A DNA stretch of 64,000 nucleotides from positions 492,001 to 556,000 of the forward strand of contig LADR01000008.1 of assembly GCA_000961655.1 (NCBI GenBank), in the 5' to 3' direction. This document shows positions 1 through 64,000 of this stretch, piece by piece; position 1 is the first letter of the stretch, and every line of letters starts with the position of its first letter. The translations under genes were made by a program, and so were the position numbers. The notes under the pieces are model-generated. The model saw only the letters and a list, made by a program, of their open reading frames with translations, was not told where the DNA came from and searched no databases. The stretch comes from Desulfatitalea sp. BRH_c12. GTDB taxonomy: Bacteria > Desulfobacterota > Desulfobacteria > Desulfobacterales > Desulfosarcinaceae.

Positions 1-63
1 GATGCAGGGCGACCCCACTCTTGCAAAAAACACTAGTAAAGAAAGGGATTTGCTTTTCAGGGG

Positions 64-831
64 TCACTTGCCTATTTTTCTGATCAATCCCGTCATGGAA
101 AGCAAGCCGGCGCCTGTAAGCAAAAGGGCAGCGGGTTCAGGAACCGGAGCAGGCCCCGGGTGGGACACAGGCGCGATCCAATCCACAGTGCCCTCGATAG
201 CGAGGGCATACAGGCGATCTTCAGATATCGAGAAATCATAATAGGCGCCGGTTATTTGAAACTCATTGATTGGCCAATCAATGAGTTGGATGGCTGTCGG
301 CAGACTCTGATTGTGGATAGCGGTCATGGCGTTGTCCTGCAAGGTCCAGCCTATTTTCCCCTCTTGCATGCCGAATGGAAATTGTGGTGTCACGCCCCAA
401 AAATCGGGATTTCTGACCATACTGTAAATAAAATCCAACCGATCTGCGCCGCCCAGGTTATAAAACTCATTATCCCAGACCAGAACGGCATTGGCCGGAT
501 TGGTTTTGAAATCGTAATGGTTGATTTGGACTTGCATACCGTAATAGGGGTCACGGGGATCCATCGGGTAGTAAGCCGATTGTGGATATTGATCTTTGCC
601 GCCAAGTTGAATCCAAAGGTCTACCACGTCTAAATCGTAGGTAAATGTGCCTGAAAAGCGATCTCCGGAAGCAAATGGACCGGTGGCATCCGACGGAAAA
701 TTCCCGCTGTAGCTCACTTGATTGATGTACCCGGAAAAATCAAAGCGCCACAAAGTGACGGCGAATGAGTTTGGAATAGCTACGAGAGCGAACAAAGCCG
801 CACCCATCACTATTAAAATGGATTTTCTCAT
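64..831 (-). CDS. PEP-CTERM sorting-domain exported protein
   Basis: Exported protein of about 255 residues with a PEP-CTERM tail, expected to be processed by an exosortase and displayed on or released from the surface. The start at 831 is chosen because an AAGGAGGGG ribosome site lies directly upstream and the following residues (MRKSILIVMGAALFALV) form a signal peptide; the open frame continues further upstream but without a ribosome site. The C-terminus shows the tripartite signal: a PVPEP motif, a hydrophobic segment (AALLLTGAGLLSMTGL) and the basic end RKIGK. The middle is rich in aromatic residues and Asp/Asn and is not recognised. No exosortase gene is in the window, so the sorting enzyme must be encoded elsewhere. 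Confidence 0.8.
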   Translation of the reverse strand: MRKSILIVMGAALFALVAIPNSFAVTLWRFDFSGYINQVSYSGNFPSDATGPFASGDRFSGTFTYDLDVVDLWIQLGGKDQYPQSAYYPMDPRDPYYGMQVQINHYDFKTNPANAVLVWDNEFYNLGGADRLDFIYSMVRNPDFWGVTPQFPFGMQEGKIGWTLQDNAMTAIHNQSLPTAIQLIDWPINEFQITGAYYDFSISEDRLYALAIEGTVDWIAPVSHPGPAPVPEPAALLLTGAGLLSMTGLIRKIGK

Positions 832-1442
832 GTCCCCTCCTTTTTTCGCTTTATGTCTATCAGGCTGTTGAAAAATGGGAACCGGGCCGCCATGCGGTGC
901 TAAGCGGATATTGAAGTTGCTCAAATAATGTATGCGGCGCTTTTCGAAAACAGCGCATCGCCTACGATCTGGACCTTGTTTTCCCACAGCTGCCAACTGG
1001 CTTTGTTGGAGATTGAAATTAAGTGGTCTCCCAATGCCACCCATGCATCTGACCTGGAACGATGACAGTGTGCGCGGCACCTCCGGGTTCAGGGGTTGCA
1101 AAGTTCCCAATTTTGACAGAAAAGAAGTGGCCGATAGTTTCAACTTTTATACCCTTGGTAGTATGGGTAACAATACATGCAAGCAAGTATGATAGGCTAA
1201 CGCGGCGTGTATCGGCGGATGTGGAACAAAGCATTAAAGTTCGTCAACAACACGTATTTGTGCGATTGATTGCCGTTTTGTGGTCATAACGCTATTCGGG
1301 AATGGGGGAGGCGCACCATGACAGATACGGCGTTGCGTAAAAAACTTATTTTGTATTATTATGCCCAGCGCAAGTGAGGGGCCGGGTAAGTGGTAAAAGG
1401 AAAACGATCTGAATTTCACCTTAACAATTAAAGGAGGTTTTT
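832..1442. other. Intergenic region, no gene seen
   Basis: This gap separates the leftward PEP-CTERM gene from the rightward MaoC gene and should hold the promoters of both. Short open frames on both strands have no ribosome site and no recognisable family. I see no strong hairpin. Confidence 0.5.
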
Positions 1443-1901
1443 ATGACTGAAGTACTACCATTGGAGAAATTCAAACAGCTCATCGGGCAGGACAACGGGA
1501 CGACCGACTGGATTTTGATCGATCAGGAGAGAATCAACCGCTTTGCGGATGTGACCGAAGATCATCAATGGATCCACGTCGATGCCGACAAGGCCATGCA
1601 GGGGCCCTTTGGTACGACAATCGCACACGGCTTTCTGATCCTGTCGCTGGTGCCGGTGTTCAGTTATGCCGGCAAGTATGCCATCGAGGGCGCCAAAATG
1701 GTCGTCAATTACGGCTTGAACAAGGTGCGCTTCATCAACCCCGTTCCGGCGGGTTCCCGGGTGCGCTCCAATATGGTGATCTCGGCGGTCGAGGAGAAAA
1801 AACCCGGTCAGATTCTGGTTACCAACACCCATACCATCGAAATCGAAGGACAGGCCAAACCCGCCTGCGTGGCTGAGGCATTGGGGATGTTCTTCCTGTA
1901 G
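1443..1901 (+). CDS. MaoC-family (R)-specific enoyl-CoA hydratase
   Basis: Single hot-dog-fold MaoC-like dehydratase of 152 residues, the usual size for the short (R)-hydratase/NodN-like group that hydrates trans-2-enoyl-CoA. The hydratase motif is visible: FADVTEDHQWIHVD, with the conserved Asp and His, followed by GPFGTTIAHGFLILSL, which includes the conserved Ser/Thr and His-Gly-Phe. An AAAGGAGG ribosome site lies just upstream of the ATG. It stands alone, with no PHA or beta-oxidation gene next to it, so the substrate cannot be told; a role in acyl-CoA or polyhydroxyalkanoate metabolism is inferred, and a PhaC-like gene lies at 48.5 kb. Confidence 0.88.
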   Translation: MTEVLPLEKFKQLIGQDNGTTDWILIDQERINRFADVTEDHQWIHVDADKAMQGPFGTTIAHGFLILSLVPVFSYAGKYAIEGAKMVVNYGLNKVRFINPVPAGSRVRSNMVISAVEEKKPGQILVTNTHTIEIEGQAKPACVAEALGMFFL

Positions 1902-2027
1902 CTTATCCTGACATTACTGCCTTAAGCCTGAGCCAATGGGGGCGTTTATCGCGTAACTGGGGTTATCCACTTCGGCCAAGTGAGATACGATACGGGTGTG
2001 GTGACCTAAAAAAGTCAAAGCCCCGGC

Positions 2028-2196
2028 GATCCCGGTGGGTGGTCCGCGTCACCATCCACTCGATTAAGTGAGGCTATAAGGTGCGCTTCGGACGGGCCGC
2101 AAACTCGCTGCGCTCAAACAGTGCGGCCCCGTGTCCTGTGCACACCTTATGCCTCACTAATCGCATGGCTGACGTGGCGCAACTACCCACCCGGCT
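2028..2196. repeat. Nested palindromic repeat element, copy 1
   Basis: Large imperfect inverted repeat. Outer arms are gatcccggtgggtggtccgcg and its degenerate complement ending in ctacccacccgg; inside lie the arms gtgaggctataagg / ccttatgcctcac and an inner pair gggccgca / tgcggccc. A second copy with the same layout is at 20895-21068, and arm-only copies occur near 23.1, 40.6, 14.5, 47.8, 48.1 and 53.2 kb. It resembles REP/MITE-like non-autonomous elements; no transposase is present. Confidence 0.7.
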
Positions 2197-2701
2197 CACC
2201 TCGTCCGTGCCAATCCCGAAAGGGGTACCTTTATCAAAAGCATGCACCTAAAGCGGGCATCAATGTAATAGACGATACCACAGATCGGACAGGATACCTC
2301 CCTTTACATGTAACACTTCGTCAGTAGTCAACCTCTTTTAAAACATCGATGCGCTGCAGGGCCACGCATAGTCAATTTTGGGTTTCCAGTTCGTTCCGGA
2401 CTCTTTATCTTTTCTCGCACCGCAAAGGATTGACGATCGTTCTGGATCAATCCCTCGCCGATCTGGTCCCGGGGCCGCATTTGCCGGACATTCGCTGTGG
2501 CTTTGCCCGAAAGACAACCACCAGATCAGGCGGCCCGGTGTGCGGCAACTGCTTTAGCGCTGGGCACCACCACGGTACGGCTCGCAAAGCGCCTACCAGA
2601 TTCGCAGTGAGATTGAGCGGCGACTGCCCGCACGTTAACCCTGTTGCGGCCTGGCAGGCCCGTCGCTCCGAAACTAAGCCCGTGCTTCACCTTCCCCCAG
2701 G

Positions 2702-2747
2702 CCCCTCCCTTCGAGGAGGGGGGTACCACCCCTTGTCGACAAGGGGT
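2702..2747. repeat. Two adjacent perfect hairpins
   Basis: CCCCTCC(cttcga)GGAGGGG at 2702-2721 is followed by the 20-bp perfect palindrome accccttgtcgacaaggggt at 2728-2747. They lie just left of the first attC-like site. The function is not known. Confidence 0.6.
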
Positions 2748-2856
2748 TCCGAACCTGTATTCCGCATAAAAGATTTACCAAACATTGACATATAGACGGA
2801 ATATCGAGTAACTTATCGAAAGTTCCCGCAACAATTGTTCATGTGCAGGCAGTACC

Positions 2857-2918
2857 AGATAACGTGTGTGTCCATGGGACGGAGAGGAGAATGCCACCCC
2901 TGACACACCGAGTTATGT
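2857..2918 (+). other. attC-like recombination site 1
   Basis: 62-bp imperfect palindrome. The left end agataacgtgtgtgtc pairs with the right end gacacaccgagttatgt, leaving unpaired bases in the stem, with a loop of about 30 bases. The right core GTTATGT has one mismatch to GTTRRRY; the left core AGATAAC matches RYYYAAC less well. Size and position 15 bases before the next start codon fit attC. Confidence 0.5.
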
Positions 2919-2933
2919 GGAATATATAGAAAA

Positions 2934-3353
2934 ATGTATCCAATCAAATCAGATGCTGGAAAAAAAAGATCGAAGTACTTTTTTCCCCTTATAATTGGAG
3001 CAATTTGGAATTTGATATTTGGATCTTTAGGTTTGTTCAATCTTCAGTTAAGCAATTCACTTTTTCTAAACAGCATCACACCTGTTTCAAAAATAATAGC
3101 TAATGAAATCTGGTGGTCTGTAGTGGTACTATTTGGTGTTGGATATGGAATTGTTGGATATGCAAATCACAAATTCAGGTTTTTTATTACCTTTGGTGCA
3201 ATTGGCAAAATTGCTTTGTTTCTTTTGGTTAGCTACTTATGGCTGAAATCGACGGCTACTAGTTTTGCAATCATTGTCGCAACAGGGGATTTATTATGGG
3301 CTATCTATTTTATTTATTACCTTTTTTCGACCAAAGAATACGGTTTCTTATAA
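2934..3353 (+). CDS. Cassette-borne four-TM membrane protein, unknown function
   Basis: A 139-residue protein with a short basic N-terminus (KKRSK) and four hydrophobic segments, at about residues 16-36, 57-77, 83-103 and 111-132, so an inner-membrane protein. I do not recognise the family. The DNA is strikingly AT-rich compared with the flanking 50-60% GC genes, and the gene is bracketed by attC-like sites at 2857-2918 and 3434-3490, so it is most likely a captured gene cassette. There is no clear ribosome site, which is common in integron cassettes. Signalling, transport or immunity roles cannot be separated from sequence alone. Confidence 0.7.
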   Translation: MYPIKSDAGKKRSKYFFPLIIGAIWNLIFGSLGLFNLQLSNSLFLNSITPVSKIIANEIWWSVVVLFGVGYGIVGYANHKFRFFITFGAIGKIALFLLVSYLWLKSTATSFAIIVATGDLLWAIYFIYYLFSTKEYGFL

Positions 3354-3433
3354 CTTAATTACCACATAACAACAGAAGAACGGAAAGCTCCGGGAGGAAA
3401 TCAGAAAGTTTTATACCTTCTCGCGAAATAGTT

Positions 3434-3490
3434 TTCTAACCCATAAATTCAGCGGGCCCAAAGGGCGGGCCGCTGATTAAATCGTTAGAC
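3434..3490 (+). other. attC-like recombination site 2 (best of the three)
   Basis: 57-bp site. Left core ttctaac (one mismatch to RYYYAAC) and right core gttagac (exact GTTRRRY) are complementary over six bases. Inner arms attcagcggg and gccgctgatt pair with at least one unpaired base, around a short loop. Length, cores, asymmetry and position between two cassette genes all fit attC. Confidence 0.68.
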
Positions 3491-3518
3491 ACACTCTTCG
3501 GATAATAGGATCAGGAAA

Positions 3519-3848
3519 ATGGAGATCAAAGAAACACCGTTCCAGGTTTTTGATTTAGAGAACACTATGATTGAAGAACATTCTGGCATTACGGGTAAAG
3601 CATTTTGGAAGACCGTAGAGAAAGGAAACGTTCGAATAAGGATTGTAGAATATACACCTGGCTATCTGGCAGATCATTGGTGTGAAAAGGGTCATGCAGT
3701 TTTCGTTTTGGAAGGCGAATTTGAATCGGAGCTAAAAGACGGAAGAAAATTTATTTTAAAAAAGGGGATGTGCTATTTGGTGGCAGATCATGCCGATCCA
3801 CATCGATCACTTACAAAAGGCGGAGTAAAATTACTAATAGTTGATTGA
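3519..3848 (+). CDS. Small cupin-fold protein (DHWC motif)
   Basis: A 109-residue single-domain cupin. The first metal-type motif is degenerate: ADHWCEKGHAVFVLEGEFE at about residues 62-80, and the second half has KKGMCYLVADHADPHRS. The DHWC signature and length match the small 'DHCW motif' cupin group often annotated as hypothetical proteins. The catalytic role is unknown; the His and Cys residues could bind a metal. The gene lies between attC-like sites 2 and 3, 29 bases after site 2, and is AT-rich, so it is probably the second cassette. The start follows an AGGATCAGGAAA stretch that can serve as ribosome site. Confidence 0.8.
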   Translation: MEIKETPFQVFDLENTMIEEHSGITGKAFWKTVEKGNVRIRIVEYTPGYLADHWCEKGHAVFVLEGEFESELKDGRKFILKKGMCYLVADHADPHRSLTKGGVKLLIVD

Positions 3849-3876
3849 GAAAAGATAAAATAATATCGAAAAAAAG

Positions 3877-4029
3877 CATCTAACAAAGACAACCCGGCCG
3901 ATTTGTACGTTAAACTATAAAATGGAGTTCAGATGACAATTCAGCATAAAGTAGACTTCGATTCGAATGGGAGACACTACAGCCGATCGCAGTCCGCTGG
4001 ACTGCTCCGGCTGAGCTTTTCGTTCGGTG
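3877..4029 (+). other. attC-like recombination site 3 (compound or degenerate)
   Basis: Begins with an exact RYYYAAC core (atctaac, 3878-3884). An exact GTTRRRY core (gttaaac) is only 25 bases on, at 3909-3915, and a second, imperfect one (gttcggt) is at 4022-4028, preceded by a strong bulged hairpin agccgatcgcagtcc/ggactgctccggct at 3981-4012. Either this is one long VCR-like site whose outer ends catctaac-aaag / ctttt-cgttcggtg pair, or two fused sites. The next gene starts 8 bases later. Confidence 0.45.
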
Positions 4030-4036
4030 AAGAAAA

Positions 4037-4342
4037 ATGACCTTTTGCCGTATTAAAAGTCCAGATTACGAATCTGATTATAAGGATTCATATACAAACG
4101 CTTTTTTGGAGCACCCATTCGGCCTTCCAGGTATTAAATGCGATGTTTGCGGGGATACGTGGGGTGGAAGTAGAATATTACCTTTCGAGTCAAATCTGAT
4201 TTCTCATAAAAACGAATTTAATAAAAAGAGTTGGTCTCAATCGGCCAACGCCCATGCTGAAAAGCACCCTGGCCGAAACAATATCCCCACGAGCAACCCG
4301 TCGGCGCGCCGCTCTCTCTCTTCTTGCTTATTGAAAAGCTGA
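4037..4342 (+). CDS. Truncated CXXCG-motif protein (SitI6/double-CXXCG immunity-like)
   Basis: A 101-residue open frame. The first 50 residues look like the N-terminus of the double-CXXCG family known from Myxococcus (SitI6-type immunity proteins): FGLPGIKCDVCGDTWGG, with C35-x2-C38-G39. Members normally have a second CXXCG and are about twice as long. Here the match fades after about residue 60, where the DNA turns GC-rich and the residues become low-complexity (Ser/Arg/Pro), so the gene is probably cut at the right edge of the cassette array. If the family is right, it would once have protected the cell against a contact-delivered toxin; no toxin gene is next to it. Confidence 0.5.
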   Translation: MTFCRIKSPDYESDYKDSYTNAFLEHPFGLPGIKCDVCGDTWGGSRILPFESNLISHKNEFNKKSWSQSANAHAEKHPGRNNIPTSNPSARRSLSSCLLKS

Positions 4343-4457
4343 ATTATACTTTTACTGTACCTAAGGAGGCAATCGTACCAAGAATGGGCATTATGCCGGG
4401 CTTTGTCGGTATATATACGTTGCGCTTCAAAGAAAAGCGAAAGAAAGGATCGGATAA

Positions 4458-5249
4458 ATGGATTTAAACATTGCAGAAAAAGTGGCTTTGGTCGGCGCCT
4501 CTGCAGGCGGTCTGGGTCTGGCGACGGCCAAGCGTCTGGCCATGGAGGGCTGCCGTGTGGCCATCTGCGACAAGGACGCCGCCCGCCTCGATCATGCGCT
4601 GGGACAGGTCGAGGCAGCCGCACCCGGCAGCGGGGCGAAAGCATACCCGGTCGACTTGACCCGATCGGAGGCTATCGGAGCGCTGGTGGCGCGGGTGAAT
4701 GCCGATCTGGGGCCGATCGCCATTCTGGTGACCAATTCAGGTGGTCCGCCTCCCGGGACTTTCGAGGAGGCCACGGATGAAAAGTGGGACCTGGGCTATG
4801 CCTTGACCTTTATGAGCGCGGTGCGTCTGATCCGCCTGGTTCTGCCGGCCATGAAAACCGCCGGATGGGGCCGTATCATCAATTTCGCCAGCCGGGCGCT
4901 GCGCGAGCCGATTGACAATCTCATCATCTCCAACGGGATGCGGCTGGCCGTGGCCGGAATGGCGAAGACCCTGGCCGCGGAGGTCGCACCTTTCGGCATC
5001 ACGGTCAACAACATCGGCCCAGGTCCGACGCTTACCGACCGGGCCGTTGAACTGGCTGCGGCGAAGGCCCGCAAGAAAGGAACCAGCGTGGAAGTCGAAT
5101 TGGCCGCCACCGCTGCCAGAATCCCCCGCGGTCGGTTGGCGACCCCCGAAGAACAGGCTGCCGCCGCCGCCTTTCTGGCCTCGGATCTGGCCGGACACAT
5201 CAACGGCATTTCCCTGCTCGTAGATGGTGGCGAAACGCGGGCGCTGTGA
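4458..5249 (+). CDS. Short-chain dehydrogenase/reductase lacking the YxxxK motif
   Basis: A 263-residue classical-length SDR. The dinucleotide-binding motif is GASAGGLGLA (residues 13-22), and VTNSGGPPPG replaces the usual NNAG. Where the catalytic Ser-Tyr-Lys normally lies, the protein reads FASRALREPIDNLIISNGMR...KTLA: the Tyr of YxxxK is absent, although a Lys remains in MAKTLA. The C-terminus ends GISLLVDGG, typical of SDRs. Such Tyr-less members are usually annotated 3-oxoacyl-ACP reductase-like, and their chemistry is uncertain. An AAAGGATC ribosome site precedes the ATG. The next gene, a DapA-family aldolase, starts 27 bases downstream, so the two probably form an operon for a keto-acid or sugar-acid conversion. 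Confidence 0.85.
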   Translation: MDLNIAEKVALVGASAGGLGLATAKRLAMEGCRVAICDKDAARLDHALGQVEAAAPGSGAKAYPVDLTRSEAIGALVARVNADLGPIAILVTNSGGPPPGTFEEATDEKWDLGYALTFMSAVRLIRLVLPAMKTAGWGRIINFASRALREPIDNLIISNGMRLAVAGMAKTLAAEVAPFGITVNNIGPGPTLTDRAVELAAAKARKKGTSVEVELAATAARIPRGRLATPEEQAAAAAFLASDLAGHINGISLLVDGGETRAL

Positions 5250-5276
5250 AATTATTCTGTCTCAGAGGAGAAAAAC

Positions 5277-6176
5277 ATGCATCTTGAAGGAATCTACCCA
5301 ATCGTCCCCACGCCGTTCTTGGACAACGGCGAGGTCGACTACCCTAGCATCGAACGTCTGGTTGCATTCATGGCGCAGAAAAAAGTCCACGGCCTGGCCG
5401 TCCTGGGCGCGCTGGGTGAAGGGCACAAGCTGACCGAACAGGAACGCAGGGAGGTCATCGCAAAATACCGGGCACTCCTCCCCAAGGAGATGGGGCTGGT
5501 GGTCGGGGTGCGCGCGCCGGCCACGGACCCGGCCGTCAAAATGGTCGATGCGGCGCGGGATCTGGGCGCGGACGCCATCCTGCTCGGACCGCACACTGTA
5601 CAAAAGGATCAACCTCTGGCGGAATACTACCAGCGGGTGTCCGATGCTGCTCAGATCCCGTGCATCATCCACGACTATCCCGCTGCAACCGGCATTACGA
5701 TGTCTGTGGAGCTGATCGGCCGCATTTTCAAGATGTCGCCCAATATTCGCTACATCAAGCTTGAGGATCCCCCCACCGGCGCCAAAATGCAGGCTCTCGC
5801 CAAGTCGGCGGGATCCGATCTGCAAGTCTTCGGCGCTTTGGGCGGCATGTACGCACTCGAAGAGCTGGAACTCGGGGCCGTAGGCATCATGACCGGGTTC
5901 GTGTATGCTGAATTGCTGGTCCGGCTGTTCGAGCTGGCCCGGGCACAGCAGTGGAAGCAGGCCGCGGCCCTGTTCTACGATTTCGTTCCCCTGAACCGTT
6001 GGGAGTTCCAGCCCGGCATCGGCGTGTCGCTTCGCAAGAAGCTCCTCAAGCGCCTTGGGGTCTTTTCTACAGCCAAAGTGCGCCATCCCGGCCCCGAGGC
6101 CGATCCCCGAACCGTTGCCCAGCTTCACAGAATCATCGAGCATCTTCGGGAAAAAGGGTACGAACTGGCGCTTTGA
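5277..6176 (+). CDS. DapA/NAL-family aldolase or synthase
   Basis: A 299-residue (beta/alpha)8 Schiff-base lyase of the dihydrodipicolinate synthase / N-acetylneuraminate lyase family, full length. Signatures: YPIVPTPF near the N-terminus, the GALGEGHKLTEQER loop, catalytic Tyr134 in HDYP, and Schiff-base Lys161 in YIKLED. The family condenses or cleaves pyruvate with an aldehyde. The canonical GTTGE is changed to GALGE here, so it is not simply the lysine-pathway enzyme, and a catabolic aldolase or keto-deoxy-sugar lyase is as likely. A GAGGAG ribosome site lies upstream. It probably works with the SDR gene just before it. Confidence 0.88.
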   Translation: MHLEGIYPIVPTPFLDNGEVDYPSIERLVAFMAQKKVHGLAVLGALGEGHKLTEQERREVIAKYRALLPKEMGLVVGVRAPATDPAVKMVDAARDLGADAILLGPHTVQKDQPLAEYYQRVSDAAQIPCIIHDYPAATGITMSVELIGRIFKMSPNIRYIKLEDPPTGAKMQALAKSAGSDLQVFGALGGMYALEELELGAVGIMTGFVYAELLVRLFELARAQQWKQAAALFYDFVPLNRWEFQPGIGVSLRKKLLKRLGVFSTAKVRHPGPEADPRTVAQLHRIIEHLREKGYELAL

Positions 6177-6186
6177 ACTGTTAATC

Positions 6187-7112
6187 TCAGCTCTCCAGGG
6201 TTTCACGAACCTTTCGAGCCAAGTCATGGACGGTGAACGGCTTTGGAATAAAATTCACCCCTTCGTGCAGTACGCCGTGGTTAGCGATTACATCGGAGGT
6301 GTAGCCCGACATATAGAGGCATTTAATGCCGGGTGTGATCTCTTCGAAGCGCTGTGCCAACTCACGGCCATTCATTAAGGGCTGACGACATCGGTAAGCA
6401 TCAGGTCTATCTTCAGGTCGGAAGTTTGCGCTTTTTTAATAGCCTGCCCGGGTGTATGGGCAGTGATGACCGTGTACCCAAATGGATCAGGATTGCCTCT
6501 GCAATCTCCAAAATATAGGCATCATCTTCCACGATCAACACCGTTTCGGAACCTTTAAACGGTGATTCCAAAAAGATGCCGGAGCTAATTTCTTCCACAG
6601 GCATTTCGGTGGCGGGAAAATAGAGCTTGAAGCTGGATCCTTTGCCTATTTTGCTCTGTACTTGGACGCAGCCTTTGTTTTGTTTGACAATGCCATAGAC
6701 CGTGGCCAGACCCAGGCCCGTACCTCGCCCGATACCTTTGGTTGTAAAAAAGGGGTCGAAGATCCGCTGCTGAGTTTCCTTGTTCATGCCACAGCAGTTA
6801 TCGCTGACTGACAGCATGATATAAGTGCCAGCCGTAAGCCATGATCGTTTCTTGGGATACGCCTCGCTAACTTTAATGCGGTTGGTCTCTATAGTAACCA
6901 TGCCAGCGCCATCGATGGCGTCCTTTGCGTTTACCATCAAGATGGCCAGCAATTGGTCGACCTGGGAAGGATCCAGCATCACTGTGCATGGTTCCCGGCT
7001 CGGCAGCCATTGTAATTTAATAAAAATTCAGTTCTCTCTGCAGGGAATTTTCTTTTCGCTCCAATTCAACGATCCTCCGCTTCAAGTCCGCATGGCTCAG
7101 TTTGTGGGCCAT
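6187..7112 (-). pseudogene. Decayed hybrid histidine kinase remnant
   Basis: Pieces of one hybrid sensor kinase in different frames. At 7019-7112 is a typical PAS-kinase N-terminus (MAHKLSHADLKRRIVELE), ending in a stop. It is joined, one frame off and with the PAS and HisKA region deleted, to the ATPase domain at 6413-7021 (IKLQWLPSREP, N-box VNAKDAIDG, then DPFFTTK and GRGTGLGLATVYGIV). This is followed by the start of a receiver (VLIVEDDAYILEIAEA), broken by another frameshift. The rest of the receiver (LYMSGYTSD, then FIPKPFT) is in the frame of 6187-6375. The phosphorylated His is gone, so no function is expected. Confidence 0.85.
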
Positions 7113-7639
7113 TGGAATGGCCCTTCCTTCCAGAGTATCATTTAAGGATTTGCTACAAATATAAAAGGAAGTAGCATAAGGGGCAATGAAATTTCGATAC
7201 AATGCATGGCTAAATGGCCTCGATCCGAGATAACTCATAAAGATAAAAGAAAATAGATTCTTTATCGATCCTCCATGCAGAACCTCCGTACCGTGTTTTT
7301 AGTGAAAAAGGCGCTACAAGCATGTTAAAAGCAAAGCAGCCACACACCGGCATAGATAACGCAGATCACCACCTTGTGCTATAAAATAGCATTTCTGCTA
7401 TGAGTCGCAAAAGCCCGAAAAACAATGGAAAAGGCTGGCCATGCCGTCTGGGCAGGTCATGGAGGGCGTAGGGGACGCATCTGCATCTGTTGTATTTTGC
7501 CTGTCGATTGATAATGTAGTAAGAAACCATGGTCTCTGGGCTGCCTGCAAACGGACCAGGTAGCACCCAGGTGTGATCATATTTGTCATGGTTTATGCAA
7601 CAAGGACGGACTTGATTTTATATATTTTTTAGGTGAAAA
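7113..7639. other. Intergenic region, no gene seen
   Basis: About 500 bp upstream of the MipA-like gene and left over from the decay of the kinase. Short open frames are unsupported. The promoter of the rightward gene at 7640 should be here. Confidence 0.4.
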
Positions 7640-8509
7640 ATGTATATTAACAGAATGATAGCGATTGCGTTGATGTTGTCCACCTTTTTTTTCCCAGCAG
7701 TCAGTTCCGGCCAGGAGCGGAAACCGGTCTGGGAACTCGGGGCCGGAATCGGATTGCTCCACATCCCTGATTATCGCGGATCCAATGAGAGCCGTTTTTA
7801 CGCTTTGCCTTATCCGTATATCATTTATCGCGGCGATATCATAAAAGTGGACCGGCAAACAGTATACGGGAAAATATTCAAAACCGATCGCGTCTTGCTG
7901 GATGTCAGTTACTATGGTTCGGTTCCGGTCGACAGTCATAAGAACGACGCGCGCACCGGCATGCCGGATTTGGACCCCACTTTTGAAGTGGGCCCTGCTT
8001 TGGATATCAGGATATTTGAAAATCGTGATGATCAGACGGCCTTAAAACTTGTTTTGCCTGTACGCCCTGTTTTTTCAACAGATTTTTCATCGATTTCTTA
8101 TGAAGGATGGTTGATAAGCCCACGCCTGAATTTTCAAAAAAGCGATATCATTCCTGGTAGCGGTGTAAACCTGGGTATCTCGGCGGGCCCGATGTTTGCG
8201 GACAGCGGTTATCACGATTATTACTACACAGTGGGTCCGGCCAGCGCGACGCCGGCGCGTCCGGCCTATAAAGCGGGTGGTGGGTACAGCGGTTCCACAG
8301 TTACAGTCGCCTTGAGTAAAAGGTATAAACGACTGAATATCACCACTTTTGTCAGCGCTGATCTACTTGATGGGGCGGTATTCGAAAATAGCCCGCTGGT
8401 GAAAACGAAAACATCCATCATGAGCGGCGTCAGTATTTCCTGGATATTTTTTAAATCGGCCAGAAAAATAACCGACGATGACGAAATGAGTCTTGACAGA
8501 CAGTTCTGA
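7640..8509 (+). CDS. MipA/OmpV-family outer-membrane beta-barrel protein
   Basis: A 289-residue outer-membrane protein. The N-terminal signal peptide (MYINRMIAIALMLSTFFFPAVSSG) is followed by WELGAGIGLLHIPDYRGS, characteristic of MipA/OmpV, with alternating amphipathic strands and the conserved YRGDIIKVDR region. In other bacteria the family includes scaffolding proteins between murein transglycosylases and synthases, and osmotic- or antibiotic-responsive barrels. The last residues (EMSLDRQF) end in Phe, as barrel proteins usually do for BAM recognition. An AGGTG ribosome site precedes the ATG. It leads a rightward set of envelope genes (7640-10623), though the gaps of 35-200 bp do not prove an operon. 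Confidence 0.85.
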   Translation: MYINRMIAIALMLSTFFFPAVSSGQERKPVWELGAGIGLLHIPDYRGSNESRFYALPYPYIIYRGDIIKVDRQTVYGKIFKTDRVLLDVSYYGSVPVDSHKNDARTGMPDLDPTFEVGPALDIRIFENRDDQTALKLVLPVRPVFSTDFSSISYEGWLISPRLNFQKSDIIPGSGVNLGISAGPMFADSGYHDYYYTVGPASATPARPAYKAGGGYSGSTVTVALSKRYKRLNITTFVSADLLDGAVFENSPLVKTKTSIMSGVSISWIFFKSARKITDDDEMSLDRQF

Positions 8510-8604
8510 TGTCCGCTACTTAAACTTACCCTATTCAACCGCAGCGTTGTCTTCTGTATTCTCTTATTCAGGCATTATTAATCTACCTTTAGGATCGTGA
8601 TCCA

Positions 8605-9207
8605 ATGAAGAAAACATCTCATAATATGGGTTTGCGCCTTTTTTTGACCATCTTTATCTTGATTTTTACCCCATGGTCAGTTCACTGTACTGCTTCATCA
8701 TTAAAACCCACAATATCTGTTCCGGAAAATAAGAGTAAAGTAGTAGCCGTCGAAGAAAAGAGCAAACCTAGGCCCGATGACCCGGGTTGCGTCCGCGGCG
8801 AGCCGGAACAAGTGCTTAAAAGCAGCAAATTTATGCGTTTGTCGCGTTTTACAGCCACCGAAGAGTACCTGCTGAATGAAAATGTCGCACTCACCATTCA
8901 GCATTTTGGATGCGCGCATTTTTCCGAAAGCTATCACTTCAAGGTGAAATCGATTACGAATTCTAAAAGAGACTGGCGTTCGTGGATGAATTTTGCGGCC
9001 GACCGATTGCGTGAACTGCCGGTCCAAGACGTTGTTACCATGCAAATTCAAGCCATGACGGCGGCCTTGAGAGATCGTGCCAAAGAAGCGCCCTCATATG
9101 AGTACAAGACTGAGATCCCTGTTTCAGAAGGGGTGTTTGTATCTTTCGATGTAAAGCCGGCAGGCAATTTTACTGAAATTATTGTTCAATATCAGTTCGA
9201 TTTATAA
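8605..9207 (+). CDS. Exported protein of unknown function
   Basis: A 200-residue protein with an N-terminal signal segment (LRLFLTIFILIFTPWSVHC, residues 11-29), a Lys/Pro/Glu-rich linker and a compact C-terminal domain of mixed alpha/beta character. Two Cys residues (in DPGCVRGEP and HFGCAHF) could form a disulfide in the periplasm. I do not recognise the family. It is co-directional with the MipA-like gene upstream and the peptidoglycan-binding protein 35 bases downstream, which suggests a cell-envelope role. Confidence 0.75.
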   Translation: MKKTSHNMGLRLFLTIFILIFTPWSVHCTASSLKPTISVPENKSKVVAVEEKSKPRPDDPGCVRGEPEQVLKSSKFMRLSRFTATEEYLLNENVALTIQHFGCAHFSESYHFKVKSITNSKRDWRSWMNFAADRLRELPVQDVVTMQIQAMTAALRDRAKEAPSYEYKTEIPVSEGVFVSFDVKPAGNFTEIIVQYQFDL

Positions 9208-9242
9208 AGGAGTCATCCATTTGAGATCTCAGGAGCGCGGGT

Positions 9243-9971
9243 ATGCTGAATATTTCGGGATCCGTCGGCAGAAGTGGCGCCAATATCAGAGCGGATGTTA
9301 GAATTATTCAGCTCTTGATCAACAAAAAGATCGACCTGCTGAAGCCATTGGCGCAATTGAGCGTTGATGGGAATGCCGGGGCCAAAACGATTGCTTCAAT
9401 CGAGGTTTTCCAAAAACGTGTTTTGAATTTTGGCACACCGGACGGCAGGGTGGACCCTGGCGGGATAACATTTAAGGCATTGGCACCTGATTACCTGTCC
9501 TTTACCATATCAGGCGTGACCATCCACCCGGCAGCCAGGCAAGTTCTGACTGAAATTCTGATAGATGCCTGCTTGTCAAAGGCAAAGGTAACCAGCGGGG
9601 TCAGAACGCCGGCCGATCAAGCGCGCATCATGTATGACAATATCAAAAGCATGGGGGTCGCTTATAATTACCGACTCTATGGGACATACGGGGACAACGT
9701 CATAAAGGTGTTTGAGGAGAACCCTGCCAAGGAACGCACCGATGTGATCGCGCTGATGCAGTCCAAGATAGAGGAAATTGGCCCGGGCAATGTCAGCAAG
9801 CATTGCAGCGGCACGCACTATGTTTTTGATGTGGCGCCCTCGTCTATTGCTAACCAGATGCGTTTTGTAACCGCCGCATGGAACCATAAGGCGGTCAGCA
9901 AATTATTGCAGCCACCCGAAGATCCCGCCTATCACATCGAAATACCGAAAAATTCCTTATTCCTGTGTTAA
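9243..9971 (+). CDS. Peptidoglycan-binding protein with M15-like peptidase domain
   Basis: A 242-residue protein. Residues 1-85 resemble a PG_binding_1 / secretion-activator type domain (IRADVRIIQLLIN, then LSVDGNAGAKTIASIEVFQKRV). The C-terminal part reads like an M15-type D,D-carboxypeptidase: SGVRTPADQARIMYDN, then SKHCSGTHYVFDVAPSS with His and Asp in an H-x8-D arrangement, and HIEIP near the end, which could give the third zinc ligand. No signal peptide is visible, which recalls phage-type endolysins or type VI-associated cell-wall hydrolases. No phage or secretion genes are adjacent. Activity on peptidoglycan is inferred from the domains. Confidence 0.72.
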   Translation: MLNISGSVGRSGANIRADVRIIQLLINKKIDLLKPLAQLSVDGNAGAKTIASIEVFQKRVLNFGTPDGRVDPGGITFKALAPDYLSFTISGVTIHPAARQVLTEILIDACLSKAKVTSGVRTPADQARIMYDNIKSMGVAYNYRLYGTYGDNVIKVFEENPAKERTDVIALMQSKIEEIGPGNVSKHCSGTHYVFDVAPSSIANQMRFVTAAWNHKAVSKLLQPPEDPAYHIEIPKNSLFLC

Positions 9972-10167
9972 GTATTATCTCGAAAATGAGAGCGCTCACC
10001 ATTTTTGTGGTATGAATAACAGGTGATAAATGATTGTGGCTTGTCCGTTGACCACCCACCGGTCAGGGAATGCGGGCGCGAAATTTGCCGCGGAAGTGTT
10101 TTGGGTGGCGTGCCATATCATGTAACGTCTTTTTACATGTCATCAAAACTTAGAGGAGAAATTATCT

Positions 10168-10623
10168 GTGAGATACTGTTCGATTTTTTTACTGTTACTA
10201 TTTGTTTCGTGCGCTTCTCACGTTTTTGATCCGACGAGTCAAACCAATCAGCCTCCGGTTTCTGCTGTAGAATCTTTCGAGACGGTGGCAACGACCAAAA
10301 TCAATAAAACGATTGAAGAGGCTGTCGTACGTGGCGAACTTTGGCCCTTTAGTCCAGCTCTGATTGCTTTTAAGATTTTAGGCGGCGATCGAGAAACACG
10401 CACTTATGCGTTTACGCAAGAGGCCGATCGTGCTGAAAATCCGGACACCGTTGTCAGTGTCTTGATAAGAGATGGTTTTTTAGACGATTCTGTCAGGGGC
10501 GATTGGCACGAACTGACACTCTCAACGGAACCTGACAATTCATGGCGCATTAGCAAGCTACACAAAGCATTTCGTTGCTGGCGACAAGATGCGGATTTCT
10601 TTCACTCGGGTCCATGTCCATAG
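10168..10623 (+). CDS. Small lipoprotein, unknown function
   Basis: A 151-residue lipoprotein. The start is GTG at 10168, set by a GAGGAG ribosome site ten bases upstream. The signal peptide MRYCSIFLLLLFVSC ends in a lipobox with Cys15 as the lipidation site. The mature part is hydrophilic and ends in a Cys-containing tail (FRCWRQDADFFHSGPCP), so one disulfide is possible. The family is not recognised. The residue after the Cys is Ala, not Asp, so outer-membrane sorting is expected if the E. coli rule applies. Confidence 0.78.
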   Translation: MRYCSIFLLLLFVSCASHVFDPTSQTNQPPVSAVESFETVATTKINKTIEEAVVRGELWPFSPALIAFKILGGDRETRTYAFTQEADRAENPDTVVSVLIRDGFLDDSVRGDWHELTLSTEPDNSWRISKLHKAFRCWRQDADFFHSGPCP

Positions 10624-10707
10624 ATGAGCATCCTTCGGGCCAGCGCATCAATCGCCATGCGGCCAAACGAAAACAGACCCGCGCTGCGGGGAATACTTTT
10701 TACGCCA

Positions 10708-11622
10708 TCAAAATACAAATTTAAGCGGGTTGACTGGAACACCGTTCAAGCGCACTTCATAGTGCAGGTGCGTTCCGGTGCTGCGTCCGGTGCTGCCCAT
10801 GTGGGCGATGATTTCACCACGCTTGACCATATCGCCGCGTTTTTTGACCATGTGTTCCAGATGAGCGTAGCGCGTCACCAAACCATGCCCATGGTCGATC
10901 AAGACCAACCTGCCATAGCCTCTTATTTCTCCTGCAAAAGCAATGCGGCCATTGGCTGTGGCCCTGATATCCGTATTCAGGCTGTTGGCGATATCCAACC
11001 CGTTGTGAAACTCGCGGTTGCCCGTAAAAGGGGATACGCGATAACCGAACGGTGAAGAGATCAGCCCCTCGGCGGGCCGGATTGTGGGCGTGTAGGCCAT
11101 GAAATTACCGCGTTCTTCCACCACCGCCCACAGATCGTTCAGCGAATAGTGTTGATAAGCGGCGGCATGTTTCAGGTTTTGGACCTGCCGGTGCATCTCT
11201 TTTATCAGCTTGGTATGGTTACGCTCCGGATCTAAGTCGGGGTTCAGATCTTCGGGCGCCGAACCGCCAATTCCAAATAAATCGGTACTTTCATCCATGT
11301 CGGCAACTCTGCGGATCTTTTGATCTATCCGGTTGAGTTCGACAATGCGGTTTTTAAATTCATTGATTTCCTGGGCGAATTTCTGAATTTGCTGCCGATA
11401 GAGAATCAGTTCTTGTTGTTGTAAGACCAGTTCGGCTTCAAGAATTTCTTTGTTGAGATCTTTACGGGAAATTCGGATGTAATCGGCTATTCCGAAGAGA
11501 ACGATCAGCCCTAAACATATCAGCACGCTGAATAATCCATAAACTATCCGACGTGAGCAATGCGCCTGCTTGAGATACTTGCCAGAATCACTTAAAATGA
11601 GGAAGGAGTACTTTTCAGTCAT
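10708..11622 (-). CDS. Membrane-anchored M23 (LytM) metallopeptidase
   Basis: A 304-residue protein with one TM near residues 25-45, a coiled-coil stretch (KEILEAELVLQQQELILYRQ) and a C-terminal LytM domain. The zinc motif is complete: HNGLD near residue 200 and THLHYE with H285 and H287. It is expected to cleave peptidoglycan cross-links in the periplasm, or to control amidases as EnvC/NlpD-like proteins do, but all ligands are present, so an active enzyme is likelier. The start at 11622 is set by AAAGGAGGGAA immediately upstream; a longer frame to 11799 lacks a ribosome site. It faces the lipoprotein gene, with the two stops less than 100 bases apart. Confidence 0.9.
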   Translation of the reverse strand: MTEKYSFLILSDSGKYLKQAHCSRRIVYGLFSVLICLGLIVLFGIADYIRISRKDLNKEILEAELVLQQQELILYRQQIQKFAQEINEFKNRIVELNRIDQKIRRVADMDESTDLFGIGGSAPEDLNPDLDPERNHTKLIKEMHRQVQNLKHAAAYQHYSLNDLWAVVEERGNFMAYTPTIRPAEGLISSPFGYRVSPFTGNREFHNGLDIANSLNTDIRATANGRIAFAGEIRGYGRLVLIDHGHGLVTRYAHLEHMVKKRGDMVKRGEIIAHMGSTGRSTGTHLHYEVRLNGVPVNPLKFVF

Positions 11623-12146
11623 AATGTTCCCTCCTTTAGAGAAATTTTGTTGATCTTTGGATGTCAAACGCGAAACCGCACCTGAAAAAGTAGGTTGATG
11701 CGCGTGTATCATGGGTAACCTGGAAGCATCCGGGTTTTTCTGTTGATCTACAAAAATCATGCCATCAATATGTGGTGTTTTTGTCGGGGTTAAGTGCACA
11801 ACATAAGGTGCTGAATGGAATTTGAGTACCTATATGAGAAATAAATTACATGCCCCGCAAGGGAGAGGATGGCCCCCGTCCATAAATGTAGCTCTGGGTA
11901 GGGAAGAATGTCTGGACCAAAATCAATAGTTGCTAACATGCTGAACGGCAGCTTTTCGAAACAATGGGGTGAGAAGTCTTGAAAGAGCTGAATTTCCAAA
12001 TGCGGTTACCCTGCCCGTATTTCCGAAGAGGATTTACGATTGAGAAGATTTTTTTAAAGGGGCTAATATGACGCGGGCAAACAGTCATTCTCAGTCATTC
12101 CTGTAATGACTGGAATTCAAACGATCTATTCCCGTAGAGGGCCGGG
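11623..12146. other. Intergenic region, no gene seen
   Basis: About 520 bp between two leftward genes. It must contain the promoter of the M23 gene. I see no repeat family member and no supported reading frame. Confidence 0.4.
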
Positions 12147-13196
12147 TTAATTTCGACCGTATATCCGCGGCCGGTTGAAGCGCATGAATCCCTCCTGTTC
12201 CTCTCGCGCGATGGTTTCGGCTTCATCCTGGAAATAGTTTTTGCGCAGGGCGTCGAGTCTGCTCTCCTGTTCCACCCCCTCATACGTGGAGATAACCTGA
12301 TCGCGCTCCTGCTTGTACTTCAGTCCGGTTTCCCACCGGCGGTCGCGCTCCGCGTCCAGAAGCTGGATGTTGGCGATCTCGTCTTCCGAAAAGCCCATTT
12401 CCCGGCGGATCTGGTCCATCTTAAGGCTTCGGTACTCGGTAGGCATGGCTTTGAGTTCCTCCTGCACCGAGTCGAGGCTGAAGAAGACTTTCGCCAGCAT
12501 GAAGCGCTCCTTGAGCAGATAGGCATCCGCCGAGTTTTCGTAGGTTTGCTGCAGGGCATCCTGAAAGGCATCAATTTTTTCCTCGATGGATGTGCCTCGC
12601 GATGCCCCCAGATCGGCTATAACATCCTGCATGGCCGAAGTTCTGGCCTCGGAGGCCAAAAGTTCGCCAGCCCATATATCTTCAGCGTCGTCCCCGAAGA
12701 GTTCCCTTTGCTTCTCCCATAGTGCGGCTTTTCGCTCAAAACTGGTCATTCTTGCCAGCAATCCTTCGCTGTCCGCAAGCCACCTCTGGTATTGTTCGAG
12801 TTTGTCCAGCGTGGCGATTACCTGGTCGGCATGCTCCGGGAAAGCCAGCCTGAGGATCCGACGGAATTTCGCCCGGCCGTCTTGCCCCGGGAACATGGCC
12901 ATGATTCTTTTCTGGACATCCAAAAGGTCCGCCTGGGTGCCGATCCAGGATATGGTCGGGCCGTACCTTTGGCGTAGTTCGTTGACCAGGCGCTCGACCA
13001 GCAGTTTGTCCTGCTGGTCGGGGGAAAGGTCGGGATTTTTGGCCTCCTGGATGTCAAAGGTCGGTTGTTGCCGGTTCGCCGCAGGATAGGTCCCATCCGT
13101 GTCCGAGCCCCTGAAGATGAACCAGACAGTCCCCAGCACCAGGGGCAGGACGGCGCCGGCGACCGAGACGATTGTAAGACATCTGCGGATCTTCAT
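12147..13196 (-). CDS. Lipase chaperone (LifO)-like protein
   Basis: A 349-residue protein with an N-terminal membrane anchor (IVSVAGAVLPLVLGTVWFIF) and an otherwise almost entirely helical, charged body. Length, the single TM and sections such as FRRILRLAFPEHADQVIATL and ELFGDDAEDIWAGE resemble lipase-specific foldases, which hold secreted lipases in the periplasm while they fold. I do not see the canonical RxxFDY motif. The start at 13196 follows TAGGAG. It lies directly downstream of a GDSL esterase gene on the same strand, which supports a hydrolase-chaperone pair, although classical LifO partners are alpha/beta hydrolases. The alternative is an unrelated helical periplasmic protein. Confidence 0.55.
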   Translation of the reverse strand: MKIRRCLTIVSVAGAVLPLVLGTVWFIFRGSDTDGTYPAANRQQPTFDIQEAKNPDLSPDQQDKLLVERLVNELRQRYGPTISWIGTQADLLDVQKRIMAMFPGQDGRAKFRRILRLAFPEHADQVIATLDKLEQYQRWLADSEGLLARMTSFERKAALWEKQRELFGDDAEDIWAGELLASEARTSAMQDVIADLGASRGTSIEEKIDAFQDALQQTYENSADAYLLKERFMLAKVFFSLDSVQEELKAMPTEYRSLKMDQIRREMGFSEDEIANIQLLDAERDRRWETGLKYKQERDQVISTYEGVEQESRLDALRKNYFQDEAETIAREEQEGFMRFNRPRIYGRN

Positions 13197-13271
13197 TTGC
13201 ACTCCTAAATAAGAGGGTGACCCATCGACGAAAAGTTAAAGGAAAATGGATCCTTCGACTTGATTGGACGG

Positions 13272-13311
13272 CCCTCATCCCAAAAGCGCATAGTGCGCTT
13301 TCGGATGAGGG
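13272..13311 (-). terminator. Strong hairpin between GDSL esterase and chaperone genes
   Basis: Arms ccctcatcc / ggatgaggg enclose a second perfect arm pair, aaagcgca / tgcgcttt. It lies in the gap between the two co-directional leftward genes. No T-tract follows on the transcribed side, so it may be a partial terminator or an mRNA-stability element that lowers downstream expression. Confidence 0.4.
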
Positions 13312-13364
13312 TTTTGTGAAAGCATCGGGACGGAGCAGGCGCGTCAAGCGCTCATTCCGATTTT

Positions 13365-14120
13365 TTAGTAAGGCAGCACGCCTAGTTTGGTCCAAATCAG
13401 GTCGGCCAGTTTTCTGGCCCCGGAATCGGAGGGATGCACCCCGTCAAAGGTGATGTCGGACGAGACGATGTAGGGCCGCGGATCTATGAACATGCGGTTA
13501 TTGCTCGCGGCCGTGGCATTCGCGACGGCTGCAGCCAGTCGCGCGTCTCCGTAATTCACCGCGGTGTTCAAGCTGGTGGAGCCGATAAGCCCGTTCTTGA
13601 GATTGTAGTAGCCAAGGAAAATGATGTTTTGAACACCGTCGCGGCCCATCTGATTGAGCAGGTTGACCGTGTCCACATACACGTCATCGATTAAATCCTT
13701 GCATGTTGAGGAGAGGCTTGACTCCCACCAGTCTTTTTTGCAGTTGTAGGGGTCAAAGGCTACCGCCGGGATCAGGATATCATTGCCGCCACCGTCCATG
13801 AAGATGGTTTCTATCGGTGTGTAGTGGCTTTTGGCCGTGGCGTATTGCGAATATACGTCAAATGAGGTGACAATGCTGGCGCCTTCGATTTCGGCGCCGG
13901 ATGTCGCGTAGCGGCGGAAGGTCTTACCCGCATAGCTGTGGAGATAATCGCTGATCTTGCCCGACAGCGCGAATATGGAATCGCCGAGATTGACGATTTT
14001 GTTATTACCTGCGCTGGTGATATTGGGCACGCTCAATAAACTGCATGCACCCAGGGACGCGACGATCAATACCAACATGGAAATCAGGGTGATTCTGGAT
14101 CGGATTAGACATTTTTTCAT
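13365..14120 (-). CDS. SGNH/GDSL-family lipoprotein esterase
   Basis: A 251-residue lipoprotein hydrolase. The signal peptide ends in the lipobox SLGAC, with Cys26 as anchor. Block I is VNLGDS with catalytic Ser48; block III shows GGGND (oxyanion Asn); block V is DGVHPSDSG with Asp226 and His229. It should hydrolyse ester bonds (lipid, acyl or polysaccharide esters) at the periplasmic side of a membrane or on the surface. The start at 14120 is fixed by GGAGGAACGA upstream. The LifO-like gene follows on the same strand after 168 bases, which suggests assisted folding. Confidence 0.9.
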   Translation of the reverse strand: MKKCLIRSRITLISMLVLIVASLGACSLLSVPNITSAGNNKIVNLGDSIFALSGKISDYLHSYAGKTFRRYATSGAEIEGASIVTSFDVYSQYATAKSHYTPIETIFMDGGGNDILIPAVAFDPYNCKKDWWESSLSSTCKDLIDDVYVDTVNLLNQMGRDGVQNIIFLGYYNLKNGLIGSTSLNTAVNYGDARLAAAVANATAASNNRMFIDPRPYIVSSDITFDGVHPSDSGARKLADLIWTKLGVLPY

Positions 14121-14417
14121 TCGTTCCTCCAATCGTTATGGGTTAAACCCTCTCCACCGACCATGAGCATATTATTCGACAGACAAAAGATCGACGTTGT
14201 CACATCTCTTCGCATCAACAGGCGCCTGAAAGGCTTATGTCGAATCGGATTCAGTTGTAGAAGATTTTTTCTGTTAACAATGTTTACTTACAGAAACTAA
14301 GTTATTTTGCAACTATGAAAAAAAATATTTTTGAGCCCCAGTCCCTGTCGTTGCATTCCGCAAATGTCCAGAAAGAATACAAAGCCAATTTTTGTCTTTG
14401 GTCAGAAATATTTCAGT

Positions 14418-14442
14418 ATATGGTTATGCAGTTCGCTCCAGT
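14418..14442 (+). repeat. 25-bp word shared with 40435-40459
   Basis: The stretch that starts atatggttatgcagttcg and ends ctccagt is identical at both sites and in the same orientation. In both places members of the main palindromic repeat family follow downstream, so it may be the outer edge of a larger dispersed element. Confidence 0.7.
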
Positions 14443-14454
14443 GACTATTGTCGT

Positions 14455-14775
14455 TTTCGGGATTGGCACGGGGGAGGTGTGCCGGGGGGTGGTGTTCCGC
14501 GACACGTCAGCCAGGTAGGGTGGGCATCGCCCACCATTGTCTTGTCGATCGCCCCTGTGAATGGCCGTATTCAACGTTTCATCGCTACCTTCGATCCGGT
14601 GTCTATCCAATCGCTTCGGGATCAGTGTCAGAAACGATGATGTGTTGTATGCGGGGAATTGTGGTGGGCAATGCCCACCCTGCATTGGGGGTTGGTGCGG
14701 ACCATTCACCCGACTCGCCGGGGTTTTCCTCCATCACCCACACCCGTATCTCACTTGACCGAAGTGGATAACCAG
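14455..14775. repeat. Dispersed palindromic repeat cluster
   Basis: Two inverted copies of the element that also makes up the 47.7-48.3 kb duplication: gtagggtgggcatcgcccac near 14515 and gtgggcaatgcccaccctgc near 14663, with a degenerate cca-tcgcttcgggatcagtgt stretch between them. The right part ends in tctcacttgaccgaagtgga, the same edge as at 1963, 23030 and 40570. Confidence 0.65.
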
Positions 14776-14922
14776 ATTTCAGTATTGACGATAGTGTAAA
14801 AAGTCGCGAGGGTTGCCTGTCGGACTTCAAAAGGTGCCATCCGGATCAAGGGTCTGAATGGGGCGAGGCGGCCAACCGCGATCTCGCCCCATTGCCTGAT
14901 AAGGATCAAAAACGCACCTGAC

Positions 14923-16623
14923 TTACGGATTTTGCGCGTATGCGTCCACCAAGTGGGCAATGTGGTTATCCCAAACCCGCTGGTAACGCGCCTGGTCGCG
15001 GGTCGGATTTTTGATCATCTTCATGCAAAGCGCCGACTGCTCCGCGGTCGCACCGGTTTTTTGGGACAGTTGCAAAGCAAATTTCGAAAAATCCCGGATC
15101 ATGAAATCGAATATCTGGTCCAGCACATCTTTGTCCATATCCTCCAAACCCGCCGCCTCGATGATCAACTGTCCGTAGGCCACCAGAGTGAACAACTCGC
15201 CTAAGGAGAGAAGGAAGTCAATGTCTTTGGATTGATCTTTGCCGGGAGGGGCTGACATGAGCAGATTGCGCAGCAGACCGATCTGCTCTTTGAAGATGTT
15301 TGCATTCGGCAGATCCAGTCCTTCGTAGGCGATTCGGTAGTCGTGGAAATGGATCTTGCTCAAGCCTCTGGTTGCGCCTTGGTTGAAGAGGAACGTGTCG
15401 TCGGCAGGGTTGCTGTGCTTGGGAACATCTGGAAACACAGCCGGGTTGAAGAAGTAATTGGCCATAAACTTGACAATCAGGGCCATATTGACATGCACGG
15501 TGCCCTCCAGTTTCGGCAGCGTGCGGATGTCGCGGGTGGCGTTCTCGAAATACACGTCTTTTTCGAAACCACGCGCCGCGATGACGTCCCAAAGCAGATT
15601 GACAACCTCCTCGCCTTCACAGGTGACTTTCATTTTGACCAGGGGATTGTAGAGCAGGTACCGGCGGTCTTCGGCTGTGGCCGCGCGCATGTAGTCGGCA
15701 GCGCGCCGTGCAAACAGCTTCATGGCAACCAGCTTTGTGAAGGCGTCCGTGAACAACCGCCGGATGTGCGGGAAGTCCGTGACGACGCGGCCGTACAGGT
15801 TTCGGTGGGCCGCGTGATTGATGGCTTCGTAAAAACAGTGTTGACCGATGCCCAGTGCGGCCCAGCCAAGGTTGAACTTGCCGACGTTGACGGTGTTCAG
15901 CGCCGCGTCCCAGGCATCTTGGCCCGTGGAAAGAATTTCATCGTCGGTCAGCGGATAGGCATTCAGCGCATATTCGGCCACATAACCGCTCCAGTCCACG
16001 GTATTTTTGACCAAGTCGTAATTTTCCGCCCGGGGATCGACGACGAAGAAAACATACTCGCCGGTTTCGGAATTCTTGCCGAACGTGGATACAAGAGCCG
16101 CTTTGTTGGCATTGCCGATGTAGTATTTGCCGCCATCAGCCACATAGTGTCCTTCGGCAAGGGGGGTCAACATCATTTCCGACGAGTACAGATCCGCGCC
16201 GTGCGTCCGTTCCGACAGCCCGAATGCGAAGATGCCGCCCTGGTCCAGCAAATCGGCGGTCTTTTGTTTTACCTTTTCGTTGGCACTCATCCATATCGGC
16301 CCCAATCCCAATATGCTGACCTGCCAGGCGTACCAGTAAGACAGCCCGTAGAACCCCAGGATCTCGTTGAAGTCGCAGATTCGGGCCGTGTCCCAGCGAG
16401 CGTCCTTGTGGGCCCCTGCGTATTTGGCCGGCGTCAACAGGTCGGCGAATATACGGTTTTCCGTGATAAAATCGAAAAAGTCCTGGTGCCAGACACGGCC
16501 ACGCAGGTCCTCTTTGCACTTCTCCTTGCCCTTGCTCTCGAAAAACGAGATGGTTTTCAGCATGATCTCCCTGGAACGGCTGTCCAGGTGTTCATACTTT
16601 TCGGCCTTGGGGTTCAGTAGCAT
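14923..16623 (-). CDS. Acyl-CoA dehydrogenase family protein
   Basis: A 566-residue flavoprotein of the acyl-CoA dehydrogenase superfamily, longer than the usual 380-400 residues because of an extended N- and C-terminus, as seen in the AidB-like and very-long-chain groups. The mid domain shows FGLSERTHGADLYSSE and DGGKYYIGNANKAALVSTFG; the C-terminal helical domain shows ARRAADYMRA and EVVNLLWDVIAARGFE. It oxidises an acyl-CoA to the enoyl-CoA, passing electrons to ETF; the substrate is unknown. The start at 16623 follows AAAAGGAATT. A MarR-type regulator lies 105 bases upstream on the same strand and may control it. Confidence 0.88.
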   Translation of the reverse strand: MLLNPKAEKYEHLDSRSREIMLKTISFFESKGKEKCKEDLRGRVWHQDFFDFITENRIFADLLTPAKYAGAHKDARWDTARICDFNEILGFYGLSYWYAWQVSILGLGPIWMSANEKVKQKTADLLDQGGIFAFGLSERTHGADLYSSEMMLTPLAEGHYVADGGKYYIGNANKAALVSTFGKNSETGEYVFFVVDPRAENYDLVKNTVDWSGYVAEYALNAYPLTDDEILSTGQDAWDAALNTVNVGKFNLGWAALGIGQHCFYEAINHAAHRNLYGRVVTDFPHIRRLFTDAFTKLVAMKLFARRAADYMRAATAEDRRYLLYNPLVKMKVTCEGEEVVNLLWDVIAARGFEKDVYFENATRDIRTLPKLEGTVHVNMALIVKFMANYFFNPAVFPDVPKHSNPADDTFLFNQGATRGLSKIHFHDYRIAYEGLDLPNANIFKEQIGLLRNLLMSAPPGKDQSKDIDFLLSLGELFTLVAYGQLIIEAAGLEDMDKDVLDQIFDFMIRDFSKFALQLSQKTGATAEQSALCMKMIKNPTRDQARYQRVWDNHIAHLVDAYAQNP

Positions 16624-16728
16624 GGCGCAATTCCTTTTCTTTTAGGATTTTGTTGTTCCATGGGGGCATCTTACCTGAGCACGCGTTTGGTTCGTATGCA
16701 AACCGTAAACGTAAAAAACTCACCCCAC

Positions 16729-17148
16729 CTAAAAATCCATTAAAAAACGTTTCAGCAAGATCCTTTCTTCTGGAGTGAACCCAGACAGGAGGTCGTTGTT
16801 GGTCGCTTGCCGCAGGCCAATCAACTCATTTTTCAGATTGTCCGCTTTGGGTGCGGTGTAAAGCCTTTGTGCCCGGCCGTCGTTTGGATCCGATTGCCGC
16901 ACCAGCCAACCGCCTTCCGCCAAGCGTTCAATCACACCGGACAGAGTAGCCTTGTCCAGGACGAGGTGCTTTCCCAACTCCGCGGCGGTGAGGCCCTCCT
17001 GGTACCAAAGGGCTTCGAGTACGAGATGTTGCATGTTGGTCAATCCGTATGGCTTAAGTACCTCCTTGAAACGGCAGTGGGCCTTTTGGTAGGCTTTGGC
17101 CAAAAAGAAGACAATACAGTCGGGCAGGGTTTCGCGGTCCCATTTCAC
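16729..17148 (-). CDS. MarR-family transcriptional regulator
   Basis: A 139-residue winged-helix regulator. The recognition region is LTAAELGKHLVLDKATLSGVIERL, and the wing carries the signature DPNDGRAQ. The start is a GTG at 17148 with AAAGGAG upstream; the longer open frame to 17286 has no ribosome site. MarR proteins usually repress their own and neighbouring genes and release DNA on binding an aromatic or acyl ligand or on oxidation. Its position directly upstream of the acyl-CoA dehydrogenase suggests that gene as a target. Confidence 0.88.
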   Translation of the reverse strand: MKWDRETLPDCIVFFLAKAYQKAHCRFKEVLKPYGLTNMQHLVLEALWYQEGLTAAELGKHLVLDKATLSGVIERLAEGGWLVRQSDPNDGRAQRLYTAPKADNLKNELIGLRQATNNDLLSGFTPEERILLKRFLMDF

Positions 17149-17292
17149 AAGAGAACTCCTTTGTATGCGAACTACATAAGTTGACCCCTGTGTGTCAAAT
17201 GATTTCTTTACCTTGGGACATCGTCGATAGGTGTGCAAGCATGTGTTCAAGTGGGGGAGGGGCCAACGCAGGATAGATGACAACAAAACCCT

Positions 17293-17988
17293 TCAAAAGA
17301 ATGGATTGCGTTCAAGGCCGACTGACCAATGCGTGATCACATCCGATAACTCTTCCAAAACATCTTCGTCGGTTCTGCCTGATTTTTTGGGCACATGAAA
17401 ACCGTGATCGGCGCCGTCCACGACGTGCAGCTCGGCTTTTACATGCACCTGCAATCGGTCGCACATAGGCCGCAGAAGCGCAAGATCGGCCAATTGGTCG
17501 CGCGTGCCCTGCAGAAAAAGCAGGGGCAAACGAACTTTAAACAAGTGCTCGCCACGTTCCTCCGAGGGTTTCCCCGGGGCATGCAGTGGGAATCCGAAGA
17601 AGACAATGCCCTGTACGCCGGGCAGGGCCTCCTGGGAAGCAGCCATCGATGTCATGCGGCCGCCCAGTGATTTGCCGCCAGCTATCAACGGCAGGTTTCC
17701 CCCGTAGTCCCGTGCGGCCGCAACCGCCGAGCGAACGGTCTTGATCAGAATCGGCTGCGGGTTGGGTGCTCTTTTTCCAGCCTCCATATACGGAAACTGG
17801 TACCTGAAGCTGGCAACGCCCCGCATAGCGAGCCGGTATGCCATGCCGCCCATGAAAGTATGCCGTATGCCGGCACCGGCCCCATGTGCGAATACCAAGA
17901 GCCAGCGTGCCTTTTCAGGCCGCATGAGAACAGCGCTGACCTCTCCGGAACTCTTGCTGGCAGTGAAACGGATTTCTTTTTCGATCAT
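17293..17988 (-). CDS. Alpha/beta hydrolase (KANL3/Tex30-like)
   Basis: A 231-residue small alpha/beta hydrolase. HGAGAGIRHTFM early in the chain and the nucleophile elbow GGKSLGGR (G-x-S-x-G, Ser near residue 101) are typical of the Tex30/KANL3-like family, and the end has DGADHGFHVP with the catalytic His. It is cytoplasmic, since no signal peptide is seen. GGAGGG upstream of the ATG fixes the start. It lies upstream of the MarR gene on the same strand. Substrate unknown; a small ester or thioester is possible. Confidence 0.85.
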   Translation of the reverse strand: MIEKEIRFTASKSSGEVSAVLMRPEKARWLLVFAHGAGAGIRHTFMGGMAYRLAMRGVASFRYQFPYMEAGKRAPNPQPILIKTVRSAVAAARDYGGNLPLIAGGKSLGGRMTSMAASQEALPGVQGIVFFGFPLHAPGKPSEERGEHLFKVRLPLLFLQGTRDQLADLALLRPMCDRLQVHVKAELHVVDGADHGFHVPKKSGRTDEDVLEELSDVITHWSVGLERNPFF

Positions 17989-18049
17989 GTCGCACCCTCC
18001 ACGCTTAATTTTCCAACTTGCGCCCGCGCCGCGTCAGCCTTGAGATTTA

Positions 18050-20752
18050 CTAACCTACAATCAAATCTTTCAGTGTATGTTCGTCAAAGGGAAGGTAGCG
18101 GGGCACTGATTCGTCGATGACGGCGGATTCGATTTCTTTTTTGATGGTTTTCAGATCGTTCACTTTTTCTTCGATCGAATCGCGGGTGATAAATCGGTAC
18201 ACCGTGACGGGCTGGTGCTGGCCAAGGCGGTGGCAGCGGTCGATGGCCTGGTTTTCGACTGCGGGATTCCACCAGGGGTCAAGGAGAAAGACGTAAGAGG
18301 CTTCGCTCAGATTGAGGCCCGTTCCGCCCGCCTTAAGGGAGATGAAAAAGGGGCAGGGGCCTTCATGGGATTTAAAAGACTGGACGACAGCGGCGCGGTC
18401 GGTGGTGCGCCCGTCAAGGTAAAAAGTGGGAATTCCGTGTCGGTGAAAAAGTTCCTGGATGAGTTGAAGGTGCCGCGTGAATTGGGAAAAAATCAAGATT
18501 TTGTGTCCTTCGGCGAGAATCTCCACGGCGGCGTGGACGACTTCCGCTGTTTTGCCGCTGCCCAGGGGCTTGCGGCTGTCTTTAACGGCCAGACGGGGAT
18601 GGCAGGCGATCTGCCGGAGCCGGAGGATCAGGCGCAGTATGTGAAAGGGCCGAGATCCGGTCATGGCAGCCATCTCGTCACGGGCAGTCGCAAGGGCCTG
18701 GTCGTAAATGGCTTTCTGGTCTTCCGCGAAATCGCAGTAAATGGTCACCTCCGTTTTCGGGGGAAGTTCGGCAAGCACCTGCGATTTCAGTCGCCGGAGG
18801 ATATAGGGGTGTGTTTTTTTCCGGAGTCGTTCCAGATCTTTGGCGGTGTCGTAGTGTTCCTTGAACGAGGCAAGATCCTCAAGAAATCCGGGCATCAGAA
18901 AATCGAACTGACTCCAGAGGTCTGCCGCGGAATTCTCCACCGGCGTCCCGGTGATGGACAACCGTGAGCCCGACGGGATGTGCTTGACCGCCCGCGATGT
19001 CATGGTGTCGGCATTCTTGATGGCCTGGGCTTCATCGAGGATCACGTACTCCCATTCTACGGTGCACAGCAGAGGTGTTTCGGTGCGCAACATGCCGTAG
19101 GAGGTGAGAATGATATGATGTTTTTGCAGAAATGCAGGCGTTCTGTTCCTGTCCGGCCCCGCGAAAGCATAGGTCGACAGGTCGGGGGCGAATTTTCTGA
19201 TTTCAAGCCCCCAGTTGAAAATGAGGGTCTTGGGGGCGATCAGCAGCACGGGGCGGTTGAGCGAGCCTTCCTCTTTCAGGCTTTTGATCAAGGCCAGCAC
19301 CTGAACCGACTTTCCGAGTCCCATGTCATCGGCGAGTATGCCGTTCAGGCCAAAATCTTTTAACGTCCGCAACCAGTTGAACCCCAGGACCTGGTAAGGA
19401 CGCAGAACCGTTTCGAGTTCTGTGGGGACCCGGTAGTGCCGGACGCCTGCCATCCCGCCACCGAAACCGCACAAGGCGTCGAAAGAGGGATCGGTGTGAA
19501 CATCTTGCTGACCGTCCAGACAGGCGCGCACGGTTGTGAAATCGGCTTTGCTGAAGGTGACGAGATCGTGGCCCACGGTGCCGTTCTCTGAAAGTGCCGC
19601 AAGAACCCGGCGCACTTCGCCGGATATGATTCCCAAGGAACCATCGGGCCTTTCCACATAGCGCTTGCCCTCCTGAAAGGCCTGAAACAGACGGTCCACA
19701 CCGATCGGAAAGTCTCCTGAAAAAACGGTTCCTCCCACGCGCAGGTGCTGCTGGTGCATTCGGACACGCCAGCGGACAGACACCGGCTGCGTGATTTTCC
19801 GGCTTCCGATCTTCACTGCAAACCCGTGGTTTTCAAGCGAGGGCACCAGGGATTCCAGAGGGCGATCAGGGGCACGCCAATTGAAATCGCGGTCCGGTCT
19901 TGTGGAAAAACCGTGGGACAGAAGAATGGCCTTGAACCCTTCTTCCGCCGGATGGTTCCGGTGAATTTCCATGCTGCGGCGGATGTCGATGATCACCGCG
20001 CCAGCGTCGTTGTCCTTGACCGTATTGCCTTCGTAAACAAAGTACAGCCGGGCTTTGGCCGCCTGCTCATTGAAGCTCACAACCGCCTGCGCGGTGGCAT
20101 TCCGTACGGGTCGAATTTCATTTTCCCCAACGTTTTTGATGCGCAACTTGTCGGGTTGATTTGAGAGATTTTCGAGCAGACGGTCTCTTTCTCTGTCGGC
20201 AAGAGGTTTGTCCGTGGGGAGTCCTTTGAGAAAGGAGAAAGGCAGGTCCTGACGCAACTGGACGATGCGATTTCCTTTGATCAGGGTGATGGGCATGGCC
20301 TGAACGATGATGTCCGCCTCGGCCAGGGTGAGATTTCCCAGGTGAAGCGACAGGCATCCGTTCTGGACACCGATTTCGGGGATTACGTTTTTGTCGATGC
20401 GGAACGTTGTGGGCGCGCCGTTTGGGTGACTCAAAATCCGCCGTTTCTGGCAGGCGGTGACGAACATGAAAAGATGGCGGGAAGCAATCCGAAGACGGGT
20501 GAATTCCTGATCGCGATTGAAAAACCGGGCTTCGTTTTTTCTGAAAGCCATTTCGCATTCCAGAGCAGTTCTGAACAGGGTTTTGTCAGGCATACGGGCC
20601 GCGACGGTTTCAAGGTCCTTGACGTAGAAGATTTTCGTGCTCTTGGGGATCACCCAACGTCCCCGGTTGAAAAGCGCGGGTGTCAAAACCACAGTGAACT
20701 GCTCGTTTTTTTGGGACAGATCTTTGTCGTAGGTGAAGATGATATTTTCCAT
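18050..20752 (-). CDS. SNF2-family DEAD/DEAH-box helicase
   Basis: A 900-residue Swi2/Snf2 ATPase of the bacterial HepA/RapA-related type. Motif I is LADDMGLGKSVQ, motif II DEAQ in VILDEAQAIKN, motif III SITGTPVEN, motif V AGGTGLNL and motif VI QAIDRCHRLGQ. The first 400 residues are a lineage-specific region. These enzymes translocate on double-stranded DNA to remodel protein-DNA or polymerase complexes and are often found near defence genes, but no defence partner is adjacent here. There is no good ribosome site before the ATG at 20752, so the true start could be slightly inside. Confidence 0.92.
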   Translation of the reverse strand: MENIIFTYDKDLSQKNEQFTVVLTPALFNRGRWVIPKSTKIFYVKDLETVAARMPDKTLFRTALECEMAFRKNEARFFNRDQEFTRLRIASRHLFMFVTACQKRRILSHPNGAPTTFRIDKNVIPEIGVQNGCLSLHLGNLTLAEADIIVQAMPITLIKGNRIVQLRQDLPFSFLKGLPTDKPLADRERDRLLENLSNQPDKLRIKNVGENEIRPVRNATAQAVVSFNEQAAKARLYFVYEGNTVKDNDAGAVIIDIRRSMEIHRNHPAEEGFKAILLSHGFSTRPDRDFNWRAPDRPLESLVPSLENHGFAVKIGSRKITQPVSVRWRVRMHQQHLRVGGTVFSGDFPIGVDRLFQAFQEGKRYVERPDGSLGIISGEVRRVLAALSENGTVGHDLVTFSKADFTTVRACLDGQQDVHTDPSFDALCGFGGGMAGVRHYRVPTELETVLRPYQVLGFNWLRTLKDFGLNGILADDMGLGKSVQVLALIKSLKEEGSLNRPVLLIAPKTLIFNWGLEIRKFAPDLSTYAFAGPDRNRTPAFLQKHHIILTSYGMLRTETPLLCTVEWEYVILDEAQAIKNADTMTSRAVKHIPSGSRLSITGTPVENSAADLWSQFDFLMPGFLEDLASFKEHYDTAKDLERLRKKTHPYILRRLKSQVLAELPPKTEVTIYCDFAEDQKAIYDQALATARDEMAAMTGSRPFHILRLILRLRQIACHPRLAVKDSRKPLGSGKTAEVVHAAVEILAEGHKILIFSQFTRHLQLIQELFHRHGIPTFYLDGRTTDRAAVVQSFKSHEGPCPFFISLKAGGTGLNLSEASYVFLLDPWWNPAVENQAIDRCHRLGQHQPVTVYRFITRDSIEEKVNDLKTIKKEIESAVIDESVPRYLPFDEHTLKDLIVG

Positions 20753-21245
20753 AATTGATCAACTATCAAAATATCTGAAAATAGCCAATACGATGGGGTG
20801 CGCCAGCCAGGGCCATCGCATGTAAACCTTGGCACGTAGCGTGCAATTATGAGATTCTTTACTTGGCTCAATATCTATCGTGCTGAAATCCGGTGATCCG
20901 GGTGGGTGGTCCGCGCCACCATCCATTCGATTAAGTGAGGCAATAAGGCATGCTCCGGACGGGCCGCAAACTAAGCTGCGCTCAAACAGTGCGGCCCTTA
21001 TGTCCTGCGCACGCCTTATGCCTCACTAAATCTCATGGCTGACGTGGCGCGGACCACCCACCCGGATCACCTCTTCCGTGCTAACCCTGAAAACGAATTT
21101 GGGTATCCTGAGAGAGGTTTTTTACATGCGATTGCCCTGGTGTGCCAGCGCGGGGTTGATATCTGACTTGGCGCCACCGCAATCCTGGCATGACGGGTCG
21201 CCGCAAGCCGGATCTGCCTCTGGTTAAAGTAACTTTTTCAGGACG
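20753..21245. other. Repeat-containing intergenic region
   Basis: About 490 bp between the SNF2 gene start and the cyclase gene stop, both leftward. Most of it is the nested palindromic repeat at 20895-21068 with short flanks. No gene seen. Confidence 0.5.
20895..21068. repeat. Nested palindromic repeat element, copy 2
   Basis: The clearest copy of the element. Outer arms gatccgggtgggtggtccgc and the exact complement gcggaccacccacccggatc; middle arms gtgaggcaataaggc / gccttatgcctcac; inner arms gggccgca / tgcggccc. The whole 174 bp can fold into one long cruciform. It lies upstream of the SNF2 gene. Same layout as 2028-2196. Confidence 0.75.
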
Positions 21246-22787
21246 TCATTCAATGGTAAAAATGTCGATGGTTCGCGAAATGCCCTTTATTTCCGTTGGG
21301 GGCAGTTTTTTGAAGGAAAATGGACCGTCCACCCGGGCACACGTGGCCGCACTGACGATAATTTCAGTCCCGTGGATCTTGTTCAGGGCCTGCAGCCGGG
21401 AAGCCAGGATGACGGTATCTCCAACCATGGCATAGGACAAGCGATTGGGGCTGCCGATATTGGCCGCGACGACGTCGCCGGAATGTACCCCGATCCCGTG
21501 GCGAAGCGGTTCAAAGCCGCGTTTGTGAAGATCTTCATTGACCTGGGCCATTTTGTGGGTCATTTCAAGGGCTGCGTTGATCGCCAACTGCGCATGGTTC
21601 TGCCGAGGAATAGGTGCGCCGAACACTGCCTCAATTTCATCGCCCACAAATTGAAGCACCAATCCATGATGGGCATGAATGACGCTTTCCATTTCTTCAA
21701 AATAGCGATTGATGATTTTAATCACCTCCCTGGGCGGCAATGCTTCGGTCATAGGCGTAAAATCTCTCAAATCGCAAAACAGCATGGTTACGTTTTTCAG
21801 TTCACCATCCAGTGGAATACGACCGGACAATATCTCGTCACGTACTTCTGGCGCCATGTAACGCCCGAACATTTCCTTGACCAGATCGCGTTCTTTCAGG
21901 CCCACCGTCATCTGATTAATCACATCGCCGGCATACCCCATTTCATCATTGGAGGTCACACGGACCTGACGGTCGAAGTTGCCCATCCGAACCGCACTGA
22001 GTACTTCAACGATACTTTGCAACGGACGGGTCAAGTTGCTTTTGACAATGAAAGTAATCAGGATGCCGGCCAAAATGAAGATCAAAGAATTATAGGTGAT
22101 GCTGGCAAGCATCTGTTCGACCATATTCGGAGCAGGCAGCGCCGACGTCGTTAAATTATGAAGCACGCCAACTAATGATATTAAAGGCACGATATTACAA
22201 GCCAGCAGCAGGGCAGTCATTCGGGTGCCGATGCGGATGCGAATGGTTCGAGGAATCACTGACAGCCCGCCCTGGGGAAAGAGGAACGGTATCATTACGC
22301 TTTGGAGCACTTTTTCGAGCATGAAAAATGCCGTGATGCTGGTGATGAGGCCTGTATGGAAACTAAGAAAGAACAAATATCGGATGCTATTGGATTCTGC
22401 GCCGGCGATCCAGGCGGCCGAAGAGAAGACAATGGCTGCTGAAAGCCATAGCGCGAAGTTCATCGCAATCATAAAGAAAGGTTCATTCAAGGTTCTTCGA
22501 CGTGCCTTCAGCGCCAATGCTTCGGTGGGTGTTCCGCTCTTGAAGCATATCGACAGGTAAGATCGCAAAGGCCGCTCGTAAAAGAGCATCAGTGTGAATC
22601 CGACAAAAAAGGCGCAGGAAGAAAAAACAGGATTGATGGTATCCACCAAATTAAGAATTGGAGCCGGAAGCGGTCTTTTGATAATACCCGTAATGAGCTG
22701 AACGGTCCCATAGCCGAAGAGGTTTGATGTAAAATTGGCGATCAGCATGGCATTTTTCAGGAGAAAGCGCCGACCTCGTTCATTCAT
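21246..22787 (-). CDS. Membrane class III adenylate/guanylate cyclase
   Basis: About 513 residues: six hydrophobic segments in the first 225 residues, a HAMP-like linker (LTRPLQSIVEVLSAVRMGNF) and a C-terminal class III cyclase domain. The catalytic domain shows both metal-binding Asp positions (LFCDLRDFT and QFVGDEIEAVFG), the loop HSGDVVAANIGSPNRLSYAMVGD and the ending KGISRTIDIF. The product, cAMP or cGMP, cannot be fixed by eye. The second of two adjacent Met codons (22787) is preferred because its spacing from AGGAGG is better. The membrane part suggests it senses an envelope or lipid signal. Confidence 0.9.
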   Translation of the reverse strand: MNERGRRFLLKNAMLIANFTSNLFGYGTVQLITGIIKRPLPAPILNLVDTINPVFSSCAFFVGFTLMLFYERPLRSYLSICFKSGTPTEALALKARRRTLNEPFFMIAMNFALWLSAAIVFSSAAWIAGAESNSIRYLFFLSFHTGLITSITAFFMLEKVLQSVMIPFLFPQGGLSVIPRTIRIRIGTRMTALLLACNIVPLISLVGVLHNLTTSALPAPNMVEQMLASITYNSLIFILAGILITFIVKSNLTRPLQSIVEVLSAVRMGNFDRQVRVTSNDEMGYAGDVINQMTVGLKERDLVKEMFGRYMAPEVRDEILSGRIPLDGELKNVTMLFCDLRDFTPMTEALPPREVIKIINRYFEEMESVIHAHHGLVLQFVGDEIEAVFGAPIPRQNHAQLAINAALEMTHKMAQVNEDLHKRGFEPLRHGIGVHSGDVVAANIGSPNRLSYAMVGDTVILASRLQALNKIHGTEIIVSAATCARVDGPFSFKKLPPTEIKGISRTIDIFTIE

Positions 22788-23184
22788 CATGCCCTCCTGT
22801 TCGAGCTTAGAAAAGAAAGTCGAAAAAGATTTTATATCGATAAGAAATGCCCGCCGGCAACGTCACGCCGCCGCCTGGGGCATGCGAGTTGTCAGTAGGA
22901 TAGCATCGGCACACCAATCGCGCCAATCCAAAAGTGGATGTGCCATGGTGGTCGATCATTGCAACCCGGGTTGGCGATTTATGGCATTGACCTGAGGATA
23001 ATCGGATTTAGATTCGGATAACTGGTTATACACTTCGGTCAAGTGAGATACCGATGTGAGTGACGTAAAGTGGCGCGGACCACCCTCCCGGATCACCTCC
23101 TCTGTGCCAATCCCGAATACACTTCGCCAAATGTCACTGAGCGAACTGGATAAAATTCGGATATTATATCCGCAGGAGAATGTC
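22788..23184. other. Repeat-containing intergenic region
   Basis: Region between the divergent cyclase and small membrane-protein genes. It holds an arm-only copy of the dispersed palindromic family at 23020-23117. Both promoters should be here. Confidence 0.4.
23020..23117. repeat. Partial copy of dispersed palindromic family
   Basis: Contains ggttatacacttcggtcaag, then gtggcgcggaccaccctccc and ggatcacctcctctgtgcca. It matches the arms of the nested element but lacks the inner hairpin. Confidence 0.65.
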
Positions 23185-23403
23185 ATGGATATTAAAGAAT
23201 GCAAGCAAGAGCGACTTTCGAGTCGGACCATCGGCTTTATCATTGTGATCGTGTCACTTCTGCTGTTAGGGATCGGAATGATCATTTTGCCGGTCGTGGG
23301 CTTCATTTTTGCGCTGCCCCTGATCATTCTTGGGGTCACGATGATAGTGGCGCCTGAAAGTAAGGCGTGCCGCTTGATCAGGCAGCGCCTTAAGGCACGA
23401 TAA
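23185..23403 (+). CDS. Small membrane protein, unknown function
   Basis: A 72-residue protein. The start at 23185 follows an AGGAG site. It has a basic, hydrophilic N-terminus (MDIKECKQERLSSRT), two hydrophobic segments (FIIVIVSLLLLGIGMIIL and FIFALPLIILGVTMIVA) separated by a short turn, and a basic tail (RLIRQRLKAR), so a two-TM hairpin in the inner membrane with both ends probably cytoplasmic. Family not recognised; many Desulfobacterota have similar short proteins. Confidence 0.65.
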   Translation: MDIKECKQERLSSRTIGFIIVIVSLLLLGIGMIILPVVGFIFALPLIILGVTMIVAPESKACRLIRQRLKAR

Positions 23404-23506
23404 GCGCCCAGCTGCAGAGTTTTGCTGTTGTGTGTGGGCGTAAGTTCCTTCGCCCCGGTGCTGTGGGGACGGTAATGAATGTGACCAATGGGAAAAGGAG
23501 GACGCC

Positions 23507-23670
23507 ATGAGTGTGCTCGTCGCAAAGCCGGCCCCCGACTTTACCGCACCTGGGGCCATGCCGAACGGCATCATTGAACGGTTAAGTGTCGGACCTGAAA
23601 GGCAAATATGTGGTCCTTTTTTTTCTGGCCCCTCGATTTTACATTTGTCTGTCCGACCGAGATCATTGCA
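23507..23670 (+). pseudogene. AhpC-type peroxiredoxin fragment with frameshifts
   Basis: The start MSVLVAKPAPDFTAP follows an AAAGGAGG site and is a typical AhpC N-terminus. The sequence then needs two frame changes to go on: DLKGKYVVLFF in one frame, and PLDFTFVCPTEIIA in another (23629-23670), including the peroxidatic Cys. Nothing of the remaining ~130 residues follows. It is therefore a degraded remnant, not a working enzyme. Confidence 0.8.
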
Positions 23671-24648
23671 CATGACCGGCGCATAGAGGTCTCCTAAAGG
23701 TGACGACCTGTAGGCCGGAAACGGGCTTGCCCGCCGGTCTCGCGTGCGCCCCTCTCGATTTGTTCAGACACCAGTGCTCCTGTAAACGATAGGACACTAT
23801 CATTTGGCACAATACCAAACCCTGCTTCCTTCCTTTTTCTAGGTGGGTGTTTATAACCGCCCCCTGCTACGGGCATCTGATTCTGACAAATATTGTCAGC
23901 GGCCTGCCCCAAATTTGGCAAAATTCAGCGTTGCTATGGCGGTCATAATGTTTGTTACACAGCATTATCTGGCCAACACGGGCATCCCTGTTGTGTCCCA
24001 CCCACCGTCCCGGCACAACGCCCCGTTTCAGTCGTAGAGGCGAACCTTGTGTGCGCCCGCGTCCACCGCACGGGCATCCTAAACAAAAACGCACCCCCAT
24101 AAAATGCACCGGGCGACCACAAGGTTAGCCCCTACAGCCTGAACGAAGATTCCAGAACTATTCGAATGGCAGATTTAATCAATTTTATCACTTTTGTAAG
24201 ATGAAAATGGGATGGCACCGCCGAGTTCAATATTCCAAAATATCAAATCAGCCCCATTTGAGGCATATTTATTGCAGAATGATTCCTCTCTGAAGGTCGC
24301 CACAGCGTTGGGATGCCTTCTCCCGATCATAGTGCCAATTTATAATTGTCCTGTCCAGACGTCCGGGCCTGAACCCTGAACGTGCGATATTTTTGTTTAG
24401 TACTTGCGCATGAAGACCTAAGTTTTGTCATATTACCCGGCCGGCGTATCCGAGCCGGCTGCAGGGCTTAGCGATAACGTCAAGCTTTTGACCTGCAAAA
24501 GTGTTTTGAAAAATGCACGCCACACGCGTTGTGCGGATAGGGGGTGATCAAACAACGTATTCGGTTTTTAGACTTTTTACAAAGGTCATCATAAATAATC
24601 GAAATCGATCATTTTTCTAAACCGGCATGTATCGGACAGGGCGGTCAA
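23671..24648. other. Intergenic region upstream of chemosensory cluster
   Basis: Nearly 1 kb without a gene. It holds the inverted GTAGGGGCGAACC-type repeat pair at 24034-24136 and the likely promoter of the chemosensory cluster, which I cannot place with confidence. Short open frames on both strands are unsupported. Confidence 0.45.
24034..24136. repeat. Inverted pair of GTAGGGGCGAACC repeats
   Basis: The left arm gtagaggcgaaccttgtgtg (24034) and the right arm ccacaaggttagcccctaca (about 24116) are inverted copies of the same 25-bp word. One more copy, taggggcgaaccgtgtgttc, is at 51201. This second repeat family is distinct from the gatccgggtgggtgg family. Confidence 0.7.
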
Positions 24649-26049
24649 GTGATAAAAATGAGCGAAATGAGTTTAGATCAAATCCAATTGATGCCGGGTG
24701 GCAACCCGACTGGTTACATCACCGGCCTGCCGGTCAGTAGTTTGATACAAGTATTAGAGCTTGAAAGAAAAACCTGTACATTGCAGGTTTTTGCCGGAGG
24801 CAAAAAAGGGTCTCTTTATGTTCGAAGGGGTGTTGTGCTCGATGCGGAAACAGACACATTGCGTGGAGAAGATGCCGCCATTAGCATTCTAGGATGGGAA
24901 AGTGCGCAGATCAAAATAGTTGAATCATGCAATGTAACTGACCGCGTTATTCAATACTCGCTGACACGGCTTATCCTCGATGCATCCAGGCGTAAAGATG
25001 AACAGAATGCCGCGAAGGATTTCTATAGCGATCTCCAACAAGCCATATGCCTGATCGAAGGCAACCATTTCAAAGAAGCGCATGCGCTCATTACCAACCA
25101 TCTGAAAACCAACCCAACAGACTGTAAGGCATGGCTGTGGTTTTCACGTTGCCTTGGAAGTCTGCAAGCCATATCGGCGGCACTGGCAAAATGCACGCAA
25201 CTTGCGCCTGATAATCTGCAGGTGATTGAAGAATTACGCAAACTCGAGCATGCTTACTTACATGTCAAAGCGTCGCCGGTGCGCCGGTGTCCTTTTTGCT
25301 GGTCACCCCTGGATCGTATCGCCAATCATTGCCATTACTGCAAAGCAAAGCTGATCATTTCACAGGCCCTCAGGCAAAATTCGCTGGAGCAGGTGGAATC
25401 AAAATTTCTTATCGATGCGATTACACGTTACACGGATGTTGTTGCCCGTGAAAAAAATGTCAAGGCCATGTTTTATTTAAGCTTGGCCAACTGCAATCTC
25501 AACAAGGTTGAAGAGGCTCTGGACTTGCTCAATGAAGCCTCTCGGGGCAATCCGGACAATAAATTCCTTTCCGATCAGCTCACTACCGTGGTCAACCACA
25601 TGGCGGCCAGGTTGACTATTTATGAGAACACCGTGGCGGCACAGACAAAGGAAGCGGCCCCCATACTCTCCGCTGTGCAGCCAAAAAAGAAAAAAATACT
25701 GGTCGTCGAAGACAGTCCGACTACCCGCAAGGTTATTGTGCTGACGCTTAAACCCAAAGGCTACACACTGGTGGAGGCCCAAGATGGGCTTGAAGCGCTG
25801 AGCAAAATTGACCAAGAGCGGCCGGATTTGATTCTGCTCGATATTATTCTGCCAAAAATGGACGGCTATCGTATTTTGTCCATCATTCGAAAATCTCCTG
25901 AATTGAGAGATACACCAGTCATATTATTGACAAGCAAAGACAGCCTGATGAGCAAGGTCAAGGGAAAACTGGCCGGTTCGACGGCGTATTTGACTAAACC
26001 CTTTGAGCCTAAAGATCTGGTTGAGGCGGTTCGCAAGCATATCAGGTAG
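24649..26049 (+). CDS. DUF4388 (PatA N-terminal-like)/TPR/zinc-ribbon response regulator
   Basis: A 466-residue multi-domain signalling protein. Residues ~20-120 form a DUF4388-like domain (GYITGLPVSSLIQVLELERK, then GSLYVRRGVVLDAETD); ~125-205 are TPR-like; ~213-235 a four-Cys zinc ribbon (CPFC and CHYC with a His); ~240-325 are more TPR; and ~350-466 a receiver (ILVVEDSPTTRKVI, phospho-acceptor Asp398 in LILLDIILP, Lys in LTKPFEP). Receiver-bearing DUF4388 proteins act downstream of CheA-type kinases in type IV pilus and gliding systems. The start is GTG at 24649, though an ATG at 24658 is also possible. It opens the chemosensory cluster and abuts the CheW gene. Confidence 0.85.
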   Translation: MIKMSEMSLDQIQLMPGGNPTGYITGLPVSSLIQVLELERKTCTLQVFAGGKKGSLYVRRGVVLDAETDTLRGEDAAISILGWESAQIKIVESCNVTDRVIQYSLTRLILDASRRKDEQNAAKDFYSDLQQAICLIEGNHFKEAHALITNHLKTNPTDCKAWLWFSRCLGSLQAISAALAKCTQLAPDNLQVIEELRKLEHAYLHVKASPVRRCPFCWSPLDRIANHCHYCKAKLIISQALRQNSLEQVESKFLIDAITRYTDVVAREKNVKAMFYLSLANCNLNKVEEALDLLNEASRGNPDNKFLSDQLTTVVNHMAARLTIYENTVAAQTKEAAPILSAVQPKKKKILVVEDSPTTRKVIVLTLKPKGYTLVEAQDGLEALSKIDQERPDLILLDIILPKMDGYRILSIIRKSPELRDTPVILLTSKDSLMSKVKGKLAGSTAYLTKPFEPKDLVEAVRKHIR

Positions 26050-26646
26050 ATGCCTATGGCCAACGACGATAAAAAAATACGCCAGACGGATGGGACAACT
26101 GCCTTGGCGGAACTTATCAAAGCCATTGACCGGCAAGCTGATCAAGTACCCCAAACACTTGTCGCTGAAGGTTTCGAGGTTTTGGGAAGTTTTTCGGCGC
26201 GGGAGTATAAGCGGGGCCGGCAATATGTCCGTTTTTATTTAAACAACACCGCCTTTGCGCTACCATTGAAAAATGCGCTGGAAATCGATTATCTGCCTGA
26301 GGTCACGCCTCTTCCCAATCTTCCCCGCTGGGTTGAGGGTATCTGCAACCTGCGAGGGACGATCGTCTCGGTGGTCGATCTCAAGCAAATCCTTCGTCTG
26401 GAAGAAGGCAGCCATGCGGTCAGAAAGCTGATTCTGATAAGCAATGAAGATATCAGCACTGCTATCATTGTAGAGAAAGTCGCAGGAATGTTGTTCGACG
26501 ATGATGCTCATAAACCCATCGATAAATCGGCAATGACGACTGCACCCTTTTTACATTTCGTTCAAGAGATCATCGCGTATGATGGACAGCCGGTATATCT
26601 GCTGGACGTAGATGTGCTGATGACCGCATTGGCCATATCGGTGTGA
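26050..26646 (+). CDS. CheW-like coupling protein (PilI type)
   Basis: A 198-residue single CheW domain with an extra ~55-residue N-terminus. Signatures are RFYLNNTAFALPLKNALEI, the LPNLPRWVEGICNLRGTIV loop that docks receptor and kinase, and VVDLKQIL. It should link the chemoreceptor at 33088 to the CheA-like kinase at 26767. The ATG follows the previous stop with no gap, so translation is probably coupled; a second Met six bases on is an alternative start. Confidence 0.88.
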   Translation: MPMANDDKKIRQTDGTTALAELIKAIDRQADQVPQTLVAEGFEVLGSFSAREYKRGRQYVRFYLNNTAFALPLKNALEIDYLPEVTPLPNLPRWVEGICNLRGTIVSVVDLKQILRLEEGSHAVRKLILISNEDISTAIIVEKVAGMLFDDDAHKPIDKSAMTTAPFLHFVQEIIAYDGQPVYLLDVDVLMTALAISV

Positions 26647-26766
26647 GGGTCCATGAAAGATTTACGTAAAAAACCGACAGCATTTTGTCGGGCATCGTTG
26701 GGCAGAGAACGCGATTGTCTTCGTCCCCAGTTGTGAAACACGTTGGGTCTATTTAGGAAACTGTTA

Positions 26767-29700
26767 ATGTCTGAATCTTCGGCCGATAGCATCGAACGCG
26801 ATTTTCTCAACGAGCTGAAGGACTATATTCCCGCATTACGGGCCAAGGCCGCCGCGCTCAAAGAGTACGGCGGTGATCCTGCGGACTCGGATCTTGCTGA
26901 ACTGCACAGGCTTGTCCATACGATTCGGGGCGCCTCATCATTGGTAAGGCTCAGTAATCTATGCAAGGTCGCCACCGCGTTCGAAGAGCTCGTTGAAGAA
27001 GTGATCTGTGACCGCCTGACCATCGACATGGAAGTATTCGAGATATTCGTCCACGCGATCGACTATTTCGATACCTATTCTAAACGCGTTCCCTGTAATG
27101 ATGCCTTCGATCCAGCTCAGGCGGCCTGTATATTAGAAGGCCTGCATGGCTGTCGCAAATTTGCCGCTGAAGATAACGGACGAGACTTGCTTTCGCAACT
27201 TTTAAGATCAGCCGATATAGAAACGGCTGATACGCCCGCCACGGGTGCCGACGATGGCCCTTTTGATACCGTTGATCTTGACGCCGAGCTCCTGGTGGCC
27301 GATGACGATGCCCTGGAGATGCTCGATCCTGGTTCTCAATCCGATATCGTTGTCGACCTGGATAACAGAGATGGCGATGACGGTTGGGCAGACATCGACG
27401 TGTCTCAGCAAGAGCTGCTGGAAGGCTTTTATCAGGAGGCGGAAGATCACTTTCAAGATTTGGGTAAGGTTTTAAGTGAACTCGAAACGCAGATTCGTTT
27501 TCCTGCCGAACTTACCGCAGAGCATAAAGAACGATTACGTCTGATTCGACGCTTTGTCCACACCATTAAAGGGGCCGCTGCTGTCATCAAACTCAAACCG
27601 GTTGCAGCATGGGGCCACGAATTCGAAGATGTTCTCGACTGGCTGTATGACGAAGCTGCAGTAATTTCACCGGAAGTGATCCGGGTTATCGCCGAAGCCG
27701 CCGATATCCTGGAACTTCTGGTGAGCTCTCCCCAACAGGCCGACGATAGGAAGTGCGACGCCTTAAGGGCTGCGTTCAGGCGCATCATCGGGTCCGGTCC
27801 GCACCTTGAAGATCGTGCTGATAGTGCATTTTCCGGCGGATCTTCTGAGATGCTCTGTTCTGTTGACGGTGCGCATTTGCCGGATGACGGGCAAGGGCCT
27901 CAGGCGGTTGAGGACGTTAATGTAAAAACGGAGCCGCAGGCCAAAACGTTGCGGGTCGATATGACCAAAGTCGAGTCTTTGGTCAACCTGGCCGGTGAAT
28001 TGACCGTGGCCCTCAGTGCCTTCGACCAGGACATGGAAGGGCTGGGTAAGCTGATTGGAGAAGTCGACCGGGCGCGTCTTAGATTGAAAACCACTGCACA
28101 TGACCTGGAAATGGGCTATGAAGTCAAAGCCATTCAGCAATTAGGTGCACCGCGCACTGACCCGCAACTCGCTGGGGGGAGGGCCGCTGAGAAAACTGCT
28201 GCCTTCTCTGACTTCGATGCGCTGGAGCTGGACCGCTACTCTGAATTGAACCTGATCATTCGATCCTTGAGTGAAACCGCCGTAGATGTTAGCACCATCA
28301 GCCGCCAACTCACTGACATATATAGTGGATTCGATGGCTTTTTGAATCGTTTTCGAATTCTTCTCAGCGAATTGCATCAAAAAACAATGCGCATGCGCAT
28401 GGCGCCTATGTCAACGATCGTCAATCGAATGCGCCACACCATCCGTGAGACGGCCCTGCAGTTGGACAAAAAAGTGCAGTTGACCACCTATGGGGAGCAC
28501 ATCGAACTGGATAAGCTGGTGTGGGAAAAATTGGCCGATCCGCTCATGCATCTGTTGCGCAATGCCGTCGATCATGGCATCGAGCCAGTGGCCATACGAC
28601 AGGCGGCCGGCAAGCCGGAAATGGCTGAGGTTCATATCTCAGCCGCCTATCAAGGCAACCAGGTGGTTATTCGTGTCTCCGATGACGGTGGCGGACTGGA
28701 TTATGAGGCGATTCGCAAGGCTGTCGCATCTTTTCAGCCTGATGAAGACGTAGCGGGAATGAGTGAGGCATCTCTGGCGGATTGGGTGTTTCAATCCGGT
28801 TTCAGTTCTCGTCAGACGATCAGCGAGGTATCGGGTCGCGGCGTTGGCTTGGATGTGGTCAAAGAAAATATCCGTGACTTAAAGGGCAATGTTCGCATCG
28901 AAAAGTCTGGCAGTGGGCTGGGCACAACTTTTTGTATTACCCTACCTTTAACGACGGCGGTCATGCAAGCGCTTCTCTTCGAGGCCGGTGGGCGGCGTTA
29001 CGCCACGGCCCTGTATGACATTGAACAGATACTGCGCGTGGACCCCAAAGAGATCAGCGGCCAAGAGCACAAGACGATCACCATCGGCGGCCGCAGCCTG
29101 CCTTTTTACTGTTTGTCAGAGCACATGCGCGACGGGCTTTCCGAGATACAAACTGGTGGCACAGCCTCGTTGCCGCTGGTGTTGATCGTGGCCGCGCAAT
29201 CCTGGAAAGGCGCGGTGGCCATAGATCGCATGTCTGGCCAAAGAGAAGTAGTCATCAAAAACCTGGGGGCGCATTTGCGTCACGTCCAAGGAGTCGCCGG
29301 CGCCACAGTTATGGGTGACGGAAAGGTTGTGCCCATTCTCAATCTGGCGGAACTGTTGGAAGGTGAGGCAGCCAAGCAGCCAACATCCGGCTATGCCAAT
29401 CGCCATCAGATTCAAAAACCCCTGGAAATTATGGTGGTGGATGATTCGGTGAGCGTCCGTACAGTGGTGGCGCGCCTGATGCAGCGGCAAGGATGGCATG
29501 TGCAAACAGCCAAAGACGGCGTGGAAGCGATCGAACGCTTGCATACGCGGCAACCGGATTTGATTGTTCTGGATGTCGAAATGCCCCGCATGAACGGCTA
29601 TGAATTCATGAGTTCAATGCGTTCGCAGGCCACTTTCAAGAATATACCCGTTATTATGCTGACCTCACGTGCTGCCCAAAAGCACCGGGAAAAGGCCAAG

Positions 29701-29793
29701 GCATTGGGGGTCAAAGGCTTTATGACCAAACCCTATGTCGATGAAGAATTCGTTGCCCTGGTGAAGCAACTCGGTGGGCTGAACGGCATGTGA
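26767..29793 (+). CDS. ChpA/PilL-like CheA hybrid histidine kinase
   Basis: About 1,008 residues. HPt domain 1 carries His51 in LVHTIRGAS, and HPt domain 2 His265 in FVHTIKGAA. They are followed by an acidic linker, the dimerisation/ATPase core (N-box HLLRNAVDHGIE, G1 DDGGGLD, G2 GRGVGLDVV), a CheW domain (ALLFEAGGRRYATALYDIEQ) and a C-terminal receiver with Asp936 in LIVLDVEMP. Two HPt domains plus a fused receiver are the plan of PilL/ChpA kinases that steer type IV pilus motility or cAMP signalling. The start at 26767 is preferred (AGGAAA upstream) over an in-frame TTG at 26743. No cheR or cheB gene is in the cluster. Confidence 0.95.
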   Translation: MSESSADSIERDFLNELKDYIPALRAKAAALKEYGGDPADSDLAELHRLVHTIRGASSLVRLSNLCKVATAFEELVEEVICDRLTIDMEVFEIFVHAIDYFDTYSKRVPCNDAFDPAQAACILEGLHGCRKFAAEDNGRDLLSQLLRSADIETADTPATGADDGPFDTVDLDAELLVADDDALEMLDPGSQSDIVVDLDNRDGDDGWADIDVSQQELLEGFYQEAEDHFQDLGKVLSELETQIRFPAELTAEHKERLRLIRRFVHTIKGAAAVIKLKPVAAWGHEFEDVLDWLYDEAAVISPEVIRVIAEAADILELLVSSPQQADDRKCDALRAAFRRIIGSGPHLEDRADSAFSGGSSEMLCSVDGAHLPDDGQGPQAVEDVNVKTEPQAKTLRVDMTKVESLVNLAGELTVALSAFDQDMEGLGKLIGEVDRARLRLKTTAHDLEMGYEVKAIQQLGAPRTDPQLAGGRAAEKTAAFSDFDALELDRYSELNLIIRSLSETAVDVSTISRQLTDIYSGFDGFLNRFRILLSELHQKTMRMRMAPMSTIVNRMRHTIRETALQLDKKVQLTTYGEHIELDKLVWEKLADPLMHLLRNAVDHGIEPVAIRQAAGKPEMAEVHISAAYQGNQVVIRVSDDGGGLDYEAIRKAVASFQPDEDVAGMSEASLADWVFQSGFSSRQTISEVSGRGVGLDVVKENIRDLKGNVRIEKSGSGLGTTFCITLPLTTAVMQALLFEAGGRRYATALYDIEQILRVDPKEISGQEHKTITIGGRSLPFYCLSEHMRDGLSEIQTGGTASLPLVLIVAAQSWKGAVAIDRMSGQREVVIKNLGAHLRHVQGVAGATVMGDGKVVPILNLAELLEGEAAKQPTSGYANRHQIQKPLEIMVVDDSVSVRTVVARLMQRQGWHVQTAKDGVEAIERLHTRQPDLIVLDVEMPRMNGYEFMSSMRSQATFKNIPVIMLTSRAAQKHREKAKALGVKGFMTKPYVDEEFVALVKQLGGLNGM

Positions 29794-29887
29794 TTTGGGT
29801 GCACTGCCAGTCTGTGACGGAGTGTGTGCGTACGCTGATTCAGAAAAGCAGATGCCATTTTGCAGGCTATACAAGGATAAAGAACTC

Positions 29888-30541
29888 ATGCCGGAATTTG
29901 TTCTCTTTCAATCGGGAAGTAGCCAGTTTGCGCTTGACCGGAAAAGCATCCGCCACATCAGCCTCCTGGCCGCTGACGCAAAAAAGCCGCACAACCGCAT
30001 CCTGCGGCAAACGATCGCGTATCAGGGGCAAACCTTGCCACTGTTCGATTTGGCTGCGGCTTTGGGTGAGGATAGCGCAGCGTGGACACCAGATCCGAAG
30101 GTGATCATAGGAAACTTGACCCCGGCAGCGGCACTGCGGGCAGACTGCGTTAATGCCCGCTTGACTGCCGATGTGGCGCAGGTGGTCGATTTGCCGCGGG
30201 TTTTTACCGGCACTGCCCGCGCTTGTTTTTCCAAAGTCCTGCTTTTGAAAGAGCGTTTGGTTTTGATTGTCGATTGGGCTGGACTGACAGTCATTGAGCC
30301 ATCAAGGACCGGTCTGCCAGCATCGGTGCAACATCTGCCGTGCAAGAACGCCGCGGACCTGCAGGGGCCGGCGCCGACCGGAAAGACAGGGCTTTCGAAC
30401 CCAGAGTCCGAACACACCGGACAGCGTTCTCTGGAGATCATCGTCGCTCAAAAATTGCAACAGTTCATCGAAGGCAGTGTGCACCAGATGGTAGCACGAA
30501 CCATGGCGGAAACACTGCACCGCTATGTAGGACCCAGGTAG
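29888..30541 (+). CDS. CheW-domain protein
   Basis: A 217-residue protein whose first ~140 residues form a CheW-like domain (FVLFQSGSSQFALDRKSIRH, then IAYQGQTLPLFDLAAALG and VLLLKERLVLIVDWAGL). The canonical receptor-contact loop is poorly kept. The C-terminal ~70 residues are a variable linker ending in a short helix (LEIIVAQKLQQFIEGSVHQ). The start at 29888 follows AAGGATAAAG; the frame is open further back without a better site. It may be an auxiliary coupling protein of the same kinase. Confidence 0.75.
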   Translation: MPEFVLFQSGSSQFALDRKSIRHISLLAADAKKPHNRILRQTIAYQGQTLPLFDLAAALGEDSAAWTPDPKVIIGNLTPAAALRADCVNARLTADVAQVVDLPRVFTGTARACFSKVLLLKERLVLIVDWAGLTVIEPSRTGLPASVQHLPCKNAADLQGPAPTGKTGLSNPESEHTGQRSLEIIVAQKLQQFIEGSVHQMVARTMAETLHRYVGPR

Positions 30542-30612
30542 TTGATTTTGAAAGCACAGTACCACCGCAGGTAGACAAGTGGACTTATCGTCATGATGCG
30601 AGGTCGATCCAA

Positions 30613-31110
30613 GTGATAAATTCGGCAACAAAGCGCAGTCAAGCCGGTGCCCAGGTGCTTCTCATTCCGGCCAGAACGGCGGAAATCAATGGCCAGCAAT
30701 TATTTTTTTTGTTCAGCACGCATCAAGTGGCCGAAGTACTGAAGCATGCCGAGATCCTGCCTGTGCCGTTCGCACAAGGGTATGTCGATGGGATCGCACA
30801 GTGGCGCGGGCGTGTTCTTCCGGTTCTGTCACTGGAGCGCCTTGTCGGTGTCCACGAATGCGATGAGAAGATGCCGCTACGGACCATTGTGGTGCGAAGC
30901 GTGTCCCGTGACGATGCTGATCAACTGCATGAATCGTATGCCATTTGCAAGGTCGGTGCGGCCATTCGCCATATGACCCTGGTGGATGCCAGTCAACCTG
31001 TCCCGATGCCGGAATGGGTGGCTAATCCAGGTTGTCTGCATGGCGTCTATCAAATGCAGGAGCGCATTGTCATGGTCGTCAACATTGAAGACATTCTCAA
31101 AGCCAAATAA
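30613..31110 (+). CDS. CheW-like coupling protein
   Basis: A 165-residue single CheW domain: FFLFSTHQVAEVLKHAEILP, the docking loop VPFAQGYVDGIAQWRGRVLPVLSLERL and the final INGxxxVV-like stretch QERIVMVVNIEDIL. The chosen start is a GTG at 30613 with GCGAGG nine bases upstream; an in-frame ATG at 30340 would overlap the previous gene by 200 bases and add residues that look like an out-of-frame shadow. The third CheW-type protein of the cluster. Confidence 0.8.
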   Translation: MINSATKRSQAGAQVLLIPARTAEINGQQLFFLFSTHQVAEVLKHAEILPVPFAQGYVDGIAQWRGRVLPVLSLERLVGVHECDEKMPLRTIVVRSVSRDDADQLHESYAICKVGAAIRHMTLVDASQPVPMPEWVANPGCLHGVYQMQERIVMVVNIEDILKAK

Positions 31111-31113
31111 TTC

Positions 31114-32406
31114 GTGAGCGCTATGTACCAAAAAACGATTTTAGAGAACGGTATCCGCGTAGTGTCTGAATCGATGCCGTCTGTCCGCTCCGTGGCCATC
31201 GGGATGATTGTGGATGCCGGCCTGCGCGAGGAACATCCGCTCAAAAACGGTTTGGCACATTTGGTAGAGCACCTGATGTTTCAGGGCACCGCCAGTCGCG
31301 ACGCATTGCAGATTGCCAGGCTGATGGACGAGGCCGGTAGCCGCATCGGCGGTTTTACGACACGGGATTACACGTGCTATTCGGCCACCGTCCTGGACGA
31401 TTACCGCACATACGCATTGGAACTTTTCGGCGATATCCTGCTGAATTCAAACTTTTTGTCTGACGATGTCGAAAGAGAAAAAGAAGTGGTTTTGCGCGAA
31501 ATCAATGCTTGCGACGACTTGCCCGATCAGAGGGTCGACTCTCTTTTAAAAGCACACATTTGGGCCGATCAGGCTTTGGGTCGACCGATTACCGGGAGCG
31601 CCGGCACCGTCCGCGCCCTTACGCGGCAAGACGTGATGGGTTTTTTCAATTCGTACTATGTGCCTGATCGTCTCATTGTCGCCGCGGCAGGCAACCTGGA
31701 CCACCAGGATATTGTGTCTCAGGTCCGGGATGCCTTCTGGTGCATGCAAGGTCAACCCCAGCCGGCCGGCAGTCAGTCACTGCGCTACCAGGCGGGGAGC
31801 GCCGTCGCGCACATGATGGTTTCGCAGGTCTATTTTTCGATCGGCATCAAAACCTACCCCTTTACCCACCCGGATCGGTATGGATTGCACATCGTGAACA
31901 AGATTTTAGGGGACGGCATCAGTTCCCGGCTGTTTCGGGGGATCCGCGAGCAGGGCCTGGCCTACGATATTCGTTCTGAATACCATGCCTATCGCGACGG
32001 AGGCCTGCTGGTCATCGAGGGCAGCAGCAATCCTGCCCATTTTCAAAAGGTATTCGCCCAGACCGTATCGATCGCGTGGAACTTGATCTCGGGCCGGGAC
32101 CCATTGAAGGCCGATGAACTTCTACGGGCCAAAAACCAGATAAAGGGACAGCATATTATCGGTGCCGAGGACCCCAATACGCGTATGAGCCGGCTGGTGA
32201 CCCAGGAACTTTATTTCGGGGGACATATTTCCACGGCGCATATTGTCTCGTCTATCGATGCCGTTACCATCCGGGGCCTGGAAGACCTCACCCTGCAAGA
32301 ATTAGCGCAAAACTTTCCCGAGGCCGCGGTTGCGGTCGTCGGACCTGAGTTTTTACAGCCATACGAGCGACTGACGAATATGGCGGTTCACGCCACTAAA
32401 CATTAG
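31114..32406 (+). CDS. M16-family zinc metallopeptidase (processing peptidase-like)
   Basis: A 430-residue single-chain M16 peptidase, as in the bacterial PqqL/YmxG-like group. The inverted zinc motif is HLVEH (His49, Glu52, His53), with the downstream Glu region EREKEVVLREINACDD. The C-terminal half has the REQGLAYDIRSEY motif, with the Arg/Tyr pair that binds substrate, so the enzyme looks complete. No signal peptide is seen, so it is cytoplasmic. It starts only four bases after the preceding cheW stop and is therefore surely co-transcribed with the chemosensory genes, which is unusual for this family. The start is GTG at 31114, or ATG at 31123. Confidence 0.9.
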   Translation: MSAMYQKTILENGIRVVSESMPSVRSVAIGMIVDAGLREEHPLKNGLAHLVEHLMFQGTASRDALQIARLMDEAGSRIGGFTTRDYTCYSATVLDDYRTYALELFGDILLNSNFLSDDVEREKEVVLREINACDDLPDQRVDSLLKAHIWADQALGRPITGSAGTVRALTRQDVMGFFNSYYVPDRLIVAAAGNLDHQDIVSQVRDAFWCMQGQPQPAGSQSLRYQAGSAVAHMMVSQVYFSIGIKTYPFTHPDRYGLHIVNKILGDGISSRLFRGIREQGLAYDIRSEYHAYRDGGLLVIEGSSNPAHFQKVFAQTVSIAWNLISGRDPLKADELLRAKNQIKGQHIIGAEDPNTRMSRLVTQELYFGGHISTAHIVSSIDAVTIRGLEDLTLQELAQNFPEAAVAVVGPEFLQPYERLTNMAVHATKH

Positions 32407-32429
32407 TTTGCCAGAAGGAGAATAAATTC

Positions 32430-32585
32430 ATGGGAATAGATTCATCCATCAAAAAAAATTGGATAGACATTCAGAAGAATCACAATGTGCCCGTGAATGC
32501 GATTGGGGTTAAAATAGACCCCAAAGATGAAAGGACGCTCAAAATCTGGAAAGAAGAAGGTGTCGATAAGTTCGTTCGAAGATAG
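32430..32585 (+). CDS. 51-residue conserved-looking small protein
   Basis: A short gene with an AAGGAG site eight to ten bases before its ATG, between the M16 and the receiver genes. The product is charged (MGIDSSIKKNWIDIQKNHNV, ending in VDKFVRR) with no TM or Cys. It is not recognised. The good ribosome site and the tight operon position support translation; chance is the alternative. Confidence 0.5.
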   Translation: MGIDSSIKKNWIDIQKNHNVPVNAIGVKIDPKDERTLKIWKEEGVDKFVRR

Positions 32586-32646
32586 GGACCAGCTCATAAG
32601 AACCGGAAACTGCTATTTTGGATCATTTTCATGCGAGGAAACCACT

Positions 32647-33015
32647 ATGTCCAGCGAAAAAATTCTAATCGTGGAAGATAGCCCGACGTCTATGCTGCAA
32701 ATCACCACAATTCTACAAAAAAGGGGCTACGATCTTATGTATGCCGTAGACGGTGAAGAAGCGCTGCAAAAGGCTGTTGCGTATGTTCCGAATCTGATTG
32801 TGCTTGATGTCATCTTACCCAAGAAAAATGGCTTTCAGGTTTGCCGACAACTCAAGAATACCCCGGGCATGCAGGGTATCAAAATTCTGATGCTGACCAG
32901 CAAAACACAGCAAAGCGACCGGTTTTGGGGTCTGAAACAAGGTGCCGATGATTATATGACCAAACCATTTGAGGCCAATGATCTTCTCAAGAAGGTCAAT
33001 GAACTGCTGCAATGA
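32647..33015 (+). CDS. Stand-alone response regulator (PilH/CheY-like)
   Basis: A 122-residue single receiver. Acidic pocket EDS in ILIVEDSPTSM, phospho-acceptor Asp54 in LIVLDVILP, Thr in LMLTSKT and Lys in YMTKPFE are all present. Its SPTS start resembles PilG/PilH, so it is probably phosphorylated by the CheA-like kinase at 26767 and signals to a motor or a cyclase. The ATG at 32647 has GCGAGGAAA upstream; the longer frame reaches back into the 51-residue gene and is not used. Confidence 0.93.
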   Translation: MSSEKILIVEDSPTSMLQITTILQKRGYDLMYAVDGEEALQKAVAYVPNLIVLDVILPKKNGFQVCRQLKNTPGMQGIKILMLTSKTQQSDRFWGLKQGADDYMTKPFEANDLLKKVNELLQ

Positions 33016-33087
33016 TAAGGTGCATATCAGGATGCCGCTATTCCCGGTCACTATGTCAGCTTGGGTCGACTGGAGGAGGTTTTTCTC

Positions 33088-35403
33088 ATGAAGTTCGTAC
33101 GTAAATTGATCCCCAAGGGAATCAACTGGTTGCCGCATAAGTTTTTCCCCAATCGCATTCGCAGCAAACAGCTTTTAGCATTAATGGTCATTGCCCTCAT
33201 CCCACTGATAGGCATGGGTATTGTTTCCTACCATTTCGCTCAAGAAGCTTTGCTGAGTCAGGCTACAGCGCAATTGGAAGCCCTTTGCACAATCAAAAGC
33301 AAGACTGTTCAAGAGTACTTCTCAGAGCGCCGCAAGGACCTTGAACAGCTGGCGGATGTCATGGCCCGGTTATACGAGGTTTCTTCCGACAAGATCCAGG
33401 CCGGCGACAGCACGAAGGCCATCAAGGAGGCCGTTTCTTTCCCTTTAAGAGGGGAAAAACGCGATATGGTCGCCCATTATCGGAAAGAATTTGGTTTCGA
33501 AAACATATACCTGATCAGTACTGCAGGGTATGTTTTTCATGCCGCCAATCACGGCTCGGATCGCTACACCAACCTTTTGACCGGTCCTTATAAAAATACC
33601 AACCTGGGACAATTGATCGCAAAGGTCTTAAAGGCCAAGCGTTTCGGGATGGCCGACTTTGAACATTACATGCCCGCCCAGCATGCTCCCGCGGCATTCA
33701 TGGCCCAGCCGGTAATGTCCGGCGGCGAGCTTCGATTCATTGTGGCCGTCCAGCTGTCGGTCAGTCAGATCAATGCCATAGCAGGCGATCGGACGGGTTT
33801 GGGGCAAACCGGGGAGACGTACTTCGTAGGCAATGACCAATTGCTGCGCAATGATTCTCATCGAATGAAAAAGCAGAACATATGGACCACGATTTTAAGT
33901 CAGGACTATAAGATCGATACACAAGCGACCCGCAGCGCATTCAAAGGCAACAGCGGCACCCAATTAACAGAAAACTATGCCGGCCTCACCACCCTGAGTT
34001 CCTGGCAGCCGTTTGTCCTTATAGAGCCTGGTCCGGTGAACCCCGAAGGCATCCGCTGGGCATTGGTCAGCGAACTTGAAGAACGCGAGCTTCATAAACC
34101 CTTGTGGACCTTTGCTCTGGTCATGGCCGGTACCCTGGGTATTGCCATCCTTCTGGTTTTTGGCGGGGCATTTGTGCTTTCCGGCGGTCTGACACGCCAG
34201 ATCCGGCATATCATGGAATTGTTTAGTGAAATCGGCATGGGTAATTTTAATGCGCGCTGCCGTGTCGTCAGCCGGGATGAGCTTGGCACGATGGCCAATT
34301 CGCTGAATGCCATGTTGGACAACACGCTGCATCTGATCCAAAGCAGGGAAGAGCGCGACCAGATGCAAGACTCGATTATGCGTCTGCTGACGGATATTAG
34401 TGCCTTGACTGAAGGCGACCTGACCGTACGGGCCGAGGTTACCGAAGATATGACCGGCGCTATCGCCGATTCCTTCAATACCATGGCCGAACAGCTTAGC
34501 CGTTTGGTGAATGATGTTAAAAGGTCCACCTTGCAGGTGAGTACAACGTCGCATCAGGTCAGTGAAACCACCATTGCGCTATCCAGGACCAGCGATGAGC
34601 AGGCGAATCAGCTTTCACAGGCCGTTTTATCGATCGAGGAAATGTCCACCTCTATTCGCGGGGTATCGGAGCATGCGGCCCAGTCGGCCAAGGTATCCGA
34701 GCAGGCCATGCAAAATGCGTTAAGCGGTGCGGATGCCGTGCGGCAGACCAACAAAGCCATGAGTGCTATCCGCGAACGTGTGCAGGAAGCGGCCCGGGCA
34801 ATCAAACGGCTTGGCGAGAGTTCGCAGGAGATCGGCACGATTGTCCAGATCATCAATGACATCGCTGATCGAACCTCGATTCTGGCCTTGAACGCTTCAA
34901 TTCAGGCTGCCATGGCTGGAGATGCCGGGCGCGGTTTTGCCGTTGTCGCCGATGAGGTGCAACGCTTGGCCGAACAGTCGACCAACTCGACCAAACAGAT
35001 CGAAACACTGGTCAAAACCATTCAAAGTGAAATCAATGAGGCCGGTACCCGCATGGAGGACAGCATTCAACGGGTTGTGCGCGGCACGCAGTTGGCGGAC
35101 GGCGCTCACGGCAAACTGGAGGAGATCAAGGCCGTATCCGCCCAGTTGGCTGAATTGGTCCAATCCATCTCCGCGGCGGCCCAACAACAGGCATTGTCTT
35201 CGGAAAATATTTCCACAACCATGAAAAAAATTGGCGAGATCAGCAGTCAGGCTTCAGTACAGGGACGGCAAACGGCGCTTTCCATCACCAGCCTGGCCAA
35301 GACATCCGAGCAATTGCACGCGTCGGTTGAAGCTTTCAAATTACCGGAAGAGCCATTAGACGAGAACGACCAGGATTTGGAAATTCTCCATGAGGTCGAG
35401 TGA
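33088..35403 (+). CDS. Methyl-accepting chemotaxis protein (PilJ-like chemoreceptor)
   Basis: A 771-residue transmembrane chemoreceptor. TM1 at about residues 29-48, a ~280-residue periplasmic sensor (Cache-like, with [19 protein letters not shown]), TM2 at about 335-360, two HAMP segments ([18 protein letters not shown] first) and a long signalling coiled coil whose tip reads [17 protein letters not shown], with [15 protein letters not shown] following. The start at 33088 is fixed by GGAGGAGG. No CheR-docking pentapeptide is seen at the C-terminus. It is the only receptor of the cluster and probably feeds the ChpA-like kinase. The ligand is unknown. Confidence 0.94.
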
Positions 35404-35417
35404 AAGGAGTTACACCC

Positions 35418-35873
35418 ATGCACCCAACGGCGAGCAACCCCGACACCAAACTATATCGCAAAGCAACCCGAAGCACTCACGGAAAAATCGAATTGGATGC
35501 TGAAGCCGCACGTGTATACGCTGTGATCGATGAAAGCATTCAACTGTCGAAAGTTGCTGAGCTGGCTGGTGTCAATATGGCCGTATTATGGAGGGCCATC
35601 GCCAAGCTCACGCGGCTTGGGTTGATCGAAGATTCGGACAGTGACATCGGCTACATGGGCAAGCCGTTTTTCGACATCCTGCACAAGGAGCTAACCAAAA
35701 CGGTCGGACCGATCAGCACGATTTTACTGAAGAATGTGTCTGCCAAAATGGAGATATCTTTTCCACATATCCCGGTCGATCGTGTCCGGGAGTTTGTCAA
35801 AAAGCTTGCTGAGCAGATTCCGGATAAAAAGGCCGGTGCGCAATTCCATCAAACCATTTCGAAGGAGATTTAA
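35418..35873 (+). CDS. Winged-helix plus DUF8082-like protein
   Basis: A 151-residue protein. Residues ~20-75 look like a winged helix (VYAVIDESIQLSKVAELAG, then LTRLGLIED). The C-terminal half has LTKTVGPISTILLKN and the ending AEQIPDKKAGAQFHQTI, which resembles the DUF8082-type domain often found at the end of PatA/roadblock or kinase proteins. The start at 35418 follows AAAGGAG just after the MCP stop. A role as output or adaptor of the chemosensory pathway is inferred from position. Confidence 0.6.
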   Translation: MHPTASNPDTKLYRKATRSTHGKIELDAEAARVYAVIDESIQLSKVAELAGVNMAVLWRAIAKLTRLGLIEDSDSDIGYMGKPFFDILHKELTKTVGPISTILLKNVSAKMEISFPHIPVDRVREFVKKLAEQIPDKKAGAQFHQTISKEI

Positions 35874-35888
35874 TCAGGAGAAAGAACC

Positions 35889-37040
35889 ATGCGAATCATC
35901 CAATGTGAGCAGTGCGGAAAACGGTTTAAAATCAACGATGACAATGGTGACAAATCAAACGCCAAATACAAATGCAGCCAATGTAACCACGTGATTATCG
36001 TCTCCAAGCCAGTTTCGTCGAAAACCGTGGATCCATCCCGGGATGCTGCGCCGTCGCAATCTTCACGAAAACCCTTCGACGACAAATTGATACTGCCGGT
36101 GGATGCCCATTCCGCCGACGATGATGCACCCGTCGGCCAGGAGGCAACGTCTTCAACTGCGGGAAGCGCCTTTGGCCTGAAAACGAAATTCAACCTGGCC
36201 ATTGGCGCCGTGTTTCTGTGTGCCATCGTCCTGATCTATTTTCTATCGGGGTCAAGGTTGCAAAAGGATGCGGAGCAACAGGTTTTCGATAAAGCACGCC
36301 TTTTGCTTATTACCATGGAGTCTTCGCGCAGTTTTACCAGCAAAGTCCTCAAACCGGTATTGTACGATGCTTTACCGGATCGATTTATCATCGAAGGAAT
36401 GTCTTCTTCATTTGGCGCCCGCAATATCTTTGAGAGAATACGGGCCGTTTATCCTCAATACTATTTCAAGCACGCGGCACCGTATCCACGCAACCTGATC
36501 AATCAGGCCGATGATTTTGAAATGAACATTATCCAGGAATTCAGCAAAGATCCGGATCTCAAAGAATGGCAGGGCTACCGTGTCAAGGGTAGTGAAAAAG
36601 AGTACAGCATCATGAAACCGATTGTGGCCGAACAAGCCTGCATGCTTTGCCACAGTGATCCGGCCCTGGCACCTCAGGAATTATTGGAGCGCTATGGAAA
36701 CGAAAATGGGTTTCATCGATCCGTCGGAGAAGTCATCGGAACCCTGACGGTTTCTGTTCCGGCCAGTATTGTCATGGACAAAGCCCGGGAAAACACCATA
36801 ATCTTTATAGGTATGGTCGCACTGTTTTTCGTGCTGTTGACCCTGATCGTTAACGCCTTTTTTTCACGCGTAGTCCTCAAGCCGATCAAACACCTTGCGG
36901 ATAATGCCAATGAAATCAGTCTAGGCAAATTGGACACCCAGATCGATACGGCAGGTGGGGACGAAATCGCCATGTTGGCCAAGGCGTTCAACCGAATGAA
37001 AATTTCTATCAAAATGGCTTTTGAACAATTGGCCAAATAG
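35889..37040 (+). CDS. Zinc-ribbon, Tll0287-like heme-binding HAMP sensor
   Basis: A 383-residue protein with an unusual layout. Residues 1-40 form a four-Cys zinc finger (CEQCGKRF and CSQCNH, MJ0042-like). TM1 is near 95-115. Residues ~115-290 are a periplasmic DUF3365/Tll0287-like domain with the heme-c motif C251-x2-C254-H255 in ACMLCHSD. TM2 is near 300-322, followed by a HAMP domain (VVLKPIKHLADNANEISLGK) at the end, without kinase or MCP output. It could pass a redox or gas signal to a partner through the HAMP. AGGAGAAAGAACC precedes the ATG. It lies between the receptor-linked genes and the rhodanese. Confidence 0.82.
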   Translation: MRIIQCEQCGKRFKINDDNGDKSNAKYKCSQCNHVIIVSKPVSSKTVDPSRDAAPSQSSRKPFDDKLILPVDAHSADDDAPVGQEATSSTAGSAFGLKTKFNLAIGAVFLCAIVLIYFLSGSRLQKDAEQQVFDKARLLLITMESSRSFTSKVLKPVLYDALPDRFIIEGMSSSFGARNIFERIRAVYPQYYFKHAAPYPRNLINQADDFEMNIIQEFSKDPDLKEWQGYRVKGSEKEYSIMKPIVAEQACMLCHSDPALAPQELLERYGNENGFHRSVGEVIGTLTVSVPASIVMDKARENTIIFIGMVALFFVLLTLIVNAFFSRVVLKPIKHLADNANEISLGKLDTQIDTAGGDEIAMLAKAFNRMKISIKMAFEQLAK

Positions 37041-37088
37041 GCGGTGACCTTGCAGTGCTTCTCATCTGCTTTTTATGGAAGGTGCATT

Positions 37089-37817
37089 ATGAAAAAAAGT
37101 AATCTACGATGGTTGATGGTATGGATTCTGACAATATCTGCATGCTTTTTGGCAGAACGTGTTCAGGCAGAAAATTTTCCGGAAATCACGGCCGAGCAAG
37201 TCAAAGCCAAGCTGGATGCCGGTGAAAAACTGCTGCTCATCAACCCTTTAAGTGATATTGAATTTCAGGACAAACACATACCCGGTTCAATCAATATTCC
37301 ATTACAAAACATTTTGGTGGCTGACCTGCCCAAGGATAAAGACCAGCTAATCATTACATATTGTCTGGGCGGCACGTGAATCGTTTCCTTGGATGCTGCC
37401 CGTTTGGTGGCAAAAAGAGGCTATACCAACATCATGGTTTTCACAGAGGGTATACCGGCCTGGATTAAAGCCGGATACGCCATCAATTCGCCTTCACCGA
37501 TAAAGGGGGCAGCCGTGCCTGCAATAGATTCGGCTCGGCTGCATGCATCCCTGAACGATTTTCTGGTCGTTGATATCCGGCCTGAAAGCGCCTATGACTT
37601 AGGGTATCTGCCCGGCAGCCACGCGATGCCTTTGGCATACCTATCCATGTTGTCGGTTGAACTCCCGAAAAATCGCAAGCTTGTCGTGGTGGATCATTCG
37701 GGCAATCAGTGTCAAATAGCCGCCCGATGGCTATTGAGCAAAGGTTTTGGCGATGTCTGCTGGCTAAAAGGAGGCTTGGTGGGGTACAAAAAGGCGGGTT
37801 TTGAACTGGAGAGATAA
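37089..37817 (+). CDS. Exported two-domain rhodanese, probable selenoprotein (TGA at codon 97)
   Basis: Read through one in-frame TGA (37377-37379), this is a 242-residue protein: signal peptide (residues 1-27, ending VQA), rhodanese domain 1 (~28-125) and rhodanese domain 2 (~140-242). In domain 1 the active-site loop is ITYCLGGT followed by TGA, so a C-x4-Sec pair (C92, U97), where homologues commonly have C-x4-C. In domain 2 the equivalent position is a normal Cys (DHSGNQC). Reading frame and homology continue unchanged after the TGA (SLDAARLVAKRGYTNIMVFT). A SECIS-like hairpin follows at once. The start follows GGAAGG. A plain nonsense mutation is the alternative. It closes the chemosensory cluster. 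Confidence 0.75.
37387..37420 (+). promoter_or_regulatory. Putative bacterial SECIS element
   Basis: Stem gctgcc / ggtggc (six pairs with two G-U) closes the five-base loop cgttt, which lies 22-26 bases after the TGA and has a G in its second position. An outer stem cctt / gagg is separated by an internal loop. Distance and loop G meet the usual description of bacterial SECIS. It would recruit SelB with Sec-tRNA. Confidence 0.55.
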
Positions 37818-37894
37818 TCGAAGATCGCGTCAGCCATGGGTCCAGGTGCTCCGGATGGCGCGTGCAACGTAAGCAGTTCACTTGCATGAACGGC

Positions 37895-37946
37895 AAAAAA
37901 AAGCATCCCGGACAATGCGTTTTGCGTTGGTCCGGGATGCTTTTTT
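37895..37946. terminator. Bidirectional intrinsic terminator
   Basis: A perfect stem aaaaaagcatcccggac / gtccgggatgctttttt with a 16-base loop, A-rich on the left and T-rich on the right, so it works in both directions. It ends the rightward chemosensory/rhodanese transcript and the leftward rhodanese transcript from 38776. Confidence 0.92.
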
Positions 37947-38014
37947 CTATGGTCGTGTTATTTTTTAGTTTTGATTGGTCTTTGCAACAGGTTTAAATTT
38001 TCATTACCAAAAGC

Positions 38015-38776
38015 CTAAAAGTCAGGGGCAAACGGTGTCCAGCCGATATGAACGGGCAATCCGGCATCAGCCCATGAAACCGTTTGCGTGGACTTTGAAT
38101 GCTTATCTCTTCCCGGGTACCCGCGATAGCCATTGTATTTATCGCCGTAGTTATTTCCCTGGAAACCGCCATGGCCATCGACACCGTTGGGCTGATCGAT
38201 TTCGTAAACGGCCGTAAAAAGATCGGTGGTAAAAGCGCGCGTATTAGAGCGTATGCCGCTTCGGCACATGAGTATAATCACGTCATAGGCCTTACTCAGG
38301 GATTCAATTTGAGCGGCAAAATCAGGATTGGCAACATTTTTGCAGCCGGCCTCATCCCAGGTATGCGTCGGAATGTGAATGGATATATCGGCGGTGATTA
38401 CTTTCTTAACTTCTTTTATAGGCAGGAGCACCGGGCGGAAATGTTTACCAGCCTGTGACTTGAAATAGAGAAAATTGTCCCATTTCAGCTCGACTTTTCC
38501 ATCGTACGGGACAAATTCCTTGCCGGATTCGGTTAGAATGCTCTCTACTTTGCCACAGGCGCCGACCCAATAATATTCTGCCGTCGTTCGGACATCGACC
38601 AACGCAACACGCGCCGGTTTTCCAGATTCGGGATCCACTTGTTTGATCACAGCATCAAAGGTTTGATCCGCACTGATGGGTATATTCACTCCGTCAGCCA
38701 CTGCGTTTGCGGTAAAAACAAGTACTAAAAAAAAAGCCATCATTGTCATCACTGTAAGTTTCTTTTTCAATTTCAA
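38015..38776 (-). CDS. Exported rhodanese-domain protein
   Basis: A 253-residue periplasmic protein. The signal peptide (LTVMTMMAFFLVLVFTANAVA) is followed by a rhodanese domain: VALVDVRTTAEYYWVG and the active-site loop LMCRSGIRSNTRAF, with a normal catalytic Cys and the CRxGxR loop. An insertion of ~80 residues between these elements and a Gly/Asn/Tyr-rich tail (GGFQGNNYGDKYNGYRGYPG) are unusual. It should handle sulfane sulfur in the periplasm. It converges with the rhodanese selenoprotein candidate across a shared terminator. Confidence 0.85.
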   Translation of the reverse strand: MKLKKKLTVMTMMAFFLVLVFTANAVADGVNIPISADQTFDAVIKQVDPESGKPARVALVDVRTTAEYYWVGACGKVESILTESGKEFVPYDGKVELKWDNFLYFKSQAGKHFRPVLLPIKEVKKVITADISIHIPTHTWDEAGCKNVANPDFAAQIESLSKAYDVIILMCRSGIRSNTRAFTTDLFTAVYEIDQPNGVDGHGGFQGNNYGDKYNGYRGYPGRDKHSKSTQTVSWADAGLPVHIGWTPFAPDF

Positions 38777-39591
38777 CCTCCCCGTTTAGAGTTAATTCAG
38801 GCCAGATTTCATACGCGTCAAATGGACTAAGATCCATAAGATACCTTAATGACAGGCATTTAGGTGTCAGCACCTCCCTGTATTGCTTAGGGTTAGTAAA
38901 CAGGCAACGCAGCCGTTACCATGTACCAACTTAGGTCAAATCCAATAGCAATATATATCGTTGAATGCGCTATAGGTGCGCTTATCTTTCTGGAAGAGCT
39001 TGTCGTCACTTCTAATTGCAATAATCGGACCGAATTGGAATATTAATAAATATAGACATTATGGATAGTTATCTAAAGGGGCCATGATATGAAAGGTTGA
39101 ATTGTGCCCAGAAATGGCAGTGGGTGTGACATAAAATGTCATCACCGCGACCGCCTTCGTGGTATTTGTTCGGTTGTCACACAGGCGACGGATGGCCCGG
39201 TGGGTCAGGATGACCTTTTGCGGCATTACCGCCTTGACAGTTCGAGCGCTGCTGGCCTAAATTTTGAAAACGCAAATCAAGACAAATCAGGTTTTGAGTG
39301 TCAGGCATAGCAGCGGCATGGGAGGTTCAAGACCGAGGTATGGTCGTATTTGTCGGCGCGTATCTGAGCACCTGCGTTTGGCGTAGCGGTTTACGCTGGC
39401 AAAAGGTCTCCTGGATCGTTATCAATATTTGTGGATGCCTTGGATGGCCGCATTCTTCAAAAAATCTCATTAACACGGCAGTAGTTGGTTCACGAATTTC
39501 CTCTTGATGAGATCGTGTATCGTCCCTACTTCGCTGTCGATGGTAAAGCCTATGGCGTGATGGAGGGGGAAGAGCCAGCAACTAAAAAGAA
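38777..39591. other. Intergenic region with possible gene remnant
   Basis: About 800 bp without a supported gene. The last part, in one + frame ending at about 39595, reads FPLDEIVYRPYFAVDGKAYG and stops soon after, like the C-terminus of a lost protein, but its upstream part is broken. No repeat family member is seen. Confidence 0.35.
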
Positions 39592-40422
39592 TTAATCACA
39601 TCCGCCACTGCTGCTTCCCCCGTCTGTGCCGGAGTCAAATCGATAGTTGGTCATGCCGCTGCCCGGGCCATTGCTGTATACGCTATAGGCGCTTTGATTG
39701 TTTTCCAGGTAATATTGCAGCCAGGCTTTGATGAAATCGGTTTCGCTGCCCAGCGTGCTTCTGCTGTTCCAATAAAAATGGCCTTCGCCGATCATTGAGG
39801 CATATAGTTTGGGTACGCCCGCGGGGAGACTTTCGTAAGCGCCGGACCCCATGTAGGCGGGAGCGATGGCATCGGTAGTGCCGGTAAGGATCATGGTGGC
39901 AGCCGTGTGGTTGCGGGTGGGGCTAGGCGACCAGGGCGCCAATGCAACACAGGTGCGCACGTCGTCACCGAGTTCGGATGCCACATTGATCACTGCGCCG
40001 CCGCCTTTGGAGTACCCGATGATGCCGCTTTGTCCTATTTTGCCGCGAATCGGGCTTCCCGAACGCTGGTTTTCCGCTGCGAGAAGGGCCAAGCCTCCTT
40101 TGTGTGCCCTTTCATAACCGCCCACCGTCTGGTTGTCGCTTGCACTTACGGCGATGACGACCATTCCAGCCTCGGCCAGGGGTTCGGCCAGCCAATACAT
40201 GCCTTCTTTACTGCCACCCATGCCACTGGACAGGGTGGTAGCGCCAACACTGCTCAAATCGCTGATGTTGTTCGGATAGAAGACGCGTGCGGAGCTTATG
40301 CCGCTGCCGCTGCTGATATCATAGGTGCCGACATTGCCACCACCAGGTTCACAGGCATTGAAAAAGAAGATCAAACTTGCCGCAACGAACAGTACACATA
40401 GCTTTTTCATTTTGATTTCCAT
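39592..40422 (-). CDS. Lipoprotein alpha/beta hydrolase (dienelactone-hydrolase/PHB-depolymerase-like)
   Basis: A 276-residue lipoprotein. AAGGAGATAACA precedes the ATG at 40422. The signal peptide ends in the lipobox FFNAC. The hydrolase core shows VIAVSASD, the nucleophile elbow GYSKGGG (G-x-S-x-G, Ser in IGYSKG) and a possible Asp/His pair in TGTTDAIAPA and GEGHFYW. The family includes cutinase- and polyester-hydrolase-like enzymes. It ends in a Gly/Ser-rich tail (GTDGGSSSGGCD). Probable extracytoplasmic ester hydrolase. Confidence 0.83.
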   Translation of the reverse strand: MEIKMKKLCVLFVAASLIFFFNACEPGGGNVGTYDISSGSGISSARVFYPNNISDLSSVGATTLSSGMGGSKEGMYWLAEPLAEAGMVVIAVSASDNQTVGGYERAHKGGLALLAAENQRSGSPIRGKIGQSGIIGYSKGGGAVINVASELGDDVRTCVALAPWSPSPTRNHTAATMILTGTTDAIAPAYMGSGAYESLPAGVPKLYASMIGEGHFYWNSRSTLGSETDFIKAWLQYYLENNQSAYSVYSNGPGSGMTNYRFDSGTDGGSSSGGCD

Positions 40423-40434
40423 TGTTATCTCCTT

Positions 40435-40459
40435 ATATGGTTATGCAGTTCGCTCCAGT
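40435..40459 (+). repeat. 25-bp word shared with 14418-14442
   Basis: Identical copy in the same orientation, only a few bases upstream of the ribosome site of the leftward hydrolase gene. Confidence 0.7.
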
Positions 40460-40564
40460 TAGACACAGGTATGGGGTGTCATAAGACGTAATTGTCTTCG
40501 GAGCATAAATGCCATTGTAAGGGGTTTGCCATCCTATATTACTCGATGTCGATTTAGCAGATTC

Positions 40565-40652
40565 TGGTTATCCACTTCGGCCAAGTGAGAGACGGGGATG
40601 GGTGACGTGGCGCGGACCACCCACCCGGATCACCTCGTCCGTGTCAATCACG
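40565..40652. repeat. Partial copy of dispersed palindromic family
   Basis: Reads ggttatccacttcggccaag, gacgtggcgcggaccaccca and cccggatcacctcgtccgtg in order, the same series as at 1963, 21040 and 23023. Confidence 0.7.
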
Positions 40653-41238
40653 AAAGTGAGTAAAGAAGTAATGTGAACGATACAACCAGAATTTCAGAGA
40701 TACTTTGTTGGAAGAATACAGGATGGGCAATGGGTCTACAAGTGGGGAAAACCTAATAATGGGTTACGAAATTCCTATTTTCAATGGCCTGACCTTGCGC
40801 GCTCAAATCAGCCATAGCCAAGCGTTTGCGAGGCTGCATGGTTTGACTGTATGTTAGGAATAAAAAATTTATTATCGAAAAACGAAGTATTGACATCGGA
40901 GCGTATTTCCGATTACCTTGCGGCAGTTCCCACGATGAATTGTTTATAGCAGTAAAATACGAGTGGAAGGAGGATGCGTTGCAATTGCTTCTTTTTCCAT
41001 CAGTGCCTTCTGCCTATGGCTCAATGTTCTGCTGGTCGGAACGGCCCGGGGCGACCTTGGTTTCTCGAAGATTTCTTCGCTTTCGTGGTTTTCTGGGCTT
41101 CGGAAGAACAGTTTTTTGTCATACATGGAAGGAATTTGCGCGCGATCGAAAATATTCTGTTTGTCATGAACTGAAAGTTCGAAAAAAAGGTTGGCTCAAA
41201 ATTGACTTGAACGACAACTTCGAAAAGGGGCAAAGAAC

Positions 41239-42888
41239 ATGCAAAGAAAGTTTCGATTTGAATTACGGCGGTATGCTACCGTAATGGGTATTTTGTCAGC
41301 ACTGTTCCTGGTCGCAGGCTGCAGTAGCAGCAGCGACAATGATCCCGCACGATTATCAGCCGACCCGGTGCGAGTGACCACCGAAGGCGATGTCGTGGGC
41401 GCAGATGAAGGCACCATGTATGCTTTTCGTGGCATCCCGTATGCTGCGCCGCCGGTAGAGGCGTTGCGCTTCGCTCCGCCCGAGGAAGCGCTGCCTCGCA
41501 GCGCAACGCTCGAGGCCAAGGAATTTGGCAGTTCCTGTCCGCAGACAGCAGGGGCCTTTGGCTCCGGCAGCGTAGATGAAGATTGCCTGTTTTTGAACAT
41601 CTTCACCCCCAAGGGGGACGGGCCCTATCCGGTCATGGTGTGGATCCATGGCGGCGCCTTCGTTTCAGGTGCCGGTTCCGACTCAGGCTATGATGCGACC
41701 CGTCTGGTAGCGGAGGATGTCATCGTCGTCACGCTGAACTATCGGCTGGGCGCTCTGGGATTCTTGCCGCACACCGCGTTGACGGCTGAAGCCGGAGAAT
41801 CAGGCAACTATGGGTTGATGGACCAGCAGTTGGCACTGAATTGGATTCAGGACAACATCGACAACTTCGGCGGAGATCCGGCCAACGTGACCATTTTTGG
41901 TGAATCGGCGGGCGGACACAGTGTATTGTCGCAACTGGTGGCACCATCGTCGGATGGCCTTTTCCAGCGGGCGATCGTTCAAAGCGGTTCGTACAGCCCC
42001 ACGCAGGTATCATTGCCGGTGGGTTCCGCGGTTTTTGGTGTCAAGTTTGCCACAGCGGCGGCATGTACCGGATCTGACGCTGAAATACGGGACTGTTTTC
42101 GTGCGCTGACGGTTGAGGAGGTTCTTTCCGCCCAGGGTGCTGACTGGTATGTGCCCACGACCGGAACACGTTTTCTACCCCAATCCACCTATGCGGCCCT
42201 GGCTGATGGTGCTTTCGCTGATGTGCCGGTTCTGATGGGCAGTAATCGACATGAAGGCCGGTTGTTCGTACTTCTGGACATGGCTGGAGGGCAGATATAC
42301 GAAACAGAATCGGCTTATCGCGACGGGGTGGCCGCGTTGTTGAGAACAGATCTCCGCGATCTCGATAACGTTCAAATAGCAGATGATTATCGTGACGATG
42401 CGATGGCTGAGCTTGGTGGGTATATTGAGCATCCAAACCGGTTCCGCGTGGCTTTAAGCAATCTATGGACCGACTATATGTTCACTTGCAATAACTTGAA
42501 CCAGTGGCATCAGCTGTCTTTGTATACGGATACGTACGCTTACTGGTTCACCGACGATGCCGCACCGAATGGTACCTGGGACACAGCGGCCCTGCCAGTA
42601 GGGGCGACGCATACCCTTGAAATTCAGTATGTCTTCGGTCTGGTCGGTGCCCGGGGAGGATCAGCGGAACAGATCGCGTTATCCGAACAGATGGTCGGTT
42701 TCTGGACGCAGTTTGCCAAAACAGGCGACCCGAACGCTACGGGTGATGATTGGGCCATGTTTACCCCTGACGACAACGGTTTTGTGATGAAACTCGACAC
42801 GCCGCTGGAAGACGCAACCGCCTTGGAATTTGGCACTGCACACAGATGCGCTTATTGGACCGATCCGCCGACCATGGCGCGATATTAG
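41239..42888 (+). CDS. Type B carboxylesterase (lipoprotein)
   Basis: A 549-residue carboxylesterase/cholinesterase-family lipoprotein. The lipobox is LVAGC with Ser-rich residues behind it. Family motifs are FRGIPYAAPP, EDCLFLNIFTP, the oxyanion hole WIHGGAF, the nucleophile elbow FGESAGGHS (Ser223), and a C-terminal half that carries Glu and His. It is full length for the family and should hydrolyse carboxyl esters outside the cytoplasm. AAAGGGGCAAAGAAC precedes the ATG. It faces the M4 protease gene. Confidence 0.94.
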   Translation: MQRKFRFELRRYATVMGILSALFLVAGCSSSSDNDPARLSADPVRVTTEGDVVGADEGTMYAFRGIPYAAPPVEALRFAPPEEALPRSATLEAKEFGSSCPQTAGAFGSGSVDEDCLFLNIFTPKGDGPYPVMVWIHGGAFVSGAGSDSGYDATRLVAEDVIVVTLNYRLGALGFLPHTALTAEAGESGNYGLMDQQLALNWIQDNIDNFGGDPANVTIFGESAGGHSVLSQLVAPSSDGLFQRAIVQSGSYSPTQVSLPVGSAVFGVKFATAAACTGSDAEIRDCFRALTVEEVLSAQGADWYVPTTGTRFLPQSTYAALADGAFADVPVLMGSNRHEGRLFVLLDMAGGQIYETESAYRDGVAALLRTDLRDLDNVQIADDYRDDAMAELGGYIEHPNRFRVALSNLWTDYMFTCNNLNQWHQLSLYTDTYAYWFTDDAAPNGTWDTAALPVGATHTLEIQYVFGLVGARGGSAEQIALSEQMVGFWTQFAKTGDPNATGDDWAMFTPDDNGFVMKLDTPLEDATALEFGTAHRCAYWTDPPTMARY

Positions 42889-42968
42889 ACAGCCACGGAC
42901 CAATGCCATTCACTGGGCCTGTGCCATTTGGCGCGGGCCCTTATGGTCAAGGGTTGTGGCGTGCCCCT

Positions 42969-45900
42969 TTAACCCTTTGTTGCCCTGCGACAAAATCCGA
43001 TGAGCATGCAGCCCATCGCTACGATCCAAACGGTTACAGCCCCTGGAATTGTGCCATACCCCGCTGGTGTCGGGTTCAGACTGCTGATCATGCAGCCACC
43101 CCCGCCCCCGCCCCCGCTTCCAATGCTGGGTGTACTGGTTGCTGTGCTTCCCGTGATGGAAATCGTGCTCGTGGGCTCATCGGCATCGCTGGTGATCGAT
43201 AAGATAGCGGATTGGGCGCCGGCTGCCGCCGGCAGATAACTCACCGTAATGATCATTTGCGTGCCGCGCGCTAGAAGTCCGTTGATGCCATCGTGCGCAA
43301 AGGCCTCGGAACCGCTGAGCGCAATGTCCTGAATACGGATATCTCTATCACTGTCATTGCTGATGGTAATATCTTGGGTCACTTCAGCGCCTACAGTGGT
43401 ACCTGAAAAAACCAAATTCAAGGTGCTGAAGGTGATCTCGCCCGCGACCGATCTGGCGGCCTGGTGATGCATGAGGGGCATTGCCACCGCATAGTCGTTC
43501 ATGACGGTGATGCTGTCGCTGTCTTGATACTTGGGATCAGCCGGCCCTGCCCAAAGATGATCGACGGGAACGCGGTAGGCTCTGGCGTTGGTGCTGCTGA
43601 ATCCTTGAATGGTTATGGCCTCGTCATCGCCCCAAAAGGTCGGTACACCATAAACAACACGTTCTTTGTCGTTGTCCAGGTTGGGCGTTGTCAGTTGCCG
43701 GCTTTGTCCGTCGGTGCCGTTTATAGTCCACACCATCGCATTGATCTCAGGATAATTGCTGTAATCGGTAATATCGACTGCCAGCACGTAGCTGTTGTTG
43801 GCAGCGAAAGCCGGGTAGCTGACATCGTAGTTGGGGTCTTGGCTGGGGAACGGGGATGAGAGTGTTCCCATTATAGCCGTTTTATCATCAGGATCATCGG
43901 CCAATGTCATCAATCCGATGGACCAGTAGCGGTAGCCATTACCATCGGTGCAGAGGCTGTCCGAGGTCGAGACACAGTTGAATGCATCGAAGACCAGTGT
44001 CTTGCCGGTGAAGTCGAATGCCATGGAATCCGCATAAATACGCTTATCGAAGGTATCATCACCTTCTGCATGGATTGAAACGGCACCAGACCTGTTTTCG
44101 ACAAAATCGTGAACATAGATATGGTTGTCGCCATCGTCTGGCCGGGTGTAAGCTAAATAGCGGCCATCGGGGGAAAGCGCGATGCTGAAGATATCTTTGG
44201 TATCCAGCATTTCCTCACTCTTTCCGAAGCTCCCATCGGAATAGAGCCAAACGCGGTGTAGATCAAAATCTTCCGTCGCATATAAAACAAGGGTATCCCC
44301 GTTGGCAGTGGTATACGCCGCCGGTTTTGTATATCTGGGCAGGTTCGCGACATCAATCGTATCGTTCAGTGGCCCTTTGTCATTGGCCTGCACATACCCG
44401 CCGGTGGCATCCACCAGTGCGTAGAGATGGTAGTGTTCGCTTGGGTCATAAGGTTTGTCGTGGGTTTGGTCGATGGGATAGAGATAAAGCATGAGATCAT
44501 CTCCGGCCACAGTCTCTCCAGATTCGGGAGTAGGGGACGGGCCCTCATTGCCGTATACCTCCACGGCATCCCATGCCGCTTGAACGGCGGCCACTTCCGT
44601 AGTTCCGGCACCGTATAGGTCCTCAGCCGACTGTATCGTGGCCATGCGGGCATCGTTAAACTGCGAATAGGCTGTCAAATAGGTCGTCAGTGCGCGATAC
44701 CATATCCTGGCTGTTTTTTCCCGGCCGATACTGGTGCCGATTCCTTTTACGCGCAGCCCTTCGGCCATCAGGTATCCCGCATGACTGGCAATACTCATAT
44801 TGGTGTGCACGCCACCCCAGTCGCCTGCCTGGGTGTTCGGCAAATTTTTATACGCGCTCATCGTTGTGGGCAGCGCCTTCAATCCCAGGGCCGGATCCCC
44901 CAGATTGCGCAGATATCCGGGATAGGCAAGCGTACACTCTTCGCCTATTGTCCAATCATCATCGTCCACCATGGCGGCGAAAAGATCCGAGTAGGCCTCG
45001 TTGAGGGCACCGCTCTGATTTTCATAGACCAGGTCGGCGGTGAATTGTGTGATACCGTGCTGAAGTTCGTGCGCGGCAATATCCAGCGCGCCCGCTAAAT
45101 TGGATAACGTCCGGCCGTCGCCGTCGCCGAAAACGATATACTTACCGTTCCAGAAGGCATTGGCATAGTTGTATCCATAGTGCACGACAGCCATGTAATT
45201 CTTGTTGCTGTCGTCCAAGCCGTTCCGATCCAACATATTTTTATAATACGCATGCGTGGCATTGATGTGCGCCATGGCGCTGACGCCGGCGGCATCCCAA
45301 CCACTGTCGCGTAATGAACTATTCAGATGATAAAGTATGCTCGTGCCGTGGTTGGCAGAGAAGATATAGGTATTGCCGGGACTTTTGATCGAATAGAGTG
45401 GATCGACAGGAATGTCGGTCGAGGGCAGGGTGGGATCTACAAGATAATAGGTGTTGTCCTGGTACCAGGAGTTAAACATTTGATAAATCGCGTTCAGATC
45501 GAATCCTCCTGAGCGAACGACCTCATTGCGGATGTCAGTCATGCGATGCACTATCTTGGCGTCGGTGGTATTGACAAAATATACCCAGGCCTCGGCGAGG
45601 GTCGGCGCAACGCGCAGTTTATAGGTAAGCACCATCGCGCCGTTCGTGTGGGTGAAAAACACCAGCTCGACGCTATCTGCGCTAAGGTCGAAAATGTTTA
45701 GGTCCAGTTTTACACTCTCCAATGCCTGGGTCGGCGTGATTTCAGGGATTGCTTGAAGGTCTTGCGGGGTGGGCTCGAAGCGCCCGTTGAGCAAGTATAC
45801 TGTATTGCTGCTGTCCACATGGACCATAAGTTGTTTGCCGAATACCGGGATATTGCCCACCATTTGCTGGTATTTATAATGGTTGGCCCCCTGGTGATCG

Positions 45901-46475
45901 GACCAGGATTTTTTCAAAACCAGATCTGTGTGCGGATCTTTCAGTTTCAGTAACTGCTTGTTGGCATCCAGAAACTGCAGGGCCATACTCTCATTGCGGG
46001 AAAGGGCCGCTGTGGCCAGCTGTTTATCTCCTCTAAGAAACCGTCGGGTCTTTAAGAGCAATGGGGTGCCATTGTTTTTATCGAAAACGACCTGCACTGC
46101 CTGGTCATCCGGCGCATCGGCGGATAATCGCAATAAATTGTCACGCTGCTCCTGCGTAATACGCCGTTTTAGCGCTCCGGCAACCAACATCTCCGACCGG
46201 ATCGCATGGAACGGATCGTTCGATGCGGCTGGCGCGGGCACCGAATAACGTTTGGCGCTGGCCTTCAAGGGGCGGTTGGCCCTGTCGGGAGGTGCATTTG
46301 CTTGGGATATCGTCTTGCCTTGTAAACCGATTTTTTGGCGTAAGGGATCATTGAGGGCCAATGCGGGCTGTGTCGCGCTTGCCAGGGAAACCGGAACGAA
46401 TAGAAAAATCTGTACAATCAGCATCAGTGCGCATAAGCGTTCAAGTTTGCAGCGCAGCGTGGGCAATCGCGTCAT
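42969..46475 (-). CDS. Thermolysin-like M4 metallopeptidase with C-terminal anchor
   Basis: A 1,168-residue secreted protease. Signal peptide (LCALMLIVQIFLFVPVSLASA), FTP/PepSY propeptide (~90-280), M4 catalytic domain with HELQHG near residue 468 and the second zinc/Glu motif ALNEAYSD; then a WD40/PD40-like beta-propeller (FSIALSPDGRYLAYTRPDDG), a choice-of-anchor/ASH-like domain (ITISNDSDRDIRIQDIALSG), and a Gly6-Cys tail followed by a TM and basic residues (GFCRRATKG). It probably degrades proteins at the surface. The tail looks like a sorting signal with lipid or protease processing at the Gly-Cys. About twice the length of thermolysin. Confidence 0.92.
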   Translation of the reverse strand: MTRLPTLRCKLERLCALMLIVQIFLFVPVSLASATQPALALNDPLRQKIGLQGKTISQANAPPDRANRPLKASAKRYSVPAPAASNDPFHAIRSEMLVAGALKRRITQEQRDNLLRLSADAPDDQAVQVVFDKNNGTPLLLKTRRFLRGDKQLATAALSRNESMALQFLDANKQLLKLKDPHTDLVLKKSWSDHQGANHYKYQQMVGNIPVFGKQLMVHVDSSNTVYLLNGRFEPTPQDLQAIPEITPTQALESVKLDLNIFDLSADSVELVFFTHTNGAMVLTYKLRVAPTLAEAWVYFVNTTDAKIVHRMTDIRNEVVRSGGFDLNAIYQMFNSWYQDNTYYLVDPTLPSTDIPVDPLYSIKSPGNTYIFSANHGTSILYHLNSSLRDSGWDAAGVSAMAHINATHAYYKNMLDRNGLDDSNKNYMAVVHYGYNYANAFWNGKYIVFGDGDGRTLSNLAGALDIAAHELQHGITQFTADLVYENQSGALNEAYSDLFAAMVDDDDWTIGEECTLAYPGYLRNLGDPALGLKALPTTMSAYKNLPNTQAGDWGGVHTNMSIASHAGYLMAEGLRVKGIGTSIGREKTARIWYRALTTYLTAYSQFNDARMATIQSAEDLYGAGTTEVAAVQAAWDAVEVYGNEGPSPTPESGETVAGDDLMLYLYPIDQTHDKPYDPSEHYHLYALVDATGGYVQANDKGPLNDTIDVANLPRYTKPAAYTTANGDTLVLYATEDFDLHRVWLYSDGSFGKSEEMLDTKDIFSIALSPDGRYLAYTRPDDGDNHIYVHDFVENRSGAVSIHAEGDDTFDKRIYADSMAFDFTGKTLVFDAFNCVSTSDSLCTDGNGYRYWSIGLMTLADDPDDKTAIMGTLSSPFPSQDPNYDVSYPAFAANNSYVLAVDITDYSNYPEINAMVWTINGTDGQSRQLTTPNLDNDKERVVYGVPTFWGDDEAITIQGFSSTNARAYRVPVDHLWAGPADPKYQDSDSITVMNDYAVAMPLMHHQAARSVAGEITFSTLNLVFSGTTVGAEVTQDITISNDSDRDIRIQDIALSGSEAFAHDGINGLLARGTQMIITVSYLPAAAGAQSAILSITSDADEPTSTISITGSTATSTPSIGSGGGGGGGCMISSLNPTPAGYGTIPGAVTVWIVAMGCMLIGFCRRATKG

Positions 46476-46826
46476 TCATGTGCTCCTTTGATCTGTTTAC
46501 CTAACCCGAGCTTTCCATACGTATATTGGCGTTTCAGAGAGGTATCTTGAATTGAAAACGCGTGTTTTCTTAAATGGACCCAGGAGAAATGGGGTTACCG
46601 TGTCGGGTGGGAGTGCCACCCGCTGATGCGTACCGTTGGATACTGCTGTGAGGATGGATGCGAGGTAAACCACCTGGGTGAGAAGTGTTAAAGCCTTTAA
46701 CCTAAAAATACGGTTGCCATAGCTGATTAGCTGATTGTGCTTGACAACAATCGGCTGCGCTTCTATGGTTGCCCCGAAATTTCGGTAAAATCGAAATTTG
46801 TAATATTAAAACAAGGACTTATCTAT
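46476..46826. other. Divergent intergenic region
   Basis: 350 bp between the divergent protease and YitT genes, holding both promoters. No repeat and no gene seen. Confidence 0.4.
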
Positions 46827-47756
46827 ATGTCACAGGCAGCACTCTCGGCCGTGGCAACGCTTGCTCCAGGGTCGGCGGCACAGGCGAAGCCCCGCAGTGG
46901 TCTCTCTCTCAAAAATCTGGCGTACACACCGCTATGGAATATCATTCTGATCGTCACCGGTTCGGCGCTATTCGCTTTCGGCGCCAAGGCCGTGGTATTT
47001 GAACAGGGCTTGATCACCGGCGGACTTTTCGGTGCCAGTCTGCTTCTCTACTATTGGACCGATATCCTCAGTCCCGGAACCTGGAGCGTTTTGCTCAATC
47101 TTCCGCTGTTTGTGCTGGCATTGTTTTTTATCAGCCGCCGGTTTCTGATCTACAGTCTGTTCTCTGTCGTAACGGTCGCTGTTAGCTATGAGATCATTCA
47201 ATTCGAACTGGGAATCACTCAGCAGTTCTATGCAGCATTGGCCGGAGGGGTGATCTGCGGTGGCGGCTCGGGTATCATCCTGCGATCGCTTGGATCCGGC
47301 GGAGGACTGGATGTGATAGCGATTATTCTTCATCGGAAATACAATATCGGCATCGGCAAGTTCTATCTGTTGTTCAACGTGGCGCTCTTTTCATTTTCCC
47401 TGACCCAGTTGTCTATCGATCTCTTTATTGCCTCGGTGATTTTCGTTGCTGTGTCTTCGGTATCTCTCGATTACGTGCTCTCGATGTTCAGCCAGCGCAA
47501 GTTGGCCTATATCATCAGCCGGGAAAACGCCCAGATCGCCCGGGCACTTCTGGAGCGCGGGTGGCAGGCCACGATCATCAAAGCCAAGGGCGCTTACAGC
47601 GGCAAGGACCAGGATATTTTAATGACCATCACAAACAACTTGTGCCTTAAACAATTAGAAGAGATGGTATTTACGGTTGATCAGAACGCGCTTTTCGTGG
47701 TGGAAAATACTTTCAATGTTCTGGGATCGGTCTTCGGCAAACGCAAGCAGTACTAA
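46827..47756 (+). CDS. YitT-family membrane protein
   Basis: A 309-residue inner-membrane protein. An N-terminal ~35-residue hydrophilic leader, then five to six TM segments with the family motifs EQGLITGGLFGASLLLYY and GGVICGGGSGIILRSLGSGG, and a C-terminal cytoplasmic DUF2179 domain (KLAYIISRENAQIARALLER, then YSGKDQDILMTI). Function is not settled; some members move small acids or amino acids. The start at 46827 follows AAGGACTT. The last eight codons lie inside the 264-bp tandem duplication. Confidence 0.9.
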   Translation: MSQAALSAVATLAPGSAAQAKPRSGLSLKNLAYTPLWNIILIVTGSALFAFGAKAVVFEQGLITGGLFGASLLLYYWTDILSPGTWSVLLNLPLFVLALFFISRRFLIYSLFSVVTVAVSYEIIQFELGITQQFYAALAGGVICGGGSGIILRSLGSGGGLDVIAIILHRKYNIGIGKFYLLFNVALFSFSLTQLSIDLFIASVIFVAVSSVSLDYVLSMFSQRKLAYIISRENAQIARALLERGWQATIIKAKGAYSGKDQDILMTITNNLCLKQLEEMVFTVDQNALFVVENTFNVLGSVFGKRKQY

Positions 47757-48260
47757 AATGGGCAAGTATAAGAACGTGCGCCCGTGAAGCGTTACTTCGA
47801 TTTTGTCGCATGCTCTTTTGGCGGATTGGCACGGAGGCGGTGATCCGGGTGGGTGGTCCGCGCCAACTCCGAATGTAGGGTGGGCATTGCCCACCACCGC
47901 GCTATTACAACGTCATGGGTTTTTTACACTGATCCCGCCCCAAGCGATTGGACAGACACCGCGAACAAATGGTGGGCGGTGCCCACCCTACCAGGCTTCG
48001 GCAAACGCAAGCAGTACTAAAATGGGCAAGTATAAGAACGTGCGCCCGTGAAGCGTTACTTCGATTTTGTCGCATACTCTTTTGGCGGATTGGCACGGAG
48101 GCGGTGATCCGGGTGGGTGGTCCGCGCCAACTCCGAATGTAGGGTGGGCATTGCCCACCACCGCGCTATTACAACGTCATGGGTTTTTTACACTGATCCC
48201 GCCCCAAGCGATTGGACAGATACCGCGAACAAATGGTGGGCGGTGCCCACCCTACCAGGC
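47733..48260 (+). repeat. 264-bp tandem duplication, two copies
   Basis: Copy 1 spans 47733-47996 and copy 2 spans 47997-48260. They differ at only two places I can see (gcatgctctt/gcatactctt and gacagacacc/gacagatacc). Each holds the end of the YitT gene plus members of the palindromic families (gatccgggtgggtggtccgc; gtagggtgggcattgcccac and its inverse). A recent duplication. Confidence 0.92.
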
Positions 48261-48266
48261 TACTGT

Positions 48267-48358
48267 GAATCAAGCCCGCTAAGGATAGACAATTTTTAGC
48301 AACCTGTTAGACGAATCAAGCCTGCTGAGGGTAGGCAATCTTTGGCAGCCTGTTAGAG
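48267..48358 (+). repeat. 46-bp imperfect direct repeat, two copies
   Basis: Two units of 46 bp (48267-48312 and 48313-48358), both starting gaatcaagcc and ending cctgttag plus two to three bases. About eight positions differ, so they are older than the adjacent 264-bp duplication. Confidence 0.65.
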
Positions 48359-48516
48359 CTAACCGCACCTTAAAATCAGCACGCTTCACCTGCATTTTCT
48401 AATTTTTCCGAAATCGATCAAACCGTCTAAAACTGGCCTTTGTATTGCATGGATATCCAACTCAGTTGCCCGAATTCTGAGGCACTACTTGTGATCTATC
48501 TGCAATGGAGGCGAAA

Positions 48517-49713
48517 ATGGATTCTGTACTGCGTTCTTGGGAAAATTGTGTTCGTGGCGGGATGCGAATGGTAGGAGATATGTACCAATTTGCAGGTGCG
48601 ACGATGGGAATGAATTATTTTACAGCCCCCTGGGCTGAAACAATGAACGATTTCGGTTCTTTTCTGAAAGAGAAAAATACTCCGATTTCATCCGTGCCGT
48701 GGATGACCGAAAACCAGGTGGTTCATAGCGATTTGAAGGTGGTTTTACGTAAGTTCAATGGAAAAAACAAAGGCAATCCGCTGTTGCTGATACCGCCCGA
48801 GGCGGGCCACAATTCTCAAATCGTGGATTATGGACCGGGCCAGAGTTTGGTGCAATGCGCACTGGATCATTTCGAGGGTGATGTATATGTGGTGGAAAAG
48901 CTGCCTGCAGGCCCAGAACACACGAACTATTCCATCGAAGATTGCATCCGTGCGTTGGATTCGTGCGTTCAACACCTCGGCCAGCCTGTGCATTTGGTCG
49001 GGCTATGCCAGGGAGGGTGGCAATCGGCGATGTATGCCGCTCTTTTCACCGAAAGAGTCAAAACGTTGACGTTGGCGGGTGCGCCCATCGATTTTCATGC
49101 CGGTGATTCCGCCATTACCCAAATGGCGCAAACACTGCCCATGTCCTTTTACCAGTCATTGGTTGACATGGGCGGCGGATGCATGCCGGGTGCATCTATT
49201 GTAACCGGTTTCAAGCTGATGAACGCTTTTGACAGGTTTGTCGGCGACGATATGAATCTTTTTGCCAATATCAACGACCCAATATACGTGGAAAGGTATC
49301 GGCGTTTCAGCCAATGGTATCAGTTCACCCAGCCTCTTGGCGGCCGGATGTACCTGGAGGTGGTCGATCAGTTGTTTAAGCAGAACCAACTGATCAAGGG
49401 CCAGGTGAAAATGTTGGGCAGGGCGGTGGATTTGTCCAGAATCTATCAGCCGCTCTATCTGATTGCGGGCACCAAAGACGATATCACACCGAGCCCGCAG
49501 CTCTTTGCAATCCGCGATTACGTTTCCTCGCAAGTGATCGAGGAGAGGCTTGCCGAGGCCGGGCATATCGGTGTATTCATGGCCAAGAATGTGATCAAAG
49601 ATGTCTGGACGGACATTTTCAAGCAAATCTCTAAATTGAACCTCCCGGACACATTCGATATCAGTATCCCATCACTCGGGAGCATACGACATGGGGCGGT
49701 ACAAACCGCCTGA
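48517..49713 (+). CDS. PhaC-like alpha/beta hydrolase with Cys nucleophile
   Basis: A 398-residue protein of the polyhydroxyalkanoate synthase/depolymerase superfamily. The nucleophile elbow reads VGLCQGGW with Cys164, as in PHA synthases (G-x-C-x-G-G), not Ser as in depolymerases. The acid and His candidates are AGTKDDITP and AGHIGVFM near the C-terminus. Length fits class III PhaC or a PhaC-like paralogue; no phaE, phaB or phasin gene is near. It might polymerise hydroxyacyl-CoA from the MaoC-type hydratase. The start at 48517 is preferred (TGGAGG upstream) over the ATG twelve bases earlier. Confidence 0.82.
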   Translation: MDSVLRSWENCVRGGMRMVGDMYQFAGATMGMNYFTAPWAETMNDFGSFLKEKNTPISSVPWMTENQVVHSDLKVVLRKFNGKNKGNPLLLIPPEAGHNSQIVDYGPGQSLVQCALDHFEGDVYVVEKLPAGPEHTNYSIEDCIRALDSCVQHLGQPVHLVGLCQGGWQSAMYAALFTERVKTLTLAGAPIDFHAGDSAITQMAQTLPMSFYQSLVDMGGGCMPGASIVTGFKLMNAFDRFVGDDMNLFANINDPIYVERYRRFSQWYQFTQPLGGRMYLEVVDQLFKQNQLIKGQVKMLGRAVDLSRIYQPLYLIAGTKDDITPSPQLFAIRDYVSSQVIEERLAEAGHIGVFMAKNVIKDVWTDIFKQISKLNLPDTFDISIPSLGSIRHGAVQTA

Positions 49714-50045
49714 TGCGTGCTGTTGCATGCGTCAAACTTTGGACTTCTTCGGATATTCTCTCTTGTGTGGGGCCGGGGCTCTTGCCGTGACCGCCCCGGC
49801 CCCACATCGAATCATCTGGACAATTGCCAAAGCAATATTAATGCCCGTGTGTACTCGCTGACAGACCGGTCAGCGAGCAGTAAAATACTGTTCCGCTACC
49901 CTCAATGCGTCCCAACGGCACCTTGAGGGTCCGATCTGACACTTCTGCCGTTTTCCTGGCTTGTCGTATACGCTCAAAAAAAGAACAGCTCATATCCTTT
50001 CTCTTGTCATTGCTTCTTGCGGTGAGAAAGGCGATATCCTGACGC
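49714..50045. other. Intergenic region with one strong hairpin
   Basis: 330 bp between convergent genes. Apart from the hairpin at 49766-49806, nothing recognisable. Confidence 0.4.
49766..49806 (+). terminator. Strong GC hairpin after the PhaC-like gene
   Basis: A perfect 14-bp stem tgtggggccggggc / gccccggccccaca with a 13-base loop, 53 bases after the stop. No T-run follows, so it may be a weak terminator or an mRNA-end stabiliser. Confidence 0.5.
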
Positions 50046-50633
50046 TTAAGCATTCTTTTTCGCGAGCAGTGCTTCCAGCAAAAGTTCCAGCGTTTTCCAG
50101 GCGGTTCTCAGGCTGTGGCCCGCAGCAACCCATCGGCTCAACTGGTTCATGGCTCCCGACAGGGCCTCGGCGGCAGCCTGGCTGTCCGGGATGGCGATCA
50201 CGCCTTCAGTCTCAAGATTCATGAGGACGGAATTCAAGGAATCGGTGGTGTGCTCCTGGTCCAGCCTGTTCCATAACTCGGTACCTAAAATGGCAGGCGC
50301 CTGGCCGAGAATGATGCTTTGATAGGCACTGTCTTGAGAGACCTCCAGAAAGGTTCGACAACCCTCCATGAGCGCTTGCCAATTGTTGGGCGCCTTTTCG
50401 GCGGCTTCCAGAATGGCGGCGCCCATCCTGCCCAGGAGTTCTTCGACAATTTTTAGAAAAAAAGCCTGTTTATTGGCGAAATGATGATAGATCGCCCCGC
50501 GGGTCACTTGCGCCTCTTGGGCGATATCGGCGAGCGACAGGCCGTCGTAGCCCCGTTCCACACAGTGACGGATCGCGGTATCCAGAATCCGTCTCCTGGT
50601 TTGTTGTGCTTCTTCAAAGGTTTTCCGTGCCAT
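50046..50633 (-). CDS. TetR/AcrR-family transcriptional regulator
   Basis: A 195-residue repressor. The N-terminal HTH is full length: RRILDTAIRHCVERGYDGLS followed by VTRGAIYHHFANKQAFF. The C-terminal ligand domain is of the AcrR/TtgR-like type. It is divergent from a VOC-family gene, and the 90-bp gap holds a perfect palindrome over the VOC promoter, so it probably represses that gene and itself until a small hydrophobic or toxic ligand appears. Confidence 0.93.
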   Translation of the reverse strand: MARKTFEEAQQTRRRILDTAIRHCVERGYDGLSLADIAQEAQVTRGAIYHHFANKQAFFLKIVEELLGRMGAAILEAAEKAPNNWQALMEGCRTFLEVSQDSAYQSIILGQAPAILGTELWNRLDQEHTTDSLNSVLMNLETEGVIAIPDSQAAAEALSGAMNQLSRWVAAGHSLRTAWKTLELLLEALLAKKNA

Positions 50634-50653
50634 GCAAATACTAAATCACACTC

Positions 50654-50707
50654 TTGACATAAATACAAACTGTATGTATGTTTTTTCAAAACATACAATG
50701 TGTATGT
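50654..50707 (+). promoter_or_regulatory. Sigma-70 promoter and TetR operator for the VOC gene
   Basis: -35 TTGACA (50654-50659), 17-base spacer and -10 TATGTT (50677-50682). The perfect inverted repeat ACATACAATGTGTATGT lies at 50691-50707, just after the -10, with related half-sites (TGTATGTATGT) over the -10 itself. This is the usual place for a TetR operator. Confidence 0.7.
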
Positions 50708-50722
50708 AAAAAGGAGATAACC

Positions 50723-51148
50723 ATGAACATAACAAGTTTTTATCCCGTGTTGATGACCCCGAATGTGGCGGGCCTCAGGGATTTTTACTGCGAAAATTTT
50801 CATTTTTCCATTGCCTTCGAAGCGGATTGGTATGTAAGCCTCAAGAAGGTCCAAGAAGGGCACGTGATTGAACTGGCTTTGCTGGAAACCGGTCATCCGA
50901 CCATTGCTCCGGGTTACAGCACGAAAGCCCGGGGGGTGATTCTGAACTTCGAAGTCGAAAGTGCACGCGAAGAATATGAACGTCTGGTTCATCGGTGTGG
51001 CATCAAAGAATTGATGCCTTTGCGCGACGAGGATTTCGGGCAAAGACATTTCATGATACTGGATCCCGCGGAAAACATCATCGATATCATAGAAAATATT
51101 GCTCCCAGTGCAGATTTTGCGGATCAATACACTCAAGACGACAGGTGA
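50723..51148 (+). CDS. VOC (glyoxalase/bleomycin-resistance)-family protein
   Basis: A 141-residue vicinal-oxygen-chelate fold protein: the N-terminal MTPNVAGLRDFYCENFHFS module, and the second half with LRDEDFGQRHFMILDPAENI. The Glu/His metal ligands are only partly conserved (HVIELAL near the middle). Such proteins bind or modify small toxic compounds. AAGGAGATAACC precedes the start at 50723. Divergent from the TetR gene, which probably controls it. Confidence 0.88.
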   Translation: MNITSFYPVLMTPNVAGLRDFYCENFHFSIAFEADWYVSLKKVQEGHVIELALLETGHPTIAPGYSTKARGVILNFEVESAREEYERLVHRCGIKELMPLRDEDFGQRHFMILDPAENIIDIIENIAPSADFADQYTQDDR

Positions 51149-51158
51149 TGCAACCTAT

Positions 51159-51224
51159 AACCAAGTACCCGTACCATTAACCAAGTACCCGTACCATCTG
51201 TAGGGGCGAACCGTGTGTTCGCCC
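51159..51224. repeat. 20-bp tandem pair and GTAGGGGCGAACC repeat
   Basis: aaccaagtacccgtaccatt occurs twice back to back (51159-51197). Right after it lies taggggcgaaccgtgtgttc (51201), a member of the family seen at 24034-24136. Confidence 0.7.
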
Positions 51225-51297
51225 CCGTGTGCCGCATGGCGGCTTTTTGCAACGACGACGCGTCGACATCGAAGCAGACACCGGAAAAGGTAACAAA

Positions 51298-51759
51298 ATG
51301 ATGAGAAGGAAAGAAAAAGAGATCAGTGAACGGTCTGAAATCGAAACCATCATCCTTAAATCAATCGTGTGCCGTGTGGGACTGTCCTGTGACAATATCC
51401 CTTATATTGTCCCCATGTGTTTTGGTTACCAGGACAACGCGATTTATGTTCATAGTTCTTTGGAAGGATCAAAGATCGCTATGCTGCAGAAAAATAACAA
51501 CGTATGTTTTGAGTTCGATGGCGATACAGAAATAGTCCAAGGCGACCAGGCGTGTGCATGGGGAATGCGCTATCGGAGTGTTATCGGTTTCGGGAAAGCA
51601 TATTTTCTGAAAGAACCCGATGAAAAGCGCAAAGCCCTTGAAGTGATCATGGCTCACTATTCGGATCTTTCTTTTGAATTTCCAGAAAAGTCAATCAACC
51701 GGACGGCTGTGATCAAAATAGCGATCCAAAGCATGACCGGAAAAAAGTCCGGAATGTAA
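51298..51759 (+). CDS. Pyridoxamine 5'-phosphate oxidase-like flavin protein (NimA type)
   Basis: A 153-residue split-barrel FMN-binding protein. RVGLSCDNIPYIVPMCFGYQ is the typical strand pair, followed by YVHSSLEGSKIAMLQKNNNV and the VIGFGKAYFL region. This type is annotated as pyridoxamine 5'-phosphate oxidase-like or nitroimidazole-resistance (NimA) protein and may reduce small molecules with FMN. The start at 51298 follows GGAAAAGG; the frame is open further back through the repeat. Probably independent of the VOC gene. Confidence 0.85.
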   Translation: MMRRKEKEISERSEIETIILKSIVCRVGLSCDNIPYIVPMCFGYQDNAIYVHSSLEGSKIAMLQKNNNVCFEFDGDTEIVQGDQACAWGMRYRSVIGFGKAYFLKEPDEKRKALEVIMAHYSDLSFEFPEKSINRTAVIKIAIQSMTGKKSGM

Positions 51760-52088
51760 ATCCTTCAGCCTCTTTTAGGGTAATGGCTTGTCTTCCGACT
51801 GGGCGCAATGCCACCATTTTTGCCGGGGTGGCCGCTTGAAATTATAAATTCGTGTTGATCATACCGCAAGGTTCGGATGACTTGCAGCCACTGGATCTTT
51901 CCCTTGACCGCGCTGACGAACTCGAAAAGGTCGAAAAATAGATGCAAGCGATCTCACCCATACCTGTATCGTTCTTGATCGAAGTGAATAACGCTTTTGG
52001 GGTTGGCGCGGACCACTCACCCGAAGCGCCGGCGTTTGAAAACACGAAAGTTGCATTATGAATGCGTGGATGACGAGAACCGCATTCA
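51760..52088. other. Intergenic region, convergent
   Basis: About 330 bp. A degenerate piece of the palindromic family (ggcgcggaccactcacccga near 51997) is present. No supported gene. Confidence 0.4.
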
Positions 52089-53024
52089 CTATGGCATTTG
52101 GGGTTTCCCGTGAGCATTCGTGTAGGAGAAATCTTTATCTTCCGGTACAAATTCCTGAACCAATTGTCTGGCATAAAAAAAACTGAGCAGTTTTGCAGCG
52201 ATCACTCCGCAGGTTGCCAGGGCGATCATGCCGAAATCGACGCGCGATTGGTTGTCCACTGCTAACCAAGTGAATACCGCAAAAGCGATCACTGCGATTT
52301 CGATCGAGGCCATGCTCGTGCCCGCCAGGGGATAGCGGAGGTAAAACATGCCCCCGCCCGGAACCAGAAAGGCCCATAATCCGGTTTTAAGCTTATTTTT
52401 GAAGGTCAACCGGCACGATGCACAGCGCTTTGCGCCTTCCGCTAAAATACTGGTGCACTTCGGACACAGGCAGACGCGCTCTTGGTGTTGGCCGTTTTCT
52501 GTTGTCAATGAAGCTACTTCTGAAAGCAGGACGCGAATTTTCTTTTTTTCCGTGCGGCCGAGGTGGTGAAAAAATTCCCTGCGTCCCTTTTTGTAACGAA
52601 TTTCCAGAGAGTTGCCTTTGATGTCCAGGCCGACGCAGTCCGCATACATAATCTGCGACATGGCCCCGCGAGGGGTTCGGTTGAAGCGGGTGGGGATGTG
52701 CAGAATACGACGATCGGTGAAAATCAACAGCGCCCTTTTAAAATACAGGAAGGCCGGACCGATAAGATCTTGTTCGATTGTGGAAACAGGGGAGTGCCCG
52801 GTGGTCATACATCGGACGTATTCACCAACTTGCAGGAAGGGTCTGATGAATGTACTTTTAACGATTAACCGGCGCTGCCGTTTTTCGATCGCGCTTTTAT
52901 ACAGCCCCTTGTGATTGCTGAAGATTGTCTCGCGGTCCACAGGGATCGTGAAGATGGTCACCGGGCGTATGCAGGTGTTTGGTGTTGCCGTGTTGGGTCG
53001 CGTGGCAGTCGGCGCTTGAATCAT
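52089..53024 (-). CDS. Zinc-ribbon membrane protein with PH-like domain
   Basis: A 311-residue protein. Residues ~60-170 resemble a bacterial PH-like domain (ALLIFTDRRILHIPTRF, GLDIKGNSLEIRYKKGRREF). A zinc ribbon with two CxxC pairs (CPKC and CASC) is near 195-220, followed by three TM segments (~235-290), the first after VPGGGMFYLRYPLAGTSMAS. Function unknown; a membrane sensor or scaffold is possible. The start at 53024 is taken because GGAG lies seven bases upstream; the longer frame to 53117 has none. Confidence 0.72.
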   Translation of the reverse strand: MIQAPTATRPNTATPNTCIRPVTIFTIPVDRETIFSNHKGLYKSAIEKRQRRLIVKSTFIRPFLQVGEYVRCMTTGHSPVSTIEQDLIGPAFLYFKRALLIFTDRRILHIPTRFNRTPRGAMSQIMYADCVGLDIKGNSLEIRYKKGRREFFHHLGRTEKKKIRVLLSEVASLTTENGQHQERVCLCPKCTSILAEGAKRCASCRLTFKNKLKTGLWAFLVPGGGMFYLRYPLAGTSMASIEIAVIAFAVFTWLAVDNQSRVDFGMIALATCGVIAAKLLSFFYARQLVQEFVPEDKDFSYTNAHGKPQMP

Positions 53025-53529
53025 GGGTAACTCCAGCATGGTCGATGAGAACTTGGGGTGTTCGCAATTGGTTGTGCCTGGAAATGCACAAACAACTATC
53101 CTGGTGTTTGTCAGCATAATCCATGCCGGTTGTTTTATTATTTAAAATAGACGCCCGTAAGGGCTTTCGGGCATTCCGAGCAGGATATGTCCGCTTTCCC
53201 ATGTTCATTTCTGTGAAATGGGTGTGTATTTGCGTGTACCCCCTGGATCACCTCGCCCATGCCAATCCCTAAAGCTGACCTGATTTTCACGATAGAGATT
53301 CACGGGTTTAAACGCCGGAATGGCAACCTCATCCTTTGGTGCTGATTTGGCGTTGCATATCGGGCTACTGCGGCTTATGTATAATGATCGTCCAAATTTC
53401 CGGCTACGCGCGGGCCTGCCAGTTGCGGCCTGCGCACGCAATACTGCAAAACAACGTTTGTCCATAAACAAGGTGGCGCGGTTTGTCCGTCGCGTCGACA
53501 TCCGCGCCGCTCACGCATAGGAGGATCCG
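53025..53529. other. Divergent intergenic region with repeat fragment
   Basis: About 500 bp. A short piece of the palindromic family (ccctggatcacctcgcccat near 53239) is present. Promoters of the two divergent genes lie here. No gene seen. Confidence 0.4.
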
Positions 53530-54552
53530 ATGGAATATGTCCGATTGGGCCGCACGGGCCTGGAGGTTTCGCGCATCTGCCTTGGCATGATGACTTACGG
53601 CACATCTAAATGGCGCTCCTGGGTGCTCGATGAAGATGATGCCCGCCCCATTGTCAAGCGTGCTGTCGAATTGGGGGTCAACTTTTTCGACACGGCCGAC
53701 ATGTATTCGGGCGGTGTTTCTGAAGAACTCACCGGCAGGTTTTTGCGTGAGTTTACCCGCAGGGATGAAGTGGTCATCGCCACCAAGGTCTTTTTCCCGG
53801 TCGGTCTCGCTTTCGGCGGCGGCTTTGGGCAAACGGCGTCGCAGCCGCCCAATACGCACGGTTTGTCGCGCAAACACCTATTTGCGGCCGTGGATGCTTC
53901 GCTCGGACGTCTGGGTATCGATTACATCGACTTGTATCAGATTCATCGGTGGGATGATCGAACGCCCATTGAAGAAACCATGGAAGCCCTGCATGACTTG
54001 GTGAAGTCGGGCAAAGTGCGTTACATCGGCGCGTCCAGCATGTTTGCCTGGCAGTTCGCCAAGGCCCAGTATCTGGCCCAATACCGCGGCTGGACCCCTT
54101 TTGTTGCCATGCAGAACCACTACAACCTGATCTACCGCGAAGAAGAACGCGAGATGATTCCTTTGTGCCGCGACATGGGAGTGGCGCTGATTCCCTGGAG
54201 CCCGTTGGCCAGAGGTTTTCTGGCAGGCAACCGCACGGCGCAGGACGAAGCGTCCGGAAGCACCCCGCGCGCCAAGACGGATGCGTTTGCCCGGCAGCTT
54301 TACTACCGAGAGCAGGATTTCGCGGTGGTCGACCGCCTCAGCGAAGTTTCGGCCGCGCGCGGCGAAAGCAATGCCCGCATGGCCTACGCCTGGCTGCTGC
54401 ATCAGCCCGGTCTGACAGCGCCTATTGTGGGCGCCAGTAAAATCGGTCATATCGAAGACGCCGTGGCCGCCACTCAAATGACACTCAGCCCGGAAGAGAT
54501 AAGACAGCTTCAGGAACCCTATACGCCGCATCCGGTACTTGGTCATTTTTGA
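53530..54552 (+). CDS. Aldo/keto reductase
   Basis: A 340-residue aldo/keto reductase of the YajO/Tas-like (AKR11/13-type) group, full length. MEYVRLGRTGLEVSRICLGM at the start, catalytic Asp/Tyr in FFDTADMYSGG, Lys in VIATKVFFP, His in LYQIHRWDDR, and the NADPH-site stretch IPWSPLARGFL with IVGASKIGHIEDA near the end. It reduces aldehydes or ketones with NADPH. AGGAGGATCC precedes the ATG. It stands alone. Confidence 0.95.
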   Translation: MEYVRLGRTGLEVSRICLGMMTYGTSKWRSWVLDEDDARPIVKRAVELGVNFFDTADMYSGGVSEELTGRFLREFTRRDEVVIATKVFFPVGLAFGGGFGQTASQPPNTHGLSRKHLFAAVDASLGRLGIDYIDLYQIHRWDDRTPIEETMEALHDLVKSGKVRYIGASSMFAWQFAKAQYLAQYRGWTPFVAMQNHYNLIYREEEREMIPLCRDMGVALIPWSPLARGFLAGNRTAQDEASGSTPRAKTDAFARQLYYREQDFAVVDRLSEVSAARGESNARMAYAWLLHQPGLTAPIVGASKIGHIEDAVAATQMTLSPEEIRQLQEPYTPHPVLGHF

Positions 54553-55492
54553 CACATTATCTCGAAGCCGAACGCGTTTTGCGGCCGGCGGCGTTTTGAC
54601 CGTGTGGAACCATGGACGACTGCAGGTGAGACCATCAGAGGGGTTTATTGCCTTCACTAAAGAACTGGTCGCCCAGAAACAAAAAGGGCATACGTCTGCC
54701 TGACAGATGCAATTGAGATGCGATAGTGGGCTGCCGCGTGTTCGATCACTACTTAACAGAAAGGGTGATAGCGCCACTGCTCGGTAGCCTGGGTGTGCCG
54801 GATCACCACTGCACCTTTTTTTCCATTTCGATAACGATCTTCTTCTTATTCATTGAAAATTTCCCAAGAGACCACCACGAACCGGTTACTGACAAAAAAG
54901 TCAATTTTTTGTGACACTTTTCGGCCATTAATTCACCAAGATCATTGCTACTTTACAGGAGCCGAAACGCGAAAACACAATCTGATGATTCGCCCGTGCA
55001 GGTATATTTGATGAGCGTTTCCTACACACCCAGCATCGTGGCCTCAGCCAAGAGGCATACACGCCCGGGCATGAACACAGGCCCCCGATGGTGCTGTTCT
55101 TCATGGCGCCTTCGGCCTTTTGAAGACATATGCAATTTTTTAATTGCATATTGACTTATTTTGGGATATCAACACTGAAATTCCTCTATATCAATTAATA
55201 AGCAAACCACGACTTAGTCTTCACAAGGCAAGAATGCCTTAGCGGTGGTGTTCCTTCAATGTCTCCCGAAGACATTGCTGAGGAGGAATTGCACCCATAT
55301 TTTCAACTGATTGCTCCAAAATCACCACGATCCTTTGAAAATGCAGCAGGAGGAATAAGAACAGCCGATTCTAGTGATAAAAACAACTGTAAGGAGGCTA
55401 TTAGATAGCGGATAACCTCCATTTTACCTTAACTGATTCGGATACTGACTCTGGGATAGCGCATCGTGATCTCGATCTTGGAAAACAGTTGA
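54553..55492. other. Intergenic region with possible gene remnant
   Basis: About 940 bp. At 55259-55408 an open frame of 49 codons (MSPEDIAEEELHPYFQLIAP onwards) could be the tail of a lost gene; it has no ribosome site and its frame is closed by a stop just before 55202. An acaaaaaa/ttttttgt inverted repeat lies near 54892. Nothing else recognised. Confidence 0.35.
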
Positions 55493-56377
55493 ATGCCTGT
55501 TGAAAAAAAATATTCATGGTTCGTCTGTGGTATCTTTTTGGCCGCAGCTATCATTATTTGTACCATTTACTTCAGCCGTGATACTTATCCCCCCACAGAT
55601 AAGATGCTTCAAGTTCGTTACAGTCTGACCATTCAAAACACGAACAACATCCCCATCGAAAATGTTTCGCTGCAGGTGCAGAGGCCTCTGGAGCAAACTG
55701 CATTTCAAAAATGCAGGAATGTTAATGCCAATTATAAATTTCAGGAAATCGGAAAGGGTATAGATAACCGATTTCTTCTTTTCAAATGGGATCTTTTTCC
55801 GCCTTTCACTAGCAGGATTATCAATATTCAAAGTGACTTAGATATCTGCTTCAAAGCCAATAAAACAGTGGCCCCGGATATCGAAAACTACCTCCGTACC
55901 GTCCCATTAATAGAATCGGATCACCCTGAAATCAAAGGCGTGGCCAATCAACTGCGCGGCGACACGGATTATGAAACCGCTAGAAAAATTTACGATTGGG
56001 TCGGGCAAAAATTGATCTACATCGGATACATCAAGCAAAACAGAGGCGCACTCTACGCACTGAGGCACGCCAAGGGAGATTGCACCGAATTCGCCTGCTT
56101 GTTTGCCGCCTTATGCCGGGCCAATGGGGTACCTGCACGGGTGATAGGTGGGTTTGTGTGTCCAAATAACGCTGTACTGGATTTAAGCGATTACCATAAC
56201 TGGGCTGAGTTTTTTGCTGATGGGAGATGGCATCTTGCAGATCCCCAGCGGAGGCAATTCATGACGGCAGCCGACACTTACATAGCCTTCGATAATGGTC
56301 ATGCACTGGGAAGTGGATCCTTCGCGGTGGTCTCAGGTGCAGTTGAAAATGGTCTTAAGATCAGGCTGAGCAAGTAA
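55493..56377 (+). CDS. Membrane-anchored transglutaminase-like protease
   Basis: A 294-residue protein. N-terminal TM anchor (WFVCGIFLAAAIIICTIYF, residues 9-27), a ~120-residue beta domain (QVRYSLTIQNTNNIPIENVS), and a transglutaminase-core domain with the full catalytic triad: Cys197 in KGDCTEFACLF, His235 in DYHNWAEFF and Asp250 in LADPQ. Bacterial members are mostly periplasmic peptidases or amidases. It sits 28 bases upstream of the giant repeat protein gene and is probably co-transcribed; it may cross-link or trim that protein, which is inferred from position only. Confidence 0.85.
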   Translation: MPVEKKYSWFVCGIFLAAAIIICTIYFSRDTYPPTDKMLQVRYSLTIQNTNNIPIENVSLQVQRPLEQTAFQKCRNVNANYKFQEIGKGIDNRFLLFKWDLFPPFTSRIINIQSDLDICFKANKTVAPDIENYLRTVPLIESDHPEIKGVANQLRGDTDYETARKIYDWVGQKLIYIGYIKQNRGALYALRHAKGDCTEFACLFAALCRANGVPARVIGGFVCPNNAVLDLSDYHNWAEFFADGRWHLADPQRRQFMTAADTYIAFDNGHALGSGSFAVVSGAVENGLKIRLSK

Positions 56378-56405
56378 AACAATTTTAATCGGAAGAGGAG
56401 TGCTC

Positions 56406-59400
56406 ATGAAACGGCATGCCAACCTAAGCAGGGTTTGGATGGTTCTATTCTGGTTTGCCTGCGCATTGAAGTTGTTCGTCATGACCCCCCCTGATTGCTT
56501 GGCCTTGTGCGCCACCGTAAAAATCGAGATCAAACAGGAGTTGACGCTTGAGCGACAAGCCTTTGATGCGCACATGCGGATCAACAACGGTCTGTCTCAT
56601 GCTCCTCTGGAGAATATAGCCGTCAGCGTCACATTCGCCAACGAAGCAGGAGAACCGGTGCTTGCCTCTTCCGATCCTGGCGATACGACGTCGCTGTTTT
56701 TCATCCGGACCGACACAATGGATAACATCGAGAATGTTCAAGGCACGGGCACGGTCGCGCCGGAAACCTCCGCCGATATCCACTGGCTGATCATACCCGC
56801 ACCGGGAGCCTCCAACGGGCTCGAAAGCGGGACTTTATACTTCGTCGGCGCGACATTGACCTATACTGCGGTGGGGCAGCGTGAAACCGTCGAGGTAACG
56901 CCCGACTACATATTTGTAAAGCCCATGCCGCAACTGGTACTCGACTATTTTCTTCCCACTGAGGTTTATGGAGATGATGCCTGGAGCAGCGCGGTCGAAC
57001 CACCGGTTCCCTTTTACCTCGGCCTGCGGATTAAGAATAAAGGATACGGTTACGCGCGTGCATTGAAAGTCGAGTCGGCCCAGCCGAAAATCGTCGATAA
57101 TGATATGGGGCTGTTAATCGGCTTTCAAATTGAAGGCAGTACGGTCAACGGGCTTTCGGCCACGAACAGCCTGTTGGCGGATTTTGGCAATATTGCCCCC
57201 AACAAATCCGGCGTGGCGCGCTGGATCATGAGCGCCACGCTTTCCGGGCGATTCGTGGACTTCGGTGCGGAATTTTCCCATGCCGATGAGTTTGGTGGAA
57301 AGATGACGTCACTGATCGGCGAAGATGATGTTCGCACCCATTTTCTCGTTCATAGCGTAATGGTGGATAGTGAAGGCCGGGATACCATCGAAGATTTTTT
57401 GGCCAATGACGACGATATCTTCCGGGTATATGAGTCCGACAGCATCGAGACCAACGTGACGCATCAATCCGCGGATTCCACCCTCGCGCCCAATCCCGGG
57501 GGCGGGTACAGGATGACAACGCCACCCACCGCCGGGTTTATGTATGCCCGTGTACCCGACCCGACCCATGGGGGGATGCTGGTCAAAGAAGCGATCCGCT
57601 CGGACGGCAAACGCATCAAGACAGCCAACGTGTGGCTATCTAAGACCCGTGCGGGCAGCGGGCCCTGGCAATACTTTCTCAATATCTTCGATCACAATAC
57701 GCCGGGCGTCTATACCGTGAGTTTTCAAAGCGCGGCGGATGTCCCCCAGGCGCCGGTCATTATGTTTATCCCCGAAAGAACGCGGATCGAAGGCCAGCAG
57801 CTATCTTTTATCGTGGAGGCCTCAGACCCCAATGGCACGGTTCCCGTCCTATCCGCCGAAAGACTGCCCGTCGGCGCCGCATTTATGGATCAGGGCAACG
57901 GCAGCGCCGTTTTCAATTGGGTTCCGGGCGTGGGGCAGGCAGGGCGTTACATCGTCCGCTTCATCGCCACCGACGGCGTCTTGGAATCTTCCCGGCAAGC
58001 CGTCATCCGTATCTTCTCCCAGAGCGATACCGACGGCGACGGTATGCTGGACAATTGGGAACTCGAGCAGTTCGGCACCTTGGACCGTGATGGTAACGGA
58101 GATTATGACGGGGACGGTATCTCCGATCTGGAAGAGTTTATCAACGGCCTCGACCCGACCGAAGCTCAGAGCGTGCCCAGTGTACCGGAAATTGTGGCCC
58201 CATATTATGGCGATCATGTCGCACTGCTGACGCCTGATCTTGAAATCGTCAACAGCATCGACCCCGAAGGGGACGACTTCAGCTATACGTTCGAGTTGTA
58301 CGCGGACAACCAATATCAAACGCTCGTTTCGGCCCAAGGCGATGTGGTGCCCCAGAGCGGAACCACCACGATCTGGACGGTCCCGGTGGGTTTGAGCGAT
58401 AACGCGTTTTACTATTGGCGTGTCAAGGCAACCGATGATACCGGCAGCAGCGATTGGGCCTATGGACATTTTTTTACGGACCTGCAAAACGATCCGCCCG
58501 CTGCGCCCGATATCAGCTTCCCGTCCGATGGCCTGATGGTCGATAGCCAAAGTCCGGTTTTGGAAATCGTCAACGCCAGGGACATCGACGACGATCTGCT
58601 GACATATGATTTCGAGGTTTACACCGACAGCGGCATGGGAACCCTGGCGGCATCGGTTAGCGGCATCGCCGCCGGTACCGACCACCGCACGGCCTGGACC
58701 GTCGATACCCCACTCGACGATGAGCACATCTATTATTGGCGGGCCATCGCCCTGGACGACCGCGGCGGCCGGACCATCGGCTCGCTGGTATCCTTCCACG
58801 TTGATACCATCAATGGCGCGCCCCCCGCGCCCGTTATCGCAAGCCCCTTGAACGCTGCCGAGCTAGCCACCGGTTTCACAACCTTGGTCGTTGACAATGC
58901 GATCGATCCCGATGGAAACGAGCTGGTCTACTACTTCGAGATCGACACCGAACCGACCTTCAATACACCTGGCAGGATCTCCTCGGGACTTATATTGCCC
59001 ATGGCGCAAACCACGCAATGGTCGGTTGATGGTCTAACCGACAACACGCGTTATTACTGGCGTGTCAAATCCAGCGACAGCGCGGCCGAAAGCCCATGGT
59101 CCATGGCCAACTTCTTCATCAATGCATCCAACGAGGCCCCGCCGATTCCTGAATTGAAGAATCCGGGCCGGGCCGCTTGGGTCAACAGTCGCACGCCCAC
59201 CATGAGCGTTCACCCAGTAAAGGACATCGACCAGGACAGCTTAAAATACCGCTTTGAAATCTACACCGATTCGGAATTAACGCAACCGGCGGGATACGCC
59301 GAAGTGGACGATCCGGTGTGGCAAGGGGTTTCGCCCCTGCAGCCCAGCACCTGGCATCACTGGCGCGTACAGGCCGTGGACCAACACGGGATTCCCGGAG

Positions 59401-62400
59401 GTTGGTCCGAAACCAGCTCCTTCTACATAAAAGAAAACGGCGCCAACCAGCCGCCGCATTTCAGTTTCATAACGCCAGGCGAGGCGATCCATACCAATGC
59501 GCAAGGCATCAGTATCCGCTGGAGTGATAGCGATCCGGACAGCAATGCGAGCATCGCGCTCTACTACGATACGGACGACAGCGGCGAAAATGGCGTGCTC
59601 ATCGCCGGCGGCATCGCGGAAGATCCTGATGGCACCGAAGACTACTACACCTGGAACATCAGCGGCCTGGAAGGCAGCTACTATATTTATGCGGTGATTG
59701 CCGACACGCTTTCCAGCCAAACGGTCTACTGCCCGGCGCGGGTGAACATCGATCGCACGCCGCCCGATGTTTCCGCGACACCTGCCGGCGGTTCGTTTAC
59801 CCAACCCGTGCAGGTTTCACTTTCGGCCGACGAAACCGCCACGATTTACTTTACATTGGATGGCAGCGAGCCCGGTATCGATTCGCAACACTATTCCGCC
59901 CCGCTGACCATCTCACAGCCTACCACGATCCTTTTCATGGCGGTCGACAGTGCGGGCAACCCGTGCGCCGTCGTCAACGAATCATATGCCTTCGAGGCCG
60001 CGCACATCACCGTCACGGCCAGCACCGATAAGGGGCGCGCCCTCAATGGAATCCAGGTCTACGCCTTCACAGCCGCCGGAAGCTATGCGGGAATAAATAT
60101 GACCACCGACAGCAGCGGCGAGGTCCATTTCGACCCGGCCTGGTTCGTCTCAGGCAACTATAAATTCCGCATCGACTATCTCGGCAGCCAGTTCTGGTCC
60201 CAAACCGTGGCCTTGCCCAATACCCGATCCGTACCTGTTGTGGTTCCCGAAGAAGCGGTTACGGTCTCGGTCAATACTGCCGCCGGTGCGGCAGCAGGCG
60301 TGCGCGTCTATATCTACAGTCAGTCCGGCGCCTATTTGGGCTATTATTTCGTCACCGATGCAAATGGCCAGGTGGTTTTTAACCTGCCGGTGGGCCTGAC
60401 GTTCAATTTCCGCGCTGACCTTTACGGCAATCAGTATTGGAGCGGTGCCACCACCGTCGCTGCGGGGGGCACCAATGTCGCGCCAGTCAATGCCGGCGGC
60501 GGGCTGATGCAGGTTGAAGTCAACAAGGCTGCCGCTCAACCCATGGCGGGTATCCGGGTCTATCTCTACAGCACCGGCGGAACCTATTTGGACCATTATG
60601 CCAATACCGATGCAGACGGCCGGGTTGGTTTCAACGTGCCGGCCGGCGGGTATAGGGTTCGGGCAGACTATCTCGGTTACCAGTTCTGGAGCGGCGATAC
60701 CCAGATGGTGACCGACACGCTGGTTACTGTCGCCATCCCGCATCAGCAAATTCGGGTGTCGGTGGCGGCGCGATACCAACAAGAGAACGACCCTCTCGGC
60801 GGCATCTTTGTCCATCTTTTTTCTGCCGCCGGAACCAATATGGGCATTGTGAAGCAGAGCGACGATCAAGGCCATGTAATCTTCGATCTGCCGGAAAAAG
60901 CATATAAGGTTCGTGCCGATTATATGGGGCGGCAATTCTGGTCCGATGGGTTTACTTGGCAAGATGTGGCGGTGCCGGTACCCATGGCCGAGGCCATGGT
61001 GACTGTCTCCGGCGCGGGATACCCGTTGCCCGGCGTAAGGGTCCATCTCTTCACCGAAGCGAGCAACTATCTGGACCGCTATCTATACAGCGATGCCAAC
61101 GGACAATGCACCTTCAGGGTTCCGGAAGGGGATTATCGCTTCAGAGCCGATTATCAGAGCAGCCAGTTCTGGAGCGGCCTGGTTTCGCTTACCGCGGACC
61201 ACCTCCGGGATGTGGGCATATCCACCGGCGGTGGTTCTTTCACCTTCACCATCTTGAAAGGCGCGAGCCAACCGCTTACCGGCGCGCAATGCCACCTTTT
61301 CAATGCCGATAACTGCTATCTCGGCCTCCAAGGCGCAACCGACGCCAACGGACAGGTGACTTTCAATCTCTCCAACGGAAGCTACAAACTGCGGGTCGAT
61401 CACCTTGGCTACCAGTTCTGGAGTGATGAGGTCCAGGTGCCGGCTGTGATGTCCCATGAGATGACCGTGGCCCACATCCCGGTGGATGTAATGGTGCGCA
61501 TGGCCGGCGAGTCTTCCCCAAATGTCAGAGTCTATTTATATAAGGAAGATAGCGCCTACCAGGGGAGCTATCTGCAAACCGATACGCAAGGCCGCGTGCG
61601 GTTTAATTTGCCGGCCGGCGTAAAATATTTGTTCCGGGCCGATTTGCTCGGCAGCCAATATCGGAGTGGTCCAATCGAAGTACCCCAAACCGGACCGGCC
61701 CAAGCCACCATCGATGCGGGCGGCGGCAGCCTGCAACTCACCGTGCAGGATGGTTCGTCCAACCCCATGGTCGGGTTGACCGTCTTCCTTTACAACGCCA
61801 GCGACACCTATCTGGGTCAGCAGCAAACGACAACGTCCACTGGGGCCGTGAATTTCAAGGTACCCCAAGGCATTTACAAGCTCAGGGTCGATTACCTCGG
61901 ATACAGCCACTGGACCGATGCCATCCAGGTATTGCAAAACGTCCAACTCCCATTGACCATCGGGCATCAGCCGGTGGCGCTGACGGTTCAGACGCAATTC
62001 CAAGAGGTGGATACACCGCTGCCCGGCGTCCGCGTTTTCCTGTTTACGCCCACCGGCACCTATATGGACCGCTACCAGGACACCGATGCGGCCGGTCAGG
62101 CCGTTTTCAGCATGCCAGCCAGGGATTACATGGTGCGCGCCGATTACATGGGCCGCCAATACTGGTCGAGCACTTTCAACGGGAACAGTGAGGTCATCAC
62201 CATCCCCATGGCCGACGCCCGGGTCAGCGTCACGGGCGCCGGCCTGCCCAAACAGGGTGTCAGGATCTACCTCTACTCCGATGCCGGCACCTACCTTGGG
62301 GTACAGACGGATACCGATGGCCAAGGCGTTGCCGCTTTCCATCTGCCGGCAGGCACTTACCAGTTCCGCGCCGACTACCAGAGCAATCAATATTGGAGTG

Positions 62401-63188
62401 GCCCGCAAGCATTGACCGCCGATCAGACCAACAACTTGGTCGTCGCGGTGGGCGGCGGCGCTTTCATCCTCAACGTGCGCAGGGATGCCGCGACCCCCAT
62501 TGCCGGCGTGAGTTGCTATGTGTTCAATGCCTCTGGAAGCTATATCGGCATGCTGGGCGCCACCGATGACCAAGGACAGGCCTTCTTCAACCTGGCCGAC
62601 GGCTCCTTCCTCTTTCGCGTCGATTACTTGGGCTACCAGTACTGGTCACAGCTGGTTGCGGTGCCCGATGTCTTCACCGCGGCCATCGACATCCCGCATG
62701 AGCAAGTCATTGTCACTTTGTCCGGCAGCTTTTCGGGAGCCAACGACCCCCTGGGAGGTTACCCGGTTTTTCTATATACGCCGTCCGGCAGTTACATGGG
62801 CATGAACTTCGCCACTGACGTCGGTGGCCAGGCCATCTTCAGCCTGCCGGACCAGGAGTATAAAATCCGGGCCGATTACCTGGGCGGTCGATACTGGTCG
62901 CAACCCTTCCGTTTCCAGAATACCGAAATACAAATTGCCCAAGGGGCCGTCGAAATCCATGGCCATAACGGTGCCTCTGATTTTGCCGGCGTAAGGGTCC
63001 ACCTGTTCACGCCCGCGGGCACTTACCTGGGCAGGTATCTGGTCACCGACACCACCGGCCGGGTCACTTTTGTGCTCCCGGCAGGCGGCTATCGTTTCCG
63101 CATGGATGTCGACGGCACTCAGCATTGGACCGGCGACACCCAAGTCGTTGCCGACCAGACCGCCCGCGTCGAAATTGATGTGCAATAG
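56406..63188 (+). CDS. Giant exported repeat protein (13 tandem ~81-residue units)
   Basis: A 2,260-residue protein. Signal peptide (1-~38), an N-terminal beta-rich region (to ~440), a cadherin/He_PIG-like domain (~450-540), a Ca-binding DxDGDG stretch (~541-585: SDTDGDGMLDNWELEQFG), four FN3-like repeats of ~105 residues (~590-1015, each ending YYWRVKA-like), a chitobiase C-like domain (~1130-1195: IYFTLDGSEPG), then 13 units of the form VRVYLYSxxGTYLGxYxxTD, GQVxFNLPxGxYxxRADYLG and QxWSG to the end. Probably a secreted or surface-bound adhesin or matrix protein. There is no C-terminal anchor. The start at 56406 follows AAGAGGAG. Confidence 0.88.
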   Translation: MKRHANLSRVWMVLFWFACALKLFVMTPPDCLALCATVKIEIKQELTLERQAFDAHMRINNGLSHAPLENIAVSVTFANEAGEPVLASSDPGDTTSLFFIRTDTMDNIENVQGTGTVAPETSADIHWLIIPAPGASNGLESGTLYFVGATLTYTAVGQRETVEVTPDYIFVKPMPQLVLDYFLPTEVYGDDAWSSAVEPPVPFYLGLRIKNKGYGYARALKVESAQPKIVDNDMGLLIGFQIEGSTVNGLSATNSLLADFGNIAPNKSGVARWIMSATLSGRFVDFGAEFSHADEFGGKMTSLIGEDDVRTHFLVHSVMVDSEGRDTIEDFLANDDDIFRVYESDSIETNVTHQSADSTLAPNPGGGYRMTTPPTAGFMYARVPDPTHGGMLVKEAIRSDGKRIKTANVWLSKTRAGSGPWQYFLNIFDHNTPGVYTVSFQSAADVPQAPVIMFIPERTRIEGQQLSFIVEASDPNGTVPVLSAERLPVGAAFMDQGNGSAVFNWVPGVGQAGRYIVRFIATDGVLESSRQAVIRIFSQSDTDGDGMLDNWELEQFGTLDRDGNGDYDGDGISDLEEFINGLDPTEAQSVPSVPEIVAPYYGDHVALLTPDLEIVNSIDPEGDDFSYTFELYADNQYQTLVSAQGDVVPQSGTTTIWTVPVGLSDNAFYYWRVKATDDTGSSDWAYGHFFTDLQNDPPAAPDISFPSDGLMVDSQSPVLEIVNARDIDDDLLTYDFEVYTDSGMGTLAASVSGIAAGTDHRTAWTVDTPLDDEHIYYWRAIALDDRGGRTIGSLVSFHVDTINGAPPAPVIASPLNAAELATGFTTLVVDNAIDPDGNELVYYFEIDTEPTFNTPGRISSGLILPMAQTTQWSVDGLTDNTRYYWRVKSSDSAAESPWSMANFFINASNEAPPIPELKNPGRAAWVNSRTPTMSVHPVKDIDQDSLKYRFEIYTDSELTQPAGYAEVDDPVWQGVSPLQPSTWHHWRVQAVDQHGIPGGWSETSSFYIKENGANQPPHFSFITPGEAIHTNAQGISIRWSDSDPDSNASIALYYDTDDSGENGVLIAGGIAEDPDGTEDYYTWNISGLEGSYYIYAVIADTLSSQTVYCPARVNIDRTPPDVSATPAGGSFTQPVQVSLSADETATIYFTLDGSEPGIDSQHYSAPLTISQPTTILFMAVDSAGNPCAVVNESYAFEAAHITVTASTDKGRALNGIQVYAFTAAGSYAGINMTTDSSGEVHFDPAWFVSGNYKFRIDYLGSQFWSQTVALPNTRSVPVVVPEEAVTVSVNTAAGAAAGVRVYIYSQSGAYLGYYFVTDANGQVVFNLPVGLTFNFRADLYGNQYWSGATTVAAGGTNVAPVNAGGGLMQVEVNKAAAQPMAGIRVYLYSTGGTYLDHYANTDADGRVGFNVPAGGYRVRADYLGYQFWSGDTQMVTDTLVTVAIPHQQIRVSVAARYQQENDPLGGIFVHLFSAAGTNMGIVKQSDDQGHVIFDLPEKAYKVRADYMGRQFWSDGFTWQDVAVPVPMAEAMVTVSGAGYPLPGVRVHLFTEASNYLDRYLYSDANGQCTFRVPEGDYRFRADYQSSQFWSGLVSLTADHLRDVGISTGGGSFTFTILKGASQPLTGAQCHLFNADNCYLGLQGATDANGQVTFNLSNGSYKLRVDHLGYQFWSDEVQVPAVMSHEMTVAHIPVDVMVRMAGESSPNVRVYLYKEDSAYQGSYLQTDTQGRVRFNLPAGVKYLFRADLLGSQYRSGPIEVPQTGPAQATIDAGGGSLQLTVQDGSSNPMVGLTVFLYNASDTYLGQQQTTTSTGAVNFKVPQGIYKLRVDYLGYSHWTDAIQVLQNVQLPLTIGHQPVALTVQTQFQEVDTPLPGVRVFLFTPTGTYMDRYQDTDAAGQAVFSMPARDYMVRADYMGRQYWSSTFNGNSEVITIPMADARVSVTGAGLPKQGVRIYLYSDAGTYLGVQTDTDGQGVAAFHLPAGTYQFRADYQSNQYWSGPQALTADQTNNLVVAVGGGAFILNVRRDAATPIAGVSCYVFNASGSYIGMLGATDDQGQAFFNLADGSFLFRVDYLGYQYWSQLVAVPDVFTAAIDIPHEQVIVTLSGSFSGANDPLGGYPVFLYTPSGSYMGMNFATDVGGQAIFSLPDQEYKIRADYLGGRYWSQPFRFQNTEIQIAQGAVEIHGHNGASDFAGVRVHLFTPAGTYLGRYLVTDTTGRVTFVLPAGGYRFRMDVDGTQHWTGDTQVVADQTARVEIDVQ

Positions 63189-63258
63189 AGCCCTTTTGCC
63201 GGCGCATGCAGTGGGCACGGGCCCGCTCGCGGTCTATGAGGAAGAAAGCGGAATTCAA

Positions 63259-64000
63259 ATGAAACGAGAAAAAACACACTTTCGTCACTGGCCCATTCTG
63301 ACGGTTGTCTGCCTGATTTGCCTGACGCCGACCCTTTGGGCCGACAACTTGCCAACCGATCCGAAGCAGGGAAGCAGAACCATCAGCCCGGCCCTGGCCG
63401 CATCGGTACCGGCCGCCATGGCGGGTCTGAAGGCAAAATCGATCTTTCTGATCGATATTCGGCTGCCGGCCGAGTTTGAGCAGTACAGAATTCCGGGTTC
63501 CCTCAACATCGCCCCGCATGCGGTCAAGGCCAAAGCCTTTCTCAAGAGCAAACCCATCGTGCTCGTCAATGAGGGGTTTGCCTTGAGCCAATTGGCTGCG
63601 GCCTGCGATGCGCTCAACCAAGCTGGTTTCAAGCCCACCATCCTGGCTGGTGGGCTATTGGCCTGGAAGGAAAAAGGCGGACCGCTTATTGGCGATCCTT
63701 TTGCGATACAACGGCTGAGTGTCGCAACGCCTCAGTTATTTGCTCAGGAAGCAGGCTGCGTACATCACCTGATCATCAATGCTTCGGATCCCAAAGGCCC
63801 CGCCGGCAGCGCCCACCTGCCGAGTGCCAAAACCATGCGCCTGATGGACAATCCAAAAGGGGCGGCGCAGTTAAGGGCATTGCTTAAATCAAAGAGTTCC
63901 GACCCATTTCTAACACTTTTGATATCTGCCGGAAACGGCCGGGAGAACGACCGCATTCAGCGCCAACTCGCCAAGGCCGGTATCCGCCAGGTTTACTTTC
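63259..64000 (+). CDS. Exported rhodanese-like protein without catalytic Cys (cut by window end)
   Basis: At least 247 residues, running off the window. The signal peptide (WPILTVVCLICLTPTLWA) is followed by a rhodanese-like domain: FLIDIRLPAEFEQYRIPGSL is typical, but the active-site loop reads IVLVNEGFALSQLAAACDAL, so the catalytic Cys position is not Cys. A second, similar half begins near residue 160 (LIINASDPKGPAGSAHLPSA), as in two-domain rhodaneses. It may be a non-catalytic sulfur or anion binder. It follows the giant repeat gene by 70 bases and is probably in the same transcript. Confidence 0.8.
   Translation, partial: MKREKTHFRHWPILTVVCLICLTPTLWADNLPTDPKQGSRTISPALAASVPAAMAGLKAKSIFLIDIRLPAEFEQYRIPGSLNIAPHAVKAKAFLKSKPIVLVNEGFALSQLAAACDALNQAGFKPTILAGGLLAWKEKGGPLIGDPFAIQRLSVATPQLFAQEAGCVHHLIINASDPKGPAGSAHLPSAKTMRLMDNPKGAAQLRALLKSKSSDPFLTLLISAGNGRENDRIQRQLAKAGIRQVYF

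Follow-up and report, generated by a model that had tools for sequence, protein, structure and literature searches.

The 64,000-nucleotide stretch of Desulfatitalea sp. BRH_c12 DNA analysed here (the window) carries chemosensory genes upstream of a rhodanese gene and on the same, forward strand, with other genes among them. By Pfam assignment they encode CheW (positions 26050–26646), a CheA-type hybrid histidine kinase with Hpt, HATPase, CheW and receiver domains (26743–29793), a response regulator with a receiver domain (32527–33015) and a methyl-accepting chemotaxis protein with MCPsignal and HAMP domains (33061–35403), in which dCache stays under its cut-off; the tie to a chemosensory cluster drawn in the initial annotation therefore holds. 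A gene overlapping that of the chemoreceptor by 4 bases encodes a 157-residue protein for which domain scans gave no Pfam or NCBIfam match (35400–35873, forward strand). It is followed, 48 bases upstream of the rhodanese, by a gene for a membrane protein (35889–37040, forward strand) in which a zinc ribbon, a Tll0287-like domain (PF11845), a HAMP domain and a CxxCH motif can be recognized and which has no output domain past HAMP; its motifs suggest that it may be a haem redox sensor. On the other side, a convergent gene on the reverse strand (38015–38776) reads as another exported rhodanese-like protein (VDVRTTAEY..., LMCRSGIRS), and it gave no Pfam or NCBIfam match at the thresholds applied. 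Between the two convergent genes, at roughly 37895–37946, lies an inverted repeat bordered by runs of A and T, probably a two-way terminator to judge from its letters.

The rhodanese gene itself (37089–37817, forward strand) spans 242 codons, with TGA solely at codon 97 (37377–37379) and TAA as its final codon, and is preceded by a likely ribosome-binding site, GGAAGG, 6 bases 5' of the ATG (37077–37082). Its predicted 242-residue product begins with a short basic segment and a hydrophobic stretch running up to VQA, before EN, which we read by eye as a signal peptide of residues 1–27 (37089–37169; residues 3–24 are helical in the AF2 model) and which supports the periplasmic export proposed earlier. 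PF00581 (Rhodanese) matches the protein with 97 bits in two stretches, and the active loop of the first domain is translated as Y-C92-L-G-G-T-U97-I-V-S, with the catalytic Cys92 encoded at 37362–37364. The initial annotation thus gave the coordinates, the codon number and the loop correctly, including the C-x4-U pair of residues 92 and 97, and translation together with the alignment of homologues confirms homology on both sides of the TGA. The AF2 model (pLDDT 92.3, pTM 0.80) has rhodaneses as its closest solved folds, multi-domain ones included (3tp9, 6mxv and 1yt8), and places a strand (87–91) directly before Cys92, a loop up to residue 98 and a helix (99–109) after position 97, so that Cys92 and position 97 form opposite ends of one active loop.

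The proposal that selenocysteine (Sec) replaces the catalytic Cys is not sustained by the alignments, in which the catalytic Cys is kept in all aligned members (12 of 12 in alignment A1 and 26 of 26 in A3); the BRH_c12 protein retains Cys92 and has Sec97 as the fifth residue past it. The second domain had also been cited, on the grounds that its residue aligned with the TGA is Cys. That is correct for the BRH_c12 protein, yet not as a conserved feature, as Cys208 occurs in one of the 12 rows of A1 and the other 11 have V, T, S or A, and we therefore dismissed it as support for Sec. Set against the usual rhodanese loop pattern, CRSGNRS, Cys208 sits one place late and Asp202 occupies the catalytic position of domain 2.

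The open frame past the TGA was likewise dismissed as evidence for Sec, since 7 of the 102 TGA-ended frames of at least 90 codons in the window, the BRH_c12 rhodanese among them, stay open for at least 145 codons. Nor does the stability of the hairpin that follows exceed chance by itself: a 49-mer containing it has a minimum free energy of −12.4 kcal/mol and a z-score of −0.93, and single-sequence stability was set aside for that reason. Frame and hairpin alone are thus at chance level, and it is the comparative data, namely the residue column, the pairing register, the loop codon and the covariation, that make them significant. Homologues for these comparisons were drawn from 116 relatives, 395 genomes of the phylum, 277 genomes of one class and a set of named genomes. 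The contigs of the last set yielded no relative when searched with the single BRH_c12 protein; an alignment-based search did find relatives, and the best 80 of its 275 matches were kept.

Across 271 aligned rhodanese domains (every one detected in 209 loci, duplicates included), the residue pair at the catalytic position and at position +5 is C/C in 96, C/U in 89, U/U in four and C/G in seven, the remaining 75 being gapped or without Cys. Where a catalytic Cys or Sec aligns, the +5 column is therefore Cys or Sec save for the seven C/G domains, which we take to be ordinary rhodaneses, and three gaps. Homologues from several lineages read either Cys or UGA at the position of the in-frame UGA, the pattern by which a selenoprotein is recognized.

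Downstream of the TGA, the predicted bacterial SECIS hairpin (37394–37412, forward strand), put forward on the strength of its fold, covariation and published limits, has a 7-bp stem (37394–37400/37406–37412) and the loop CGUUU (37401–37405). It is as first described: the five-base loop occupies bases 22–26 past the TGA (a spacing of 21 nt), with G at its second position. It falls within the bSECIS limits given in section 5 of PMC13188914; an Rfam scan of the 64,000-nt window at gathering thresholds returned no match. For the comparison between forms we fixed the register, pairing bases 19–24 with 30–35 as numbered from the T of the TGA. The count takes in distinct sites matching [C/U]-x-[G/S]-x-x-[C/U] and so is silent on other residues in the column. 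The complete set of six pairs is present in 51 of 83 Sec sites versus 7 of 96 Cys sites; when the Sec sequences were recoded with random synonymous codons, the mean number of full hairpins was 7.0 and the maximum 14 over 200 repeats. Covariation was scored on 40 distinct sequences from the double-rhodanese clade: 97.1% of cells pair, and the score of 0.451 compares with 0.185 after shuffling (none of 500 shuffles as high) and 0.001–0.131 for slid structures. One of five covariation measures, the number of pairs changed on both sides, was unremarkable (3 versus 1.9; 68 of 500), because three of the pairs are nearly fixed by the protein. The loop G comes from the codon at +8, which has the form NG[GT] in all 41 Sec forms as against 1 of 24 Cys forms (ten loci repeating genes under other identifiers having been removed by name, here and from the tree below), so that one residue of the protein appears to be set by the RNA element.

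These features bear on whether the gene is a pseudogene, or whether a sequencing error has turned a Cys codon (TGC or TGT) into TGA. Clade members do carry Cys at this place (L073, L074 and L004, the last identical to L171), and L011, the closest of the TGA-bearing sequences (57% identity over 99 residues), is broken past its TGA, with a second TGA 20 codons after the first and then a tandem repeat. L011 is the one case found of the decayed downstream frames that the initial annotation had named as counting against Sec; since it retains the full fixed-register hairpin, we read its break as a sign that this copy has decayed or been misassembled. The BRH_c12 frame, by contrast, stays homologous for 145 codons past the TGA with no stop, and the gene forms the complete hairpin in the fixed register and has NG[GT] as its loop codon, two features absent from its Cys relatives L003–L005; a Sec paralogue is also present in G023, from the same family. 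Decay or error in BRH_c12 is accordingly a most improbable account.

The genome, 98% complete, has the whole Sec machinery whose presence was to be checked: selA (614 bits), selB (380), selC (72) and selD (373), the last of which itself contains a TGA. The distribution of selA matches that of the Sec form, as it was found in 14 of 15 genomes with a Sec-form rhodanese (the exception, L053, is a metagenome-assembled genome, MAG) and in none of seven gammaproteobacterial genomes with a Cys form. Desulfosarcina cetonica, with a Cys form, has no selA, and the MAG of L074, also with a Cys form, has selA and apparently a Sec paralogue, L172. Placed on a tree, 65 double rhodaneses, 41 with Sec and 24 with Cys, require five changes between the two residues, at least four of them on well supported branches, and the BRH_c12 protein falls in a supported group of five, of which two have Sec (BRH_c12 and L170 of G023) and three Cys. 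Read-through or suppression of the UGA with insertion of another residue such as Trp, or a dual product consisting of a truncated N-terminal domain and a read-through form, could draw on the fact that truncation at residue 96 would spare most of one rhodanese domain; the Cys/Sec column, the hairpin covariation and the Sec machinery with its matching distribution speak against this, and we regard it as very unlikely. From sequence comparison it is almost certain that TGA codon 97 encodes selenocysteine through SelA, SelB, SelC and SelD, directed by the SECIS hairpin.

The tie to signalling genes recurs in the neighbourhoods of its relatives. A kinase, chemoreceptor or related sensor gene adjoins 34 of 65 clade members compared with 2 of 196 other rhodanese matches. 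This is an automatic count within 400 bp; flank lengths differ, fifteen repeat loci were removed by name, and each of the three HMMs derives from genes neighbouring the same double-rhodanese clade. Where rhodaneses occur in tandem, the count misses most of the first copies, as well as the second one in L059; it also misses the BRH_c12 rhodanese itself, which is scored as unlinked because its direct neighbour is the Tll0287–HAMP protein. The branch with CMGxx[U/C] loops comprises 30 rows from 24 distinct loci, of which 21 have, downstream of the rhodanese, a gene for a homologous membrane sensor about 330 residues long, the rest being Sulfurivirga Cys forms; one of these exceptions, L072, has a GGDEF-EAL protein whose N-terminus differs from the shared sensor. 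The outputs attached to the shared sensor vary between SpoIIE (L052), histidine kinases (L057–L059) and hybrid kinases (L055, L066 and L067). Chemoreceptor-type genes occur next to members of the BRH_c12 branch and of the Desulfuromonadia CLG group, as assigned by Pfam (L073, L074, L171, L144, L145, L231, L221 and L223), and by HMM next to L220, L222 and L224. The link is not universal: within the Desulfuromonadia CLG group, with flanks of at most 1.5 kb, a signalling neighbour accompanies 8 of 12 Sec forms versus 1 of 12 Cys forms.

Six loci (L059, L060, L062, L063, L065 and L141) encode tandem Sec double rhodaneses, with CMGxxUPY followed by [HY]C-L-S-x-x-U, upstream of the shared sensor, and so have two selenoproteins in one module.

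The protein could instead be a selenoprotein of metabolism, a periplasmic sulfane-sulfur, tetrathionate or selenite reductase whose signalling neighbours are merely co-regulated. The scarcity of signalling neighbours among the Desulfuromonadia Cys forms would suit such an enzyme, as would the TsoB of the same genome, in which a U-x4-U loop is combined with a DsbD part, and the rhodanese-like ExtH, which excerpts of PMC5877670 place in a Geobacter selenite/tellurite cluster. Co-regulation alone sits less easily with the excess of adjoining signalling genes in the clade over other rhodanese matches, and with the observation that one sensor domain with swapped outputs accompanies the rhodanese. 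We consider a purely metabolic role possible, if rather doubtful.

Our preferred reading, to which we assign a probability of about 0.6, is an exported double-rhodanese selenoprotein with a Cys92/Sec97 pair whose state is passed to a nearby membrane sensor. Cys92 of the N-terminal domain would take up sulfane sulfur from thiosulfate, polysulfide or persulfide, or react with a comparable oxidant, and Sec97 would resolve the product, with sulfide set free and a Cys-S-Se-Sec bond formed, a role suggested by analogy with the genome's TsoB, a U-x4-U rhodanese joined to a DsbD part. An electron donor or partner would then re-reduce this bond, and the C-terminal domain, with Asp at its catalytic place, would be structural or bind the partner. 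The state of the pair would be conveyed to the neighbouring membrane sensor, in BRH_c12 the Tll0287–HAMP protein and the chemoreceptor of the Che cluster, and in relatives to chemoreceptors, sensor kinases or the SpoIIE protein. For the chemistry, the partner contact and the sensory role taken jointly, we see the odds as even.

In this way the rhodanese may report the sulfur or redox state to the cell, and we read it as a putative module of the periplasm whose Cys/Sec pair supplies a sulfur or redox input to signal transduction. The generalization, in which a Sec-containing periplasmic double rhodanese serves as the sulfane-sulfur or redox input subunit for chemoreceptors, kinases, hybrid kinases and SpoIIE proteins, with Cys where the Sec system is absent, is tentative. 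If true, this sensory module would be previously undescribed, with a selenoprotein serving signalling and not bulk catalysis, and the locus offers a concrete, testable case in which sulfate reducers and related bacteria would use selenium in signal transduction.

None of the NCBIfam models reaches its cut-off for the BRH_c12 protein or five relatives (six members scanned), and automatic annotation can therefore be expected to cut such genes at the UGA. Classical TST/MST enzymes are built of rhodanese domains in tandem, the C-terminal one of which carries the active Cys; we rejected this assignment for the BRH_c12 protein, whose Cys92 lies in the N-terminal domain and whose domain 2 has Asp202 at the corresponding position. 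Several rhodanese domains per chain are also found in its sequence and fold neighbours 6mxv (the Francisella tularensis double rhodanese) and 1yt8; in the alignment, the 6mxv loops YCGGGFR and YCGSGFR differ in having no second Cys or Sec. DsbD is an electron-transfer protein of membrane and periplasm, and the TsoB of the BRH_c12 genome (NF045694, 981 bits against a cut-off of 805; G000:C54, L238:2272–4032, forward strand, two in-frame TGA) joins a rhodanese with the loop U-A-G-L-T-U to a DsbD-like part. Its second Sec takes the same +5 loop place as Sec97, whereas the BRH_c12 protein has Cys at the first place, one UGA and no DsbD; at 54.5 bits against NF045694 and a length of 242 residues, it was rejected as a TsoB. 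The double-Sec loop may not be confined to TsoB, as two further rhodaneses (L084 4998–5765, forward strand; L176 261–1025, reverse strand) have the U-x4-U loops YUMGYTU and YUMGYRU with no DsbD in the matched stretch.

ExtH, described in excerpts of PMC5877670 as a rhodanese-like protein of 49.0 kDa encoded with cytochrome and porin genes in the Geobacter selenite/tellurite cluster, resembles the BRH_c12 protein, on that partial account, in being rhodanese-like and in its selenium-related setting. Frames of about 450–485 residues with more than one rhodanese match and a C-x4-U loop (CxGFRUVLS) occur in other Desulfobacterota (L187, L188, L191, L195 and L199) and are possibly ExtH-like; we would guess that the matches of roughly 470 residues in the one-class search are ExtH equivalents.

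The open-access titles and abstract openings searched contain no tie of rhodanese proteins or selenoproteins to chemoreceptors or histidine kinases, and the word rhodanese is absent from the part of the deep-Sep main text available to us (PMC12013277). Rhodanese selenoproteins as such are established: a 2016 survey (PMC5029168), in the portion available, lists as a selenoprotein a 'sulfurtransferase homologous to a rhodanese-like protein', and excerpts of PMC13188914 catalogue five forms, UxxS, UxxG, CxU, UxxG and UxxxxU. The third, rhodanese_LYCAU (NF041203), has by its listed motif a Cys and a Sec near each other in the loop, as here; the BRH_c12 protein was rejected as a member, having CLGGTU instead of CxU and 54.1 bits against a cut-off of 115. 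Form 1 is given in the same excerpts as PF00581 with the motif UxxS (WP_010941598.1), credited in Table 1 to Zhang and Gladyshev 2005, and the BRH_c12 protein shares with it the PF00581 domain and one Sec followed by x-x-S (U-I-V-S); matched by motif and domain, it may be form 1. With UxxS (form 1) and UxxxxU (form 5, TsoB) already listed in what is available of PMC13188914, the initial suggestion of a probable new selenoprotein is not supported in the strong sense. What the locus adds is a single loop position that unites the BRH_c12 protein with TsoB, and with form 1 as well should the motif prove a reliable sign, and a recurrent signalling link that we have not seen described and that is apparently the new part, the selenoprotein itself belonging to a known kind.
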